Assembly (NCBI RefSeq): GCF_008386465.1
Contig: NZ_VUOD01000001.1
Span: 248,001-312,000, forward strand
DNA length: 64,000 nt
Direction: 5' to 3'
Origin: Arenimonas fontis
GTDB taxonomy: Bacteria; Pseudomonadota; Gammaproteobacteria; Xanthomonadales; Xanthomonadaceae
In this document: one piece after another, positions 1 through 64,000 of the stretch
How positions within the stretch are numbered: the stretch's first letter is position 1
Layout: each line of letters opens with the position of its first letter
Made by a program: the position numbers and the translations under genes
The notes under the pieces: generated by a model
What the model was told of the DNA's origin: nothing
Seen by the model: only the letters and a program-made list of their open reading frames with translations
The model's database searches: none

Positions 1-571
<571 letters not shown>

Positions 572-675
572 TTATCGTCCGTAATCCGGGTTTCTGGGGC
601 CCGCGTCGGGGGCGGCGCGGACTCCGGCGCGGGACGCGCCGCGGGCCTGCCGCGGCACCGGGCCGGAAGTGCCCG

Positions 676-684
676 ATTCTAGCA
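676..684 (-). promoter_or_regulatory. Candidate extended -10 element for gyrA
   Basis: On the minus strand the sequence reads TGCTAGAAT, an extended -10 box (TGn plus TAGAAT), in the 244-base gap between mtnA and gyrA. Predicted start of transcription is near 669, giving a leader of roughly 100 bases. No convincing -35 box is seen. The rest of the gap is GC-rich, with no gene. Confidence 0.4.
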
Positions 685-815
685 GAAACGCCCGCTGAAC
701 CGCTGCCCCAAGCCCTTGATTCCAAACCCTTGCAGCGGCCTTCGGCAGCCGCCGCGACAGGGCTGCGGCCGCTGCCGGGGTCCCTGCCCGGGTAGCCGGG
801 CGCGCCGGCGCGATC

Positions 816-1859
816 TCAACCGAACAGCCGGGCCATCGCGGCCGGATCGGGCCGTTCGACGACACCCCGCTCGGTGACGATGACGTCGATCAGGCCGGCC
901 GGGGTGATGTCGAAGACCGGGTTCCAGGCCTGCACGCCCTCGGCCACGGTGCGGAGGCCGGAGACCGACAGCAGTTCGGCCTGGTCGCGCAGTTCGATCT
1001 CGATGTCCTCGCCGCGGGCAGTGGCCATGTCCACGGTCGAGGACGGTGCCACCACCATCACCCGGACGCCGTGATGGCGGGCGGCGATGGCGTGGGCATA
1101 GGTGCCGATCTTGTTGGCGGTATCGCCGTTGGCGCAGATGCGATCGGCACCGACCACTAGCCATTGCACGGCCCCGGTGTTCATCAGGTGCGCGCCGGCG
1201 CCATCGGCGATCAGGGTGGCGGCGATGCCGTCCTGCAGCAGTTCCCATACCGTCAGGCGCGCACCCTGCAGCCAAGGCCGGGTTTCCGAAGCGAACACCC
1301 GGGCGATGCGGCCTTCGGCGACGCCGGCGCGGATGACGCCCAGGGCGGTACCGAAGCCGGCGGTGGCCAGAGAGCCGGTGTTGCAGTGGGTCAGCACGCC
1401 GCTGCCGGGCGCGATCAGCGCCGCGCCGAGCGCGCCCATGCGCCGGTTGGCGGCCAGATCCTCGTCGGCGATCGCCTGCGCTTCCCGCTCCAGGCGTTCC
1501 CGCCAGTCGGCGCCGGCGCCGGCCAGCACGCGCGCCATGCGGTCCAGCGCCCACATCAGGTTGACGGCGGTCGGGCGGGCGGCGCGCAGGCGGGCCAGAT
1601 CCGGGCCCAGCCGCGCCAGGGCCTCGCGACCGTCGGCCGCCTCGGTGCTCTGCCCCGCCAGGACCAGGCCCCATGCGGCAGCGATGCCGATGGCGGGTGC
1701 GCCGCGCACCACCAGGTCGCGGATGGCCTGGGCCACGGCGTCGCTGTCCCGGCATTCCAACACGACCGTCTCGAAGGGAAGACGGCGCTGGTCCAGCAGG
1801 TTCAGGCGGTCGCCCTGCCAGCGGATCGGGCGAATGCGGTCGTAGCGGTCGAAATCCAT
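816..1859 (-). CDS. mtnA: Methylthioribose-1-phosphate isomerase
   Basis: Converts 5-methylthioribose-1-phosphate to methylthioribulose-1-phosphate in the methionine salvage pathway; cytoplasmic. The 347-residue length is normal. The family motif RGAPAIG is at residues 52-58, the catalytic cysteine is Cys159 (THCNTGS) and the catalytic aspartate Asp239 ([18 protein letters not shown]), matching Cys160/Asp240 of the B. subtilis enzyme. A lone mtnA is common in this group. The aminotransferase and omega-amidase pair 15 kb away could serve the last step of the same pathway. The related eIF2B-alpha-like proteins lack this Cys/Asp context, so the call is firm. Confidence 0.95.
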
Positions 1860-1935
1860 GCCTGGCCTGCGCTGCGGAAGGGGGGCGCGAGTCTAACAAG
1901 CCGGGGCGGCCGGGACCCGCGTGTATGCTGCCGCC

Positions 1936-2721
1936 ATGGCCAGTCGTCCCGCCTCCCCAAGTCGTGCCGCCGGTCCGCGCCGGGCCGGCGCCGCTTCCGG
2001 ACGCGGCCCGGGCGAGGCCGGCACCGAAGCGCTGCTGCACACCGCCTGCGTCAAGGCCGGCGCCGGCGCAGCCCTGCAGATCGGTCTGGAGCGGGCGCCG
2101 CTGCTGCGGCCGCTGCTGCCGGCAGGCCTGCGCCGGGCCGCCCGCAGTGAATCGGTGGAATCCATCCAGCGCCGATTGATCAAGGCGATATACCGGCGTC
2201 ATGGCCTCAAGCCGGCGGCCTGGGAGCTGGAGGCTGTGCTGGCGGTGGCCCAGACCCAGGCGGTGATGGCGCCGCTGGCCAGCCAGGAAGGCTTGCGCGC
2301 CCTGCTCTCACGCTGGCTGCCGGATGCGCTCAGCGGCCCCCTGGTGCGCTACACGCCGCTGGAACCGCTGGTGACCGCCACCGCCCGGGCGGTGGCCGCG
2401 ACCTGGGCGGCCGGCCGCTATGCGGACAGCGTCTGCCGCATTCGCCAGGCAGGCGTCGACTGGCTGCCGGCGCCGCTCGCCGATGCCCTGCGCCTGGCTC
2501 CGTCCACACTACGCGACTGGAGTGCCGAGGCGCTGTCGCTTGCCCTGCCACCGGTGCGCTTGGCCGGTGCCCTGGGCCGACGGCTGGCGGGACTGATCGA
2601 GCCGGCGCCGGCCACGCCACCGAAAACCGGAGCCCGCCCACGCACGGCTCAGAAGACCAGGAAATCGGCCCGGCAGCCGCGCTCGACCCAGATGCCGTCG
2701 CGAAGGAAACCCCAGCTGTAG
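1936..2721 (+). CDS. Unknown helical protein, conserved-looking
   Basis: I do not recognise this protein with confidence. It has about 261 residues: an Ala/Arg/Gly-rich N-terminus (about 30 residues), a helical core (about 35-210) with the segment ATWAAGRYADSVCRIRQAG, and a basic Pro/Lys/Arg-rich tail. The helical core faintly recalls the membrane-associated C-terminal domains (DUF697-like) of some GTPases, but no GTPase motif is present. The ATG at 1936 was chosen over an in-frame GTG at 1921, because TATGCT just upstream looks like a -10 box. Its last 73 bases overlap the 3' end of the convergent DUF3011 gene, so the basic tail may be fortuitous. Confidence 0.55.
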   Translation: MASRPASPSRAAGPRRAGAASGRGPGEAGTEALLHTACVKAGAGAALQIGLERAPLLRPLLPAGLRRAARSESVESIQRRLIKAIYRRHGLKPAAWELEAVLAVAQTQAVMAPLASQEGLRALLSRWLPDALSGPLVRYTPLEPLVTATARAVAATWAAGRYADSVCRIRQAGVDWLPAPLADALRLAPSTLRDWSAEALSLALPPVRLAGALGRRLAGLIEPAPATPPKTGARPRTAQKTRKSARQPRSTQMPSRRKPQL

Positions 2722-3209
2722 CCGTAGTCGCAGCCGGCCTTGCTCAGACGACGCTCGACGCGCACGCCGCGCACGCCGCCGGGCACGCGACAGAAGCGCG
2801 GGCGGTGCTCCACCGACTCGCAGCGCACGACGCGCGGACCGTAGTGACCGTAACCCTGGCCGCCGTAACCGTCATCGTAGCCGCCATGGCCACGGCCGTA
2901 CCCGCCGCCGCGGTAGCCGCCGCCGACCTCGAACCGGGCCCGGCAGCCGCCGGTCACCCAAATACCGCCGCGGTCGTAACCCCAGGTGTGTCCGGGCACG
3001 CAGGCCGCCTTCGAATCGCGCTTCAGCAGACGTACGCCGCCGCGGGTGTCCGCGGGGCAATAACGGTCGCGATGGTCGATCGAGGCGCAGTCGACGATGT
3101 AGCGGCCGGACGGCGGCCCGTCGCCATGGCGGTCCCCATGCCAGGCGCCGGCGATGCCGGGGATGGCGGCAAGGGCAAACAGGGCGGGACGAAAGGAGAT
3201 CGACTTCAT
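2649..3209 (-). CDS. Secreted DUF3011 repeat protein
   Basis: A 186-residue exported protein of unknown function. A signal peptide (MKSISFRPALFALAAIPGIAGA) is followed by two copies of a roughly 50-residue DUF3011-type module: residues about 36-95, starting YIVDCASIDHRDRYC, and about 129-186, starting VVRCESVEHRPRFC. Each copy has four cysteines and an ending of the type GIWV-x3-CRA. The copies are joined by a Gly/Tyr/His-rich linker of about 30 residues. I chose the internal ATG at 3209 over an upstream in-frame start because it gives a clean signal peptide and a GGAG ribosome site 8 bases upstream. DUF3011 proteins are frequent in Xanthomonas relatives and are presumed envelope proteins. 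Confidence 0.8.
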   Translation of the reverse strand: MKSISFRPALFALAAIPGIAGAWHGDRHGDGPPSGRYIVDCASIDHRDRYCPADTRGGVRLLKRDSKAACVPGHTWGYDRGGIWVTGGCRARFEVGGGYRGGGYGRGHGGYDDGYGGQGYGHYGPRVVRCESVEHRPRFCRVPGGVRGVRVERRLSKAGCDYGYSWGFLRDGIWVERGCRADFLVF

Positions 3210-3321
3210 CGCAGGACTCCGTGGCAGCGGTCCTCCACGGACCGTCGCCGCGAGTCTGGGCAGCCGGGGATGAATCGCCGGGCAATCCGCCACCCGGCGC
3301 CGGCAAGCGCTCAGGGGCGAT

Positions 3322-4290
3322 TCACGCCCGTTCGAACGGGAAGGCCAGCACGTCGGACACCTTGTCGGTGCCGAGCAGTGCCATCAGCAGCCGATCCACG
3401 CCGAGGGCGACGCCGGCGCAATCGGGCAGCTTGCCCAGACTCGCCAGCAAGCGTTCGTCCATCGGCGGCAATGTCGCCTCCCTGGCCTGGCGCCGGCGCA
3501 GGTCGGTTTCGAAGCGTGCCCGCTGTTCCACCGGATCCCGGAGTTCGTGGTAGCCGTTGGCGACCTCCAGCGGGCCGACATAGGCCTCGAAACGCTCGGC
3601 CACCGGCGGATCGCCCGGGCGGATCCGCGCCAGCGCGCACTGGCTGGCCGGCCAGTCGTAGACCAGCAGGATGCGGTTGGCCGGGATGCCGGGCTGGACG
3701 AGGTGGGTCATCAACAGATCCAGCCAGTCGTCCCGCGACAGACCGCGCGGATCTATGTCGTAGACCGACAGCGGCGCGCGCAGCTCGGCCTCGCTGGCGG
3801 TCATCGGATCCAAGCCGAAGTGGTCGAGGTAGAGCTGCCGGAAGCTGGTCTCGCGCACGCTGGCCCGGCGACCGGCCAGGGCCAGGGCAGCCTTGAGCAA
3901 CTCGGCGGTTTCGTCCATCAGCCGGTGATGGTCCCAGCCGACCCGGTACCATTCCAGCATGGTGAACTCGGGATTGTGCCGCTTGCCCACCTCGCCGTTG
4001 CGGAACACCCGGCCCAGCTCGTAACAGTCACCGACGCCGGCGGCCAGCAGGCGCTTCAGCGGGAATTCCGGCGAGGTGCGCAACCAGCGCTCCGGGGCCC
4101 CGGCGCCTTTCGGACCCTCGAAACGCAGGCGGAAACTCTCGATGTTCGGCTCGGTATTGCCGGCGGCCGACAGGATCGGCGTTTCCACCTCGAGCACTCC
4201 GCGCTCGGCGAAGAAGCGGCGGATCATCGCGTACAGCTCGGCGCGCAGGCGCAGGGCCTCCGGCTTGGCGGTGGGTTTCCAGTCCTTCAT
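3322..4290 (-). CDS. epmA: EF-P--(R)-beta-lysine ligase EpmA (PoxA/GenX)
   Basis: Class II lysyl-tRNA-synthetase paralogue that attaches (R)-beta-lysine to a lysine of elongation factor P. At 322 residues it consists of the catalytic domain only; the anticodon-binding domain of true LysRS is absent. Motif 2 is visible (ELGRVFRNGEVGKRHNPEF followed by TMLEWYR) and motif 3 near the C-terminus (GVALGVDRLLMALLG). It stands alone here: neither efp nor epmB is in the window. The start gives the expected N-terminus. Confidence 0.93.
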   Translation of the reverse strand: MKDWKPTAKPEALRLRAELYAMIRRFFAERGVLEVETPILSAAGNTEPNIESFRLRFEGPKGAGAPERWLRTSPEFPLKRLLAAGVGDCYELGRVFRNGEVGKRHNPEFTMLEWYRVGWDHHRLMDETAELLKAALALAGRRASVRETSFRQLYLDHFGLDPMTASEAELRAPLSVYDIDPRGLSRDDWLDLLMTHLVQPGIPANRILLVYDWPASQCALARIRPGDPPVAERFEAYVGPLEVANGYHELRDPVEQRARFETDLRRRQAREATLPPMDERLLASLGKLPDCAGVALGVDRLLMALLGTDKVSDVLAFPFERA

Positions 4291-4336
4291 GACGCAATAG
4301 GCTACGCCGGCATCCGGGCCGCCGGCGTGACGGCCG

Positions 4337-7229
<2,893 letters not shown>

Positions 7230-7304
7230 GGCTCCCTCCCTGCCGCCATCCGGCCGCGCGGGCGCGGCCAACCCGCGAAATGATGCCCGAATTCGCGGCT
7301 GCGG

Positions 7305-10300
7305 TCAGGCCGCGCCGGCCAGGCGCGTGGCCTCAGCCAGGTCCACCGACACCAGGCGGCTGACGCCGGGTTCGCGCATGGTCACGCCCGAAAGCTGCCT
7401 GGCGGCCTCCATGGTCGCCTTGTTGTGGGTAACGAACAGGAACTGCACCTTTTCGCTCATCTCCGTGACCATGCTGCTGAAGCGGCCGACGTTGGCCTCG
7501 TCCAGCGGCGCGTCCACCTCGTCCAGCAGACAGAACGGCGCCGGGTTGAGCCGGAAGATGGCGAACACCAGCGCTACCGCGGTCAGCGCCTTCTCGCCGC
7601 CGGAAAGCAGCGAGATGTTGCTGACCCGCTTGCCCGGCGGCCTGGCCATGATCGCCACGCCGGTGTCCAGCAGGTCCTCGCCAGTCAGCTCCAGGTAGGC
7701 ATGGCCGCCGCCGAACAGGCGCGGATACAGTTCCTGGATGCCAGCGTTGACCCGGTCGAAGGTTTCCTTGAAGCGGCCGCGGGTCTCGCGGTCGATCTTG
7801 CGGATCGCCTCCTCCAGGGTTTCCAGGGCCTGGGTCAGGTCGGCGTGCTGGGAATCCAGGTACTGCTTGCGCTGGGACTGCTCGCCGTACTCCTGGATGG
7901 CGGCCAGGTTGACCGGTTCCAGCCGGCGCATGCGCGCCTCGATGTCGGCCAGGGCTTTCTGCCAGGGCTCGACCGCGGCATCCTCGGGCAAGCCGGCCAG
8001 CACCTCCTCCAGCGACTGGCCGGCCCCGGCGATCGCCTCGGCCAGCTGGCTGGCTCGCAGTGCCACCGCCTGCTCCTGCAGCCGGCGGCTGGTGATGGCC
8101 TCGCGCTGGGCCAGGGCTTCCTGGTCGCGCTGCTGCCGGCTCTGTTCCAGCTCGCGCATCTCGCCCTCGATGCCGTCCAGATGCGAGCGGGCGGCGGCCA
8201 ACGCCTTTTCGGCGCTGACGCGCTGCTCCAGCGTGGCCTGGTGCTGGGCTTCCAGCGCCTTCACCGGCGCGTCGCCCTCGGCCAGCTGGGCCTTCAGTTC
8301 GTTCAGGCGCACTTCCAGCTGCGCCTTCTGGTTGCCCATGCGGGCCAGTGACTGGCTGAGCGCGACCACGCGGGCGCGCTGCGATTCCAGGGTGAGGGCC
8401 AGCTGGTGGGCGGCCTCACGGGTTTCACGCGCGGCCTGACGGGCGGCGTCGCGCTGCTCGCTCAGCTCGCGGCGCTGGGCGTCCAGCCGCTGACGCTCGT
8501 TTTCCAGCTCGCCCATCTTCGCCACCGCCTGCTCCAGGCGGGCACGGGCCTCGCGGGCATTGGCCTGCGACTCCTCCAGCGTCGCCGCCAGGGCTTCCAG
8601 TTCGCCGTCAATGCGGGCGGCCCGGGCCTGGGCCGATTCCAGCCTGCCCTGCTGGCCCTGCAGCTGGCCAGCCAGCTCGGAGACACTGCGGTGGGCCAGG
8701 TAGAGGCTGCGCTGGGCGTCCTCGCGATGCTGCTCGGCCTCAAGCAGGCGGTCGCGCAGGCCGGCGAGGGACTCGTTGAGTTCCTGTTCGCGCCTGGCCA
8801 GCGCTTCGATCTCGGCACGCAGGCCCTGGATGTCGCGCTCGCGCGCCAGGGCGCCCTGCTGCGCCTCGCCGCTGCGGATGGCGCGCAGCCAGCCCTGGCC
8901 CAGCCATTCGCCGGCGCGGGTGACGGCGGCCTCGCCCTCGCCCAGGCTGAGCGAACGGACGGCGGCCATGTCCTCGACGGCGCGCACGCGCGCCAGCAGG
9001 CGGCGCACGGCGTCCGGTCCCTGCACTTTCGCGGCCAGGGAACCGGCCGGCGCCTCGAAACCGCCGCGGGCGGCGCCGACCAGGGCGACGCGGCCCTGGC
9101 CCAGGCCGGCCAGGGCCTCGAGATAGTCCAACGGCGCATCCACCGCCACCGCTTCCAGCAGGCTGCCGAGCACGGTCTCGACGGCGGTCTCCCAGCCCGG
9201 CTCCACCTCCAGGGCCTCGCCCAGGCGGGTCTGGCCGTCCAGGCCCTGGGCCTTGAGCCAGTCCAGGGCGGCGTTCTTTTCCTGACCCAGGGCGGCGTGC
9301 TGCAGGGCTTCCAGCGACGCCAGGCGGCCACGGGCGGCCTGGCTGTGCTTGCGCACCTCGGCAAGCTCGGCCTGCTGCTGCCGCTGCCTATCCTGCAGCG
9401 CCGTCAGGGCGGCCTTGCGTTGCTCCAGTTGGCTGGCCAGGCCATCCAGGCCGGCCTTCTGACGGTCGTGCTGGCTGCGCATCTCTTCCAGCGCCGACAC
9501 GATGGCGGCGGTGTCCAGACCGCTGCGCTCGACGGCCAGCGCCTCGCGGCGGCGGCCGGCTTCCAGCGCCTGCTTCTCCAGGTATTCGATCTTGGTGCGC
9601 TCGACCTCGGCCCAGCGCGCGGCTTCGGACTGGGCACGGGCATAGGTGTCCCAGCGCTGCTGCCAGTCCTGCAGCGCCGCCTCGGCGACGCGCAGGGCCT
9701 CCTGGCGGCTGGCGTCCTGGGCCTGCAGCTGCGCCAGGCGCGGCTCGTCGGCGGCGATGGCGTTGTGCAGCTCGGCCAGCTGGCGCTCGTCGCCGCTGAT
9801 GTGCTCGCCGACTTCGGCGAAGGCGGCGTCGGCCTCGGCGCGGGCCTTCTCCAGGCGCTGGCGCAGTTCCTTCTGGTGCTGGATCTGTTGTTCGATGCGG
9901 GCCAGCTCGCCACCGACCCGGTAGACCTCTGCCTGGGCCTTGCCCAGGGCCTCGGAGGCAGTGACGTGGCGGGCACGGCATTCCTCGATCTGCGCCTCGG
10001 CCCTGCGCTGGTCGGCCAGCACGGCCTGCAACCGTATCTCGTCCTGGGTCAGCGCCTCGCGCAGACCCTTGAGCTCGGCGTCGTGGCGCCGGTATTCCAG
10101 CGCCTTGAGCTGCGCGTCCCTGACCACGCGTTCGGCCTGCAGGGCCTGATACTGCTCGGCGGCGCGGGCCTGGCGTTTGAGGTGCTCGAGTTGCTTGTCC
10201 ACCTCTTCGCGCAGGTCGTTGAGGCGATCCAGGTTCTCGCGGGTGTGGCGGATGCGGGTTTCGGTTTCCTTGCGCCGCTCCTTGTATTTGGAGATGCCGG

Positions 10301-10802
10301 CGGCCTCCTCCAGGTACACGCGCAGGTCCTCGGGCCGGGCTTCGATGATCTGGCTGATCATGCCCTGTTCGATGATCGAGTAGCTGCGCGGCCCCAGGCC
10401 GGTGCCGAGGAACAGGTCGGTGATGTCGCGGCGACGGCAACGGGCGCCATTGAGGTAGTAGTTGCTCTGGCCGTCGCGGCTGACGGTGCGCTTGACCGAG
10501 ATCTCGTTGAAACGGGCATATTCGCCGCCGATGGCACCGTCGCTGTTGTCGAAGATCAACTCGACCGTGGCCTGGCTGACCGGCTTGCGCGCCGAGCTGC
10601 CGGAGAAGATCACGTCGGTCAGCGAATCGCCGCGCAGGCGGCTGGCCGAACTCTCGCCCATGACCCAGCGCACCGCGTCGATGATGTTGGACTTGCCGCA
10701 GCCGTTGGGACCGACGATGCCGGTCATGTTGGTGGGCAGATGCAGGACCGTCGGGTCCACGAAGGACTTGAAGCCGGCGAGCTTGATGGTGGACAGGCGC
10801 AT
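7305..10802 (-). CDS. smc: Chromosome segregation ATPase SMC
   Basis: Core ATPase of the SMC-ScpAB condensin. The 1165 residues include an N-terminal head with Walker A GPNGCGKS (31-38), long coiled coils rich in Ala, Glu, Gln and Arg around a hinge (about 500-640), and a C-terminal head with the signature NISLLSGGEKALTAVALVFA and Walker B CLLDEVDAPLDEANV. Its partners scpA and scpB lie 1.6 kb away on the other strand. A candidate extended -10 promoter lies about 160 bases upstream. Many enteric bacteria use MukB instead, so an smc-scpAB set supports a non-enteric assignment. Confidence 0.97.
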   Translation of the reverse strand: MRLSTIKLAGFKSFVDPTVLHLPTNMTGIVGPNGCGKSNIIDAVRWVMGESSASRLRGDSLTDVIFSGSSARKPVSQATVELIFDNSDGAIGGEYARFNEISVKRTVSRDGQSNYYLNGARCRRRDITDLFLGTGLGPRSYSIIEQGMISQIIEARPEDLRVYLEEAAGISKYKERRKETETRIRHTRENLDRLNDLREEVDKQLEHLKRQARAAEQYQALQAERVVRDAQLKALEYRRHDAELKGLREALTQDEIRLQAVLADQRRAEAQIEECRARHVTASEALGKAQAEVYRVGGELARIEQQIQHQKELRQRLEKARAEADAAFAEVGEHISGDERQLAELHNAIAADEPRLAQLQAQDASRQEALRVAEAALQDWQQRWDTYARAQSEAARWAEVERTKIEYLEKQALEAGRRREALAVERSGLDTAAIVSALEEMRSQHDRQKAGLDGLASQLEQRKAALTALQDRQRQQQAELAEVRKHSQAARGRLASLEALQHAALGQEKNAALDWLKAQGLDGQTRLGEALEVEPGWETAVETVLGSLLEAVAVDAPLDYLEALAGLGQGRVALVGAARGGFEAPAGSLAAKVQGPDAVRRLLARVRAVEDMAAVRSLSLGEGEAAVTRAGEWLGQGWLRAIRSGEAQQGALARERDIQGLRAEIEALARREQELNESLAGLRDRLLEAEQHREDAQRSLYLAHRSVSELAGQLQGQQGRLESAQARAARIDGELEALAATLEESQANAREARARLEQAVAKMGELENERQRLDAQRRELSEQRDAARQAARETREAAHQLALTLESQRARVVALSQSLARMGNQKAQLEVRLNELKAQLAEGDAPVKALEAQHQATLEQRVSAEKALAAARSHLDGIEGEMRELEQSRQQRDQEALAQREAITSRRLQEQAVALRASQLAEAIAGAGQSLEEVLAGLPEDAAVEPWQKALADIEARMRRLEPVNLAAIQEYGEQSQRKQYLDSQHADLTQALETLEEAIRKIDRETRGRFKETFDRVNAGIQELYPRLFGGGHAYLELTGEDLLDTGVAIMARPPGKRVSNISLLSGGEKALTAVALVFAIFRLNPAPFCLLDEVDAPLDEANVGRFSSMVTEMSEKVQFLFVTHNKATMEAARQLSGVTMREPGVSRLVSVDLAEATRLAGAA

Positions 10803-10960
10803 GCGTCGGGTTTCCGGGCGGCCGGGGCGAGGGCACCGGCCACGGGGCGCAGGTCACGCCCCGCTGCTGGGTTCATGGGGTGTCTCCGGACCGGCCGCGT
10901 GTCACTACAAGTTATTGATTTTACTTGGAGTGCGCGGCGCCCCAGCCGGAGCTTCGCGGC

Positions 10961-10969
10961 AGTATAGCA
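10961..10969 (-). promoter_or_regulatory. Candidate extended -10 element for smc
   Basis: On the minus strand TGCTATACT forms an extended -10 box in the 216-base gap upstream of smc. An AT-rich patch (about 10908-10930) lies in the presumed leader. No good -35 box is seen. Confidence 0.4.
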
Positions 10970-11018
10970 GCGCCCCGGCAAGGCCCAGACCCCTTGCCAC
11001 CGACACCGTCCGGCGAGC

Positions 11019-11309
11019 CTAGCCCAGCCCCACCTCCTCCGGGGTCCGGGCGTCTATGGACAGCGCGTGGATGTCGGTCTGCATCAGCTCCCCCAGGGCG
11101 GCGTAGACCCGCCGGTGGCGGGCCAGCGGAGCGAGGCCGGCAAAGGCCCGACTGACCACGCGCACGTGGAAATGTCCACGGCCGTCGCGGGCACCGGCGT
11201 GGCCGGCATGCTTGTGGCTGTCGTCGCGAACCTCCAGAACCAGCGGCGCCAGCGCCGCCTCGAGGGCGGCCCGGATCGCGACCGGACGCTGCTCGCGCGG
11301 CAGGCTCAC
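11019..11309 (-). CDS. bolA: BolA-family protein
   Basis: Small BolA-fold protein of 96 residues. BolA proteins partner with monothiol glutaredoxins in iron-sulfur trafficking and affect cell shape under stress. The family core is clear: [13 protein letters not shown] (about 20-32), a GHFHVRVVS strand, and a C-terminal [20 protein letters not shown] helix-strand. The GTG start overlaps the stop of the upstream YciI gene in a GTGA arrangement, which implies translational coupling. A longer in-frame reading upstream runs through the YciI gene in the wrong frame and was discarded. IbaG is a less likely paralogue. Confidence 0.88.
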
Positions 11310-11605
11310 GGCAATACCGGCCGGAACGGCCGGACCTCGACCCGGGCATACACCCCGGCGGCGACGTAGGGATCCGCTTCGGCCCAGGCCTTCGCCTCTT
11401 CCAGGCTGGCGAACTCCGCCACGATCAGGCTGCCGGTGAAACCGGCCGGCCCGGGGTCCTCGGCATCCAGGGCCGGCAAGGGTCCGGCCAGCTTCAGCCG
11501 GCCGGCTTCGCGCAGGGCCTCGAGCCGCGCCAGATGGGCAGGCCGGCTGGCCTGGCGTGCGGCCAGGGAATGCTCGTGATCGTGTCCGAGGATGAAATAC
11601 CACAC
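11306..11605 (-). CDS. YciI-like protein
   Basis: A 99-residue YciI/YCII-domain protein with a ferredoxin-like fold; function is not settled for this branch. Family marks are the N-terminal [21 protein letters not shown], which contains the HD and the R-P-H-L region, and the C-terminal strand [20 protein letters not shown]. The GTG at 11605 was chosen: it has GGAG 9 bases upstream and gives the canonical N-terminus, whereas the upstream frame encodes unlikely sequence. It is coupled to bolA by a 4-base overlap and is divergent from yciO. Confidence 0.85.
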
Positions 11606-11703
11606 GACATCTGCTCCAGCCGGGAGGCAGCAGTATCGACCAAGCCACCGGACCTCGGGAAGCCGGGGCTGTGCGCACCGCGTTGTGCACGGCATGATGC
11701 CGC

Positions 11704-12330
11704 ATGGCCGAACGCTGGCAGATCCATCCTGTCACACCCCAGGCACGCCTGATTGAAAAGGCGGCCGAGCGCATCCGCGACGGCGCCCTCGCCCTGGCCC
11801 CCACCGATGCCGGCTACTGCCTGGCCTGGGGCCTGAACGCCAGGGAAGCGGAAGAACGGGTGCTGCGCCTGCGCGAACTGGACAGCCGGCATCCTTTCAC
11901 CTTACTCTGTCGCCAACTGAGTGAGGCCGGCCGCCTGGCCCGGCTCGACGATCGGGCCTTCCGGCTGATGCGATCGCTGACCCCGGGGCCTTGCACGTTC
12001 ATCCTTCCGGCCTCCGCGGATCTGCCCAAGCGCATCAGGAACAGCGGCCGCAGCAAGCGGCGCGACATCGGCATACGCCTGCCCGCCCATCGCGTGAGCC
12101 AGGCCCTGCTGGAAGCCGTCGGCGAACCGCTGCTGTCTACCAGCCTGGTGCTGCCCGGCGACGAGGCCCCGGCCAGCCACGGGGCCGAGGATGTCGCCGG
12201 ACGCTGGCTGCGCTGGGCGGACCTGATGCTGGACGCCGGGGATTGCGAGCCGGGGCCGACCAGCATCGTGGATTGCACGGGCGAGGAGCCCGTCCTCGTG
12301 CGCCAGGGTTTCCATCCCGTGGCGCTTTGA
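11704..12330 (+). CDS. yciO: YciO-type Sua5/YrdC-family protein
   Basis: A 208-residue member of the Sua5/YrdC/YciO fold, which includes the enzymes that make threonylcarbamoyl-AMP for tRNA t6A37. Conserved elements are [13 protein letters not shown] (32-44), a [11 protein letters not shown] strand, [21 protein letters not shown] and [11 protein letters not shown]. It matches the E. coli YciO branch along its length better than the essential TsaC branch, so its exact role is uncertain. It sits directly before scpA-scpB-rluB, a common gammaproteobacterial order. Confidence 0.88.
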
Positions 12331-12337
12331 AACAGCC

Positions 12338-12361
12338 AGGCGCCCGCTCCCGCGGGCGCCT
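12338..12361. terminator. 10-bp GC hairpin between yciO and scpA
   Basis: A perfect 10-bp stem (AGGCGCCCGC / GCGGGCGCCT) with a TCCC loop lies 8 bases past the yciO stop. No T-tract follows on the plus strand, so it may be a weak terminator, an mRNA-stabilising structure or a Rho-related site. Confidence 0.4.
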
Positions 12362-12391
12362 CCCGGGCGGGGACCCCGAGAACCACATCCG

Positions 12392-13303
12392 ATGACCGAA
12401 CCGAACGCCGCCGACGCCGAGCAGTCGCGCCCGGGTATCCCGCCCAGGCCCCAGCAGCAGGAGATGCCGCTGGCCATCGTCATGGGCCAGCCGGTGCTGC
12501 AGATGCCGCAGGACCTGTACATCCCCCCGGACGCACTGGAAGTCATCCTGGAAGCCTTCGAGGGCCCGCTGGACCTGCTTCTGTACCTGATCCGCCGGCA
12601 GAACCTGGACATCCTCGACATCCCGGTCGCCGAGATCACCCGCCAGTACGTGGACTACATCGAGGTGATGCGCGAGCTGCGCTTCGAACTGGCGGCCGAA
12701 TACCTGGTGATGGCCGCCATCCTGGCCGAGATCAAGTCGCGGATGTTGCTGCCGCGCCCGCCCAGCGAGGAAGGCCTCGAGGAAGACCCGCGCGCCGAAC
12801 TGGTGCGCCGGCTGCAGGAGTACGAGCGCTACAAGAAGGCGGCCGAGGATCTGGACCTGCTGCAGCGCCTGGACCGCGATACCAGCGTCGCCGGCGCCCA
12901 TGTGCCGGATCGGGCCACGCTGAAGGTGCCGCCGCCGGTGGAGCTGCGCGAGATGCTGCTGGCCCTGCGCGACGTGCTCAAGCGGGCCGAGCTGTACAGC
13001 CATCATGCGGTCCGGCGAGAGGCCCTGAGCGTGCGCCAGCGCATGGGCGAGGTGCTGGCGCGCCTGGGCGACGGCCAGTTCCACCTGTTCCAGACCCTGT
13101 TCAGTGCCGAAGAAGGCCGGCTGGGCGTGGTGGTCACCTTCCTGTCCATCCTCGAGCTGGCCAAGGAGCAGTTGATCGAGGTGGTACAGGAGGCGCCGCT
13201 GGCGCCGATCTACCTCAAGTCGCTGGCCGTGGCCGGCGAGGCGGCCAACGAACCCGAACTCCCAGAACCGACCTCGGACGGCGGCGAGACCGTCGCCGAG
13301 TGA
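12392..13303 (+). CDS. scpA: Segregation and condensation protein A
   Basis: Kleisin subunit that bridges the SMC heads. The 303 residues show a disordered N-terminus, then the kleisin N-terminal domain (LEAFEGPLDLLLYLIRRQNL followed by DILDIPVAEITRQY, about 51-85), the EYLVMAAILAEIKSRMLLPR helix, a charged middle, and a C-terminal winged-helix-type segment (VVTFLSILELAKEQLIEVVQ). It starts a three-gene run with scpB and rluB. The roughly 45-residue N-terminal extension before the kleisin motif is longer than in Bacillus; an internal ATG at residue 22 or 31 is possible. Confidence 0.95.
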   Translation: MTEPNAADAEQSRPGIPPRPQQQEMPLAIVMGQPVLQMPQDLYIPPDALEVILEAFEGPLDLLLYLIRRQNLDILDIPVAEITRQYVDYIEVMRELRFELAAEYLVMAAILAEIKSRMLLPRPPSEEGLEEDPRAELVRRLQEYERYKKAAEDLDLLQRLDRDTSVAGAHVPDRATLKVPPPVELREMLLALRDVLKRAELYSHHAVRREALSVRQRMGEVLARLGDGQFHLFQTLFSAEEGRLGVVVTFLSILELAKEQLIEVVQEAPLAPIYLKSLAVAGEAANEPELPEPTSDGGETVAE

Positions 13304-13325
13304 ACCCTCCCAGATCCGCGAGACC

Positions 13326-14123
13326 ATGGACCCGACCCTGATCCGACAGATCGTCGAGGCCGCCCTGCTGGCGTCCCCGCAGCCCCTGACCCTGGCCCAG
13401 TTGGCCGAGCTCTTCCCGGAGGAGGAAGCGGCCCCGCCGGGCAGCCTCCAGCAGGCCCTGGACGAACTGCGCGAGGCCTGTGCCGACCGCGGCGTCGAGC
13501 TGGTCGAGGTCGCCTCGGGTTTCCGCTTCCAGGTCAAGACCTCGGTGCACGCCTGGGTGGCCCGGCTCTGGACCGAACGCCAGACCCGCTACACCCGCGC
13601 CACCCTGGAGACCCTGGCCCTGATCGCCTACCGGCAGCCGATCACCCGCGGCGAGATCGAACAGATCCGCGGCGTCGCCGTCAGCTCCAACATCATCAAG
13701 GCCCTGGAGGAGCGCGAGTGGATCCGCGTGGTCGGCCACCGCGACGTGCCCGGCAGGCCGGCCCTGTTCGGCACCACCAAGACTTTCCTCGACTACTTCG
13801 GCCTCAGAAGCCTGGACGAACTGCCGCCGCTGGCCGAGCTGAAGGAAATCCCGGAGCTGGAACCGGAGCTGCCCTTCGAGCGCATCCCGCCGGGCGTGGC
13901 CAGTGCCGCCATGGGCGAGGACGGCGGCGGCGACAACGGCGAGGCCGGCGGCGAAACCGCGCCGGTTGCGACCGGTGTACACGGCGGGACCGGCGCGCAA
14001 GCACCGGTCGCCCACGACGACCACGACGCCGGCGAGCCCGGCCACGGCGAGGCTGGCGACCAGGCCGCCTCCGACATCCACGAAGAGGCCGGCGAAAACG
14101 CCGAGCCGGAGCAGACACGATGA
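13326..14123 (+). CDS. scpB: Segregation and condensation protein B
   Basis: Winged-helix dimer that binds the ScpA kleisin. Residues 1-185 carry the two winged-helix domains, with the hallmark RATLETLALIAYRQPITRGE and the following IRGVAVSSNIIKALEEREWI. From about residue 195 the protein ends in a 70-residue low-complexity tail rich in Gly, Glu, Asp, His and Ala, not expected to fold. The stop overlaps the rluB start (ATGA), implying coupled translation. Confidence 0.95.
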   Translation: MDPTLIRQIVEAALLASPQPLTLAQLAELFPEEEAAPPGSLQQALDELREACADRGVELVEVASGFRFQVKTSVHAWVARLWTERQTRYTRATLETLALIAYRQPITRGEIEQIRGVAVSSNIIKALEEREWIRVVGHRDVPGRPALFGTTKTFLDYFGLRSLDELPPLAELKEIPELEPELPFERIPPGVASAAMGEDGGGDNGEAGGETAPVATGVHGGTGAQAPVAHDDHDAGEPGHGEAGDQAASDIHEEAGENAEPEQTR

Positions 14124-15550
14124 GCGCCCCACGCAAGGTCCTTTCGCTCAAGGCCAAGGACACCGGAAACACCACCGCCCCGCGCGCCGAGGAACGCCTG
14201 CACAAGGTGCTGGCCCAGGCCGGGCTGGGCTCACGCCGCGCGCTCGAGGAGCGCATCGCCCAGGGCCTGGTCCGGGTCAACGGCGAGGTCGCCCGCACCG
14301 GCCAGTCGGTGCGCAGCGGCGACCGGGTCGAACTGGACGGCAAGACTTTCGTCGCCACCGCCCTGAGCGAACCGCCGGCGGTGCTGCTTTACAACAAGCC
14401 CGAGGGCGAGCTCACCACCCGCGAGGATCCCGAGGGCCGGCCGACCGTGTTCGAGTCGCTGCCACGGCTGAAGGGCTCGCGCTGGGTCGCGGTCGGCCGC
14501 CTGGACATCAACACCACGGGCCTGCTGCTGCTGACCACCGACGGCGAGCTGGCCAATGCCCTGATGCATCCCTCCAGCGGCATCCAGCGCGAGTACGTCT
14601 GCCGCATCCACGGCGAGGTGCCGGACGAGGTGGCGCAGCGCCTGGCCCGGGGTGTCGAGCTGGACGACGGCCCGGCCAGCTTCGACGAGATCGAGCGCAT
14701 CGGCAGCTCCGACTCGCATGCCTGGTTCCGCGTGGTGCTGCACGAGGGCCGCAACCGCGAAGTGCGCCGGATGTGGGAGTCGCAGGGCTTCCAGGTCAGC
14801 CGGCTCAAGCGCGTGCGCTACGGCGACATCGTCCTGCCGCGCACGCTGAAGCGTGGCCACAGCCAGGAGCTCCCCGAGGCCGAAGTGCGGCGCCTGCGGG
14901 CGAAGCTGGGCCTGGAGGACGGCATACCCGCGCTCACCCTGCAGCCGGTGATCGGCCAGCGCCGCTCCCGCCCCACCGAAATCCGGGTCGGCAAGGACCG
15001 CAAGCAGGCGTCCTACGTCAACGGCGCCATGCTCGAAGAGGAGGCGCGCGAACTGCGCCGCTTCGACCACGTGCGTGAAGAACCGCGCCGCGGCCGGCGC
15101 GGCGCACCCGGCAAAGGCAAGAAGCGCGGCAGCAAACCCGGCCGCGGTCCGCGCAACGACGACTTCGGCAACCGCGCCACCGCACCGGGCGGCCAGGTGC
15201 CGGGCGGCAAGCGGCGTCGGCCCGGCAGCCGCGGCGACCCCCAGCCGGCGCATGTGCACCACGAGGCCAACCCGGCCGCCTTCCGAAGCTGGTACGTGCC
15301 AGAGGGCGTGGATACCGTGTCGCGGGTGGCGCCCCCGCGCGGCGCCCGCCCAGCCAAGGGGCGCGGAGGTCAGGGCAAGCCGGGAACGGGTGGCCGTCCC
15401 GACGCGCGCCCGGGCAACCGCGGCGGCGGCAAGCCGGGCGGCGGCGGCAAGCCGGGCGGCGCCGCCCGCCCGGGTGGCGGCAAGCGGCATGGTCGTGGCC
15501 GTCAGGGCGGCGGCCAACGCCGTCCGGAAGGACTGCCCGGCGACGACTGA
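14120..15550 (+). CDS. rluB: 23S rRNA pseudouridine synthase RluB with long basic tail
   Basis: Makes pseudouridine 2605 in 23S rRNA. An S4 RNA-binding domain (ERLHKVLAQAGLGSRRALEE, about 25-44) is followed by the RsuA/RluB-type catalytic domain with Asp129 in VGRLDINTTGLLLLTTDG. RluB rather than RluE is favoured by size and by the scpB neighbour. After about residue 290 comes an unusual tail of nearly 190 residues, very rich in Gly, Lys, Arg and Pro, with tandem KPGGG-like units near 15,420-15,480. The start overlaps the scpB stop by 4 bases. Confidence 0.93.
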   Translation: MSAPRKVLSLKAKDTGNTTAPRAEERLHKVLAQAGLGSRRALEERIAQGLVRVNGEVARTGQSVRSGDRVELDGKTFVATALSEPPAVLLYNKPEGELTTREDPEGRPTVFESLPRLKGSRWVAVGRLDINTTGLLLLTTDGELANALMHPSSGIQREYVCRIHGEVPDEVAQRLARGVELDDGPASFDEIERIGSSDSHAWFRVVLHEGRNREVRRMWESQGFQVSRLKRVRYGDIVLPRTLKRGHSQELPEAEVRRLRAKLGLEDGIPALTLQPVIGQRRSRPTEIRVGKDRKQASYVNGAMLEEEARELRRFDHVREEPRRGRRGAPGKGKKRGSKPGRGPRNDDFGNRATAPGGQVPGGKRRRPGSRGDPQPAHVHHEANPAAFRSWYVPEGVDTVSRVAPPRGARPAKGRGGQGKPGTGGRPDARPGNRGGGKPGGGGKPGGAARPGGGKRHGRGRQGGGQRRPEGLPGDD

Positions 15551-15571
15551 GTCAGCAACCACTTCGCGATC

Positions 15572-16369
15572 TCAGCGCAGCTCGAAGGCGTCGGCGTCCA
15601 GGTGCGCGGGGAAACGCTCCCGATGCGCCGACAGCGCTGCCGCCGACAGCGTGACCGTGGCCACCTGCTCGCGCGCGTCCAGTTCCAGCAGCGGCTGGCC
15701 CAGGAAATCGTTGACGGCGCTGCCGCCGAGGTAATCGATGCCGTTGCCGTCGCGCCCGGTCCGGTTCACGCCGGCGCAGTAGGCCAGGTTTTCGATGGCG
15801 CGGGCCCGCAGCAGCGTCGTCCAGGCATGCTGGCGTGGCGCCGGCCAGTTGGCCACGAACAGCAGCAGGTCGTAGTCGAAACGGCCCGGCGCTTCGTGAT
15901 CGAAGCGGTTGCGGATGAACACCGGGAATCGCAGGTCGTAGCAGACCAGCGGCCGGATCCGCCAACCCTTGAGCTCGACGGCAAGCGGATCGCGGCCTGC
16001 CGCGTAGCGCTCGTGCTCGCGTGCCATGCGGAACAGGTGCCGCTTGTCGTAGTGGCACAGCCCGCCGTCCGGCGTGGCCCATAGCAGGCGGTTGTACACG
16101 CCAGCGCCTTCCCGGATCTGCACACTGCCGGCGACCACGGCGCCCAGGCGAGCGGCCTGTTCGCGCAGCCAGGCCACGGTCGGGCCGTCCATGCCTTCGG
16201 CCCCGGCCAGGGCCTCGTTGCTGAATCCGGAGGTGAAGGTCTCCGGCAGCAGCACCAGGTCGGTGGCGCCGGCCAGCGGCGCGATCAGCCGTGCATAGCG
16301 CTCGCGGTTGCCGGCCGGGTCGTGCCAGCGCGTGTCGCCCTGCACCAGAGATACCCGCAGGTCCTGCAT
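15572..16369 (-). CDS. Omega-amidase YafV-like (nitrilase family)
   Basis: A 265-residue C-N hydrolase with the catalytic triad Glu43 (LLPETFTSGFS), Lys109 (YDKRHLF) and Cys143 (LVCYDLRFP). The family hydrolyses alpha-ketoglutaramate or alpha-ketosuccinamate to the oxoacid and ammonia. Its ATG overlaps the stop of the upstream aminotransferase (ATGA). That pairing supports the glutamine-transaminase/omega-amidase route, in which amide hydrolysis pulls transamination of ketomethylthiobutyrate to methionine forward. I used the internal ATG because 20 upstream in-frame codons lie inside the aminotransferase gene. The convergent rluB ends 21 bases away. Confidence 0.88.
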   Translation of the reverse strand: MQDLRVSLVQGDTRWHDPAGNRERYARLIAPLAGATDLVLLPETFTSGFSNEALAGAEGMDGPTVAWLREQAARLGAVVAGSVQIREGAGVYNRLLWATPDGGLCHYDKRHLFRMAREHERYAAGRDPLAVELKGWRIRPLVCYDLRFPVFIRNRFDHEAPGRFDYDLLLFVANWPAPRQHAWTTLLRARAIENLAYCAGVNRTGRDGNGIDYLGGSAVNDFLGQPLLELDAREQVATVTLSAAALSAHRERFPAHLDADAFELR

Positions 16370-17532
16370 CACAACCGCTCCAGGCGCTCGATGGCGGCGT
16401 CCAGGGTGCTTTCGAGCTTGGCAAAACACAGCCGGGCCAGGCGCTGGCCGGCGGGCGGCGATTGGTAAAAGGGCGAAAGCGGGATCGCCGCCACGCCCTT
16501 CTCGACAGTCAGCCAGCGGCAGAACTCGACGTCGGACAGGTCGCTTGCGGCCGAATAGTCCACCAGCTGGAAATAACCGCCCGGCACTGGCAACGGCCGC
16601 AGCCTCGTGCCCTCCAGCTGGCGGCGGAAACGGTCACGCTTGGCCTGGTAGAAGGCGCCCAAGCCTTCGTGGTGCCCGGGCTCGTCGCGGATCATCTCGG
16701 CCAGGGCCCACTGGGCCGGAGTGAAGCTGCAGAAGGTGTTGTACTGGTGCACCTTGCGCAGCTCGGCCGAGAGCGCCGGCGGCGCGATCGCGTAGCCGAT
16801 CTTCCAGCCGGTGCAGTGGTAGGTCTTGCCGAAGCTGGAAACCACCACCGCCCGCGCGGCCAGTTCCGGGTCGCGCAGCACGCTCTCGTGCCGGCGGCCG
16901 TCGAAGACGATGTGTTCGTAGACTTCGTCGGACAACAGCACGATGTCGGTACCGGCAAGGATTCCGCGCAGCGCCGCCAGGTCGGCAGCACCGAACATCG
17001 CTCCCGACGGGTTATGCGGGCTGTTCACCATCAGCATGCGGGTGCGCGGGCTGATGGCGTCGCGCACCCGCTGCCAGTCCACCGAAAAATCGGCCGGGTC
17101 CAGCGGCACGTGCACGGCGCGGGCGCCGGCCAGTTCGATGGCCGGTTCGTAGCAGTCGTAGCAGGGATCGAGCACGATCACCTCCTCGCCCGGATGCACC
17201 AGGGCCAGCACCGCGTCGAAGATCGCCTCGCTGGCGCCGCCGGTCACCGTCACCTCGGCATCGGCGTCCACGCGGCGGCCGTAGCAGGCCAGGGTCTTGT
17301 CGGCGATGGCCTGGCGCAGGGCCGGGATGCCGGTCGAGGGGGCGTACTGGTTGCGGCCCTCGCTCACGGCCCGGGCCAGGGCGTCCACCAGCCGCTGCGG
17401 CGGCGGAAAATCGGGGAAGCCCTGGCCGAGGTTGACCGCGCCGTGCTCGGCGGCCAGTTGGCTCATCACGGTGAAGATGGTGGTGCCCACCCGGGGCAGG
17501 CGCGTGCGTGGGGTCATCGGCGTGGTCGGCAT
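16369..17532 (-). CDS. Methionine-type PLP aminotransferase (YbdL-like)
   Basis: A 387-residue class I/II aminotransferase. The substrate region includes NLGQGFPDFPPPQ (34-46), the aspartate/tyrosine pocket LLSDEVYEH, the PLP lysine Lys236 in SSFGKTYHCTGWKIGYA, and the C-terminal arginine region. It resembles the E. coli methionine aminotransferase YbdL and eukaryotic glutamine transaminase K/kynurenine aminotransferase. Coupled with the downstream omega-amidase, it most likely regenerates methionine from 2-oxo-4-methylthiobutyrate with glutamine as donor. A CATAAT -10-like element lies just upstream (17544-17549, minus strand). The gene is divergent from ccmA. Confidence 0.88.
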   Translation of the reverse strand: MPTTPMTPRTRLPRVGTTIFTVMSQLAAEHGAVNLGQGFPDFPPPQRLVDALARAVSEGRNQYAPSTGIPALRQAIADKTLACYGRRVDADAEVTVTGGASEAIFDAVLALVHPGEEVIVLDPCYDCYEPAIELAGARAVHVPLDPADFSVDWQRVRDAISPRTRMLMVNSPHNPSGAMFGAADLAALRGILAGTDIVLLSDEVYEHIVFDGRRHESVLRDPELAARAVVVSSFGKTYHCTGWKIGYAIAPPALSAELRKVHQYNTFCSFTPAQWALAEMIRDEPGHHEGLGAFYQAKRDRFRRQLEGTRLRPLPVPGGYFQLVDYSAASDLSDVEFCRWLTVEKGVAAIPLSPFYQSPPAGQRLARLCFAKLESTLDAAIERLERL

Positions 17533-17637
17533 GGTTTCCGGCGATTATGCCGGCCAGGCCGGCCGGGTGAAGCATTCGCGCCGGGATTGACCCTCGTCAT
17601 GGACCGGTGACGCGCCCAGTCGGTAGCATCCGCGCCG

Positions 17638-18288
17638 ATGGATCACTCCGCCGCCGCCGCCGTGCCCCTGCTGCAAGCCCGCGGCCTGGCGTTCGCCCGC
17701 AACGACGAGCCGGTGTTCGGCCCGCTGGATTTCCGGCTCGGGGCCGGCGAAGCGCTGCTTGTCCAGGGCGGCAATGGCGCCGGCAAGACCACCCTGCTGC
17801 GCGTGCTGGCCGGCCTGCTGCCCGCCGCCGCCGGCGAAGTGCGCCTGCAGGGCCGCCCGGTGGACCGTGAACACCTGGCCCGCGGCAGCGCCTACCTGGG
17901 CCACCAGCCCGGGCACAAGGCCGAACTGGGTGCAGCCGAGAACCTGGCCTACAGCCGAGCCCTGCACGGGGGCGGTGGCCCGGACATCGCCGAGGCCCTG
18001 GCCGAGGTCGGCCTGGCCGGCTACGAGGACGTCCCGGCCCGGCGCATGTCCGCCGGCCAGAACAAGCGCCTGGCCCTGGCCCGGCTGCGCCTGCAGTCGG
18101 CGCCGCTGTGGCTGCTGGACGAGCCCTACGCCAACCTCGACCTGGACGGCATCGCCCTGGTGAATCGCCTGGTGCAGGCGCATCTGGGCGAAGGCGGTGC
18201 GGTGCTGCTGACCACCCATGGCGCCTACGCGGCGCCGCCGGTGCCGGTGCGCACCCTGCACCTGGGCCCGGCCCGGGGCGAGCCGTGA
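17638..18288 (+). CDS. ccmA: Cytochrome c maturation ABC ATPase CcmA
   Basis: ATP-binding subunit of the CcmAB complex, which releases holo-CcmE from CcmC-D. The 216 residues show Walker A GGNGAGKT (44-51), signature [14 protein letters not shown] and Walker [13 protein letters not shown], all as in the CcmA family. First gene of a nine-gene ccm operon whose members overlap or nearly abut. Its stop overlaps the GTG start of ccmB. A TAGCAT -10-like sequence lies about 10 bases before the start codon. Confidence 0.96.
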
Positions 18289-18968
18289 GCGTGGCCTCGG
18301 CCTGGGACGCGGCGCGGGCCCAGGCCCGGCGCGACCTGCAACTGGTGTGGCGCCGGCGCGGCGATGCCGCCCAGCCCTTGCTGTTCACCGTGATGGTGGT
18401 GGCCCTGTTCCCGCTGGCCTTGGGAGCGGAACCGGAGCAACTGGCCAGGATCGCCCCGGCCGTGCTGTGGGTGGCGGTGCTGCTGGCCGGCCTGCTGACC
18501 CTCGATTCGCTGTACCGCAGCGACGTCGAGGACGGCAGCCTGGAGCAGATGCTGCTGGCGCCGGTGCCGCTGGCCTGGCTGCTGACGGTACGGGTGGCGG
18601 TGCACTGGGCCACCACCGCCCTGCCCCTGGTCCTGCTGGCGCCGGTACTGGCCGAACTGATGTACCTGCCGCGGGAACTTCTGCCGGTGCTGCTGGTCTC
18701 GCTGGCGCTGGGTACGCCGCTGCTGAGCCTGCTGGGGGCGGTGGTGGCGGCGCTGACGGTCGGGATACGGCGCTCTGGTATGCTTCTGGCCCTGCTGGCG
18801 CTGCCGCTTTTCCTGCCCGTGCTGGTGTTCGGTGCCGGCAGCGTGATGGCCGCCGCCCAGGGCCTGCCCTGGGCCGGTGCGCTGCTGCTGCTGGCGGCCG
18901 GACTGGCCCTGGCCCTCGTGCTCGCGCCGCTGGCCGCCGCCGCGGCCATCCGTATTGCCCTGACCTGA
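18285..18968 (+). CDS. ccmB: Heme exporter membrane protein CcmB
   Basis: Membrane partner of CcmA, 227 residues with about six hydrophobic segments. The family mark near the middle is [20 protein letters not shown] (about 71-90), followed by TM segments including [20 protein letters not shown]. The GTG start is fixed by the GTGA overlap with ccmA. In-frame sequence further upstream lies within ccmA and was rejected. Confidence 0.93.
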
Positions 18969-18976
18969 CCGCTGCC

Positions 18977-19726
18977 GTGAATCGCCTCCTGCTCTGGTTC
19001 CACCAACTCGGCTCGCCGCCGGTGTTCGACCGCTTCGCCGCGCGCTGGGCGCCCTGGGGTTTCGGCCTGGGCCTGCTGGGCATGGCCATCGGCCTGTACG
19101 GCGCGCTGTTCGTGGTGCCGCCCGACTACCAGCAGGGCGACAGCTTCCGCATCCTCTACATCCACGTGCCGGCGGCCTGGATGAGCCTGATGGTGTACGC
19201 GCTGATGGCCGTCTACGCGGCGATCGCCCTGGTCTGGCACATCAAGCTGTGCGAAGTGCTGGCCATGGCCTGCGCGCCGATCGGCGCCTGGTTCACCGCC
19301 GTCACCCTGGCCACCGGATCGATCTGGGGCAAGCCGATGTGGGGCACCTGGTGGGACTGGGATCCGCGCCTGACCTCGGAACTGGTGCTGCTGTTCCTGT
19401 ATCTGGGCGTGATCGGCCTGAACGCCGCCATCGAGGACCGGCGCGCCGCCGCCCGCGCCGCCGGCTTCCTGGCCATCGTCGGCGTGGTGCTGCTGCCGAT
19501 CATCCGCTACTCGGTGGAGTGGTGGAACTCGCTGCATCAGGGCGCCACCATCCGGGTGTTCGGCGAATCCACCATGGATTCGTCCATGGCCTGGCCACTG
19601 TGGGTGATGGTGCTGGCCACCAAGTTCTGGTTCGTCGGTTCGCTGCTGCAGCGGGCCAGGGCCGACAACCTGGCCCGCGAGGCCGGCAAGGACTGGGCGC
19701 GCGCCGCGGCGGGGGTGGACCGGTGA
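18977..19726 (+). CDS. ccmC: Heme-handling membrane protein CcmC
   Basis: Loads heme onto CcmE at the periplasmic face. The 249 residues have six TM segments and the tryptophan-rich heme-binding WWD motif [17 protein letters not shown] (about 120-136). Two histidines flank it (YIHVPAAW and [11 protein letters not shown]) as expected for axial heme ligands. The GTG start lies 8 bases after the ccmB stop. Confidence 0.95.
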
Positions 19727-19884
19727 GTTACCTCGGATACGTGCTCGGCGCCTACGCCGTGTTCGCCGTCTTCCTGGCCTGGGACTTCTGGGCGCCGCGC
19801 CTGCGCCTGACCCGCACCCGCCGCGAGATCGCCGCCCGGGCCCGACGCCAGGCCGCCCGGGCCGACGGGGAACCGAGCGCATGA
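19723..19884 (+). CDS. ccmD: Small heme exporter protein CcmD
   Basis: A 53-residue single-span protein: [20 protein letters not shown] forms the membrane helix, followed by a strongly basic cytoplasmic tail ([18 protein letters not shown]). CcmD links CcmC and CcmE. The GTG start overlaps the ccmC stop and its own stop overlaps the ccmE start, so it is easily missed by gene callers. Confidence 0.85.
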
Positions 19885-20357
19885 ATCCGGTCCGCAAGCG
19901 ACGGCTGCTGCTGGTGCTGGCCCTGGTAGCCGCTTCGGCGGTGGCCGCCACCCTGGTGGCCCTGGCCCTGCGCGAGAACATCACCTACCTGTACACGCCC
20001 AGCCAGGTCTACGCCGGCGAGGCCGCCGACCAGGCCGTGTTCCGGCTCGGCGGCATGGTCGCCAAGCAGTCGCTGCGGCGCGAGCCCGGCAGCCTGAAGC
20101 TCAGCTTCGGCGTCACCGACGGCGACGCGGTGATGACCGTGCGCTACGAAGGCATCCTGCCCGACCTGTTCCGCGAGGGCCAGGCGGTGATCGCCACCGG
20201 CAGGCGGGTCGGCGACGAATTCCACGCCACCCAGGTGCTGGCCAAGCACGACGAGCAATACATGCCGCGCGAAGTCGCCGAGGCCATGGGCAAGGCCCAC
20301 CGCAAGCACAAGGTGCAGACCGATGACCCGCCCGCCGGCGGTGACGGAGGCTACTGA
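19881..20357 (+). CDS. ccmE: Periplasmic heme chaperone CcmE
   Basis: Membrane-anchored heme chaperone, 158 residues. The N-terminal TM anchor (about 8-30) is followed by an OB-fold domain with the covalent heme-binding histidine His123 and nearby Tyr127 in [14 protein letters not shown], the invariant family motif. The flexible C-terminal tail is Gly/Asp-rich. ATGA overlap with ccmD. Confidence 0.96.
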
Positions 20358-22319
20358 GTGCTGCCCGAACTCGGCCTGGCCAGCCTGGCGCTGGCCCTGA
20401 TGCTGGCCCTGGCCCTGTCGGGCCTGCCGCTGGCCGGCGCCCAGCGGGGCCGGGCCGCCTGGATGGCGACGGCGCGACCGCTGGCCTACGCCCTGCTCGC
20501 GGCGGTGACGCTGTCCTACGCGCTGCTCACCTGGGCCTTCCTGGACCAGGACTTCTCGGTGGCCTACGTGGCCCAGAACAGCAACTCCCTGCTGCCCCTG
20601 CACTACCGGATCACCGCGGTCTGGAGCGCGCACGAGGGTTCGCTGCTGCTGTGGATCCTGATCCTGGCCTTCTGGACGGCGCTGGTGGCGCGCTTCTCGC
20701 GCAGCCTGCCGGCGCCGGTGCTGGCGCGGGTGCTGGCGGTGCTGGGCATGGTGGCGGTGGGTTTCCTGGCCTTCATCCTGTTCACCTCCAATCCCTTCAC
20801 CCGCCTGCTGCCGGAGGCCGCCGAAGGCCACGACATGAATCCGCTGCTGCAGGATCCGGGCATGATCTTCCACCCGCCCCTGCTGTACACGGGCTACGTC
20901 GGCTTCGCCGTCGCCTTCGCCTTCGCGGTGGCGGCGCTGATCGACGGCCGCATGGACGCGCAGTGGGTGCGCTGGTCGCGACCCTGGACCAATGTCGCCT
21001 GGGCCTTCCTCACCCTTGGCATCGCCCTGGGCAGCTTCTGGGCCTACTACGAACTGGGCTGGGGCGGCTGGTGGTTCTGGGATCCGGTCGAGAACGCGAG
21101 CTTCATGCCCTGGCTGGCCGGCGCCGCCCTGCTGCACTCGCAGGCGGTGACGGAAAAGCGCGGCAGCTTCCGCGGCTGGACCCTGCTGCTGGCCATCGCC
21201 GCCTTCTCGCTGTCGCTGCTGGGCACCTTCCTGGTGCGTTCGGGCGTGATCACCTCGGTGCACGCTTTCGCCTCCGACCCGGGGCGCGGCCTGTTCATCC
21301 TGGCGTTCCTGGGCCTGGTGATCGGTGGCTCGCTGCTGCTGTACGCGCTTCGGGCGCCGCGCGACGAGGCCGGCAAACCGTTCGCGCCGGTCTCGCGCGA
21401 GACCTTCCTGCTGCTCAACAACCTGCTGCTGAGCGCGGCCACGGCCATGATCCTGCTGGGCACCCTGTACCCCTTGCTGGCCGAGGCCCTGGACCTGGGC
21501 AAGATCTCGGTCGGCCCGCCCTATTTCGGCCTGATGTTCACCCTCCTGATGGTGCCGCTGGTGGCGCTGGTGCCGTTCGGCCCGCTCAGCCGCTGGCAAC
21601 GCGAGCAGGTCGGCCAGCCGCTGCGCTGGCTGGTGCCCTGGGCGGGGCTGGCCGTGCTGGCGGCGCTGCTGACCTGGTTCGCCTGGCCCGACGGCACCGC
21701 CAGGACCGCCTTCGGCATCCTCGGCGCCGCCTGGGTGGCCGGCGGCACCCTGCGCTTCGTCTGGAACCGGCTGCGCTCGGGCAGCCGCGGCCACCGTTTC
21801 ACCGCCGAGATGGCGGGCATGGTGCTGGCGCACGCCGGCATCGCCGTGTTCGTGGCCGGCGTACTGCTGACCGAAAGCACCAGCATCGAACGTGACGTCG
21901 CGGCCGCCCCCGGTTCCCGCTTCGAGCTGCGCGGCTATACCTTCGAGTTCCAGGGCGCCAAACACCATCAGGGCCCGAACTACGAATCCGACCGCGGCAC
22001 CGTCGTGGTCAGCCGCGAAGGGCGGCGGATCGCGGTGATGCACCCGGAGAAGCGCGCCTACGCCAGCGGCGGTCAGGTGATGACCGAAGCCGCCTTGCAT
22101 GGTGGCCTGCACCGCGACCTCTACGTCGCCATGGGCGAGCCCCTGGGCGAGGCCGGTGGCTGGGCCTTGCGCCTGTACGTGAAGCCCTGGATCCGCCTGA
22201 TCTGGCTGGGCGCCCTGCTGATGGCCCTGGGTGGCTTCGTGGCGGCGTTCGACCGCCGTTTCCGCCGCCCGTCCGCGGGTGCCGCCGCCCCCGCCACCAG
22301 ACCCGGAACCGACGCATGA
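20358..22319 (+). CDS. ccmF: Heme lyase subunit CcmF
   Basis: Core of the CcmFHI heme-lyase complex that attaches heme to apocytochrome c. A 653-residue polytopic protein with WWD domain GGWWFWDPVENASFMPWLAG (about 235-254), conserved histidines before and after it, and a large periplasmic region near the C-terminus. The GTG start abuts the ccmE stop with no gap. Length is normal for the family. Confidence 0.96.
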   Translation: MLPELGLASLALALMLALALSGLPLAGAQRGRAAWMATARPLAYALLAAVTLSYALLTWAFLDQDFSVAYVAQNSNSLLPLHYRITAVWSAHEGSLLLWILILAFWTALVARFSRSLPAPVLARVLAVLGMVAVGFLAFILFTSNPFTRLLPEAAEGHDMNPLLQDPGMIFHPPLLYTGYVGFAVAFAFAVAALIDGRMDAQWVRWSRPWTNVAWAFLTLGIALGSFWAYYELGWGGWWFWDPVENASFMPWLAGAALLHSQAVTEKRGSFRGWTLLLAIAAFSLSLLGTFLVRSGVITSVHAFASDPGRGLFILAFLGLVIGGSLLLYALRAPRDEAGKPFAPVSRETFLLLNNLLLSAATAMILLGTLYPLLAEALDLGKISVGPPYFGLMFTLLMVPLVALVPFGPLSRWQREQVGQPLRWLVPWAGLAVLAALLTWFAWPDGTARTAFGILGAAWVAGGTLRFVWNRLRSGSRGHRFTAEMAGMVLAHAGIAVFVAGVLLTESTSIERDVAAAPGSRFELRGYTFEFQGAKHHQGPNYESDRGTVVVSREGRRIAVMHPEKRAYASGGQVMTEAALHGGLHRDLYVAMGEPLGEAGGWALRLYVKPWIRLIWLGALLMALGGFVAAFDRRFRRPSAGAAAPATRPGTDA

Positions 22320-22849
22320 TCAAGCGCCTGTTGCCCCTGCTGGTCTTCCTCGGCCTGGGCCTGCTCCTGGGCGTGGGCGTGCTGATGAATGCCGGCCGCG
22401 ACACCAGGGCCATCCCCTCGCCGCTGATCGGCAAACCCGCGCCCGAATTCGCCCTGCCCGTGCTGGACGCGCCGGAGCGGATCGTCCGCAAGGCCGACCT
22501 GCTGGGCCAGCCCTACCTGCTGAACGTCTGGGGCAGCTGGTGCCCGGCCTGCCGCGACGAGCATCCGGTGATCACCGAGCTGGCGCAAAGCGGCCGCATC
22601 CGGGTGATCGGCTACGACTACAAGGACGAGCCGGAGGAGGCCAGGCGCTGGCTGGCGCAGTTCGGCAACCCGTATTCGCTGATCCTGGTGGACGCCGATG
22701 GGCGCGCCGCCCTGGACTGGGGCATCTACGGCGCGCCGGAAACCTTCCTGGTGGATGCCGAGGGCGTGATCCGCTGGAAGTTCGTCGGTCCGCTCACACC
22801 CGAAGTGGTGCGTGAGCAACTGGACCCGCAGTTGGAGGCGCTGCGATGA
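22316..22849 (+). CDS. ccmG: Thiol:disulfide oxidoreductase CcmG/DsbE
   Basis: Membrane-anchored thioredoxin-like protein that keeps the apocytochrome CxxCH cysteines reduced. The 177 residues include an N-terminal anchor (about 5-26), active site Cys76-Pro-Ala-Cys79 in WGSWCPACRDEHP and the cis-proline region YGAPETFLVD. ATGA overlap with ccmF. Confidence 0.95.
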   Translation: MIKRLLPLLVFLGLGLLLGVGVLMNAGRDTRAIPSPLIGKPAPEFALPVLDAPERIVRKADLLGQPYLLNVWGSWCPACRDEHPVITELAQSGRIRVIGYDYKDEPEEARRWLAQFGNPYSLILVDADGRAALDWGIYGAPETFLVDAEGVIRWKFVGPLTPEVVREQLDPQLEALR

Positions 22850-23274
22850 GGGCCTGGCTGGCCGCCCTGCTGCTTTGCCTGGCCGGCGCCGTTTCGGCGG
22901 CGATCCAGCCGCTGGAGTTCCGCGACGCCGAGGAAGAGGCGCGCTTTCGCGCCCTCACCGCCGAGCTGCGCTGCGTGATGTGCCAGAACCAGAGCCTGGC
23001 CGACTCCGACGCCCAGATCGCCCGCGACCTGCGCCTGCAGGTGCTGGAGCTGATGCGCGAAGGCCGCAGCGACGAGGAGATCAAGGCCTACCTGGTGGCC
23101 CGCTACAGCGACTTCGTGCTGTACCGGCCGCCGGTGCAACCGCGCACCTGGCTGCTGTGGTTCGGCCCCGCCCTGGTGCTGCTGGCCGGCCTGGTGGTGG
23201 TGACCGTGGTGGTGCGCCGCCGCGCCGCCGCCGCGCCGGCGACGCCGCCGGCCGAAGACGAGCAGGAGTGGTGA
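22846..23274 (+). CDS. ccmH: Cytochrome c maturation protein CcmH
   Basis: Periplasmic thiol-redox protein of the heme lyase. The 142-residue (short) form has a signal sequence (about 1-18), redox motif Cys43-Val-Met-Cys46 in LRCVMCQNQSLADSDA, a helical bundle, and a C-terminal TM segment (about 101-120). The C-terminal TPR domain that is fused in E. coli CcmH is supplied here by the separate next gene. Confidence 0.95.
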   Translation: MRAWLAALLLCLAGAVSAAIQPLEFRDAEEEARFRALTAELRCVMCQNQSLADSDAQIARDLRLQVLELMREGRSDEEIKAYLVARYSDFVLYRPPVQPRTWLLWFGPALVLLAGLVVVTVVVRRRAAAAPATPPAEDEQEW

Positions 23275-24278
23275 TGGGCGCATTCGCGGCAAGCCTGGCC
23301 GTCCTGCTGCTGGCGATGCTGGCCCTGGCGCTGGCGCCCTTGTGGCGGGCGCAGCGCGGCCTGAGCCTTGGCCTGGCCGGCGTGCTGGCCGCCGGCACCG
23401 TGCTGGTCTACGCCCTGGTCGGCACCCCGGCGGCGCTGGACCCGGCCAACCTCAGGCAACCCGAAACCCTCGACGAGGCCATCGCCCAGCTGCAGCGCCG
23501 TCTGGCCGACGAGCCCGGCAGCGTCGAAGGCTGGGTGCTGCTGGCCCGCGCACAGATGTCGCAGCAGCGTTGGGCCGAGGGCCGCGATGCCCTGGCCCGG
23601 GCGCATGCCCTGGCCCCGGACAACCCCGACCTGGCGGTGGAGTACGCCGACGCGCTGATGCGCGCCGCCGCCGACGGCCGCTTCCCGGCCGAGGCGGTGA
23701 CCTTGCTGGAGCAGGTGGTCGACGAACACCCGGGGCACCAGCGCGGCCTGTTCTACCTGGGCGCCCAGCGCCTGCAGGCCGGCCAGCCCGCCGAGGCGGC
23801 GGCACTCTGGGAGCGGCTGCTGCCGCTGCTGCGGGGCGACACCGCCGCTGCCCTGCGCGAGCAGATCGCCCTGGCCCGCGACCAGGCCGGGCTGCCGCCC
23901 CTGCCCGCGCAGGCGCCCGGCACCGCCTCGGGGCCGGCCATCACCGTGACCGTGGAGCTGGATCCCGGGCTGGCGGATCGCCTGCGCGAAGGCGACGTGC
24001 TGTTCGTGTTCGCACGCACGCCGGACGGCGTCGGCCTGCCGGTGGCGGTGAAACGGCTGCCCGCCGCCGGTTTCCCGCTCACCCTGACGCTGTCGGACGC
24101 CGACGGGCTGATGCCGGCGCAGAAACTCTCGCAACAGGCGCGGGTACACCTGCTGGCGCGCGTCTCCCGCAGCGGCGATGCCGCCGCCGCGCCCGGCGAC
24201 CTGGAAGCCGCGCCGGTGGAGCTGACCGTGGCCGACGGCGCCCGCGCCACCCTGCGCATCGCCACGGAGGTCGAATGA
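23274..24278 (+). CDS. ccmI: CcmI/CycH TPR protein
   Basis: Apocytochrome chaperone of the heme-lyase complex. Two N-terminal TM segments (about 2-22 and 30-48) are followed by TPR-type helical repeats (about 65-215: LDEAIAQLQRRLADEPGSVE, then GWVLLARAQMSQQRWAEGRD) and a periplasmic beta-rich C-terminal domain (about 230-334). The ATG shares its A with the ccmH stop. The stop overlaps the following metX-like gene by 4 bases, extending the operon. Confidence 0.9.
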   Translation: MGAFAASLAVLLLAMLALALAPLWRAQRGLSLGLAGVLAAGTVLVYALVGTPAALDPANLRQPETLDEAIAQLQRRLADEPGSVEGWVLLARAQMSQQRWAEGRDALARAHALAPDNPDLAVEYADALMRAAADGRFPAEAVTLLEQVVDEHPGHQRGLFYLGAQRLQAGQPAEAAALWERLLPLLRGDTAAALREQIALARDQAGLPPLPAQAPGTASGPAITVTVELDPGLADRLREGDVLFVFARTPDGVGLPVAVKRLPAAGFPLTLTLSDADGLMPAQKLSQQARVHLLARVSRSGDAAAAPGDLEAAPVELTVADGARATLRIATEVE

Positions 24279-25405
24279 CGGAGTTCATCCCGGCCGGCAC
24301 CCGTTACGTCGAGCTGCCCTCGCCCTTCGTGTTCAAGCGCGGCGGCGAGCTGCGCGGTGGCCGCATGGCCTACGAGACCTGGGGCCGGCTCAACGCCGCC
24401 GGCGACAACGCCATCCTGATCCTCACCGGCCTGTCCCCCAACGCCCACGCCGCCAGTCATGCCGACAATCCCGAGGCCGGCTGGTGGGAAGCCATGCTGG
24501 GCCCGGGCAAGCCGATCGACACCGCGCGCTGGTTCGTCATTTGCGTGAATTCACTGGGCAGCTGCAAGGGCAGCAGCGGCCCGGCCTCGATCAACCCCGG
24601 CACCGGCCAGCCCTGGCGCCTGGACTTTCCCGAGCTGAGCATCGAGGACGGCGCCCGCGCCGCCCACGCGGTGGTGCGCGCCCTGGGAATCGAGCGCCTG
24701 GCCTGCGTGATCGGCTGCTCCATGGGCGGCATGGCGGCCCTGGCCTACCTGCTGCTGCATCCGGGCAGCGCCCGCAGCCACATCAACGTTTCCGGCAGCG
24801 CCCGCGCCCTGCCCTTTTCCATCGCCATCCGCTCGCTGCAGCGCGAGGCCATCCGTCTGGATCCGAACTGGAACGGCGGCCACTACGACGAGCAGCGTTA
24901 TCCCGAGACCGGCATGCGCATCGCCCGCAAGCTGGGCGTGGTGACCTACCGCTCGGCCATGGAGTGGGACGGCCGCTTCGGCCGGGTCAAGCTGGACAGT
25001 GAATGCCGCGAGGACGATCCCTTCGGCCTGGAGTTCGAGGTCGAACGTTACCTGGAAGGCCATGCCCGCCGCTTCGCCCGCTACTTCGACCCGAACTGCT
25101 ACCTCTACCTCAGCCGTTCCATGGACTGGTTCGACGTGGCCGAGTACGGCGAGGGCGACGTGATGAAGGGACTGGCGAAGATCCGTGTCGAGCGCGCCCT
25201 GAGCATCGGCGTGGAAACCGACATCCTGTTCCCGCTGCAGCAGCAGGAGCAGGTCGCCGAGGGGCTGCGCGCCGGCGGCGCCGACAGCGAATTCCTGCCC
25301 CTGCCCTCGCCGCAGGGCCATGATGCCTTCCTGGTGGACATCGCCCGCTTCGGGCCGGCGATAGAGCGGTTTTTGACGCGGATTTACGCGGAGCAACGCG
25401 GATAA
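24275..25405 (+). CDS. MetX-family O-acyltransferase (serine or homoserine)
   Basis: A 376-residue alpha/beta-hydrolase-fold acyltransferase. It has GLSPNAHAASH (52-62), the nucleophile Ser149 in GCSMGGMAAL, the oxyanion-region N-S-L-G-S-C-K-G-S-S-G-P stretch, Asp in VETDILFPL, and His in QGHDAFLVD. The fold usually acylates L-homoserine. From memory, MetX relatives in Xanthomonas-type bacteria have been assigned serine O-succinyltransferase activity in cysteine synthesis, so I leave the substrate open. It overlaps ccmI by ATGA. Its last 11 codons are formed from the GCGGAT repeat element, so the C-terminus may have been extended or replaced by the repeat. Confidence 0.88.
   Translation: MTEFIPAGTRYVELPSPFVFKRGGELRGGRMAYETWGRLNAAGDNAILILTGLSPNAHAASHADNPEAGWWEAMLGPGKPIDTARWFVICVNSLGSCKGSSGPASINPGTGQPWRLDFPELSIEDGARAAHAVVRALGIERLACVIGCSMGGMAALAYLLLHPGSARSHINVSGSARALPFSIAIRSLQREAIRLDPNWNGGHYDEQRYPETGMRIARKLGVVTYRSAMEWDGRFGRVKLDSECREDDPFGLEFEVERYLEGHARRFARYFDPNCYLYLSRSMDWFDVAEYGEGDVMKGLAKIRVERALSIGVETDILFPLQQQEQVAEGLRAGGADSEFLPLPSPQGHDAFLVDIARFGPAIERFLTRIYAEQRG
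25375..25404. repeat. GCGGAT-type 10-bp repeat, copy 1
   Basis: Three units of about 10 bp of the form ACGCGGATnn lie in a row at the very 3' end of the MetX-family gene and encode its last residues up to the stop. Same unit as the hairpin 95 bases downstream. Confidence 0.6.
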
Positions 25406-25496
25406 GGCGTTCCGGAAGGGTTCGCCGACACGGGATGCGTGCCGAACGAGCTGGAGGCGGTGCCGGCGCGCGACGTTCCCGGTTGAAGGTACTGGC

Positions 25497-25574
25497 CGCG
25501 GATCAACGCGGATGAACGCGGATATGGAAAAGCGGATCAAACGCTTTATCCGTGTTCATCCGTGCAGATCCGCG
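25497..25574. repeat. GCGGAT repeat hairpin (inverted repeat), copy 2
   Basis: Left arm 25497-25523 and right arm 25548-25574 are 27 bp each and complementary at 23 of 27 positions. Each arm is built of 10-bp units (CGCGGATCAA, CGCGGATGAA). Inside lies a second short stem, AAAGCG (25529-25534) with CGCTTT (25542-25547). The whole forms a long imperfect hairpin in the 212-base gap between the MetX-family gene and tRNA-Leu. It resembles dispersed intergenic repeats, not a terminator: no T-tract follows. Confidence 0.7.
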
Positions 25575-25580
25575 TCAACG

Positions 25581-25612
25581 AAGAAGAAAAAGAAAAACCC
25601 GCCGAAGCGGGT
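25581..25612 (-). terminator. Intrinsic terminator of tRNA-Leu
   Basis: On the minus strand a 6-bp stem ACCCGC/GCGGGT with a TTCG tetraloop (25597-25612) is followed by a T-rich run (25581-25596). It lies 5 bases beyond the tRNA 3' end. Confidence 0.85.
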
Positions 25613-25617
25613 CTGTC

Positions 25618-25703
25618 TGGTACCGGTGATAGGACTCGAACCTACACGCCATCGCTGGCAGCGGATTTTGAGTCCGCCGCGTCTACCATTCCGCCACACC
25701 GGC
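25618..25703 (-). tRNA. tRNA-Leu (anticodon CAA)
   Basis: An 86-base tRNA with the long variable arm of class II tRNAs and encoded CCA. The anticodon loop CTCAAAA, closed by GCGGA/TCCGC, gives anticodon CAA (codon UUG). The T-arm contains GGTTCGAGTCC. The acceptor stem pairs, with a G-U pair at 1-72. A TATACT -10-like box (25718-25723, minus strand) lies about 15 bases upstream. Confidence 0.95.
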
Positions 25704-25739
25704 ACGGAGGCGCGGCAAGTATAGCCCAGGCGGGCCGGT

Positions 25740-26318
25740 TCAGGCCGCCTCGTCCAGGCCCAGCTGGCGGGCGCAGCGGGTATGCCAGCCGTCGTCCTGG
25801 GGCTGGAAGGTCGCACAGCAGGTCAGCGCCTGCTTGTAGATGTGCAGGGACACGGCGATGGCGGCATCGCTGGGATTGCGGATGGCGTGGTACTCGTGCG
25901 GCGGGATCAGGCTGCCGGCCGAGCCCACCCCGGCCAGGGTGGTGCCCACGGCCTCGAAGCGGAAGCGCTCGCCGTCCCGCTCGCGCACTTCGTACTGGGT
26001 GATCTCCAGCTGGCCTGTCCATACGCCCTCCACGCACCACAGGCCGGCGTGGTCGTGGATGGGGGTCCCCTGGCCCGGACCCCAGGTCATCGCCACCACG
26101 CTGTAACCGGCCCGCTCGCAGCGGTAAAGCTCGCGCCGGGCGTAGTGGTCGGCGACCGGCTCGAACACGCAGTCGGGCAATCGCACCTCCTGCGATCGGA
26201 TCAGGGCGGAAAGGCCGTTGCGCAGGCAGTCGGTGGTGCGGCGTTCACAGTCGCCGCTGACCGCAGCGTCGATCATGGCCAGCAGGCGGTCGCAGCCGGG
26301 AAATTCCAGGGCCAGCAT
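25740..26318 (-). CDS. Cysteine dioxygenase type I family protein
   Basis: Cupin-fold non-heme iron enzyme of 192 residues that most likely oxidises cysteine (or a related thiol) to its sulfinate. The iron ligands are visible: His88 and His90 in GTPIHDHAGLWC and His144 in PPHEYHAIRNPS. Cys95 occupies the place of the cysteine that crosslinks to tyrosine in mammalian CDO. The PIHDHAG signature favours CDO over mercaptopropionate dioxygenase. The ATG at 26318 is chosen because the upstream in-frame leader is Pro/Gly-rich and unlike the family. A TAGACT -10-like element lies near 26350. Confidence 0.85.
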   Translation of the reverse strand: MLALEFPGCDRLLAMIDAAVSGDCERRTTDCLRNGLSALIRSQEVRLPDCVFEPVADHYARRELYRCERAGYSVVAMTWGPGQGTPIHDHAGLWCVEGVWTGQLEITQYEVRERDGERFRFEAVGTTLAGVGSAGSLIPPHEYHAIRNPSDAAIAVSLHIYKQALTCCATFQPQDDGWHTRCARQLGLDEAA

Positions 26319-26535
26319 GGCGTCACCGTGGTGGGTTCCGGGTGGCGGCAGTCTACCAAGGCCGGCAACCGGCCGTTTGCGCCCGGTCAAACCGGAAGCG
26401 CCCGGGCGGCGGCCGCGGCGGACGGTTGCCGATCCGCTCGGGCCGGCTCACCGGGGCACCTGATCACCGCTCGCCTTGCCGGTCTCGGTCGCGTCTGGGA
26501 ACCTGCGCCCTTCGACTGCCTGCCAGGAGACCCGC

Positions 26536-27861
26536 GTGCTCCCGCCATCCCGTTCCGAGGCCGACCCGCCGTCGGCCGCGCCCGTGCCCAGCCTGCCCGG
26601 CCGCACCACGCCCACCTGGGAGATGGAGCTGCTGCTCTCCGGCGCCACCGTGTTCGCCCTGTGGCAGCTGGCCGGCTGGATGGCGCCGTTCACCGCCGGG
26701 CTGTTGCCGCGGCTGGATCCGCGCCTGTCCACCATTGGCGCCATGCTCTACCTCTACCTGGCCACCGGCGTGATCACGCTGGGCATGGCTTTCGTCCTGC
26801 ACCTGGCGCTGCGCGCCTACTGGGTGGCCCTGGTGGGCATGCATTCGGTCTTCCCCGGCGGCCTGCGCCTGGACCGCCTGCGGGCCGGCCCGGTGGCCCG
26901 TGAAGCGCTGCGGCGGCGCTGGCAGGACATGGACCAGGCGATGGAACGGGCCGACAACCGCGCCACCCTGGTATTCGGCCTGGGCATCGGCGTGGCGGCG
27001 GTGCTGGTGCCGATCACCCTGATGGTGGCGGCCCTGTATGGCCTGGTGCTGGGCCTGTGCTGGGCCTTGGACCGGCTGGACCTGGTGCCGCGCCTCTTCA
27101 TTGCCGTCACCGGTCTGGTCCTGCTGCCCTATTTCCTGTGCATGGCCCTGGACCGCTGGCTGGGCGAGCGCCTGACTCCGGAGGGCTGGCCGCGCCGAGC
27201 GTTGGCGGCCTGCTTCGGCCTGTATGCGCGGCTGGGCATGAGCCGCGAATCGAATCCGCTGGTGACGCTGTACTCCAGCCATGTCGGCGAACGACGCAGC
27301 GGCGTCGTGGTCACTGCCATCATCCTGGTGTCCATCTTCCTGGCCTCGACCAGTCTGGATTGGCAACAGGCCGACCTGGGCCCGGGCCAGTACGGCCGCT
27401 TCCCGGAGTCGGGGCGCGGCCTGCCCGGCACGGTGGACGGCGCCCACTACGCCAGCCTGCAGGAGCCCGGCGAAAGCCCTGAGCGCCCCTTCCTGCCGGC
27501 GCCGGTGCTGCGCGGCCGCCATGCCGCCCTGGTGCTGCCGTTCGTACCGGCCCGACATGCCCGGCACTTGGCCGCCTGTGAACGGGCCTCGCCGGGCGGG
27601 GCCGACGCAGCCGCCACCCGTCTGGCCCTGCTGGACTGTTACGCCGGCCTGCACGAGGTGAAGCTGGACGGCAGACCGCTGCCTGTGCGTCCCGAATTCT
27701 ACCTGGACCCGTCGCGCGATCTGCGTGGGCTGATCTACATGATTCCGCTCGCGGAACTGGCGCCGGGCCGGCACGAGCTGGAAATCACCCTGCCCGATCC
27801 GCGCCGGCCCGGCTCGGCATCGCCCCTGCCGCGGCCCGAGCGCATTCCGTTCTGGCGCTAG
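26536..27861 (+). CDS. Polytopic membrane protein, function unknown
   Basis: A 441-residue protein I cannot assign. It has a Pro/Ser-rich cytoplasmic start, then about six hydrophobic segments: roughly residues 30-50, 65-95, 150-190, 200-225, 280-295 and one shorter. The C-terminal part is soluble, about 150 residues, probably extracytoplasmic, with LDCYAGLHEVKLDGRPLPVR. The GTG at 26536 was preferred because GGAG precedes it by 8 bases; an upstream TTG would add a non-conserved leader. Its TAG stop and the TAG stop of the convergent response regulator are read from the same CTAG palindrome. Confidence 0.75.
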   Translation: MLPPSRSEADPPSAAPVPSLPGRTTPTWEMELLLSGATVFALWQLAGWMAPFTAGLLPRLDPRLSTIGAMLYLYLATGVITLGMAFVLHLALRAYWVALVGMHSVFPGGLRLDRLRAGPVAREALRRRWQDMDQAMERADNRATLVFGLGIGVAAVLVPITLMVAALYGLVLGLCWALDRLDLVPRLFIAVTGLVLLPYFLCMALDRWLGERLTPEGWPRRALAACFGLYARLGMSRESNPLVTLYSSHVGERRSGVVVTAIILVSIFLASTSLDWQQADLGPGQYGRFPESGRGLPGTVDGAHYASLQEPGESPERPFLPAPVLRGRHAALVLPFVPARHARHLAACERASPGGADAAATRLALLDCYAGLHEVKLDGRPLPVRPEFYLDPSRDLRGLIYMIPLAELAPGRHELEITLPDPRRPGSASPLPRPERIPFWR

Positions 27862-28520
27862 CCCGGTTCCCGGCCCGGTTCCTGCAACGAAAGCGAGCCC
27901 AGCAACACGCCGGCCTGGGTGCGGTTGCGCACGCCCAGCTTCTCGAAGATGGCGCTCATGTGCGCCTTGACCGTGCGTTCCTGGATGCCCAACTCGTCGG
28001 CGATCTGCTTGTTCAGGCGGCCTTCGGCCACCCGGCTCAGCACCTTGAACTGCTGCGGGCTGAGCGAGGCCAGGCGCGCGGCCACCTCGCCCTCGTCCGC
28101 CGCCGCCGGCGTCCGCGCCACCGCCTCGCGCAGCGAAGGCGGCAGCCACTGCTGGCAGTCCAGCACCGCACGGATGCCGGCCTGCAGTTCGTCCAGACCG
28201 GCGCGCTTGGTCAGGTAGCCGGCGGCGCCGTGCGCGAGCGCGCGGCGGATGGTGGCCGGCTCCTCGTGTGCCGAAATGATGGCCACGGCCACGCCCGGGT
28301 ATTCCGCCCGCAGCGCCGCCAGGCCGACCAGGCCGTGGCTGCCGGGCATGTGCAGGTCGAGCAGCACCAGGTCGATGTCCGGATGCGCGGCCAGCGCCGC
28401 CTGCACCCCGGCCATGTCCTCGGCCTCGTCCAGCACCGCCTCCGGCAACAGTCCGCGCACCGCCTGCACCAGGGCCAGGCAGTAGAGCGGATGGTCGTCG
28501 GCGATCAGGATGCGCGGCAT
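27858..28520 (-). CDS. CrbR/ErdR-like NarL-family response regulator
   Basis: A 220-residue two-component response regulator. The receiver domain carries phospho-acceptor Asp55 (LVLLDLHMPGSHGLVGL), an acidic pair near the start (ADDHP) and a conserved Lys (TKRAGL). A LuxR/NarL helix-turn-helix (LSPQQFKVLSRVAEGRLNKQ, then IADELGIQERTVKAHMSAIF) is at about 150-205. Both halves resemble ErdR/CrbR regulators, which act with SSF-domain hybrid kinases to control acetate or ethanol metabolism genes. The gene lies 30 bases behind 3HB dehydrogenase on the same strand, so probably shares its promoter. Its kinase is probably the hybrid kinase at 31.3-34.6 kb. Confidence 0.9.
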   Translation of the reverse strand: MPRILIADDHPLYCLALVQAVRGLLPEAVLDEAEDMAGVQAALAAHPDIDLVLLDLHMPGSHGLVGLAALRAEYPGVAVAIISAHEEPATIRRALAHGAAGYLTKRAGLDELQAGIRAVLDCQQWLPPSLREAVARTPAAADEGEVAARLASLSPQQFKVLSRVAEGRLNKQIADELGIQERTVKAHMSAIFEKLGVRNRTQAGVLLGSLSLQEPGREPG

Positions 28521-28550
28521 GACCCGATTCTAGCCTTCCGCGACGGTTGG

Positions 28551-29360
28551 CTACTGGGCGGTCCACCCGCCATCCACCGGAATCGCCGCGCCGGTGAGGT
28601 TGTGCGCCTCCGGCCGGCAGAGGAAGACGACGGTGGCGGCGATGTCGGCCGGCAGCGACATGCGCAGGCTGGGCTGCTTCTCGCGCAGCAGCTCGCGCAC
28701 CCCGGCCTCGCGGTCGCCGCCGGCGGCCCGGGCGCGGGCGGAGATCTGCGGCTCGATCAGGGGCGTCTCCACCCAGCCCGGGCAGACGCAGTTGACGGTG
28801 ACGCCGCCACTTTGGCGCGAACCGGCGGCCGCCGCTTCCAACGCCGCCACCTTGCTCAGGCCGACCAGGCCGAACTTGCTGGCCACGTACGGCGATTTCT
28901 GCACCGAAGCCACCAGACCGTGCACCGAGGCGATGTTCACCACCCGGCCGAAGCCGCGTTCGACCATGCCCGGCAGCGCCAGGCGCATGGTGTGGAAAGC
29001 GGCGGAAAGATTGATGGCGACGATCCGGTCCCAGGTGGCGGCCGGCATCTCGCCGATCGGCGCGGTGTGCTGCACGCCGGCACAGTTCACCAGCACGTCC
29101 GGCGGCGACCAGGCCTGCACCTTCGCCATCATGCTTTCCACCGCGGCCGGGTCGGACAGGTCGGCGTCGAAGTAGGGCACCTCGGCGGCACCGGCGGCGC
29201 CCACCCGCTGCTTCGCGGCCTCGATCTGTTCGGCGCTGCCCAGGCCGTTGATCGCCACCCGGGCGCCGGCGGCGCCCAGGGCCTCGGCAATGGCCAGGCC
29301 GATACCGGAGGTGGCGCCGGTGACCAGGGCCGTGCGGCCGGAAAGGAAACGCTCGCTCAT
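28551..29360 (-). CDS. bdhA: D-3-hydroxybutyrate dehydrogenase
   Basis: NAD-dependent short-chain dehydrogenase that interconverts 3-hydroxybutyrate and acetoacetate. The 269 residues show the cofactor motif TGATSGIG (14-21), NCAG (92-95), catalytic Ser145, Tyr158 and Lys162 (NIASVHGLVAS, SPYVASKFG), and the 3HB-dehydrogenase-type CPGWVETPLIEPQI loop. The ending GGWTAQ is also typical. It is divergent from the 3HB-oligomer hydrolase across a 109-base region with a palindromic operator, and is followed by the response regulator. Confidence 0.92.
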   Translation of the reverse strand: MSERFLSGRTALVTGATSGIGLAIAEALGAAGARVAINGLGSAEQIEAAKQRVGAAGAAEVPYFDADLSDPAAVESMMAKVQAWSPPDVLVNCAGVQHTAPIGEMPAATWDRIVAINLSAAFHTMRLALPGMVERGFGRVVNIASVHGLVASVQKSPYVASKFGLVGLSKVAALEAAAAGSRQSGGVTVNCVCPGWVETPLIEPQISARARAAGGDREAGVRELLREKQPSLRMSLPADIAATVVFLCRPEAHNLTGAAIPVDGGWTAQ

Positions 29361-29390
29361 GGGGCAACCGCCAGAATTCCGGGAGTCCCC

Positions 29391-29400
29391 ACCCTAGCAA
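29391..29400 (-). promoter_or_regulatory. Candidate -10 of the bdhA promoter
   Basis: The minus strand reads TTGCTAGGGT, an extended -10 (TGn plus TAGGGT). The hexamer centre is 34 bases from the centre of the palindrome at 29420-29435, which would place the palindrome near -42. Confidence 0.4.
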
Positions 29401-29419
29401 CGGCGACCCGGCCGCCGCG

Positions 29420-29435
29420 TCGTACCAAGGTACGA
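29420..29435. promoter_or_regulatory. Palindromic operator, site 1 of the PHB locus
   Basis: TCGTACCAAGGTACGA is a perfect 7-2-7 inverted repeat in the intergenic region between bdhA and the 3HB-oligomer hydrolase. Its 12-base core GTACCAAGGTAC recurs once more in the only other divergent promoter region of this locus. Inferred binding site of the local NarL-type regulator. Confidence 0.65.
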
Positions 29436-29453
29436 TGGCCGCTCCCTGCCGCC

Positions 29454-29463
29454 TTGCTAAGGT
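29454..29463 (+). promoter_or_regulatory. Candidate -10 of the 3HB-oligomer hydrolase promoter
   Basis: TTGCTAAGGT gives an extended -10 (TGn plus TAAGGT) whose hexamer centre is 33 bases from the operator centre, mirroring the bdhA side. It lies so close to the ATG at 29470 that the mRNA would be nearly leaderless. Alternatively the AAGG here is the ribosome-binding site and the promoter lies elsewhere. Confidence 0.3.
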
Positions 29464-29469
29464 CGGACG

Positions 29470-31233
29470 ATGAACGCCCGTACCCTGCCCCGCCCGACCC
29501 TGCTGGCCGGCGCGATCCTGCTGGCCGGCGCCTGCGCCGGCCCCTTGCCCCGCGCCGGCGTGGATGTCGAGGCAGGCCTGAGGCTCAGCACGCATCGCGA
29601 CGGCGACGACCTGCTGACCGCCGGCCTCGGCGCCGACGGCCTGCGCAGCCCGATACCGCCCGCCTTCGCCAACCCCGAAGCCCCCACGGCCGGGGAACTG
29701 CGCCGGCGGGCGATCTGGAGCAACTGGCGCGGCATCGCCGACCTGGCGCCGGATGGCGGTTACGGCGAGCGCTATGGCTCGCTGCAGCCGGTGCCGGGCC
29801 GTGAGTTCCATGCGCTGATGCGTCTGCCGGGCGCGAAGCAGCCGCACCGGGTGCTGCTGCAGTTGCCCGACGACTATGACGCGCAGGCGCGCTGCCTGGT
29901 GGTGGCGGTGTCCTCGGGTTCGCGCGGCATCTACGGCGCCATCGCCCTGGCCGGCGCCTGGGGCCTGCCGCGCGGCTGTGCCGTCGCCTATACCGACAAG
30001 GGCGCCGGTACCGGTTACGTGGATACCAGCGACGGCCGCGGCATAGGCCTGGACGGCCGCATTGCGGAAGACGGCCAGCCGGTGGAATTCACCGTGGCGG
30101 CGGCATCCGAAGGCGCGCCGCCCGCCATCGCCGTCAAGCACGCCCACTCCGGCGACAAGCCCGAAGCCGACTGGGGCCGACATGCGCAGCAGGCGACGCA
30201 GTTCGCCCTGCAGGTGCTCAACCGCGAACGGCCGCAGGATGGCGCCTACACCTGGGACAACACCCGCGTGCTGCTGACCGGCCTCTCCAACGGCGGTGGC
30301 GCCGTGCTGCGCGCGGCCGAGCTGCCGGGTCCGGAGTTCGACGCGGTGGTGGCGATCTCGCCCAACGTCTGGCCGGCCGGGAGCGGCCGCGCCCTGTTCG
30401 ACTACGCCAGCGAAGCGGCGATCTGGATGCCCTGTGCCCTCGCCGCGCCGGCGTTCGACGCGGTGGTGCTGGCCCGCCCGGGCGGCCAGCCGGCGCCGGC
30501 GGCGCTGCAGCGCTGCGCCTCGCTGCGCGCCGCCGGTGAGCTGCAGGCCGAGACGCCACGCGAGCAGGCCGCCGCAGCGCTCGCCTTCCTGCGCGCGCAA
30601 GGCTGGACCGACGAGGCCCTCGCCGCCGGCGCGCTCAGCACCGCCTTCGATCTTTGGCGCTCGGTACTGGTCACCTATGCCTCGTCCTACGCCGGCACCG
30701 GTCCCTTCGACATGCCCTGCGGCTACCGCCTGGCCGCCATGGGCGCCGATGGCGTGGCGCGCGCCCCGACCGCAGCCGAACGCGCGGTCTGGTGGAGCGA
30801 TGCCAGCGGCATTCCCCCGGGTGCCGGCGTCGGCATCGTGGACACGATGGCCGATGGCGAGGATCCGCACCTGCCCGGCCTGCGCTGCCTGCGCGCGCTC
30901 TGGGAGGACGAGGGCTCGGCCGCGCGCGCCGGCGTCGCCGCCACCCGCGCCGGCCTGCCACGCGAGGGCCTGCCGGTGATCGTCCTGCACGGCAGCGACG
31001 ACGGCCTGATCCCCGAAGCCTTCAGCGCCAGGCCCTACGTCGCCGGCGCCCGGACGGCCGGCCGCGACGTCGAATACCGCCCCGTCGCCGACGCCCAGCA
31101 CTTCGACGCCTTCCTCGGCCTGCCCTTCCTGCGACCGGTGTACGTGCCGATGCTCGAACCCGGCTACCGGGCCCTCGACGACGCCTGGTCCCGCGTCGCC
31201 GCCGGTAATCCCGCGTCCGACGCGCTGCCGTGA
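29470..31233 (+). CDS. D-3-hydroxybutyrate oligomer hydrolase
   Basis: Hydrolyses soluble 3-hydroxybutyrate oligomers to monomers. The 587 residues match the 3HB-oligomer hydrolase family in length and pattern: nucleophile Ser273 in LLTGLSNGGGAVLRAAELPG, VVAISPNVWP just after it, an aspartate in VLHGSDDGLIP, and the histidine in VADAQHFDAFLGLPFL near the C-terminus. The N-terminus (LLAGAILLAGACAGP) looks like an export signal with a possible lipoprotein cysteine at 22, so an envelope location is likely. It stands alone on the plus strand and is divergent from bdhA. Confidence 0.92.
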   Translation: MNARTLPRPTLLAGAILLAGACAGPLPRAGVDVEAGLRLSTHRDGDDLLTAGLGADGLRSPIPPAFANPEAPTAGELRRRAIWSNWRGIADLAPDGGYGERYGSLQPVPGREFHALMRLPGAKQPHRVLLQLPDDYDAQARCLVVAVSSGSRGIYGAIALAGAWGLPRGCAVAYTDKGAGTGYVDTSDGRGIGLDGRIAEDGQPVEFTVAAASEGAPPAIAVKHAHSGDKPEADWGRHAQQATQFALQVLNRERPQDGAYTWDNTRVLLTGLSNGGGAVLRAAELPGPEFDAVVAISPNVWPAGSGRALFDYASEAAIWMPCALAAPAFDAVVLARPGGQPAPAALQRCASLRAAGELQAETPREQAAAALAFLRAQGWTDEALAAGALSTAFDLWRSVLVTYASSYAGTGPFDMPCGYRLAAMGADGVARAPTAAERAVWWSDASGIPPGAGVGIVDTMADGEDPHLPGLRCLRALWEDEGSAARAGVAATRAGLPREGLPVIVLHGSDDGLIPEAFSARPYVAGARTAGRDVEYRPVADAQHFDAFLGLPFLRPVYVPMLEPGYRALDDAWSRVAAGNPASDALP

Positions 31234-31239
31234 AAGGAA

Positions 31240-31264
31240 TATTGGCCGCGGATTTGCGCGGCTA
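31240..31264. repeat. GCGGAT-type repeat fragment, copy 3
   Basis: A short stretch (ATTGGCCGCGGATTTGCGCG) matches the left flank and first units of the hairpin repeat near 25.49 kb (12 of 13 bases over ACTGGCCGCGGAT). It occupies the 38-base gap between the convergent oligomer hydrolase and sensor kinase genes. Confidence 0.5.
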
Positions 31265-31271
31265 ATAACCC

Positions 31272-34200
31272 CTATTTCCGCCTCGGCTGCAGTCGGGACA
31301 TGGCGGACTTCAGGGCCAGGGGCTTCAGTGGCTTGTGCAGGAGGAGGCAGCCGGCGGCGGTGACGGCGTCGCGGACGGCGGCGCTGTGGTCGGCGGTGAT
31401 GATCGCGCAGGGAATGCCGGCGCAGGCCGGGCCCAGCTCCTCGCGCAACTGCAGGCCGGTGCGGTCGCCGTCGAGGTGGAAGTCCAGCAGCAGCAGGTCA
31501 GGTGGTGGATGGCCGGCCAGGCGCGCCTGCGCCTCGCGGCCGTCGTGGGCGGCCAGCACCTCGCAGCCCCAGCCGCCGAGCAGGGCCTGCATGCCGCGAA
31601 GCACGTCGGCATCGTTGTCCACCACCAGCACCCGGCTGCGCGGCGCTTCCACGGGCGCCGGCGGCTCCGGCGCGGGCACCGCGGCCACCGGCTCGGCCAG
31701 CGGCACCCCGATGGCGAAGACCGTGCCCCTGCCCGGCCAGGACCGCAGGCTCAGCGGATGCCCCAGCAGCCGCGCCACGCGCTCGGCGATGGCCAGGCCC
31801 AGGCCCAGGCCCTGGCCGCCGCGGTCGAGCCGACGGAATTCCTCGAAGATCAGCCCCTGGTCGGCCTCGGCGATGCCCGGGCCGGTGTCCCAGACCTCGA
31901 TCGCCAGCGCATTGCCGCGGCGCCGGCAACCCACCAGCACCCGGCCCCCGCGGGTGTAGCGCACAGCGTTGGCCAGGAAGTTCTGCAGCACCCGGCGCAG
32001 CAGTTGCGGATCCGAGCGCACCCAGGCCCGGGTCGGCACCAGGTCCAGGTCCAGGCCCTTTTGCGCCGCCAGCACGCGGAACTCGGCGGCCAGCGGCTGC
32101 AGCAGCTCCTCCAGGCGGAAGGGCTGCGGCGAGGCGTTCATGCCGCCGGCGTCCAGGCGGGAAATGTCCAGCAACCCGGCCAGCAGCGCCTCGGCCGAAC
32201 CGAGCGCGCCGTCGATGTTGGACAGGGCTTCGCGGTGCGCCGGTTCCTTCAGCTCCGGCGACAGCGCATGCACGAACAGGTGCGCCGCGTTCAGTGGCTG
32301 CGCCAGGTCGTGGCTGACGGCGGCCAGGAAACGCGTCTTGGCGCGGTTGGCACGCTCGGCCTCGGCCTTGGCCCGGGCCAGTTCGGCGGTGCGTTCGGCC
32401 ACGCGCTGCTCGAGGGTTTCGGCCACCGACTTGAGCTCGGCCTCGCTGCGGCGGAAGGCAGTGACGTCGGTGAAGGTGGCGACGAAACCGCCGCCTGGCA
32501 TCGGGTTGCCACGGATCTCCACCACCTGCTCGCCGACGCGGCGCTCGGTCACGTAGGGCGTGCCGGCGCGCATGTGGGCGATGCGCTTGGCCACCTCCTC
32601 GTCTGCCGCGCCCTCGCCGGCCAGGCCGCGGCGGATGTTGTATTCGACCAGGTCGGCCACCGGCACGCCGACCTGCAGCAGCGAATCCGGATAACCGAAC
32701 AGTTCGGCGTAGCGGCGGTTCCAGGCAACCAGGCGCAGCTCGGCGTCCACCACGCTGATGCCCTGACTCATGTTCTCCAGGGCCGCCTCCAGCACGCGCT
32801 GGTTGAAGCGCAGCGCCTGCGATGCCTCGTCCACGATGCTGGCAACGGTGTCCAGCTCGCTTTCCTGGGCCCGGCGCGCCGCGTCCAGCAGCAGCCGCGC
32901 CGAGGCGGCGCCCAGCACCGCCGAGAGTTCGCGCTCGACCTGCCGCTCCACTTCCCGCGGTACGTCCTCGCCGCTCACCGGCGCCAGCAGCGCGTCCACA
33001 CGCGGCGCCGGCAGGAACCGCAGGGCCAGGGCACGCAGGCTGGCGCGCGGCAAGGTGCCGCCGCTGCCACGCTCCGGCGTCTGCGTCTGGCCCAGGCCTG
33101 CGGCCAGCAGCCAGGGCAGCAGAGCGCCGGCGCCCAGGCTCAGCAGGGTGGCCCGGCCCAGCCGGCTCCAATCGTCCAGACCGAGGAAACCGTCGGGCGA
33201 CAGCCAGGCCAGGCCGAAGGGGCCGTGCGTGAGCCAGCTCCAGCGCCAGTCGAAGGCCTCGGCCAGGGCCGGTGCCAGCAGCACCCAGCTCCACACCGCC
33301 ACCGCCGCCACCAGGCCGACGAGCACCGCCCGCGGCGGCATCTGCGGCCGCCAGACCGCGAAGGCCACCGCCGGCGCCAGCGAGGCCAGGCCGGAGAAAG
33401 ACACCGCGCCGATGTCGGCCAGGGCCTCGCTGCCGGCGATGGCACGGCTGTAGACCCAGGCCAGCAGCACCACTGCCAGGATGCCGACGCGGCGCTGGAA
33501 CAGCACGGCGCCGCGCAGGTCGGCCTCGCCGGCGTCGGCATGCGCCGCCCAGGGACCACGCACCAGCAGCGGCGCCAGCCAGTGGTTGCCGATCATCAGG
33601 CTCAGCGCCAGCGTCGCCAGGATCACCATGCCGGTGGCGGCGCTGAGGCCGCCAAGAAAGGCCAGCAGGGCCAGTCCCTCCCGCCCTTCCGACAGCGGCA
33701 AGGCCAGCACGTACAGGTCGGAGGGCACACCCAGCGGCGCCAGCAGCGCATGGCCGGCCCTGGCCAGCGGCAGGATCGGCAGGGCGATCAGCAGCATGTA
33801 CAGCGGAAACAGCCAGCGCGCGGTGCGCAGCTGCGCCTCGTCCCTGCACTCGACCACGCCGACGTGGAATTGGTGCGGCAGGGTGAACATGGCCAGCGCG
33901 CCCAGCAGTACCAGCGCCGGGAAGCCGCTGGCGCCGTCGGCCGGTGGCGCGGGCGCCGGTGCGTCGGGCAGGTCCAGCCCGAACCAGACGAAGGCGCCCA
34001 GGGCCAGCATCGCTCCCAGCTTCAGCAGCGATTCCACTGCCATCGCCAGCACCAGGCCGCGGTTGTGCTCGATCGCCGAGGCGCGGCGGGTACCAAACAG
34101 CATGGCGAACACCGCCATGGCCAGGGCCACGTACAGGGCGCTGTCCTGCCAGGCCGGCGGCGACAGCTCCGAGGCCCGGGTCAGCAGGCCGAAGCTCATC

Positions 34201-34613
34201 GCCACCGCCTTCAGCTGCAGGGCGATATAGGGAATGATGCCCAGCACCGCCACGAAGGTGACCGCTGCCGCCAGCCAGGAGTCACGGCCCAGGCGCGTGG
34301 CCACCAGGTCGGCCAGCGAGGTCGAGTTGTGCTCGCGGGCGATGCGCAGCAGCTTGAGCAGGAAGCCGAAGCCGAGCAGGTACAGCAGGATGGTGCCGAG
34401 GAAGGTCGGCGGAATGGCCCAGCCCGAACGCTGGGCCTGGGTGACCGTGCCGTAGAAGGTCCAGGACGTGCAGTACACCGCCAGCGACAGGCTGTAGACC
34501 ACCGGCCAGCGCCGGGCGAGAAGTCCCGGGTGCCGTTCCGCCCACAAGGCCGTGCCGAACAACAGGCCCAGCCAGACCAGGCCCGCGCCCACCACCAGGC
34601 CGGCGCTCAGCAC
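31272..34613 (-). CDS. CrbS/MxtR-like hybrid sensor histidine kinase
   Basis: A 1113-residue inner-membrane sensor. Residues 1 to about 530 form a polytopic domain of roughly 12-13 TM segments, like sodium:solute symporters (SSF/SLC5). A PAS domain (about 610-715, ENMSQGISVVDAELRLVAWN), a HisKA domain with phospho-acceptor His768 (AVSHDLAQPLNAAHLF), an HATPase domain and a C-terminal receiver with Asp1044 (LLLLDFHLDGD) follow. This order is that of CrbS/MxtR kinases, which pair with a separate NarL regulator. The GTG at 34613 is used; it lies 13 bases after the PHB depolymerase stop, so the gene belongs to the receptor-depolymerase-kinase operon. Confidence 0.92.
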   Translation of the reverse strand: MLSAGLVVGAGLVWLGLLFGTALWAERHPGLLARRWPVVYSLSLAVYCTSWTFYGTVTQAQRSGWAIPPTFLGTILLYLLGFGFLLKLLRIAREHNSTSLADLVATRLGRDSWLAAAVTFVAVLGIIPYIALQLKAVAMSFGLLTRASELSPPAWQDSALYVALAMAVFAMLFGTRRASAIEHNRGLVLAMAVESLLKLGAMLALGAFVWFGLDLPDAPAPAPPADGASGFPALVLLGALAMFTLPHQFHVGVVECRDEAQLRTARWLFPLYMLLIALPILPLARAGHALLAPLGVPSDLYVLALPLSEGREGLALLAFLGGLSAATGMVILATLALSLMIGNHWLAPLLVRGPWAAHADAGEADLRGAVLFQRRVGILAVVLLAWVYSRAIAGSEALADIGAVSFSGLASLAPAVAFAVWRPQMPPRAVLVGLVAAVAVWSWVLLAPALAEAFDWRWSWLTHGPFGLAWLSPDGFLGLDDWSRLGRATLLSLGAGALLPWLLAAGLGQTQTPERGSGGTLPRASLRALALRFLPAPRVDALLAPVSGEDVPREVERQVERELSAVLGAASARLLLDAARRAQESELDTVASIVDEASQALRFNQRVLEAALENMSQGISVVDAELRLVAWNRRYAELFGYPDSLLQVGVPVADLVEYNIRRGLAGEGAADEEVAKRIAHMRAGTPYVTERRVGEQVVEIRGNPMPGGGFVATFTDVTAFRRSEAELKSVAETLEQRVAERTAELARAKAEAERANRAKTRFLAAVSHDLAQPLNAAHLFVHALSPELKEPAHREALSNIDGALGSAEALLAGLLDISRLDAGGMNASPQPFRLEELLQPLAAEFRVLAAQKGLDLDLVPTRAWVRSDPQLLRRVLQNFLANAVRYTRGGRVLVGCRRRGNALAIEVWDTGPGIAEADQGLIFEEFRRLDRGGQGLGLGLAIAERVARLLGHPLSLRSWPGRGTVFAIGVPLAEPVAAVPAPEPPAPVEAPRSRVLVVDNDADVLRGMQALLGGWGCEVLAAHDGREAQARLAGHPPPDLLLLDFHLDGDRTGLQLREELGPACAGIPCAIITADHSAAVRDAVTAAGCLLLHKPLKPLALKSAMSRLQPRRK

Positions 34614-34626
34614 GACCCGTGCTTCC

Positions 34627-35673
34627 TCAGGGCGCGCCCAGCGCGTCCAGGACGGCGGCCAGCCAGCGCAGCTGGGCACCCGTGCGGGTGTCGTAGTCCT
34701 CGCCCGTGTATCCCCACCAGTCCCAGCATGCCTTCGGATTCAGCGGCAGGTAGCTCGATCGCGCCTGAGGATACAGCACGGCCACGCGATGCAGGTCGGC
34801 CCAGGCATTGAGGCCACTGCCACGGGCGAAGGTGTCGCCGACGCTGCCGATGTCCTGCTGGCAGCCGTGGAAGGCGACCAGCAGGCCGCAGGCTTCGCCG
34901 GCCGCGCACTCGGGCGGCAGGTAGAGAAAACCTTCGTCGGCCAGCAACGGATCGCCGCCATCGGCGGCCAGCCCGGCCTGGCCGAAGCGGCGCAGTTCGC
35001 CGCGCGGTTCGCCCGGTGCACCTTCCACCGGCCCGAACAGGTGATGCATGACCTCGCCGGCGGCATCGAAGCCGCAGGCGCCCAGCCAGGGGCTGCCGCC
35101 GTCCAGGCAGTCGCCGCCCTCGGCGACTGTCGGCCAGACATGGCCGAAACGACGTTCGCCGTCCCAGGTGAGCTCGAAGGCGATGCCCTCTTCCACCAGT
35201 GCGGTGTAGAAGTCGCGGGCGGCAGCGCCGACCGCCGGGTTCACCGTCGCGTCCTCGGTGCCGTGCATGACCAGCACGCGGTCACCGGCCAGGGCCGACA
35301 GCGGTGCCGCGCGGCCATCGGCGGCGCGCTCACGGGCGCGGGCCAGCAAGGCCGGGACATCCGGTCCGTGAGGCCGGGCAACCATGCAGGGGCCCAGCGC
35401 CACCTGCAACTGTCCCTGCGCGCAACCCGGTGGGCCGCCGGCAATCAGGGCCACCCCATCCAGCCGCTCCGCCAGCGCCAGATGCGCCTGCGCTGCCATG
35501 TAGGCGCCCGACGAGAGTCCCGCCACGGCGACCCGCCCGCGCTCGATGTCCAGTCGCGGCAGCGGCTCGCCGCGACTGCCGCCGCAGGCGGCGACCAGCA
35601 CCATCGCCGACAGCAAAAAGAGCCGGGCCGCATGCGCGGCCCGTTGGGACATTCCCCGGGGAAACCGTTCCAT
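34627..35673 (-). CDS. PHB depolymerase, predicted lipoprotein
   Basis: A 348-residue esterase of the single-domain (type 2) poly(3-hydroxybutyrate) depolymerase family. The proposed triad is Ser54 (GLSSGAYMAA), Asp141 (VMHGTEDATVNP) and His178 (FGHVWPT), in the order and approximate spacing of the Penicillium funiculosum enzyme. The VAFHGCQQDIGSVGD and LNPKACWDWWGY motifs near the C-terminus are typical. The N-terminus LLSAMVLVAACGGS has a lipobox with Cys30, so it should be anchored in the outer membrane. No substrate-binding domain is attached. The start is TGATG-coupled to the TonB receptor; an ATG 21 bases further in is an alternative. Confidence 0.88.
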   Translation of the reverse strand: MERFPRGMSQRAAHAARLFLLSAMVLVAACGGSRGEPLPRLDIERGRVAVAGLSSGAYMAAQAHLALAERLDGVALIAGGPPGCAQGQLQVALGPCMVARPHGPDVPALLARARERAADGRAAPLSALAGDRVLVMHGTEDATVNPAVGAAARDFYTALVEEGIAFELTWDGERRFGHVWPTVAEGGDCLDGGSPWLGACGFDAAGEVMHHLFGPVEGAPGEPRGELRRFGQAGLAADGGDPLLADEGFLYLPPECAAGEACGLLVAFHGCQQDIGSVGDTFARGSGLNAWADLHRVAVLYPQARSSYLPLNPKACWDWWGYTGEDYDTRTGAQLRWLAAVLDALGAP

Positions 35674-37898
35674 CAGAAGCTGTAGCGCGCGCTCAGGCTG
35701 TACTGGCGGGGCGGGCCGTAGAAGCCGGTCACCACGCCGAAAGCACCGATGTTGTAGCCGGTGGTCCGGTATTCCTCGTCGGTCAGGTTGCTGCCCTGCA
35801 GCGACAGCATCCAGGCATCGTTGATCTGCCAGATGACGCCGGCATTGACCAGGCCATAGCCGTCCTGGCGAATCAGTGGGCTGAGATCGGTGGTCGGCCA
35901 GACCTCCGACTGGTAGCTGTAGCCGACCCGTGCCGACAGGTTGCCGCCGTTGGCCAGGCCGGTGCGGTACTCGACGTTGATGGCCCCGGAAAACTCTGGC
36001 GCATTGGTGAAGCGCTGGCTGTCGGCGATGTTGACGCCAGCGCTGATGAACTCGTCGTACTCGGCATCCAGCCAGGCCAGGTTGCCGCTGATCAGCCAGT
36101 TCTCGGTCGGCAGGAACTGGTACTCGACTTCGATACCCTGCACCGTGCCCCTGCCGGCGTTGGTGAAGTCGCCGAAGAAGCTCTGGCTGCCATCCGGCAG
36201 CGTGTAGGAGGTGAAGACCGAAAGCTGGATGTCCTTGTACTTGTTGTGGAAGTAGGCGAGGTTCAGGAACAGCCGCTGGTCCAGCAGCGACATCTTGCTG
36301 CCGATCTCGTAGCTGTCCACCACCTCGTCGTCGAAGGGCTCGCCTGAAGCCGGTACCGCCGTGGTGTTGGCACGGATGTTGAAGCCGCCCGACTTGAAGC
36401 CACGCGATGCCAGGCCATAGATCATCACTTCGTCGCTCAGCTGGTAGTCCAGCGATATCTTCGGCGAGACGTTCTTGAAGTTGACCGTCTTGTCGAAGTT
36501 GGCGGCAGTGGCCCAGGGCGTGGTGTAACTGAGGTCGGTGTAGAACCGGTTTAGCGCCACCGCGTGCTTGTCCTCGTCGGTGTAGCGGGCGCCGACGTCG
36601 AGCCTGAGCCGGTCGCTCAGGTCGAAGCTCCAGTCAGCGTAGACAGCCATGCTGTCCGTGTTGACGTAACCCTGGGTATCGCCGAACAGCGGGTTGGTCA
36701 GGCTGGGCGGGATCAACGGGTTGTTGAAGTGGTTGAGCACCTGACCACCAGCGTCGCCGTTGAACAGGTACAGGCCCATCACGCCGCGGGCACGACCACC
36801 GGCATCGTAGTTGGCCTGCAGTTCGTGGCTGACCTGCTCATCGAAGTAGAAGGCACGCACGTCCACCAGCGGCATCGGCAGGGTATCGAAGTCAATGTTG
36901 GTTTCGGTGTCTGATTCGCGCTTGGCGATCACGTACTTCAGCGCCCAATCGTCGTTGACCCGCCAGTTGAGGGTCGCCGAAGCACCCTTCATGGTGGTGT
37001 CGTTGATGTTTTTCATGCCGCTGCGGATGTCATAGCGGTCGTCCAGCGGCAGGAAGCCCGGTGCCAGCGGGTTGGCCACCAGCATCTGCGCCCCACGCAC
37101 GCCGGACTGGTCGTCCAGCCAGTCCATGCTGAACTGGACGTCGAAGTCCTCGGTGACGAAGGCGCCCAGCTGCACGCGGGCGACATTGATCTCCTTGTCG
37201 CTGACGTCCTGGCCGGTGTACAGGTTTTCGCCATAGCCATCATGGTTGAGGCTGGCCAGCGAGACGCGGGCGCGCAGGCCGCTGTCCTCGCCGCCGATCG
37301 GGCCGCCTACGGCGGCCTTGGCGTCGAGCCGGCCGTGGCTGCCCACCGTCAGTTCGGCCATGCCGCCGAACTCGGTCGGCAGCCCGCGGGAAATGTACTT
37401 GATGGCGCCGCCGATGGTGTTCTTGCCATACAGCGTTCCCTGCGGGCCGCGCAGCACCTCGATCCGCTCGACGTCGAACACGTCCAGCAGCGCGCCCTGC
37501 GGGCGGGCGATGTAGACGTCGTCCAGGTAGATGCCGACACCGGGGTCCACGCCCCAGAGCGGATCGGCCTGGCCGACGCCGCGGATATAGGCGGTGACCG
37601 TGCTTGTGGAGCCGCGGGCAGCGTAGATGGTGAGGTTGGGCACCTGCGCGTCCAGGTCACCCAGGTCACGGATGTTGAGCTTGTCCAGGGACTCCGGAGT
37701 GAAGGCGGTGACCGCCACCGGCACATCCTGCAGGGTTTCCTCGCGCTTGCGGGCGGTGACCTGGATGGCGTCCAGGGTGACGGCGGAACGTTCGGCAGCC
37801 GCGTCGTCGGCCTCTGTGGCCGCGTCCTGGGCCGACGCCAGCGGTGCGGCGAGCGACAGGGACAGGCCGATGGCCAGGCTGAGATGGTTGCGCTTCAT
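35673..37898 (-). CDS. TonB-dependent outer-membrane receptor
   Basis: A 741-residue ligand-gated porin. It has a signal peptide (MKRNHLSLAIGLSLSLAAPL), a TonB-box-like segment LDAIQVTARKREE, a plug domain (about 50-165, VPVAVTAFTPESLDKLNIRD to RIEVLRGPQGTLYGKNTIGG) and a 22-strand barrel ending in the outer-membrane terminal phenylalanine (YSLSARYSF). No N-terminal signalling domain is present, so it is a transporter rather than a transducer. It is the first gene of an operon with PHB depolymerase and the hybrid kinase, which suggests 3HB oligomers or PHB fragments as ligand; that is inference. AAGGGGAG gives a strong ribosome site. Confidence 0.92.
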   Translation of the reverse strand: MKRNHLSLAIGLSLSLAAPLASAQDAATEADDAAAERSAVTLDAIQVTARKREETLQDVPVAVTAFTPESLDKLNIRDLGDLDAQVPNLTIYAARGSTSTVTAYIRGVGQADPLWGVDPGVGIYLDDVYIARPQGALLDVFDVERIEVLRGPQGTLYGKNTIGGAIKYISRGLPTEFGGMAELTVGSHGRLDAKAAVGGPIGGEDSGLRARVSLASLNHDGYGENLYTGQDVSDKEINVARVQLGAFVTEDFDVQFSMDWLDDQSGVRGAQMLVANPLAPGFLPLDDRYDIRSGMKNINDTTMKGASATLNWRVNDDWALKYVIAKRESDTETNIDFDTLPMPLVDVRAFYFDEQVSHELQANYDAGGRARGVMGLYLFNGDAGGQVLNHFNNPLIPPSLTNPLFGDTQGYVNTDSMAVYADWSFDLSDRLRLDVGARYTDEDKHAVALNRFYTDLSYTTPWATAANFDKTVNFKNVSPKISLDYQLSDEVMIYGLASRGFKSGGFNIRANTTAVPASGEPFDDEVVDSYEIGSKMSLLDQRLFLNLAYFHNKYKDIQLSVFTSYTLPDGSQSFFGDFTNAGRGTVQGIEVEYQFLPTENWLISGNLAWLDAEYDEFISAGVNIADSQRFTNAPEFSGAINVEYRTGLANGGNLSARVGYSYQSEVWPTTDLSPLIRQDGYGLVNAGVIWQINDAWMLSLQGSNLTDEEYRTTGYNIGAFGVVTGFYGPPRQYSLSARYSF

Positions 37899-37947
37899 GG
37901 TCTCCCCTTGCAGAGCGGTTGGGCGGCCGGATGGCCGGACGTTGCGC

Positions 37948-37953
37948 AGGGTA
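37948..37953 (-). promoter_or_regulatory. Candidate -10 of the TonB-receptor operon
   Basis: The minus strand reads TACCCT, with its centre 34 bases from the centre of the palindrome at 37978-37991, the same spacing as on the bdhA side of the first operator. Weak match on its own. Confidence 0.3.
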
Positions 37954-37977
37954 TGCCGCGCCGGCCGGCCACGGACT

Positions 37978-37991
37978 TGTACCTTGGTACA
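37978..37991. promoter_or_regulatory. Palindromic operator, site 2 of the PHB locus
   Basis: TGTACCTTGGTACA, a perfect 6-2-6 inverted repeat, reads TGTACCAAGGTACA on the other strand and shares the core GTACCAAGGTAC with site 1. It lies in the 159-base divergent region between the TonB receptor and the permease. Confidence 0.65.
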
Positions 37992-38057
37992 GGTGCCCCG
38001 CCGGCAGCACGGCAGGGACACTGCGAACCGGTCCAGTTGCCCGGGGGACTCTCCCGC

Positions 38058-39455
38058 ATGTCCCTGCTGATCGTGCTCGCCGCCCTGTGCTTCCTGATGC
38101 TGGTGGCCTATCGTGGCTACAGCGTGATCCTGTTCGCGCCGGTGGCGGCCATGGGCGCGGTGCTGCTGACCGACCCGCACCTGGTCGCACCGATGTTCAC
38201 CGGCCTGTTCATGGAGCGCATGGTCGGCTTCCTCAAGCTCTACTTTCCGGTATTCCTGCTCGGGGCGGTGTTCGGCAAGCTGGTGGAGATCTCCGGATTC
38301 TCGCGCTCGATCGTCGCCGCGGTGATCCGGCTGTTCGGCGCCGACCGGGCCATGCTGTCCATCGTGGTCGTCTGCGCCCTGCTCACCTATGGCGGGGTGT
38401 CGCTGTTCGTGGTTGTGTTCGCGGTCTATCCCTTCGCGGCCGAACTGTTCCGCCAGGCCGACATCCCCAAGCGGCTGATCCCCGGCACCATCGCCCTGGG
38501 GGCATTCACCTTCACCATGGATGCGCTGCCCGGAACGCCGCAGATCCAGAACATCATCCCGACCGGCTTCTTCGGCACCGATGCCTGGGCGGCGCCGGTA
38601 CTGGGCACGCTAGGTGGCCTGTTCATCCTCGGCGTCGGCCTGGCCTACCTCGAATGGCGCCGCCGGATCGCCCGCGCCAGTGGCGAAGGTTATGGCCGCG
38701 ACCTGAAGAACGAACCGGCGCCGTTCGCCGGCGAACGCCTGGCCAATCCCTGGATCGCCCTGCTGCCGCTGCTGCTGGTGGGAGTGTCCAACAAAGCCTA
38801 CACGCTGCTGATCCCACGCCTGTATGGCGACAGCCACAGCTTTCTGCCCTCGGTGGTGGGCGAGCCGGCCCCGGTGGTGCAGGAGGTATCGAAGGTCGCA
38901 GCGATCTGGGCGGTCGAGGCTGCCCTCCTCACCGGTATCCTGGCGGTTCTGCTGTTGGCCTGGGGAGACGTGCGCCGCCACTTCGCCGAAAGCACCCAGC
39001 CTGCGATCGGCGGCGCCCTGCTGGCCTCGATGAACACCGCCTCCGAGTATGGCTTCGGCGCAGTCATCGCCGCCCTGCCCGGTTTCCTGGTGGTGGCCAA
39101 TGCCCTCGCGGGCATTCCCGACCCGCTGGTCAACCAGGCGATCACCGTCACCGCGCTGGCCGGCATCACCGGCTCGGCCAGCGGCGGCATGAGCATCGCC
39201 CTGGCGGCCATGGGCGACACTTTCATCGCCAACGCAGGCGCCGCCGGCATCCCGATGGACGTGCTGCACCGGGTCGCCTCCATGGCCAGCGGCGGCATGG
39301 ACACCCTGCCGCACAACGGCGCGGTCATCACCCTGCTGGCGGTGACCGGGCTCAGCCACCGCCAGGCCTATCGGGACATCTTCGCTATCACCCTCATCAA
39401 GACCGCCGCCGTGTTCGTGGTGATCGGCCTGTTCTACCTGACCGGCTGGGTCTGA
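38058..39455 (+). CDS. GntP-family permease, likely 3-hydroxybutyrate importer
   Basis: A 465-residue inner-membrane protein with about 12 hydrophobic segments, of the GntP/ion-transporter superfamily. Characteristic stretches are VIRLFGADRAMLSIVVVCAL, ALLTYGGVSLFVVVFAVYPF, FTFTMDALPGTPQIQNIIPT, ASGGMSIALAAMGD and ASMASGGMDTLPHNGAVITL. GntP-type permeases are often found with 3HB dehydrogenase genes, and here the whole neighbourhood is 3HB metabolism, so uptake of 3HB or acetoacetate is the best guess. It has a GGGGGA ribosome site and is divergent from the TonB receptor across operator site 2. Confidence 0.85.
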   Translation: MSLLIVLAALCFLMLVAYRGYSVILFAPVAAMGAVLLTDPHLVAPMFTGLFMERMVGFLKLYFPVFLLGAVFGKLVEISGFSRSIVAAVIRLFGADRAMLSIVVVCALLTYGGVSLFVVVFAVYPFAAELFRQADIPKRLIPGTIALGAFTFTMDALPGTPQIQNIIPTGFFGTDAWAAPVLGTLGGLFILGVGLAYLEWRRRIARASGEGYGRDLKNEPAPFAGERLANPWIALLPLLLVGVSNKAYTLLIPRLYGDSHSFLPSVVGEPAPVVQEVSKVAAIWAVEAALLTGILAVLLLAWGDVRRHFAESTQPAIGGALLASMNTASEYGFGAVIAALPGFLVVANALAGIPDPLVNQAITVTALAGITGSASGGMSIALAAMGDTFIANAGAAGIPMDVLHRVASMASGGMDTLPHNGAVITLLAVTGLSHRQAYRDIFAITLIKTAAVFVVIGLFYLTGWV

Positions 39456-39478
39456 GCGCCGTCGTCACGCCGCCGACA

Positions 39479-39508
39479 CGTGGCCCGGACCAAGCTGTCC
39501 GGGCCACG
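39479..39508. terminator. 12-bp perfect hairpin after the permease gene
   Basis: CGTGGCCCGGAC pairs perfectly with GTCCGGGCCACG across a CAAGCT loop, 23 bases past the permease stop. There is no T-tract, and the next gene starts 11 bases later. It may be a partial terminator or a barrier separating the PHB locus from the lipid operon. Confidence 0.5.
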
Positions 39509-39519
39509 ACGAGGTCGCC

Positions 39520-40335
39520 ATGCCGCTCCCTGACCGACCGCACCGGCTGTCGTCCCTGACCTGGCTGCTGCTGGCGCTGGCCGGCGCGGCCTCGGCCGTG
39601 TCCTCCCCGCGACCGGGCCTCGCCCTGCACTACGAAGGTGAGGCCCGCGCCCTGGACGACGGCTCCCTGCTCTACCGGGAAAGCCACTGGCTGTTCGAAC
39701 TCGGCGGCACCCCGCAGCGTTTGGTGCTGTACCTGTGCCCAGACGGTCGCCCCTTCGCCCGCAAGCGCCTGCGCTTGGGGGTGGATCCGGAGCGGCCGGA
39801 GTTCGACCTGGTGGATGGCCGCGACGGCTACCGCGAGCGGGTCCGGCTGCGCGACGGCGCGGTCCATGTCCTCATCCAGGAACCGGAGGCAGAGGCGCCG
39901 CGACAGCAACGCCTTGCCCTGGCCGATGGCAGCGTCATCGACGCCGGTTTCGACGCCCGGGTGCGGCGGCAGTGGGAACGCCTGGCGGCAGGGCACGCGC
40001 AGACCCTGTCCTTCCTCGTGCCCAGCCGCGGCCGTTACCTCGATTTCCGGCTGGCCGGCGCCCGCGAGCTGGAGTTCGAAGGCGAGCCGGCCCTGCGCCT
40101 GCGCATGTCGCCGCCGATCCTCTACCGGCCCTTCGTGCCGGTGTTCGAGCTCACCTACGGGCGCCAGCACCGCTGGCTGCGCCGCTTCGAGGGCCTGGGC
40201 ACGATCCGCGGCGATGATGGCCGGCCGCTGCCGGTACGGATCGACTTCCCGCCGCGTTCGGCGCTGCGGGAAGTGCCGCTGAGCGAAGCGCTGGCCGCGC
40301 TGGAACGGCCGCTGGCGATGCGTTGCCCGGATTGA
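39520..40335 (+). CDS. Exported protein of unknown function
   Basis: A 271-residue protein I do not recognise by family. A likely signal peptide (LSSLTWLLLALAGAASAVSS) is followed by a beta-rich mature part with YEGEARALDDGSLLYRESHW, DGRDGYRERVRL and VFELTYGRQHRWLRRFEGLG. Its function is unknown. It sits between the permease hairpin and the desaturase operon, 49 bases before the desaturase, so it may belong to the lipid operon. Codon use looks like its neighbours. Confidence 0.75.
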   Translation: MPLPDRPHRLSSLTWLLLALAGAASAVSSPRPGLALHYEGEARALDDGSLLYRESHWLFELGGTPQRLVLYLCPDGRPFARKRLRLGVDPERPEFDLVDGRDGYRERVRLRDGAVHVLIQEPEAEAPRQQRLALADGSVIDAGFDARVRRQWERLAAGHAQTLSFLVPSRGRYLDFRLAGARELEFEGEPALRLRMSPPILYRPFVPVFELTYGRQHRWLRRFEGLGTIRGDDGRPLPVRIDFPPRSALREVPLSEALAALERPLAMRCPD

Positions 40336-40384
40336 GCGGCGCGGTTCACGCCTCCGTCACCGGCGCGCGTGTCAAGCTGGCGCC

Positions 40385-41317
40385 ATGTCGAAACCCATTG
40401 TCAAGGCACGCAGCGCCCTGCGCTCCGTGCGTCTCTGGCTGGATGCCTCCGCCGCGCCGGACAGCGACGACGACCGCATAGACTGGCTGCGCGCGCTGCC
40501 CTTCGTGCTCATGCATCTGGCTTGCCTGGCGGTGTTCTGGGTGGGCGTGTCGCCGGTGGCCGTACTGGCGGCGGTCGCGCTGTACGCAATCCGGATGTTC
40601 GCCCTCACCGGCTTCTACCACCGCTACTTCTCCCACCGCAGCTTCCGCACCTCGCGGGCGGTGCAGTTCCTGTTCGCGGTGATCGGCGCCGCCTGCGTAC
40701 AGCGCGGGCCGCTGTGGTGGGCCGCCCACCACCGGAATCACCATCGCCATGCCGACACCCCGCGGGATCCGCACTCGCCGCGCCAGCACGGCTTCCTGTG
40801 GAGCCACATGGGCTGGTTCCTGACCCCACGCGCCTTCCGCACCGACCTGGCGCGGGTGCCGGACTGGGCGGCCTTCCCGGAACTGCGCTGGCTGGACCGC
40901 TTCGACACTGTCGTCCCGGTGCTGCTGGCCGCCGGCCTGTACGGGCTGGGCGCCTGGCTGCAACGGGTTGCGCCCGGCCTGGGCACCGACGGGCCGCAGA
41001 TGCTGGTCTGGGGCTTCTTCATCTCGACGGTGGCGCTGTTTCACGCCACCGTGACCATCAACTCGCTGGCACACCGGTTCGGCAGTCGCCGCTTCGACAC
41101 CCGCGACGACAGCCGCAACAACCTCTGGCTGGCCCTGCTGACCTTCGGCGAGGGCTGGCACAACAATCACCACTTCTTCCCGGGCAGCGCCCGCCAGGGC
41201 TTCCGCTGGTGGGAACCGGACCTGACCTGGTACCTGCTGCGGGCGATGGCGGCCCTGGGCCTGGTGCGCGACCTCAAGCCGGTGCCGGCCTGGGTGCTGG
41301 ACCGGGCGAAGGATTGA
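40385..41317 (+). CDS. Membrane fatty acid desaturase (delta-9 type)
   Basis: A 310-residue integral-membrane di-iron desaturase. The three histidine boxes are HRYFSH (about 79-84), HRNHHRH (about 116-122) and a C-terminal [10 protein letters not shown], flanked by four TM segments. It resembles acyl-CoA/acyl-lipid delta-9 desaturases, which insert a cis double bond in saturated chains using oxygen. As leading gene of an overlapping operon with two CFA-like methyltransferases, it could supply their unsaturated substrate. The stop is 2 bases before the next start. Confidence 0.9.
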
Positions 41318-41319
41318 GC

Positions 41320-42573
41320 ATGCGCATCGCCGTCGTCGGTTCCGGCATCGCTGGCCTGGCTTCGGCCTGGCTGCTGTCCCGCCAACACGAAGTGAGCCTG
41401 TTCGAAGCCGAGTTCCGTCTTGGCGGCCATACCCATACCCACCAGGTCGAAGTGGACGGACAGTCCCTGGCGGTGGACACCGGTTTCATCGTGCACAACC
41501 CGGTGCACTATCCGCTGCTGACCCGCCTGTTCGAGACCCTGGGCGTGGAAAGCCAGGCCACGACCATGAGTTTCTCGGTGCACGACGAGGCCAGCGGGCT
41601 GGAGTACAACGCCACCTCCCTGGATACCCTGTTCTGCCAGCGTCGCAACCTGGTCTCTCCGCGATTCCTGGGCATGCTCGCCGACCTGGTCCGCTTCTAC
41701 CGGACGGCCCCCGAGCTGTTGGCGTCCGACGGGCCGGGCCCCAGCCTGGGCGAATACCTCGAAGCCGGCGGCTACGGCCGCATGTTCCGCGAACTTCACC
41801 TGGTGCCGATGGCCTCGGCCTTATGGTCCTCGCCACCGGAAAGGATTCTCGCCTTCCCCGTCAGGTACCTCGTGCAGTTCATGGCCAACCATCACATGCT
41901 GAAGCTGAGCGGCCGGCCCGCCTGGCGGGTCGTGCGCTGCGGCTCATCGCGATACGTGGCGGCGCTGCGTGCCCGTTGGCAGGTGCGCGAACGCAGCGGT
42001 TGCCCGGTGCTGGCAGTGCGCCGCGACGCCGAAGGCGTGGAGCTGTCCACTGCCCAGGGCAGCGAGCGCTTCGATCGGGTGGTGCTGGCCTGCCACAGCG
42101 ACCAGGCCCTGGCCCTGCTGGCGGACGCCGACGATCGCGAGCGCGACATCCTGGGCGCCATTCCCTACCAGGACAACGAAGTGGTGCTGCACACCGACCC
42201 TCGCCTGCTGCCGCACCGACGCAAGGCCTGGGCCGCCTGGAATGCCTGGGTGCCGCGCCAGCCGGGCGCGCCCTGCACCGTCAGCTACTGCATGAACCTG
42301 CTGCAGGGCCTGCCGGTGCGCACGCCGGTGGTGGTGACGCTGAACCGCGGCGAGGCGGTGGATCCGGCCAGGGTGCTGCGCCGGCTTCGCTACAGCCACC
42401 CGGTCTATACGCATGCTTCGGTGGCGGCGCGGGCACGCAAGCCCGAGATCCAGGGCAGGCGCCACACCTGGTTCGCCGGCGCCTACTGGGGCTGGGGCTT
42501 CCACGAGGACGGCATGCGCAGCGCGGTCGAGGTCGCCGAAGGCCTGGGCCTGCGCTGGCCGGAGCGGGCATGA
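41320..42573 (+). CDS. FAD-dependent amine-oxidase-like protein
   Basis: A 417-residue flavoprotein with an N-terminal Rossmann motif [20 protein letters not shown] and the second FAD-contact region [18 protein letters not shown], and a C-terminal [20 protein letters not shown]. It belongs to the NAD/FAD-binding proteins that almost always accompany DUF1365 and CFA-like genes. In related clusters the flavoprotein is thought to oxidise or reduce a modified acyl chain; that role here is inference. Its stop overlaps the DUF1365 start (ATGA). Confidence 0.88.
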
Positions 42574-43352
42574 AGGCGGCAGTCCGTCATTCCGCCATCT
42601 ACGAGGGCAGGTTGCGGCACCGCCGGCACCTGCCGCGGGCACATGCCTTCGAGTACCGGGTCGCCCAGCTCTACCTGGACCTGGATGAGCTTGGGCATGT
42701 ATTCGACCGGCGCTGGCTGTGGTCGCTCGAGCGGCCCAACCTGGCGCAGTTCCGCCGCCGCGACTATCTGGCGCCGCACGATCTGCCCCTGGCCGAAGCC
42801 GTGCGCCGGCGCGTGCACGCCGCCACCGGTGAACGGTCGGCCGGGCCGATTCGCTTGCTCACCCATCTGCGCTACTTCGGCTACGTGTTCAACCCGGTCT
42901 CCTTCTACTACTGCTTCGACGAGTCCGGCACCCAGCTCAGGCACTTGCTGGCCGAGATCACCAACACGCCGTGGAAGGAACGCCACGCCTATGTGCTGCC
43001 GGTGGCGGCGGCGGAGGCAGACCGCAGCGGCGGTTACCGCTGGCGCTTCGACAAGGATTTCCACGTCTCGCCCTTCGTGGCCATGCAGCGGCGTTACGCC
43101 TGGCGCTTTGGCTTCCCCGGCGAGCGGCTGGGCGTACACATGGAGGTGTTCGACGGCGAACGATGCGAATTCGACGCCAGTCTGGCGCTGGCGCGACGAC
43201 CGCTGGATGGCCCCGGCCTGGCCAGGGTGCTGGTCCGCTACCCGCTCATGACGACCCGGATCATCGCCGCCATCCACTGGCAGGCCCTGCGGCTCTGGCT
43301 CAAGGGCGTGCCCGTTTACGACCACCCTTCGCGACTGGAAACCCGTCCATGA
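42570..43352 (+). CDS. DUF1365 protein
   Basis: A 260-residue member of DUF1365, a family of unknown biochemical function found next to flavoprotein and CFA-like genes. Recognisable stretches are [20 protein letters not shown] (8-27), [20 protein letters not shown] (about 96-115) and [17 protein letters not shown]. The N-terminal RHxR pattern and F-N-P-V-S-F-Y-Y are family hallmarks. Overlaps both neighbours by 4 bases, so it is translated as part of the same operon. Confidence 0.92.
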
Positions 43353-44611
43353 ATGCTGCGACCGATTCCGTCAGCCGCACCGGCGAACCCTACGGCAAGC
43401 TCGACCGGTTGCTGCGCGCGCGCCTGCTCGACCACCTGCGTTACCTGCGTCACGGTTGCCTGGAGCTGAGTGACGCCCTGGGCACCAGCATGCTGGGTGA
43501 CCGGCAAGACGCAAGCCCGCCGATTCAGGTATGCGTGCACGACCCGGGCTTTTACCGCGCCGTCGCCAGTCAGGGCAGTGTGGGCGCCGGCGAGGCTTAC
43601 ATGGACGGGTTGTGGCAGTGCGACGACCTGGTTGGCCTGGTGCGGCTGCTGCTGCGCAACCGCGCCCTGCTGGACGACATGGAGGGCGGCCTGGCCCGGC
43701 TCGGCGGCCTCGTCCTGCGCGGCTGGCACGCGCTCCGCCGCAACACGATGGCGGGAAGCCGCCGCAACATCGCCGCTCACTACGATCTGGGCAACGACTT
43801 CTTCTCCCTGTTCCTGTCGCCGGACATGATGTATTCCTCGGCCCTGTGGGCCGGTGCCGACGACACGCTGGAAGTGGCCTCCCGCCGCAAGCTGGATGTC
43901 GTCTGCAGGCGCCTGGCGCTCAAGCCAGGCGACCGGGTCCTGGAGATCGGTACCGGCTGGGGCGGTTTCGCCATCCATGCCGCCCGCCACTACGGCTGCC
44001 AGGTCACCAGTACCACGATCTCCCGCGAGCAGCATGCGCTGGCGGCGCAAAGGGTGCGGGAGGCCGGCCTGCAGGACCGGGTGACCCTGCTGCTGCAGGA
44101 TTACCGCGAACTGGCGGGCCGTTACGACAAGCTGGTTTCGATCGAGATGATCGAGGCGGTCGGCGCCGACTACCTGGATACGTACTTCCACAAGCTGGGC
44201 GAGCTGCTGGCGCCGGACGGCCTGGCGCTGCTGCAGGCCATCACCATCGAAGACCATCGCTACCAACAGGCGCTGCGCACGGTGGACTTCATCAAGCGGC
44301 ATGTGTTCCCGGGCAGCTTCATCCCCTCGATAGAGGCGATGCTGGCGGCCAAGACCCGGGCCAGCGACCTGCAACTGGTACAGCTGCAGGACTTCGGCCT
44401 CTCCTATGCCCGCACGCTGAATGCCTGGCGCAAGCGCTTCCTCGCCAACGCCAGTCGGGTCCGCGAGCTGGGCTACGAGGAACGTTTCCTGCGCATGTGG
44501 GAGTTCTACCTGGCCTACTGCGAGGGCGGTTTCCTGGAACGCTCGATCGGGGTGGCGCACCTGTTGCTGGCCAAGCCTGGCCACCGCGACCACGTCTGGC
44601 ACCCGGTGTGA
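43349..44611 (+). CDS. CFA-synthase-like methyltransferase, variant active site
   Basis: A 420-residue SAM-dependent methyltransferase of the cyclopropane-fatty-acyl-phospholipid synthase family. The SAM motif is [16 protein letters not shown] (197-212). Against E. coli CFA synthase, Glu239 is kept (Glu269 in SIEMIEAVG), but active-site Cys139 is Ser164 (MYSSALW) and bicarbonate-ligand His266 is Gln296 ([12 protein letters not shown]). That pattern belongs, as far as I can judge, to the DUF1365-linked subclass, so a true cyclopropane product should not be assumed; simple methylation of an unsaturated acyl chain is an alternative. ATGA overlap with DUF1365. Confidence 0.9.
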
Positions 44612-44612
44612 C

Positions 44613-45155
44613 ATGAGCAGACAGGCCCGCGCCCATCCGCTGCCCAACCTGCTGGGCAACCAGCTGGTCTGGCTGGCCGCCGTCATCGGTGCCGGCGAGG
44701 GCCTGGCATGGGCAGGACCGGCCGCGGCGGCCCTGTTCGCCACCTGGCATCTGGCCACGGTCCGTCCGCTGTGGCCGGACCTGCGCCTGGTCGCCCTGGC
44801 CCTGGCCTGCGGCCTGGCCCTGGACGCGCTGCTGGTCGCCGGCGGCTGGCTGCGGTATGCGACGCCGGCGCCGGCCCTGGCCGCCTCGCCGCTGTGGATA
44901 CTGGCCCTGTGGCTGGCGTTCGCGCTGACCCTGCGGCACGGCCTGGCCTTCCTGGTGAACCGTCAATGCCTGGCCTTGTGCCTGGGCGCGGTGGGCGGCC
45001 CGCTGGCCTATCTGGCCGCCGCCCGTGGCTGGAACGCGGTCCAGCTGCTGCCGCCGGGCTGGCTCCTGCTGGCGATCGGCTGGGCGCTGGCGATGTGGTT
45101 GCTGGTCCGCGCTGCCACGCCGGCGCCGCCGCCAGGCAGGGAGGCGACGGCATGA
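44613..45155 (+). CDS. DUF2878 membrane protein
   Basis: A 180-residue inner-membrane protein with five or six TM segments, of the DUF2878 type that co-occurs with CFA-like clusters. Features are an N-terminal NLLGNQLVWLAAVIGAG, LDALLVAGGWLRYATP, and a basic LTLRHGLAFLVNRQ loop. No catalytic motif is evident; function unknown. One base separates it from the methyltransferase stop and it overlaps the next gene by 4 bases. Confidence 0.82.
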   Translation: MSRQARAHPLPNLLGNQLVWLAAVIGAGEGLAWAGPAAAALFATWHLATVRPLWPDLRLVALALACGLALDALLVAGGWLRYATPAPALAASPLWILALWLAFALTLRHGLAFLVNRQCLALCLGAVGGPLAYLAAARGWNAVQLLPPGWLLLAIGWALAMWLLVRAATPAPPPGREATA

Positions 45156-45946
45156 GCCCCTGGCTGGCCGCCGCGCAGATCTGGGCTGCCGCCGCCCTGG
45201 TGATGCTGCTGGGCTGGTGGCGGCAAACCCGCAGCCGTAATGCCGGCCCGGTGGACGTGCTGTGGGCCGGCAGCCTCGGCGCCGCGGCGATCTTCCTGGG
45301 CGCCACTGGCACCGGCAGCGCGCTTTCGCGGCTGAGCATCGGCGTCCTGGGCGGGCTCTGGGGCTTGCGCCTGGCCTGGCACCTGTGGCGACGCGTCAGC
45401 CGCGAACCCGAAGATGGTCGCTACCGCTACCTGCGCCAACACTGGCGGGACGACCAGGTCAGGTTCTTTCTTTTCTATCAGGGCCAGGCGCTGGCGGTGC
45501 TGTTGTTCTCGCTGCCGTTCCTGGCCGTGGCGGCCAATCCGCTGGCACGGCCCGGGCCCTGGTGGCTGGCCGGCATCGCGATCTGGTGCGCGGGCATGCT
45601 GGGCGAGGCGGTCGCCGACCGCCAGCTGACCCGTTTCCGCGAGCAGCCGGAGAACCGCGGTCGCAGCTGCCGGCTGGGGCTGTGGCGCTACTCCCGCCAC
45701 CCGAACTACTTCTTCGAATGGACGCTGTGGCTGGGCTACGCCTGCCTGGCGGTCGGCTCACCACTGGCATGGCTGGCCTGGACGGGGCCCGTCCTGATGT
45801 ACGTCTTTCTGCGCTGGCTCAGCGGCATCCCCTGGGCCGAGGCCCAGGCCCTGCGCAGTCGCGGCGAGGACTATCGCGACTATCAGCGGCGCACGCCGGC
45901 GTTTTTCCCCTGGTTTCCCAAGCCCGATACGGGCAGGAGTGAATGA
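45152..45946 (+). CDS. DUF1295 / steroid 5-alpha-reductase-like membrane protein
   Basis: A 264-residue polytopic protein of DUF1295. The C-terminal region has GLWRYSRHPNYFFEWTLWLG followed by LRSRGEDYRDYQRRTPAFFP, the RHPNYF-type motif shared with steroid 5-alpha-reductases, sterol reductases and isoprenylcysteine methyltransferases. An NADPH-dependent double-bond reduction of a lipid is a plausible role; substrate unknown. ATG-ATG doublet: its TGA overlaps the next gene start. Confidence 0.88.
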   Translation: MSPWLAAAQIWAAAALVMLLGWWRQTRSRNAGPVDVLWAGSLGAAAIFLGATGTGSALSRLSIGVLGGLWGLRLAWHLWRRVSREPEDGRYRYLRQHWRDDQVRFFLFYQGQALAVLLFSLPFLAVAANPLARPGPWWLAGIAIWCAGMLGEAVADRQLTRFREQPENRGRSCRLGLWRYSRHPNYFFEWTLWLGYACLAVGSPLAWLAWTGPVLMYVFLRWLSGIPWAEAQALRSRGEDYRDYQRRTPAFFPWFPKPDTGRSE

Positions 45947-47043
45947 TGAGCACGCCTACCGTCGACACCGCCACCATGCCGATCGAACGTCCCGATGCCG
46001 GCCTGATCGGCCTGGCAGAACGCGGCTGGATTCCCGATCCGCTGCTGCGCCTGGGCATCCGCCGGCTCTGCGCCCGGCGCCTGCGCGAGGAATCCGCCGG
46101 CGGCCCGGAACTGCAGTCGGCGCGCGCGCGCCTGCGCCTGCAGGAACTGGCCGACAGCCCGGTGGCCCTGCACGCGGACGCGGCAAACGCCCAGCACTAC
46201 GAGCTGCCTCCGGAGTTCTTCCGGCTTTGCCTCGGGCCGCGCCTGAAGTATTCCTGCTGCTATTACCCTCGCGGCGACGAGACATTGGCCGAGGCCGAAG
46301 AGGCCATGCTGGCGCTCTACGCGGAGCGCGCCGAGCTGGCAGACGGCCAGGAAATCCTCGAGCTCGGTTGCGGCTGGGGATCGCTGACGCTGTGGATGGC
46401 CGAGCGCTTCCGCAATGCCCGCATCACCGCCGTGTCCAACTCCGCCCTGCAGCGCCGGCACATCGAAGCCCGGTGCCGTCAGCTCGGTCTGGCCAACGTC
46501 CGGGTGCTGACCCGGGACGTCAACACCCTGGAGCTGGAAACCGGCCGCTGGGACCGCTGCGTCTCGGTGGAGATGTTCGAGCACATGCGCAACTACCGCG
46601 TGCTGATGGCCCGCATCGCCTCGTGGCTGCGTCCCGGCGGCAAGCTGTTCGTGCACATCTTCGCCCACCGGCACCTGCTGTACCCGTTCGAGACCGAAGG
46701 CGGCGACAACTGGATGGGTCGGCGATTCTTCACCGGTGGCCTGATGCCGGCCGCCGACACTCTGCTGCACTTTCAGCGCGACCTGCGCATCGACAGGCAA
46801 TGGCTGGTGGATGGCCGGCATTATCGGCGCACGGCCAACCATTGGCTGCGGAACCAGGACGACAACCGGGAGCGGGTGCTGACCGTGCTGGCCGGACATT
46901 ACGGCGCCGCCAGCGCCGCGCTCTGGTTCCAGCGCTGGCGCATGTTCTGGATGGCCTGCGCGGAGCTGTTCGGCTACCGGAACGGCCAGGAATGGCTGGT
47001 GGCGCACTACCGCTTCACCCGGCCAGACCCGGCAGGCGATTGA
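45943..47043 (+). CDS. SAM methyltransferase, coclaurine N-methyltransferase-like
   Basis: A 366-residue methyltransferase of the CFA-synthase superfamily. It has AQHYELPPEFFRLCLGPRLK (83-102), YSCCYY with Cys105, SAM motif ILELGCGWGSLTLWMA (138-153), VSVEMFEHMRNY with the conserved Glu, and LFVHIFAHRH with the conserved His. Unlike the upstream paralogue it keeps Cys, Glu and His. Along its whole length it resembles plant coclaurine/tetrahydroprotoberberine N-methyltransferases, including the C-terminal ELFGYRNGQEWLVAHYRF. Whether it methylates a lipid carbon or an amine (for instance a headgroup) cannot be told from sequence. Confidence 0.88.
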   Translation: MMSTPTVDTATMPIERPDAGLIGLAERGWIPDPLLRLGIRRLCARRLREESAGGPELQSARARLRLQELADSPVALHADAANAQHYELPPEFFRLCLGPRLKYSCCYYPRGDETLAEAEEAMLALYAERAELADGQEILELGCGWGSLTLWMAERFRNARITAVSNSALQRRHIEARCRQLGLANVRVLTRDVNTLELETGRWDRCVSVEMFEHMRNYRVLMARIASWLRPGGKLFVHIFAHRHLLYPFETEGGDNWMGRRFFTGGLMPAADTLLHFQRDLRIDRQWLVDGRHYRRTANHWLRNQDDNRERVLTVLAGHYGAASAALWFQRWRMFWMACAELFGYRNGQEWLVAHYRFTRPDPAGD

Positions 47044-47045
47044 GC

Positions 47046-47582
47046 ATGCGCGGCCCGTTTTCCCTGCTGGCGCTGCTGCTGGCGGCCTGCGCCGGCCAGA
47101 CCCGACCATCGGTGCCGCCGGTCGAACAGGTGGACCTGCAACGATTCATGGGCGACTGGTATGTGATCGCCCATATCCCTTCCTGGCCGGAGCGCGAGGC
47201 CTACGACGCCGTCGAGTCCTACCGCCTGGCCGCGGATGGACGCGTACTGACGACGTTCCGCTTCCGCGACGGCGGCTTCGATGCGCCGGTCGAGACCATG
47301 CGGCCGGTCGGTCACGTGCGCCCGGGCACCGGCAACGCGGTATGGGACATGCAGTTCGTCTGGCCGATCAAGGCCGAGTACGTGATCGTCCGCCTCGACC
47401 GGGACTACACCCAGACCGTGATCGCCCGCAGCAAGCGCGACTACGCCTGGATCATGGCGCGCACGCCGAGCATCCCCGAGGCCGATTACCTGGCGCACGT
47501 GGATTTCCTGCGCGAGCTCGGCTATCCGATGGAACGCCTGCGCATGGTTCCACAGTCGGATCGGCCCTTGTCCGGGGAGTGA
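47046..47582 (+). CDS. Lipocalin lipoprotein (Blc-like)
   Basis: A 178-residue outer-membrane lipocalin. The N-terminus SLLALLLAACAGQT carries a lipobox with Cys15. The lipocalin GxW strand is FMGDWYVIAHIPSW and later strands YVIVRLDRDYTQTVIARSKR and DYAWIMARTP match Blc. Blc binds lysophospholipids and fatty acids. As last gene of the lipid-modification operon, 2 bases after the methyltransferase stop, it could carry the modified lipid or its degradation products. A bidirectional terminator follows. Confidence 0.93.
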   Translation: MRGPFSLLALLLAACAGQTRPSVPPVEQVDLQRFMGDWYVIAHIPSWPEREAYDAVESYRLAADGRVLTTFRFRDGGFDAPVETMRPVGHVRPGTGNAVWDMQFVWPIKAEYVIVRLDRDYTQTVIARSKRDYAWIMARTPSIPEADYLAHVDFLRELGYPMERLRMVPQSDRPLSGE

Positions 47583-47595
47583 GCGCGTCAAAAGG

Positions 47596-47620
47596 AAAGG
47601 CGGGCCCCAGGCCCGCCTTT
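47596..47620. terminator. Bidirectional intrinsic terminator, lipocalin/pnp
   Basis: Stem AAAGGCGGGC/GCCCGCCTTT (10 bp) with a CCCAG loop between the convergent lipocalin and pnp genes. The A- and T-flanks serve both strands. Confidence 0.8.
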
Positions 47621-47646
47621 GCCGCTTGGCACGATGCGAGGGCCGC

Positions 47647-49746
47647 TTACGCGGTCTCGCCTTCCTCGACGGCCTTCATGGACAGGCGGATACGACCCTG
47701 CTTGTCCACTTCCAGCACCTTGACTTTCACCGTATCGCCTTCCCTGAGCTTGTCGGAAACCTTCTCGACGCGCTCGTTGGAAATCTGCGAGACGTGCACC
47801 AGGCCGTCCTTGCCCGGCGCGATGGTCACGAAGGCGCCGAAGTCCATGATCTTGGCGACCTTGCCCTCGTAGACCCGACCCGGCTCGACGTCGGAAGTGA
47901 TCTGCTCGATGCGGGCCTTGGCAGCCTGGGCGGCCGCGGCATTCACCGAAGCGATGACGATGGTGCCGTCGTCCTGGATGTCGATCTGGGTGCCGGTTTC
48001 CTTGGTGATGGCCTGGATGGTCGCACCGCCCTTGCCGATCACCTCGCGGATCTTGTCCGGGTGGATCTTGATGGTCAGCAGCCGCGGTGCGTACTCGCTG
48101 AGCTCGGCGCGCGGCGCGGTGATCGCCTTGGCCATCTCGCCGAGGATGTGCAGGCGACCCTGCCGGGCCTGGGCCAGCGCCACCTTCATGATCTCCTCGG
48201 TGATGCCGTCGATCTTGATGTCCATCTGCAGCGCCGACACGCCGGTTTCGGTGCCCGCCACCTTGAAGTCCATGTCGCCCAGATGGTCCTCGTCACCGAG
48301 GATGTCCGACAGCACCACGAACTCGTCGCCTTCCTTGATCAGGCCCATGGCGATACCCGCCACCGGCGCCTTGACCGGCACGCCGGCGTCCATCAGGGCC
48401 AGCGAGGAACCGCAGACCGAGGCCATGGACGAAGAGCCGTTGGATTCGGTGATCTCCGAAACCACGCGGATCGTGTACGGGAACTCTTCCATGGTCGGCA
48501 TCACCGCCTGCACGCCGCGGCGGGCCAGGCGGCCGTGACCGATCTCGCGGCGCTTCGGACCCATCATCCGGCCGGCCTCACCGACCGAGTAAGGCGGGAA
48601 GTTGTAGTGGAACAGGAAATGGTCCTTGCTCTCGCCCTCGATGGCATCGATGATCTGGCCGTCGCGGGCGGTGCCCAGGGTGGCGATCACCACGGCCTGG
48701 GTCTCGCCGCGTGTGAACAGCGCCGAGCCGTGGGTGCGCGGCAGGACGCCGGTCTTGGCGACGATGGGGCGCACCGTCACCAGATCGCGGCCGTCGATGC
48801 GGGTCTTGGTCCTGAGTACGGCGTCGCGCATGGTGCGGTACTCGAGCTCGCCGAACTCCTTGGCGAGGAAGCCCATGTCCCAGCCCTCGGCCTCGGCCCG
48901 GGCCTTGAGTGACTCCAGCACCTCCTTCTTCAGGGTGGCGATGGCATCGCGGCGCTCCAGCTTGTCGCGGATCCGGAAGGCCTCGGCCAGGCGGTCGCCG
49001 ACCGCGGCCCTGAGCGCGTCGACGGCGGCCTGCGGCTTGGCCGGCGGCTGCCAGTCCCAGCGCTTGACACCGACCTCGGCCGCCAGCTCGTTGATGGCCT
49101 TGATCACCGCCTGCATTTCGCGATGACCGTACATCACCGCGCCCAGCATGACGTCCTCGGGCAGCAGGTTGGCCTCGGACTCGACCATCAACACCGCCTT
49201 GGCGGTGCCAGCCACCACCAGCTCCAGGTCAGAGCCCTTGAGCTCGGTGCTGGTCGGGTTGAGCAGGTACTTGCCGTTGGCGTAGCCGATCTTGGCGGCA
49301 CCGATGGGACCGTTGAACGGGATGCCGGACAGGGCCAGGGCGGCGGAAGCACCGATCATGGCGGGAATGTCGCCCGGAACCTCCGGATTCAGCGACATCA
49401 CCGTGGCAATCACCTGCACCTCGTTGCGGAACTCCTCGGGGAACAGCGGCCGGATCGGCCGGTCGATGAGGCGCGAGATCAGCGTTTCGCGCTCGGTCTG
49501 ACGGCCTTCACGCTTGAAGAAGCCGCCCGGGATGCGACCGCCGGCGTAGAACTTCTCGAAGTAGTCGACGGTGAGCGGAAAGAAGTCCATGCCCTCCTTC
49601 GCATGCCTGTTGCCGACCGCCGTCACCAGCACGACGGTGTCGGACATCTTCACGACGACCGAACCACTGGCCTGACGGGCTATCTCGCCCGTCTCCAGCG
49701 TCACCTGATGCTGCCCGTACTGGAACGTCTTGGTTACCTTCGCCAC
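47647..49746 (-). CDS. pnp: Polyribonucleotide nucleotidyltransferase (PNPase)
   Basis: Phosphorolytic 3'-5' exoribonuclease and degradosome component. The 699 residues contain two RNase PH-like domains ([36 protein letters not shown], then [14 protein letters not shown]), a KH domain ([20 protein letters not shown]) and a C-terminal S1 domain ([20 protein letters not shown]). The GTG start has AGGAAG upstream; the longer frame runs into rpsO and was rejected. It follows rpsO, as in E. coli, with a hairpin between them. Confidence 0.97.
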
Positions 49747-49828
49747 GTTTGTCGCTTCCTGTTCTCTCGGTTCAAGCTGCCACCCGCCGGGCCCCGCCCG
49801 GTGGGGATGATTTCCTGCCTCCAAAAGG

Positions 49829-49854
49829 CACGCGGCGCGTTGCCGCGCCGCGTG
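49829..49854 (-). terminator. rpsO-pnp intergenic hairpin
   Basis: An 11-bp perfect stem (CACGCGGCGCG/CGCGCCGCGTG) with a GCAA loop and a short TTTT just after on the minus strand, 15 bases past the rpsO stop. It corresponds in place to the rpsO terminator and RNase III processing region of E. coli and probably lets part of the transcription through to pnp. Confidence 0.65.
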
Positions 49855-49868
49855 GGAGTGTTCGTTTG

Positions 49869-50129
49869 TCAGCGGCGCAGCCCCAAGCGCTCGATCAGCG
49901 CCTGATAACGGGCCGCGTCCTTCCGCTTGAGATAGGCCAGCAGGGAGCGACGCTGGTTCACCAGCTTCAGCAGGCCACGGCGGGAATGGTGGTCCTGCTT
50001 GTGCACCTTGAAGTGCTCGGTCAGCTGCTCGATGCGGGCGGAGAGCAGCGCCACCTGGACTTCCGGCGAGCCGGTGTCGTTGGGCACGCGCTTGAACTCT
50101 TCGATGATCTTGGCGGTATCGATGGACAT
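49869..50129 (-). CDS. rpsO: 30S ribosomal protein S15
   Basis: Primary 16S rRNA-binding protein, 86 residues. Family motifs: [20 protein letters not shown] (19-38), [20 protein letters not shown] (39-58), [13 protein letters not shown]. The ATG at 50129 has AAAGGAAAA upstream; an upstream in-frame extension is spurious. It has its own promoter (50235-50263) with a leader of about 100 bases, a place where S15 autoregulation could act. Confidence 0.98.
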
Positions 50130-50234
50130 TGGATTTTCCTTTGTGATGCGCAGCCTGCAGGAACGCCGCCGCCGGTCCGTGGCGACGCACCGCATGGCCC
50201 GCCGGTTGGGGGATGCTTCGGAAAAAGCCGCAAA

Positions 50235-50263
50235 ATTCTATCGGTATCGGCTAGTCCGGACAA
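50235..50263 (-). promoter_or_regulatory. Sigma-70 promoter of rpsO
   Basis: On the minus strand: -35 TTGTCC (50258-50263), 17-base spacer, -10 TAGAAT (50235-50240). Predicted transcript start near 50228. The best-spaced sigma-70 promoter I see in the window. Confidence 0.6.
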
Positions 50264-50300
50264 GGCGTTACGCCTCACGAAGCTGAACCGGCGGACCGGA

Positions 50301-51221
50301 TCATGCCCGCACGGCCCAGCGGAACAGCCGGCGCGGATGCAGACGGCCGGCCTCGTCCACTTCGCCCAGGCCCAGGGACGCACCGTCGGGTCCGACCATG
50401 TGGACCCGGCCAGGCACCCGTCCGGTCAGCGACACGGCCTGGCCCCGGCCTACCCTGGCGGCCCGCTCAGCGTCCAGTGCGACGGTCGGCCAATGCGCCA
50501 GGCCGGCCCCGACCGGAAGCAGCAGGGCTTCCAGCGCGGCCGGGCCATCCTGAGCGGCCAGGGCTTCCAGCTCCGGCATGGTGTACATCCGGGGCCGGAG
50601 GAAGGGTTCCACCCAGGTCCGGCGCAGGGCGGTGACGTGGCCGCCGCAGCCCAGGGCCTCCCCCAGGTCACGCGCCAGGCTGCGAATGTAGGTGCCGGCG
50701 CCGCAGGTCACGGCCAGCCGCAGCCGGGAGCCTTCCAGCGCGAGCAGTTCGACGCGTTCGACCTCCACCTCGCGCTCCGGCACCTCGATGGCCTCGCCGC
50801 GGCGTGCCCTGGCGTACAGGGGTTCGCCGCCCTGCTTGAGAGCCGAGTAGACTGGCGGGCGCTGGCGGATCCGGCCGATGAAGGGCCGGATGGCCGCCTC
50901 GACCATGGCCCGATCCAGGGGCGGCACCGGCCGGGTCCGCAGCACCTGGCCATCGGCATCGTCGGTATCGGTGCAGGTGCCCAGTGCGATCCCTGCCTCG
51001 TAGGCCTTGCGCCCACCCAGCAGCAAACCGGCGATCTTGGTGGCCTCACCGAAGCACAGGGGCAGCAGACCGGTCGCCAGAGGGTCCAGGGCGCCGGTGT
51101 GGCCACCCTTCTCCGCCGCCAGTAGCCGGCGTACCCGTTGCAGGGCCTGGTTGGAGCTCATGCCGGCGGGCTTGTCGAGCAAGAGGATGCCGTCGACCGC
51201 CCGGAACGCGCCGCGGGCCAC
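50301..51221 (-). CDS. truB: tRNA pseudouridine-55 synthase
   Basis: Makes pseudouridine 55 in the T-loop of tRNAs. The 306 residues have an N-terminal [20 protein letters not shown] and catalytic Asp46 in [13 protein letters not shown]. Other marks are [11 protein letters not shown], a [15 protein letters not shown] strand-turn, and a C-terminal PUA-like region. GTG start 6 bases after the rbfA stop, part of the rimP-pnp operon. Confidence 0.96.
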
Positions 51222-51227
51222 CGGCGA

Positions 51228-51590
51228 TCAGTCTCCGTCGGCGGCAGGCGGATTCTCGCGCAGCAACTGCTCGATCCGCTCGCCGCGATCCACGGAATCG
51301 TCGTAATGGAAATGCAGTTCGGGCACGTGCCGCATGCGCACGATCCTGGCCAACTGCCGCCGCAGCTCCGGCGCCAGCTCCTGCAGCGCCGCTACCGCGG
51401 CCGGGCCCTGCTCGGCCAGCAGGGCGGTCACGAACACCTTGGCGTGGGCCAGATCGCGGGTTACCTCGACGTCGGAGACGCTTACCGAAGGCAGACGGTG
51501 CTCGCGCACCGCCTCGTGCACCAGGGTCCCCAGGTCGCGGCGAAGTTGTGCCGATACCCGATCGGTGCGGTGGAAGCTGCGGGTCGCCAT
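51228..51590 (-). CDS. rbfA: Ribosome-binding factor A
   Basis: Late 30S maturation factor of 120 residues, KH-like fold. Recognised by FHRTDRVSAQLRRDLGTLVH at the start, VSDVEVTRDLAHAKVFVT, and MRHVPELHFHYDDSVDRGER with the C-terminal family stretch. Lies between infB (13 bases) and truB (6 bases). Confidence 0.96.
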   Translation of the reverse strand: MATRSFHRTDRVSAQLRRDLGTLVHEAVREHRLPSVSVSDVEVTRDLAHAKVFVTALLAEQGPAAVAALQELAPELRRQLARIVRMRHVPELHFHYDDSVDRGERIEQLLRENPPAADGD

Positions 51591-51603
51591 GCCTGCGCCC
51601 TCC

Positions 51604-54192
51604 TCAGAGCGTGCGCTCGACCTCGATGCGCTCGAAGCATTCGATCTGGTCGCCCGGGCGCACGTCGTTGTAAGCCTTCACGCCGATACCGCACTCGGTG
51701 CCGCTCTTGACCTCCTCGACGTTTTCCTTGAAGCGGCGCAGCGATTCCAGCTCGCCCTCGAAGATGACCGTGTTGTCGCGCAGGACCCGGATCGGCTTGT
51801 TCTTCCTGACCGTGCCCTCGACCACCAGGCAGCCGGCGACGGCACCGAACTTGGAACTGCGGAAGACCTCGCGTACCTCGGCAATGCCGATGATCTCCTC
51901 GCGCACCTCCTTGCCCAGCAGGCCGGACGCCACCTGCTTCACCTGGTCGATCACGTCATAGATGATCGAGAAGTAACGCAGGTCCAGGCCGTTGGCCTCG
52001 ATGACCTTGCGGGCGGCGGCGTCGGCACGAACGTTGAAGCCGATGATGACCGCCTTGGACGTGGCCGCCAGGGTGGCGTCGGACTCGGTGATGCCGCCGA
52101 CACCGGAAGCGATCACGTTGATCTTGATCATGTCGTTGGACAGCCCGACCAGGGCCTGACGCAGTGCCTCCACCGAACCCTGCACGTCGGCCTTGACCAG
52201 CAGGTTCAGGGTGACCTGGCCGCTGTCCTGGCCCATCTGGGCCATGATGTCTTCCATGCGGCTGCCGGCGGCGGCAACCAGTCGCGATTCGCGCTTCTTG
52301 GCGTCACGTTGTTGGGCGACGTCCTTGGCCAGACGCTCGTCCTCAACCACCACGAAGTCGTCGCCGGCCTCGGGCACGCCCGACAGGCCGAGCACCTGTA
52401 CCGGGATCGAGGGCTCGGCCTCGCCAACCTGCCGGCCGTTCTCGTCGAACAGGGCGCGTACGCGGCCGTAGTGCGTGCCGCAGACAAGGTAGTCGCCCTT
52501 GCGCAGGGTCCCCTGCTGCACCAGCACCGTCGCAACCGGGCCGCGGCCCTTGTCCAGGGCGGCTTCGATCACGGTGCCGGTGGCGCGGCCGTCGTATACG
52601 GCCTTCAACTCCATCACTTCGGCCTGGACAAGGATCGCCTCGAGCAGCGCGTCCACTCCCTGGCCGGTCTTGGCCGACACCGGCACGAACTGGGTATCAC
52701 CGCCCCATTCCTCGGGCACGACCTCGATGTTGACCAACCCCTGCTTGACGTTGTCCGGGTTGGCGTCCGACTTGTCGATCTTGTTGATGGCTACGATCAA
52801 GGGCACCTTGGCGGCACGGGCGTGGTTCACCGCCTCGATGGTCTGCGGCATGACGCCGTCGTCGGCTGCGACTACCAGCACCACGATATCCGTGAGCTTG
52901 GCGCCGCGGGCGCGCATGGCCGTAAAGGCGCTATGGCCAGGCGTATCCAGGAAACTGATCACGCCCTTGTCGGTCTCGACGTGGTAGGCGCCGATATGCT
53001 GGGTGATGCCGCCGGCTTCGCCAGAAGCGACCTTGGTGCGACGGATGTAGTCCAGCAGCGAAGTCTTGCCATGGTCGACGTGGCCCATGATGGTGACCAC
53101 CGGTGGCCGGTTGCGCTTCTCGCCCTTGACTTCCTCGATATGGGCGACCAGGGCCTGTTCGGCGTCGTCCTCGGCGGCGCGGGTGGCCTTGTGACCAAGC
53201 TCCTCGACCACCAGCACCGCCGTATCGTGGTCGATGACCTGGTTGATGGTGGCCATCACGCCCATCTTGAACAGCGCCTTGACCACCTCGCCGCCCTTCA
53301 TCGCCAACTTCTGGGCCAGGTCGGCCACGGAGATGGAGTCGCCGATGGCGACCTCGCGGACGATAGGCGCGGTCGGCCGGGAAAAACCGTGCTGGCCGCC
53401 GCCGGTGCGGGAAGGCTCGGCAACCCTCGCCTTTGGCTTCTTGCGGACGCCAGCGGCGCCACGACGGGCCCGCTCCGAGTCGGTCAGGTGCAACTGTCCG
53501 GCGACGTAGCGGCCGGTACCCTCGTCACCCTCGTTGTCCACCATGGCATGCGAGCCGCGCACCTTGTGCCGGGCCGGCTTGCCCGCTTCCCGGGCGGCGG
53601 CGCGCGGAGCCGCTGCCTTCTCCTTTTCCTTGTGGGCGCGAACCGGGCGCTCTGCGCCCTCCTCGTCCGGCAGATCCACAGTGGCGCGAGCGGCTTCCTC
53701 GGCGGCAGCGCGGGCCGCCTCCTCCTCGGCGCGCCTGCGGGCCTCCTCGGCCTCGCGCTCCTCGCGGCGCTTGCGGTCGGCTTCTGCCAGGGCGGCCAGC
53801 TCCGCCTCGTTGCGGGCTTTGCTCTCCTCGAGCTTGCGCAGTGCCTCGGCGCGCTCCTCGTCCAGCGCGGCGCCGACGTCATCGCGCTTGACGTAAGTGC
53901 GCTTCTGCCGCACTTCGACGGTGACCGTGGCCTTGCTCTTGCCGGCGCTGACGGTCAGCTCCTCCTGCTTGCGGCGCTGCAGGGTGATCTTCTTCGGAAC
54001 CGCGGCCTCGCCCGGCTTCTCGTCCTTGCCGTGGGTACGGCGCAGGAAGCCCAGCAGCTTCATCTTCTCGGTGCTGCTGACCACCTGGTCCGGGCCGCTG
54101 AAGGACATGCCGGCGTCGGCCAGCTGCTCCAGCAGCTTCTCGACAGGCATTCCCAGTACCTTGGCCAGCGAACGAACGGTGACTTCAGACAT
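51604..54192 (-). CDS. infB: Translation initiation factor IF-2
   Basis: GTPase that delivers initiator tRNA to the 30S subunit. The 862 residues show an N-terminal IF2N domain ([20 protein letters not shown]), a charged Ala/Glu/Arg helix and linker (about 95-260), and a G domain at about 365 with [16 protein letters not shown] (G1), DTPGHSAF (G3) and NKIDKSD (G4). Domains II and III and the C-terminal fMet-tRNA-binding domain ([20 protein letters not shown]) follow. Confidence 0.97.
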
Positions 54193-54262
54193 GTGATCGC
54201 GATTCCTTGCTTCTTCGCGCCGTGGCGCGGGTGTGGTTCCAGGGTTCAGCGGCGCATGGCGG

Positions 54263-55750
54263 TCACTCGAACCAGTGTTTGCGCGCGGCCATGATCAGCT
54301 CTGCGGCACGTTCTTCATCCATGCCCTCGACGTCCAGGATCTCGTCGGTGGCCATTTCGGCAAGATCGTCGCGGGTGACGATGCCACGGGCGGCCAGGGC
54401 GTAGGCAGTGGCCTCGTCCATGCCCTCCAGGGAGAGCAGGTCGTCGGCCGGTTTGTGTTCCTCGATTTCCTCCTCGACCTGCAGGGCCTCGGTGAGCAAC
54501 GCATCGCGGGCGCGGGCGCGCAGTTCCTCGACGATGTCCTCGTCGAATCCCTCGATGGCCAGCAGCTCGGCGACCGGCACGTAGGCGATCTCCTCGACCG
54601 TGCTGAACCCCTCGGAAACCAGGATGCCGGCGATCTCCTCATCCACCTCCAGTTTGTCCATGAACAGCTGGCGGGCGGCGGCCTGTTCGGCTTCGGACTT
54701 GGCCGCAACCTGGTCCTGGGTCATGACATTGAGCTGCCAGCCGGTAAGACGGCTGGCCAGGCGGACGTTCTGCCCGCCCTTGCCTATCGCCTGGGCCAGC
54801 TTGTCTTCGGCCACGGCGATATCCATGGAGTGTTTCTCTTCGTCCACGATGATGGACTGGACCTCGGCCGGCGCCATCGCGTTGATGACGAACTGGGCAG
54901 GGTTGTCCGACCACAGCACGATGTCGATGCGTTCGCCGTTGAGCTCGTTGCTGACCGCCTGCACGCGCGAACCGCGCATGCCGATGCAGGCGCCGATGGG
55001 GTCGGTGCGATGGTCATGGGCGATGACGGCGATCTTGGCACGGTCGCCCGGGTCGCGGGCGGCGGCCTTGATCTCGACCAGCCCCTGGCCGACCTCGGGC
55101 ACCTCGAGCTTGAACAGCTCGATCATGAACTCGGGAGCGGTGCGGCTGATGAAAAGCTGCGGGCCACGCGGTTCGGAACGAACGTCCAGCAGGTAGCCGC
55201 GCACCCGGTCGCCCGGACGCAGCACATCGCGCGGAATGGCCTTGTCCTTCGGGATCAGCGCCTCGGCGTTTCCGCCCAGGTCCACGTAGACGTTGCCGCG
55301 TTCGACCCGCTTGACGATGCCGTTGACCAGCTCGCCGACCCGGTCTTTCCAGGCGTCCACCACCTGGGCGCGCTCGGCCTCGCGCACCCGCTGCACGATC
55401 ACCTGCTTGGCGGCCTGGGCGGCGATGCGGCCGAACTCGGCGTTCTCCACCTGCTGTTCGATGTAGTCGCCGACCTGGGCGTCCGCCTTTTCTTCGACGG
55501 CATCCATCAGCCGGATCTGCCGGTCCGGCGACTCCATCACCGCGTCGTCCGCCACCACCTCCCAGCGCCGGAAGGTCTGGTAACTGCCGTCCTTGGGATT
55601 GATGGACACACGCATGGCCACGTCCTGGTCGGGATAACGCTTCCGGGCCGCCGACGCCAGCGCGGCTTCCATGGCCTCGATGATCACGGAGCGCGGCACG
55701 CCCTTCTCGTTGGCTACCGCCTCCATCACCAGCAACAGTTCCTTGCTCAT
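54263..55750 (-). CDS. nusA: Transcription termination/antitermination factor NusA
   Basis: RNA-polymerase-binding factor of 495 residues with an N-terminal RNAP-binding domain ([20 protein letters not shown]), an S1 domain ([18 protein letters not shown]), two KH domains ([40 protein letters not shown]) and two acidic C-terminal repeats (about 355-495), the arrangement found in proteobacteria. Between rimP and infB as usual. Confidence 0.97.
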
Positions 55751-55793
55751 CTCAACAGCTCCGTGGAAGGCGGCAGGCCGCCTCGGGGTTTGC

Positions 55794-56330
55794 TCAGGAT
55801 TCCTGGTCGACCTTGCCCTTGCCGCGCTTCGGGCCCGAAGGCTTGGGCGCGGCGGCCAGGCCGAGCGCCACCAGGTCGGGGACCAGGCGCGCTTTCTCGA
55901 TGTTCTCGTGCGCGACCACCAGCTCGCGCCCCTCCTCCGGGGCCAGCACGATGCTGTCTCCCTCGACCCGGACGATCCGTGCCTGCAAGCGGCGCCGGCC
56001 GTCCACCGGCAGACGCAGGTTCACCTTGGCCTGCTCGCCGGCGAAACGGGCGAACTGGGCAGGAGTGAAAAGCGGCCGGTCGATGCCCGGCGACGACACT
56101 TCCAGGGTGTAGGCCGAATCTATCGGATCCTCCACGTCGAGCACCGCCGACACCTCGCGGCTGGCGGCCTCGCAGTCCTCGATGCCGACGTGGCGGCCGG
56201 GCGCGTCGATGTACAGGCGCAGCACGCCGCCGGAGCGGTGCGGAGCGTACTCCACGCCCAGCAGCTCCAGGCCCAGCGCCTCGACCGTCGGCGCCAGCAG
56301 CTCGCTGATTTCCGTCGCCTTGCCGCTCAT
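55794..56330 (-). CDS. rimP: Ribosome maturation factor RimP
   Basis: 30S assembly factor of 178 residues. Motifs: [20 protein letters not shown] (13-32), [40 protein letters not shown]. The C-terminal tail is basic ([17 protein letters not shown]). The ATG at 56330 fits the family N-terminus and is preceded by GGAG 9 bases upstream. First protein gene behind the initiator tRNA, as in the E. coli metY operon. Confidence 0.95.
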
Positions 56331-56377
56331 CCTCGTCACTCCGGTTCGACGGCAGGAGGGATTCCGGCCGCCGGAAA

Positions 56378-56409
56378 ACGGAAACAAAAAAGGGCCTTGA
56401 AGGCCCTTT
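56378..56409 (-). terminator. Intrinsic terminator after initiator tRNA
   Basis: Minus-strand stem AAAGGGCCT/AGGCCCTTT with a TCA loop (56389-56409) followed by a T-run (TTTTTTGTTT). It lies between tRNA-fMet and rimP, so rimP expression needs read-through or its own promoter. Confidence 0.8.
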
Positions 56410-56508
56410 CCGGTACATCCAGGTTCCGGCTTCCCTCGGGCTGGCCAGGGGGCCATCCCGGGGAAGAGCCTGGGCAGGTGGCCCGGTTCGGGCCGCCTCG
56501 CCAGAAAC

Positions 56509-56585
56509 TGGTAGCGGGGGCAGGATTTGAACCTGCGACCTTCGGGTTATGAGCCCGACGAGCTGCCAGACTGCTCCACCCCGCA
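56509..56585 (-). tRNA. Initiator tRNA-fMet (anticodon CAT)
   Basis: A 77-base tRNA with encoded CCA. The anticodon stem-loop GGGCTCATAACCC has the three G-C pairs diagnostic of initiators. Position 1 is T and position 72 is T, an unpaired end like the C1-A72 mismatch of E. coli. The D-arm and the GGTTCAAAT T-arm are normal. It precedes rimP-nusA-infB as in the E. coli metY operon. Confidence 0.95.
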
Positions 56586-56598
56586 GCAGCGGACGCGC

Positions 56599-56604
56599 AT
56601 TATA
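56599..56604 (-). promoter_or_regulatory. Consensus -10 of the tRNA-fMet promoter
   Basis: Perfect TATAAT on the minus strand 14 bases before the tRNA 5' end. A TTGCGC -35-like box lies upstream with a long 19-base spacer. Confidence 0.5.
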
Positions 56605-56650
56605 GGCGGGCGGGCTTCGAAGGCGCAAGCCCGAAGCCGCCGGACGGGAT

Positions 56651-58099
56651 TCAGACCGGGAAGGCCAGGCGGCACCAGTGCAGGATGGTGTCGGCGAATA
56701 CGCCCAGCACCAGCAACAGCACGGCGTTGACCGCGAAGACCAGGCGCAGGTGACCGTCGCCATGCACGCGAACGGCCTCGCCTTCGGGCTCCTCGAAAAA
56801 CATCGCCTTGACCACGCGCAGGTAGTAGTAGGCACCAACCACCGCGCAGACCACACCGACGATCGCCAACCAGATCAGTCCGGCCTCGACCGCAGCGCGC
56901 AGCACCTCCAGCTTTGCCCAGAAGCCCAGGAATGGCGGCACGCCGGCCAGCGAAGCCATGATGAACAGCACCAGCATCGCCTGGAAGGGACTGCGGGCCC
57001 ACAGGCCGCGGAAATCGGCGACTTCCTCGGCCTCGAATCCCTTGCGCGAGAGCAGCACGATGGCACCGAAGGCCGCTGCCGACATCAGGGCATAGGCGAT
57101 CGCGTAGAACATCGCTGCCGAGTAGCCGACCGTGCCGCCCTGGGACAGGCCCATGAACAGGAAGCCGACGTGCGAGATCGTCGAATACGCCAGCATGCGC
57201 TTGAGGTTGGACTGGACCAGGGCAATAAGGTTGCCCAGCACCAGCGAGATCGCCGCCAGCCAGGCCACCATGTCCTGCCAATACGGGTCGAGCGGACCGA
57301 CGCCGACCTCGAGCAGCCGATAGGCCATGCCGAAGGTCGCCACCTTGGGCGCGGAGCCGATGAACAGCGTAATCGCGGTCGGGGCGCCGTGGTAGACGTC
57401 CGGCAGCCACATGTGGAAGGGCGCCGCGCCGAACTTGAAGGCGATGCCGCCGAGCATGAAGACCACGCCAAACAGCAGCAGCGTGCTGTCCCCGGTCGCA
57501 GCCGCGGCAGCGTGAATCTCGCCCAGCTGCAGGGTACCGGTGGCGCCGTAGACCATGGACATGCCGTACAGCAGGATGCCTGAGGCCATCGAGCCGAGCA
57601 CGAAGTACTTCATCGCCGCCTCGGTCGAACGCGGGTTGTCCCGGTCCATGCCGACCAGGCCATAGGAGCTCAGCGCCAGCAACTCCAGACCGAGATAGAC
57701 CACCAGCAGGCTGCCCGCCGACACCATCAGCATCATGCCCAGCACCGCGAACAACCCGAGCACGTAGAACTCGCCCTTGAACAGGCCCCGATCCTGAAGA
57801 TAGGGCTTGGCATACACGAAGGCAGCGGCGGTGACCGCGTAGATCGCCAGCTTCAGCACGTCCGAGACGGTGTCGCGGACGAACAGGTCGGCAAACCCCC
57901 AGGCCGGCTCCGCCCCCAGGTTGCGTGCCGTCATCACCGCCGCCGCGGCGAGGATGAACAGGGCCAGGAAGTGGGTAAGGCCGCGCCGGGCGTCGGACAG
58001 GAACAGGTCGACCATCAGCAGTGCGAAGGCCGCGCCGCAGACGAATATCTCCGGTCCCAGCGGCAGCAGGTCAGCGGTGGTGGGCATCGGCAAGGCCAT
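56651..58099 (-). CDS. nuoN: NADH-quinone oxidoreductase subunit N
   Basis: Antiporter-like proton-pumping membrane subunit of complex I; 482 residues, about 14 TM segments. Typical segments are VYLGLELLALSSYGLVGMDR, KYFVLGSMASGILLYGMSMV, FKFGAAPFHMWLPDVYHGAP with the pump lysine, and RMLAYSTISHVGFLFMGLSQ. Last gene of the nuo operon, 10 bases after nuoM. Confidence 0.96.
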   Translation of the reverse strand: MALPMPTTADLLPLGPEIFVCGAAFALLMVDLFLSDARRGLTHFLALFILAAAAVMTARNLGAEPAWGFADLFVRDTVSDVLKLAIYAVTAAAFVYAKPYLQDRGLFKGEFYVLGLFAVLGMMLMVSAGSLLVVYLGLELLALSSYGLVGMDRDNPRSTEAAMKYFVLGSMASGILLYGMSMVYGATGTLQLGEIHAAAAATGDSTLLLFGVVFMLGGIAFKFGAAPFHMWLPDVYHGAPTAITLFIGSAPKVATFGMAYRLLEVGVGPLDPYWQDMVAWLAAISLVLGNLIALVQSNLKRMLAYSTISHVGFLFMGLSQGGTVGYSAAMFYAIAYALMSAAAFGAIVLLSRKGFEAEEVADFRGLWARSPFQAMLVLFIMASLAGVPPFLGFWAKLEVLRAAVEAGLIWLAIVGVVCAVVGAYYYLRVVKAMFFEEPEGEAVRVHGDGHLRLVFAVNAVLLLVLGVFADTILHWCRLAFPV

Positions 58100-58109
58100 C
58101 GGGGCTTCC

Positions 58110-59651
58110 TTACAGCAGCTTGGTGGCGGTGAGCTGGGCGATCAACTGCGCGATCGGGGCTTCCATCAGGTCGGTCAGCGGCTTGGGATAGACGCCGATC
58201 AGCAGGGTGCCCAGGGCGAACACGCCCAGTACCAGGGCCTCGCGGCCGTTGATGTCCTCGAGCTCGGCGACGTGGTGGTTGCCGACATCGCCGAACACCA
58301 CCCGCTTGATCATCCACAGGGTGTAGGCCGCGCCCAGGATCAGGGTGACCGCGGCGCCGATCGCGACCCAGACGTTGTACTGGAACGAGGACAGCACGAC
58401 CATGAATTCGCCGACGAAGCCGGAGGTGCCCGGCAGGCCGGCATTGGCCATGGCGAAGAAGACGAAGAAGGCGGCGAACCAGGGCATGGTGTTCACCACG
58501 CCGCCGTAGTCGCGGATCATGCGGCTGTGCATGCGGTCGTACAGCACGCCGACGCAGGAGAACATCGCGCCGGAGACGAAGCCGTGCGAGATCATCTGCA
58601 CCATGGCGCCCTGCAGGCCGAGCTGGGCGGCGTCCAGCTTGCCCAGCTCGCGCACCAGCGCGAAGACGATGAAGCTGCCCAGGGTGACGAAGCCCATGTG
58701 GGCGATCGACGAATAGGCGATCAGCTTCTTCATGTCCTCCTGCACCAGCGCCACCAGGCCGATGTAGATGACCGCGATCAGCGACAGCGCCACCACCAGC
58801 CAGGCCCACTCCTGGCCGGCGTCGGGGACGATCGGCAGGGTGAAGCGCAGGAAGCCGTAGCCACCGATCTTCAGCATGATCGCCGCCAGCACCACCGAGC
58901 CGCCGGTCGGCGCCTCGACGTGGGCGTCCGGAAGCCAGGTATGCACCGGGAACATCGGCACCTTGACCGCGAAGGCGGCCAGGAAGGCGACGAACAGCCA
59001 CTTCTGCTCGGTGATCGTCAGCTTGAGCTGGTACAGGTCGGCCAGCTGGAAGCTGGCGCCGCCGTCCAGGCGCTCGCCGCTGACCAGGTACAGGTAGACC
59101 AGGCCAATCAGCATGAACACCGAGCCGAGGAAGGTGTACAGGAAGAACTTGATGGACGCGTACACGCGGTTCGGGCCGCCCCACACGCCGATGATGATGA
59201 ACATCGGGATGAGCATGCCCTCGAAGAACACATAGAACAGGATCGCGTCCATGGCGGCGAAGACGCCGACCATGAAGCCTTCCAGCAGCAGGAAGGAGGC
59301 GAAGTACTGGTGCGCGCGCCGCTCCACCGAGCCCCAGGCGCCGACCAGCACCAGCACCGAGGTCAGGGTGGTCAGCAGGATCAGGGCGATGGACAGGCCA
59401 TCGACGCCGAGGTGGTAGCGGATGTCGAAGCTCGGGATCCACTCCTTGTCCTCGACAAAGCGCATCGCCGCCGAGGCATTGTCGTGGCCGCCGAGCAGCA
59501 GCAGGCTGAGCGCGAGGGTGACCAGGGCGACCAGCAGCGCGAACCACTTCGCCTGGCGGGCGCGGGCATCGCCGAAGGCCAGCGTGACCAGGCCGCCGAA
59601 GATCGGCAGCCAGATCAACGCACTGAGCAGGGGCCAATTGGCTTCCATCAT
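58110..59651 (-). CDS. nuoM: NADH-quinone oxidoreductase subunit M
   Basis: Second antiporter-like subunit of complex I; 513 residues. Marks are FDIRYHLGVDGLSIALILLT, YVFFEGMLIPMFIIIGVWGG with the TM5 glutamate, FAVKVPMFPVHTWLPDAHVE with the essential lysine, and KLIAYSSIAHMGFVTLGSFI. The ATG at 59651 (ATG-ATG doublet) follows AAGGAAG; upstream in-frame sequence lies in nuoL and was dropped. Confidence 0.96.
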   Translation of the reverse strand: MMEANWPLLSALIWLPIFGGLVTLAFGDARARQAKWFALLVALVTLALSLLLLGGHDNASAAMRFVEDKEWIPSFDIRYHLGVDGLSIALILLTTLTSVLVLVGAWGSVERRAHQYFASFLLLEGFMVGVFAAMDAILFYVFFEGMLIPMFIIIGVWGGPNRVYASIKFFLYTFLGSVFMLIGLVYLYLVSGERLDGGASFQLADLYQLKLTITEQKWLFVAFLAAFAVKVPMFPVHTWLPDAHVEAPTGGSVVLAAIMLKIGGYGFLRFTLPIVPDAGQEWAWLVVALSLIAVIYIGLVALVQEDMKKLIAYSSIAHMGFVTLGSFIVFALVRELGKLDAAQLGLQGAMVQMISHGFVSGAMFSCVGVLYDRMHSRMIRDYGGVVNTMPWFAAFFVFFAMANAGLPGTSGFVGEFMVVLSSFQYNVWVAIGAAVTLILGAAYTLWMIKRVVFGDVGNHHVAELEDINGREALVLGVFALGTLLIGVYPKPLTDLMEAPIAQLIAQLTATKLL

Positions 59652-59667
59652 GGCTTCCTTGTCGTTC

Positions 59668-61800
59668 TCAGGCGCCGGCCATCCGGACCAGCACCGCCAG
59701 CAGGACGATGAGGCCAAGGATCATGGCGAAGGCGTAGTTGTAGAGGCGTCCGGTCTGCACGTAGCGGATGATGCCGGCGATGCGGTCGACCACCGCCGCC
59801 GAGCCGTTCACCAGCAGGCCATCGATCAGGCCGGCATCGCCGCGCTTCCACGACAGGCGGCCGAGCTTGACGCCGCCGCCGGCGAAGCCCTTGATCCACA
59901 GGTCGTCGAAACCGTACTTGTTCTCGAGGATGCGGGTGAGCAAGCCACCGACCGCGCTCTTGCGCGCCCGCTCCGCCAGCTCCGGCCGGAACAGGTAGAT
60001 GAAGGTGGCGCTGGCGAAGCCGGCGAAGGCCAGCCAGAACACCGGCGAGGTGACGAAGTGCAGGCCGAAGCCGACCGCGGCCTGGAACCAGCCGTGGTGG
60101 TCGTGCCAGAGCACCTCGGCGGCGCGGGCGACGTTGTCGTGCTCCGGCAGCACGGTGATCGCGCCGCGGAAGAAATCGCCGAACAGGGCCGGACCGACGG
60201 TGAAGAAGCCGATCAGCACCGAGGGGATGGCCAGCAGCACCAGCGGCACGGTCACCACCCAGGGCGATTCGTGCGGTTCGACCGGACCGTGGTGGCCGTG
60301 GTCGTCGTGGTGGGCATCGGCATGGGCGTCCGCATGGCCGTCGCCGTGGCCGTCATGGCCGTGTGCGGCCGCCTCACGGAAGCGTTCCTTGCCGTGGAAG
60401 GTCATGTACAGCAGGCGGAAGCTGTAGAAGGCGGTGACGAACACGCCCAGCATGACCGCCCAGTAGGCGTACTGCTGCACCCAGCCGCCAATGCCGGCCG
60501 CCTGCTGGGCGGCGACGATGATGGTGTCCTTGGAGTAGTAGCCGGAGAAGAACGGCGTACCGACCAGGGCCAGGGTACCGATCACGCTGGTCCAGTAGGT
60601 GATCGGCATGTACTTGCGCAGGCCGCCCATCTTGCGCATGTCCTGCTCGTGGTGCATGCCGATGATCACCGAGCCGGCGGCCAGGAACAGCAGCGCCTTG
60701 AAGAAGGCGTGCGTCATCAGGTGGAACACCGCCGCCGAGTAGGCCGACACACCCAGGGCCACGGTCATGTAGCCCAGCTGCGACAGGGTCGAATAGGCGA
60801 CCACGCGCTTGATGTCGTTCTGGACGATGCCGATCAGGCCGGTGAACAGCGCCGTGGTGGCACCGATGAACAGCACGAACGCCAGCGCCGTTTCGCTCTG
60901 CTCGAACAGCGGCGACATGCGGGCGACCATGAAGATGCCGGCGGTCACCATGGTGGCGGCGTGGATCAGGGCCGAGATCGGCGTCGGGCCTTCCATCGAG
61001 TCCGGCAGCCAGACGTGCAGCGGCACCTGTGCCGACTTGCCCATGGCGCCGATGAACAGGCAGATGCAGATGAAGCTGATCGCCTGCACCTCGACCGGGC
61101 CGGACAGGATGTCCATGCTCCAGCCGCCCATGCCGATCTTGCCCGACCACAGGGTGAAGCTGGCCTGCAGGCTGGAGTTGGCCGCGTTCGAGAACGCGGT
61201 CGCATAGTCCAGGGTGTCGATCCAGAACAGCACGCCGGCGATGCCCAGCAGGAAGCCGAAGTCACCGACGCGGTTGACCAGGAAGGCCTTGAGGTTGGCG
61301 AAGATCGCCGTCGGCCGCTTGTACCAGAAGCCGATCAGCAGGTACGAGACCAGACCCACCGCCTCCCAGCCGAAGAACAGCTGCAGGAAGTTGTTGCTCA
61401 TGACCAGCATGAGCATCGAGAAGGTGAACAGCGAGATGTAGCTGAAGAAGCGCTGGTAACCCGGGTCGTCGGCCATGTAACCGATGGTGTAGACGTGCAC
61501 CAGCAGCGACACGAAGGTCACCACCACCATCATCATGGCAGTCAGGTTGTCGACCATGAAGCCGACGTGTGCAGAGTAGCCGCCCACCTGGAAGAAGGTG
61601 TAGACGTTCTGGTTGAACGGGTCGGCGCCCTGCAGCAACTGCCACAGCACGTGCGCCGAGAGCGCGAAGCTCACCGCCACGCCGAGGATGGTGACCCAAT
61701 GGGCGCCGGCGCGGCCGACCTTACGGCCGAACAGACCGGCGACGATGGCGCCGAACAGGGGCGCCAGGGCGATCACCAGCAGGGTATTCATCTGGATCAT
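59668..61800 (-). CDS. nuoL: NADH-quinone oxidoreductase subunit L
   Basis: Distal proton-pumping subunit with the lateral helix; 710 residues. Marks are NFLQLFFGWEAVGLVSYLLI, GKSAQVPLHVWLPDSMEGPT with the pump lysine, and RVVAYSTLSQLGYMTVALGV. A loop at about residues 474-503 is unusually rich in His, Asp, Gly and Ala (HGHDGHGDGHADAHADAHHD). The start is 4 bases after the nuoK stop. Confidence 0.96.
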   Translation of the reverse strand: MIQMNTLLVIALAPLFGAIVAGLFGRKVGRAGAHWVTILGVAVSFALSAHVLWQLLQGADPFNQNVYTFFQVGGYSAHVGFMVDNLTAMMMVVVTFVSLLVHVYTIGYMADDPGYQRFFSYISLFTFSMLMLVMSNNFLQLFFGWEAVGLVSYLLIGFWYKRPTAIFANLKAFLVNRVGDFGFLLGIAGVLFWIDTLDYATAFSNAANSSLQASFTLWSGKIGMGGWSMDILSGPVEVQAISFICICLFIGAMGKSAQVPLHVWLPDSMEGPTPISALIHAATMVTAGIFMVARMSPLFEQSETALAFVLFIGATTALFTGLIGIVQNDIKRVVAYSTLSQLGYMTVALGVSAYSAAVFHLMTHAFFKALLFLAAGSVIIGMHHEQDMRKMGGLRKYMPITYWTSVIGTLALVGTPFFSGYYSKDTIIVAAQQAAGIGGWVQQYAYWAVMLGVFVTAFYSFRLLYMTFHGKERFREAAAHGHDGHGDGHADAHADAHHDDHGHHGPVEPHESPWVVTVPLVLLAIPSVLIGFFTVGPALFGDFFRGAITVLPEHDNVARAAEVLWHDHHGWFQAAVGFGLHFVTSPVFWLAFAGFASATFIYLFRPELAERARKSAVGGLLTRILENKYGFDDLWIKGFAGGGVKLGRLSWKRGDAGLIDGLLVNGSAAVVDRIAGIIRYVQTGRLYNYAFAMILGLIVLLAVLVRMAGA

Positions 61801-61804
61801 CGCG

Positions 61805-62110
61805 TCAGCCCTTCAGCGAATCGAGTTCGGCGACGTTGATGGTCCGCCGGCTGCGGAACAGGGTCACCAGGATGGCCAGGCCGATCGCCGCCTCGGCGGC
61901 GGCCACGGTCAGGATGAAGAACACGAATACCTGGCCGGAGGGGTCGCCCAGGAAGCGCGAGAACGCCACGAAGTTGATGTTCACCGACAGCAGCATCAGC
62001 TCGATGCACATCAGCAGCACGATGACGTTCTTGCGGTTGATGAAGATGCCGGCAACGGCGATGCAGAACAGCACCGCGGCCAGCGCGAGGTAATGTCCGA
62101 GCGTGATCAC
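61805..62110 (-). CDS. nuoK: NADH-quinone oxidoreductase subunit K
   Basis: Small three-helix subunit of 101 residues: [40 protein letters not shown] with the membrane glutamate, and [20 protein letters not shown] with the second glutamate. The GTG start overlaps the nuoJ stop (GTGA). Confidence 0.96.
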
Positions 62111-62724
62111 TGCTTGCCCTCCTGGCCACCCTCGGCCGGCATCTTGACCAGACGGATGCGGTCTTCGCGGCGCACCGCCGCCTGCCGGGCCGGATCCTGG
62201 TGCTTGGTGCCCGGGCGCCGGCGCAGGGTCAGCATCACCGCCACCACCAGCGCCACCGTCAGGATCACCGCCGCGGTCTCGAACGGCAGGATGTACTGGC
62301 TGAACAGGGTCTCGCCCAGCCACTGGATGTTGGTCTTGCCGACGGCGGCGGCCGGATCGCTGCCGGACAGGCCGGCCTCGAAGCGCTTGCCGCTCAGCAG
62401 CATGATCATCTCGGCGGCCATTACCACCGCCACCACCAGCGCCAGCGGCACGTGCCGGATGAAGCCCTCGCGCAGCGGCGCGATGTTGATGTCCAGCATC
62501 ATCACCACGAACAGGAACAGCACCATCACGGCGCCGACGTAGACCAGGATCAGCACCACCCCGAGGAACTCGGCTTGCAGCAACAGCCACAGGCATGCGG
62601 CCGAGAAGAAGGCAAGCACCAGACTCAGCACCGCGTGCACCGGATTGCGCAGGCTGATGACACCCAGGGCCGCCAGCACGGTGACGGCGGCGAAGGTCCA
62701 GAAGGAGGCCAGTTCGTACGTCAT
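62107..62724 (-). CDS. nuoJ: NADH-quinone oxidoreductase subunit J
   Basis: Five-helix subunit, 205 residues. Typical are [40 protein letters not shown] and [20 protein letters not shown]. The charged C-terminal tail ([20 protein letters not shown]) extends past the last TM. The ATG at 62724 gives the normal N-terminus; upstream in-frame sequence belongs to nuoI in another frame. Confidence 0.95.
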
Positions 62725-62746
62725 GTCCGTTTGCTCTCCCCTGCCT

Positions 62747-63235
62747 TCAGCGATAGGCCGCGTCGGCGGCGCGGCGTTCGGCGATCTCTTCCTCGAAACG
62801 GTCGCCGATGGCCAACAGTTGCGACTTGGTGACGACGTTCTCGCCGCGCTTCTCGAAATGGTATTCGTGGATGTGCGTCTCGACGATCGAGTCCACCGGG
62901 CAGCTTTCCTCGCAGAAGCCGCAGTAGATGCACTTGAACAGGTCAATGTCGTAGCGGGTGGTGCGGCGCGAACCGTCGGCGCGCGGCTCCGACTCGATGG
63001 TGATGGCCAGGGCCGGACATACCGCCTCGCACAGTTTGCAGGCGATGCAGCGCTCTTCCCCGTTCGGATAGCGACGCAACGCGTGCAGGCCACGGAACCG
63101 CGGCGACTGCGGAATCTTCTCGAACGGGTAATGCACCGTGTACTTGGGCTTGAACATGTAACCCAGAGTCAGCCGCAAGCCTGCCAGGAGCTCCAGCAGC
63201 ATCAGGCTCTTGAGGTAGTTCTTGATGCGTTCCAT
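62747..63235 (-). CDS. nuoI: NADH-quinone oxidoreductase subunit I
   Basis: Hydrophilic subunit of 162 residues that carries iron-sulfur clusters N6a and N6b. Two ferredoxin motifs are present: [12 protein letters not shown] and [12 protein letters not shown]. The basic N-terminus precedes [19 protein letters not shown]. The ATG at 63235 is preferred over an upstream in-frame GTG inside the end of nuoH. Confidence 0.97.
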
Positions 63236-63243
63236 GGCTCTGC

Positions 63244-64000
63244 TCAGGCGCCCAGGGCGAACCATTCGTTGTAGGCCATGATGGCCGTCACGAAGATCCA
63301 GACGATGGTGATCGGGATGAACACCTTCCAGCCCAGGCGCATGATCTGGTCATAGCGGTAGCGCGGGAAGGTGGCGCGCAACCACAGGAAGGTGAAGGCG
63401 AAAAACAGGAACTTGACCGCCAGCCACCACCAGCCCGGCTCGCCCAGCACGCCCCAGGACGGCGGAAACGGCGAAAGCCAGCCGCCAAAGAACAACAGCG
63501 AGGTCAGCAGACTGACCAGCATCATGTTGGCGTACTCGGCCAGGAAGAAGATAGCGAAGGCCGAGCCGGAATACTCGACGTGGAAGCCGGCAACGATCTC
63601 CGACTCGCCTTCGGCGACGTCGAAAGGCGCCCGGTTGGTTTCCGCCACGCCAGAGATGTAATAGATCAGGAACAGCGGCAGCAGCGGAATGAAGAACCAT
63701 TCGCCGATGCCGAGATTGCCCGCCTGTGCTTCGACGATGCCGCTGAGATTCATGGTGCCGGCGGCCACCAGCACGCCGACCAGGGCGAAACCCATGGCGA
63801 TTTCGTAGCTGACCACCTGCGCGGCCGAGCGCAATGCGCCCAGCACGGCGTACTTGGAGTTGGAGGCCCAGCCGCCGACGATGATGCCGTACACGCCCAT
63901 CGAAGTCAGGGCCAGCAGCACCAGCAGGCCGGCATTGACGTCGGCCAGCACCACGCCGTCGTCGAAGGGAATGACCGCCCAGGCCGCCAGCGCCGGCGCA
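63244..64000 (-). CDS. nuoH: NADH-quinone oxidoreductase subunit H, C-terminal part
   Basis: About the last 252 codons of the quinone-site membrane subunit; the N-terminal part lies beyond the window. The reading frame is open to the edge ([15 protein letters not shown] and onward). Visible marks are [60 protein letters not shown] with the conserved acidic loop, and [18 protein letters not shown]. The stop is 8 bases before nuoI. Confidence 0.96.

Follow-up and report, generated by a model that had tools for sequence, protein, structure and literature searches.

SusCD-type polysaccharide utilisation loci bring together a surface hydrolase, a TonB-dependent receptor, an inner-membrane permease and a hybrid sensor. 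For the polyester poly-3-hydroxybutyrate (PHB), the secreted PHB depolymerases, named for that activity, are the comparison for the enzyme considered here, and the 3-hydroxybutyrate (3HB)-oligomer hydrolase of Cupriavidus belongs to a family that we take to be PF10605. In bdhA-GntP clusters (Azospirillum, Cupriavidus and Klebsiella plasmids), a permease of the GntP family adjoins a 3HB dehydrogenase gene. Among sensor systems, CrbS/CrbR (MxtR/ErdR) is the acetate system of Pseudomonas and Vibrio (PMC5715377; PMC5436829). In the alphaproteobacterial RpuS/RpuR pyruvate system, an SLC5/STAC kinase adjoins a LuxR-type regulator and controls a monocarboxylate permease, and the Figure 1 legend of that paper names no hydrolase or TonB receptor (PMC9100948). 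The SLC5-STAC part of the CbrA transceptor is represented by PDB 10ED (PMC13022988).

We analysed a locus in a 64,000-nucleotide stretch of the Arenimonas fontis genome (the window), in which seven open reading frames were confirmed within positions 27858-39455. The locus is probably a private, sensor-controlled regulon for scavenging exogenous 3HB oligomers and PHB. Searches of the open-access literature listed no locus of this kind, in agreement with a preliminary description of this DNA, which knew of no described locus with this set of genes. Its comparison to polysaccharide utilisation loci is also consistent with the gene families, their conservation and a common promoter palindrome, although this locus, unlike the SusCD type, has a polyester as its likely substrate, no SusD among its seven genes and a transceptor as its sensor.

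Gene content of the locus

The seven genes are listed below by position in the window, with refined ends for the kinase, receptor and permease.

27858..28520, minus strand: LuxR-type response regulator (RR; CrbR/ErdR-like), 220 aa, with Response_reg and GerE domains
28551..29360, minus strand: D-3-hydroxybutyrate dehydrogenase (BDH), 269 aa, NF009093 and PDB 2yz7
29470..31233, plus strand: 3HB-oligomer hydrolase (OH), predicted lipoprotein (Cys22), 587 aa, PF10605
31272..34616, minus strand: SLC5/STAC hybrid histidine kinase (HK), 1114 aa, with a possible upstream GTG start at 34679
34627..35673, minus strand: single-domain type-2 scl-PHA depolymerase, predicted lipoprotein, 348 aa, NF050059 and PDB 2d80
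35673..37898, minus strand: TonB-dependent receptor (TBDR), 741 aa, with Plug and beta-barrel domains; the stop codon of TBDR and the start codon of the depolymerase overlap
38058..39455, plus strand: putative GntP-type 3HB (acetoacetate) permease, 465 aa, with plasmid homologues

Profile, PDB and homologue matches bear out the identities that the preliminary description gave to the seven genes. OH matches the PF10605 3HBOH profile with an E-value of 2.9e-108 (363.5 bits, profile positions 33-637 of 688), which places it in this oligomer-hydrolase family. The Cupriavidus PhaY enzymes have 3HB-oligomer hydrolase activity as well (PMC2864759). In an alignment of 10 rows, Cys22 of OH is kept in 90% or more of them, and S273, D511 and H544, which may be the catalytic residues, are invariant. 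The depolymerase scores 292.3 bits against NF050059 (cut-off 280) and aligns over residues 38-337 with the single-domain PHB depolymerase PDB 2d80 (1.8e-36). A VAAC lipobox, picked out by eye, makes it a predicted lipoprotein, and the family score together with this predicted export signal suggests an extracellular type-2 scl-PHA depolymerase. These matches support the families proposed earlier for the two hydrolases. Unlike the secreted PHB depolymerases, the locus enzyme has no substrate-binding domain, for which its 348 residues leave no space beyond the matched stretch (38-344). Both hydrolases further differ from PhaY and the secreted enzymes in being predicted lipoproteins, encoded in a locus with a TonB receptor and a transceptor.

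The dehydrogenase is identified by NF009093 (281.8 bits, over the 258 cut-off) and by its best PDB match, the D-3-hydroxybutyrate dehydrogenase 2yz7 (1.8e-75); against TIGR01963 it scores 293.1 bits, under the cut-off of 307.05. The Plug and barrel domains confirm the family of the receptor. The permease has no Pfam match at E ≤ 1 (full gene) and no NCBIfam match (with a query that began six codons inside the gene), but among 103 matched plasmid records the 15 best have 70-73% identity, and 9 of these 15 are annotated as GntP family permeases. The earlier GntP assignment is thus suggested by annotated homologues, not by a curated family model. All three neighbourhoods of permease relatives that we examined contain a 3HB dehydrogenase gene, and two of the three a CoA transferase gene also; in these bdhA-GntP stretches, in contrast to our locus, there is no annotated oligomer hydrolase, TonB receptor or SLC5 kinase.

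The preliminary description had called the locus a self-contained set covering the whole route. The gene identities stand, but "self-contained" overstates the locus, because the 3-oxoacid CoA-transferase ScoA/B is encoded on a different contig of the genome. An acetyl-CoA-synthetase-like gene (C1:119206) was considered as an acetoacetyl-CoA synthetase and rejected; it is a long-chain fatty-acid CoA ligase.

Conservation and relation to PHB storage

We compared two overlapping samples, in both of which 10-kb flanks and contig ends conceal some genes: 80 named loci, which are the best 80 of at least 589 confirmed, ranked by similarity to the query, and therefore lean to close kin; and loci from 60 genomes of the family, taken as an even draw. 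A survey of co-occurrence had been proposed for the seven genes. OH, RR, HK, TBDR and permease are all present in 42 of the best 80 of at least 589 loci, in five orders (37 of the 42 are variants of one), whereas a depolymerase lies near OH in only 9 of the 80. The same five genes are found in 22 of 43 sampled family loci, and a depolymerase near OH in 4 of 43 (own genome excluded). The depolymerase is an accessory, and the conserved theme is therefore 3HB-oligomer use. A genome from another family (G345) has the same architecture, while OH loci in five other-family genomes lack the kinase, regulator, TBDR and permease. Chance juxtaposition was dropped as an explanation, since the gene set recurs across many genera.

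The receptor is variable: in 7 of the 46 named loci that have one (from the best 80 of at least 589) it is distant (32-37%), so its link to a substrate is weak. This variability, the rarity of the depolymerase and the permease relatives that sit beside 3HB dehydrogenase without an annotated oligomer hydrolase would all fit a locus devoted mainly to uptake of 3HB or other short-chain hydroxyacid monomers, with the TBDR and hydrolases acting on other esters or being passengers. We regard this as quite improbable, because OH belongs to PF10605 and shares its promoter palindrome with the permease-receptor pair (see below).

Another possibility is that the locus works within a PHB storage cycle, regaining what leaks, as oligomers or 3HB, from granules of the cell itself or of its kin, and is ancestrally coupled to a class III PHA synthase. 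Such a synthase (TIGR01836) is present in 52 of the 60 family genomes; PhaC_N (PF07167) is a poor class III probe, matching 17 of the 60, mostly weakly and with 4 over the cut-off. Downstream of OH, phaE is found in 47 and phaC in 44 of the best 80 of at least 589 loci, so those genomes may turn over PHB of their own, and the Cupriavidus hydrolase is described as working inside the cell (PMC2864759). Against a storage role, four genomes have OH without a class III PhaC match (the window genome, in which neither PF07167 nor TIGR01836 has a match, its congener G042, G009 and G055), OH is a predicted lipoprotein, and internal polymer would presumably need no TonB receptor. We therefore judge storage to be an unlikely explanation, and scavenging of exogenous polyester remains our preferred reading.

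The sensor system and its candidate operator

The preliminary description had recognised a two-component system; the pair is present, but its kind had been missed. HK has the domain order SLC5-STAC-PAS-HisKA-HATPase-REC, in which PAS, HisKA, HATPase and REC were found by Pfam and the STAC part only through alignment to PDB 10ED (E = 5.3e-91, profile positions 4-565). Its N-terminus has 13 hydropathy peaks, and the predicted model of the SLC5 domain (pLDDT 87.7) matches the folds of CHT1, NIS, SGLT and SMCT1 (TMq 0.49-0.60 among the best matches listed); Pfam SSF has no match at E ≤ 1 for HK or for its paralogue on contig C28. With this transporter domain and its linker to the kinase, and a score of 410.7 bits against NF041832 (NahK/ErcS; cut-off 400), HK belongs to the SLC5/STAC sensor kinases. 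Lys196 of CbrA aligns with Lys199 of HK, which is invariant in 34 rows (counted along the alignment), and CbrA Ser53, which contacts the carboxylate of histidine (PMC13022988), aligns with Thr50. The locus kinase differs from CbrA in adjoining PHB genes and not histidine genes.

As in CrbS/CrbR, an SLC5/STAC hybrid kinase is paired with a LuxR-type regulator (PMC5715377), and the nearest NCBIfam model to RR is ErdR (214.6 bits, under the 390-bit cut-off). The neighbours of the pair are PHB and 3HB genes, whereas a CrbS-like (SLC5-type) kinase and a paralogue of RR sit separately near acs on contig C28. In a FastTree phylogeny whose row labels were drawn from neighbourhood or best matches, locus kinases (34 rows) and acs-linked kinases (30 rows) are separated by a single branch with full support. 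By this tree HK is a paralogue, not an orthologue, of the acs-linked CrbS-like kinase, and the idea that the pair is the acetate system proper was dropped.

Both divergent promoter regions of the locus contain the 12-bp palindrome GTACSAARGTAC, with -10-like boxes 24-26 nt away in all four directions:

29391..29396, minus strand: -10-like box TAGGGT facing BDH/RR, gap to the palindrome 25 nt
29422..29433, no strand: palindrome GTACCAAGGTAC, proposed RR operator A
29458..29463, plus strand: -10-like box TAAGGT facing OH, gap to the palindrome 24 nt
37948..37953, minus strand: -10-like box TACCCT facing TBDR, gap to the palindrome 25 nt
37979..37990, no strand: palindrome GTACCTTGGTAC, proposed RR operator B
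38017..38022, plus strand: -10-like box GACACT facing the permease, gap to the palindrome 26 nt

The exact palindrome has two copies in the 2.63-Mb assembly, both in this locus; one-mismatch copies elsewhere (C1:55023 and C4:35512) are within ORFs. It is kept across genera and in the other-family genome G345. Of the regions compared, 72 of 75 and 38 of 44 match the palindrome at 8 or more of 10 positions; shuffled sequences give about 6 and 3, a comparison that takes no account of relatedness. Site columns have 1.74 and 1.64 bits versus 0.54 and 0.59 in the flanks, the site values being raised by preselection of rows with at least 8 matches. The -10-like boxes were first noticed in these loci and afterwards counted in all rows, with B-side rows in one orientation for these counts but not for the window box scan (28/44). 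TAnnnT occurs on the BDH/RR side at a gap of 24-25 in 46 of 72 rows and on the TBDR side at 25-26 in 35 of 38; a -10-like box is found on the OH side at 24-25 in 70 of 72 rows, and.AnnnT on the permease side at 25-26 in 38 of 38 (other adjacent gap pairs average 1.6, largest 9). The OH ATG is 6 nt past its box, which suggests a leaderless mRNA. A generic sigma-70 promoter scan found 0 promoters, and a generic terminator scan found 6 sites versus 3.8 expected; neither was informative.

OH loci without RR, used as negative controls for the palindrome, gave a mixed result. Among 11 OH loci without RR in the stretch, four (L131, L139, L141 and L155) have a correctly spaced site upstream of OH, two (L109 and L070) a 9-of-10 site and one (L160) an 8-of-10 site lacking the spacing, and four have none; the upstream region of L089 is interrupted by a contig end. 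Five other-family OH loci without the gene set have no site of at least 8 matches with TAnnnT at 24-26 in the 400-550 bases upstream (three best matches each). One of the five, L080, has a single 8-of-10 site without TAnnnT at 24-26. Conservation and the common palindrome together support one regulated unit.

The palindrome resembles a shifted CrbR (ACTU) site, and like the CrbR operator it lies just ahead of the promoter as an inverted repeat whose core is ACYWNNGT-like (PMC5715377). The cores are similar and the half-sites different: the outer half-site is GTAC at the locus versus AGAC at the ACTU-like site upstream of acs in the same genome, where TAnnnT is absent at the locus spacing. This operator resemblance, with the shared architecture and LuxR partner, would be expected if HK/RR were a second acetate system and a general C2 response included the PHB genes. 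That is very unlikely, given the separate kinase and regulator near acs, the ACTU-like site upstream of acs, the fully supported branch between the two kinase kinds and the confinement of the exact palindrome to this locus.

Proposed mechanism and its meaning

In the scavenging regulon that we propose, the lipoprotein hydrolase OH and, in this lineage, the lipoprotein depolymerase would cleave polyester outside the cytoplasm, TBDR would carry oligomers over the outer membrane and the permease would take in 3HB. BDH would convert 3HB to acetoacetate, to be activated by ScoA/B encoded elsewhere. The kinase may detect a small carboxylate, for which 3HB is the simplest candidate, and would then phosphorylate RR. 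Bound to GTACSAARGTAC, about 43 bp ahead of each of four start sites that form two divergent pairs, RR would turn on the permease, receptor-depolymerase-kinase, dehydrogenase-regulator and hydrolase units together. More tentatively, and at somewhat less than an even chance, the locus may be the polyester equivalent of a polysaccharide utilisation locus, with an oligomer-importing TBDR, a 3HB-sensing transceptor insulated from its acetate-kinase paralogue by the altered operator half-site, and a private regulon of two promoter pairs that extends across Lysobacterales genera and, in at least one genome, into another family.

If this is true, polyester oligomers would be a named substrate class for a TonB receptor, and the few characterised SLC5/STAC sensor systems would gain one more metabolic branch. 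The locus would also provide a natural 3HB promoter/sensor pair and a genomic marker of PHB-scavenging bacteria, for example those that feed on lysed neighbours or bioplastics. A single genome that carries both paralogous systems, together with the operators of each, also offers a tractable case of two-component separation after duplication.

Gene layout and distribution of the locus

The assembly comprises 2.63 Mb in 32 contigs, with the window at C1:248001-312000, and the locus contains seven ORFs at positions 27858-39455. On the minus strand, the stop codon of the TonB receptor gene overlaps the start of the depolymerase gene and the kinase gene follows at most 10 bases on, an arrangement that looks like a single operon; the dehydrogenase and regulator genes, with 30 bases between them, seem to make up a second. 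The plus strand carries the genes for the 3-hydroxybutyrate (3HB) oligomer hydrolase (PF10605) and the permease, and each of them diverges from one of the two putative operons. Lipobox-like signals are present in both the depolymerase and the hydrolase. The permease is the weakest of the seven gene identities, and it matches no curated model in Pfam or NCBIfam. Its plasmid relatives are 70-73% identical to it (best 15 of 103 records; GntP annotation in 9 of the 15), and a 3-hydroxybutyrate dehydrogenase gene adjoins the relative in all three neighbourhoods that we opened, accompanied in two of them by a CoA transferase gene.

A draw of 60 genomes from the family contained 43 with PF10605, counting A. 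fontis itself. We sampled 43 hydrolase loci from 41 relatives, taking at most 20 kb for each (in some the contig ended first) and leaving out a fragment in G059. These loci contain the regulator (39), kinase (32), TonB receptor (27), dehydrogenase (22), permease (22) and depolymerase (4), and 22 of the 43 have the regulator, kinase, receptor and permease together. Among the named loci, which are the best 80, by similarity to the query, of at least 589 confirmed and so lean towards close kin, and in which the window's closest hydrolase relatives are mostly from Arenimonas, the corresponding numbers are 72, 55, 46, 41, 43 and 9. The preliminary description had presented the seven genes as a self-contained unit and proposed a survey of their co-occurrence; the regulator, kinase, receptor and permease accompany the hydrolase in 42 of these best 80 loci, and the full set of seven occurs in 5 of the 80, all annotated as Arenimonas.

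The order permease (−), receptor (+), kinase (+), regulator (−), optional dehydrogenase (−), hydrolase (+) is shared by 37 of the 42 four-gene loci, with the depolymerase between receptor and kinase in two of the 37 and an extra dehydrogenase-like gene in one. The remaining five, like the window (27858-31233), carry the segment of regulator, dehydrogenase and hydrolase in inverted orientation. Counting partial loci, the inversion occurs in 8 of the best 80 loci, seven annotated as Arenimonas and one as Lysobacteraceae bacterium; A. oryziterrae (L093) and A. maotaiensis (L100) follow the commoner arrangement. One further gene lies beside the window's inverted segment:

26476-27861, plus strand: 461-amino-acid protein with no match in Pfam or NCBIfam

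Its homologues adjoin the gene block in 10 of the best 80 loci, by the regulator in seven inverted loci and by the hydrolase in L093, L098 and L113. At L090 (A. caeni) and six others of the best 80, the receptor is, judging by its identity of 32-37% to the window's receptor at the same place between conserved neighbours, replaced in place. The genome G029 has two hydrolase loci, L042 and L055, about 31 kb apart, possibly a further duplication; the L055 kinase is divergent (51% identity to the window kinase, 40% to the kinase on contig C28).

Across the class, the hydrolase occurs in 11 of 369 genomes: A. fontis, two of the same family, a weak fragment in G271 that we left out, and seven whose loci we fetched. 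The locus in G424, from the same order, has the receptor, kinase, regulator and dehydrogenase, and its fetched stretch stops inside the receptor gene. G345, from another family, has the full set minus the depolymerase, with receptor and permease just 32-35% identical. In the other five fetched loci we found no kinase, regulator, receptor or permease; in one of these (G075) a depolymerase homologue adjoins the hydrolase.

The sensor kinase and its paralogue

The N-terminus of the kinase has 13 hydropathy peaks, and its AlphaFold model (pLDDT 87.7) resembles SLC5 transporters such as CHT1, NIS, SGLT and SMCT1. A 34-row kinase profile matched one PDB chain, 10ED (5.3e-91), which the CbrA preprint names as the CbrA SLC5-STAC structure (PMC13022988). 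The preprint places CbrA Lys196 in the former sodium site; counting along the alignment, it corresponds to Lys199 of the window kinase, invariant in 34 of 34 rows, and CbrA Ser53 corresponds to Thr50.

A second SLC5-type kinase, about 49% identical, is encoded on C28. Genes for a LuxR regulator and acs lie no more than about 4 kb from it, and its other side is flanked by a DUF294 gene:

C28:162866-171786: SLC5-type kinase, LuxR regulator, acs preceded by an ACTU-like site, and a DUF294 gene nearby

This is the apparent acetate switch of the genome. In a tree made with FastTree only, one fully supported branch separates 30 C28-type kinases from 34 hydrolase-locus kinases, each set including this genome's own copy; the locus kinases of L055 and L067 form long branches. 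The two-sided tree and the acs-linked pair on C28 argue that the window's kinase/regulator pair is a paralogue of this presumed switch, not the acetate switch itself.

A palindrome in both divergent gaps

The sequence GTACCAAGGTAC lies in one divergent gap at 29422-29433 and its reverse complement in the other at 37979-37990; the exact palindrome occurs nowhere else in the assembly, and two one-mismatch copies elsewhere are both inside ORFs. Allowing one mismatch, GTACCWWGGTAC has just these two matches in the 64-kb window, compared to 0.08 expected. In regions from the best 80 loci plus the window, at least 8 of the 10 fixed positions match in 72 of 75 hydrolase-side and 38 of 44 receptor-permease regions (about 5.8 and 2.9 after shuffling). 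Information content at the two sites is 1.74 and 1.64 bits per column and that of the flanking columns 0.54 and 0.59, in matching rows only, a selection that raises the site figures.

Conserved −10-like boxes lie at fixed distances from the site in the same set of loci. TAnnnT occurs 24-25 bases past it towards the hydrolase (70 of 72 rows) and towards the dehydrogenase/regulator (46 of 72), and 25-26 bases past it towards the receptor (35 of 38). Towards the permease,.AnnnT is 25-26 bases past it in 38 of 38 rows; other adjacent gap pairs have a mean of 1.6 and a maximum of 9. Site and hydrolase-side box stand together in 71 of 75 regions; each of 20 shuffles gave 0-1 of 75. In G345 both gaps carry sites with this spacing, and the permease-side box is weaker. 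The first ATG is 6-7 bases past the hydrolase box in 54 of 70 rows (29458-29470 in the window), which argues that the hydrolase mRNA is probably leaderless.

If transcription starts about 7 bases after each box, this would put the middle of the palindrome near −43, a placement like that of the experimentally required ACTU repeat of the acetate regulator CrbR, at −52 to −36 (PMC5715377). The ACTU sites given there share an ACYWNNGT-like core, and acs of this genome has CTAGACCAATGTCTAAT upstream; on this basis the locus palindrome resembles an ACTU site whose outer half has changed to GTAC.

Novelty and polyester physiology

The enzyme and sensor families are already known. The preliminary description knew of no locus with this gene set, and our search of the open-access literature, by title and abstract start, agrees: it found no description of the seven-gene set or of an SLC5/STAC system for 3HB. 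As far as we searched that literature, the combination, its dedicated putative operator and its spread are undescribed. PMC2864759 handles an intracellular PhaY and siderophore receptors in separate sections.

The acetoacetate CoA-transferase ScoA/B is encoded on C23, apart from the locus. Of the 60 family genomes, 52 have class III PhaC, and downstream of the hydrolase we found phaE in 47 and phaC in 44 of the best 80 loci, in many cases separated from it by a pssA-like gene; L036, L050, L103 and others have pssA-like gene, phaE and phaC 3′ of the hydrolase. Class III PhaC was not found in A. fontis, a congener (G042), G009 or G055, all of which have the hydrolase, and searches with PhaC_N and class III PhaC found no PHA synthase in A. 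fontis. Thus, as far as these two genome searches show, the lineage would have kept the scavenging half without a PHA synthase. Lysobacters are predatory, and lysed neighbours are a plausible source of the PHB.
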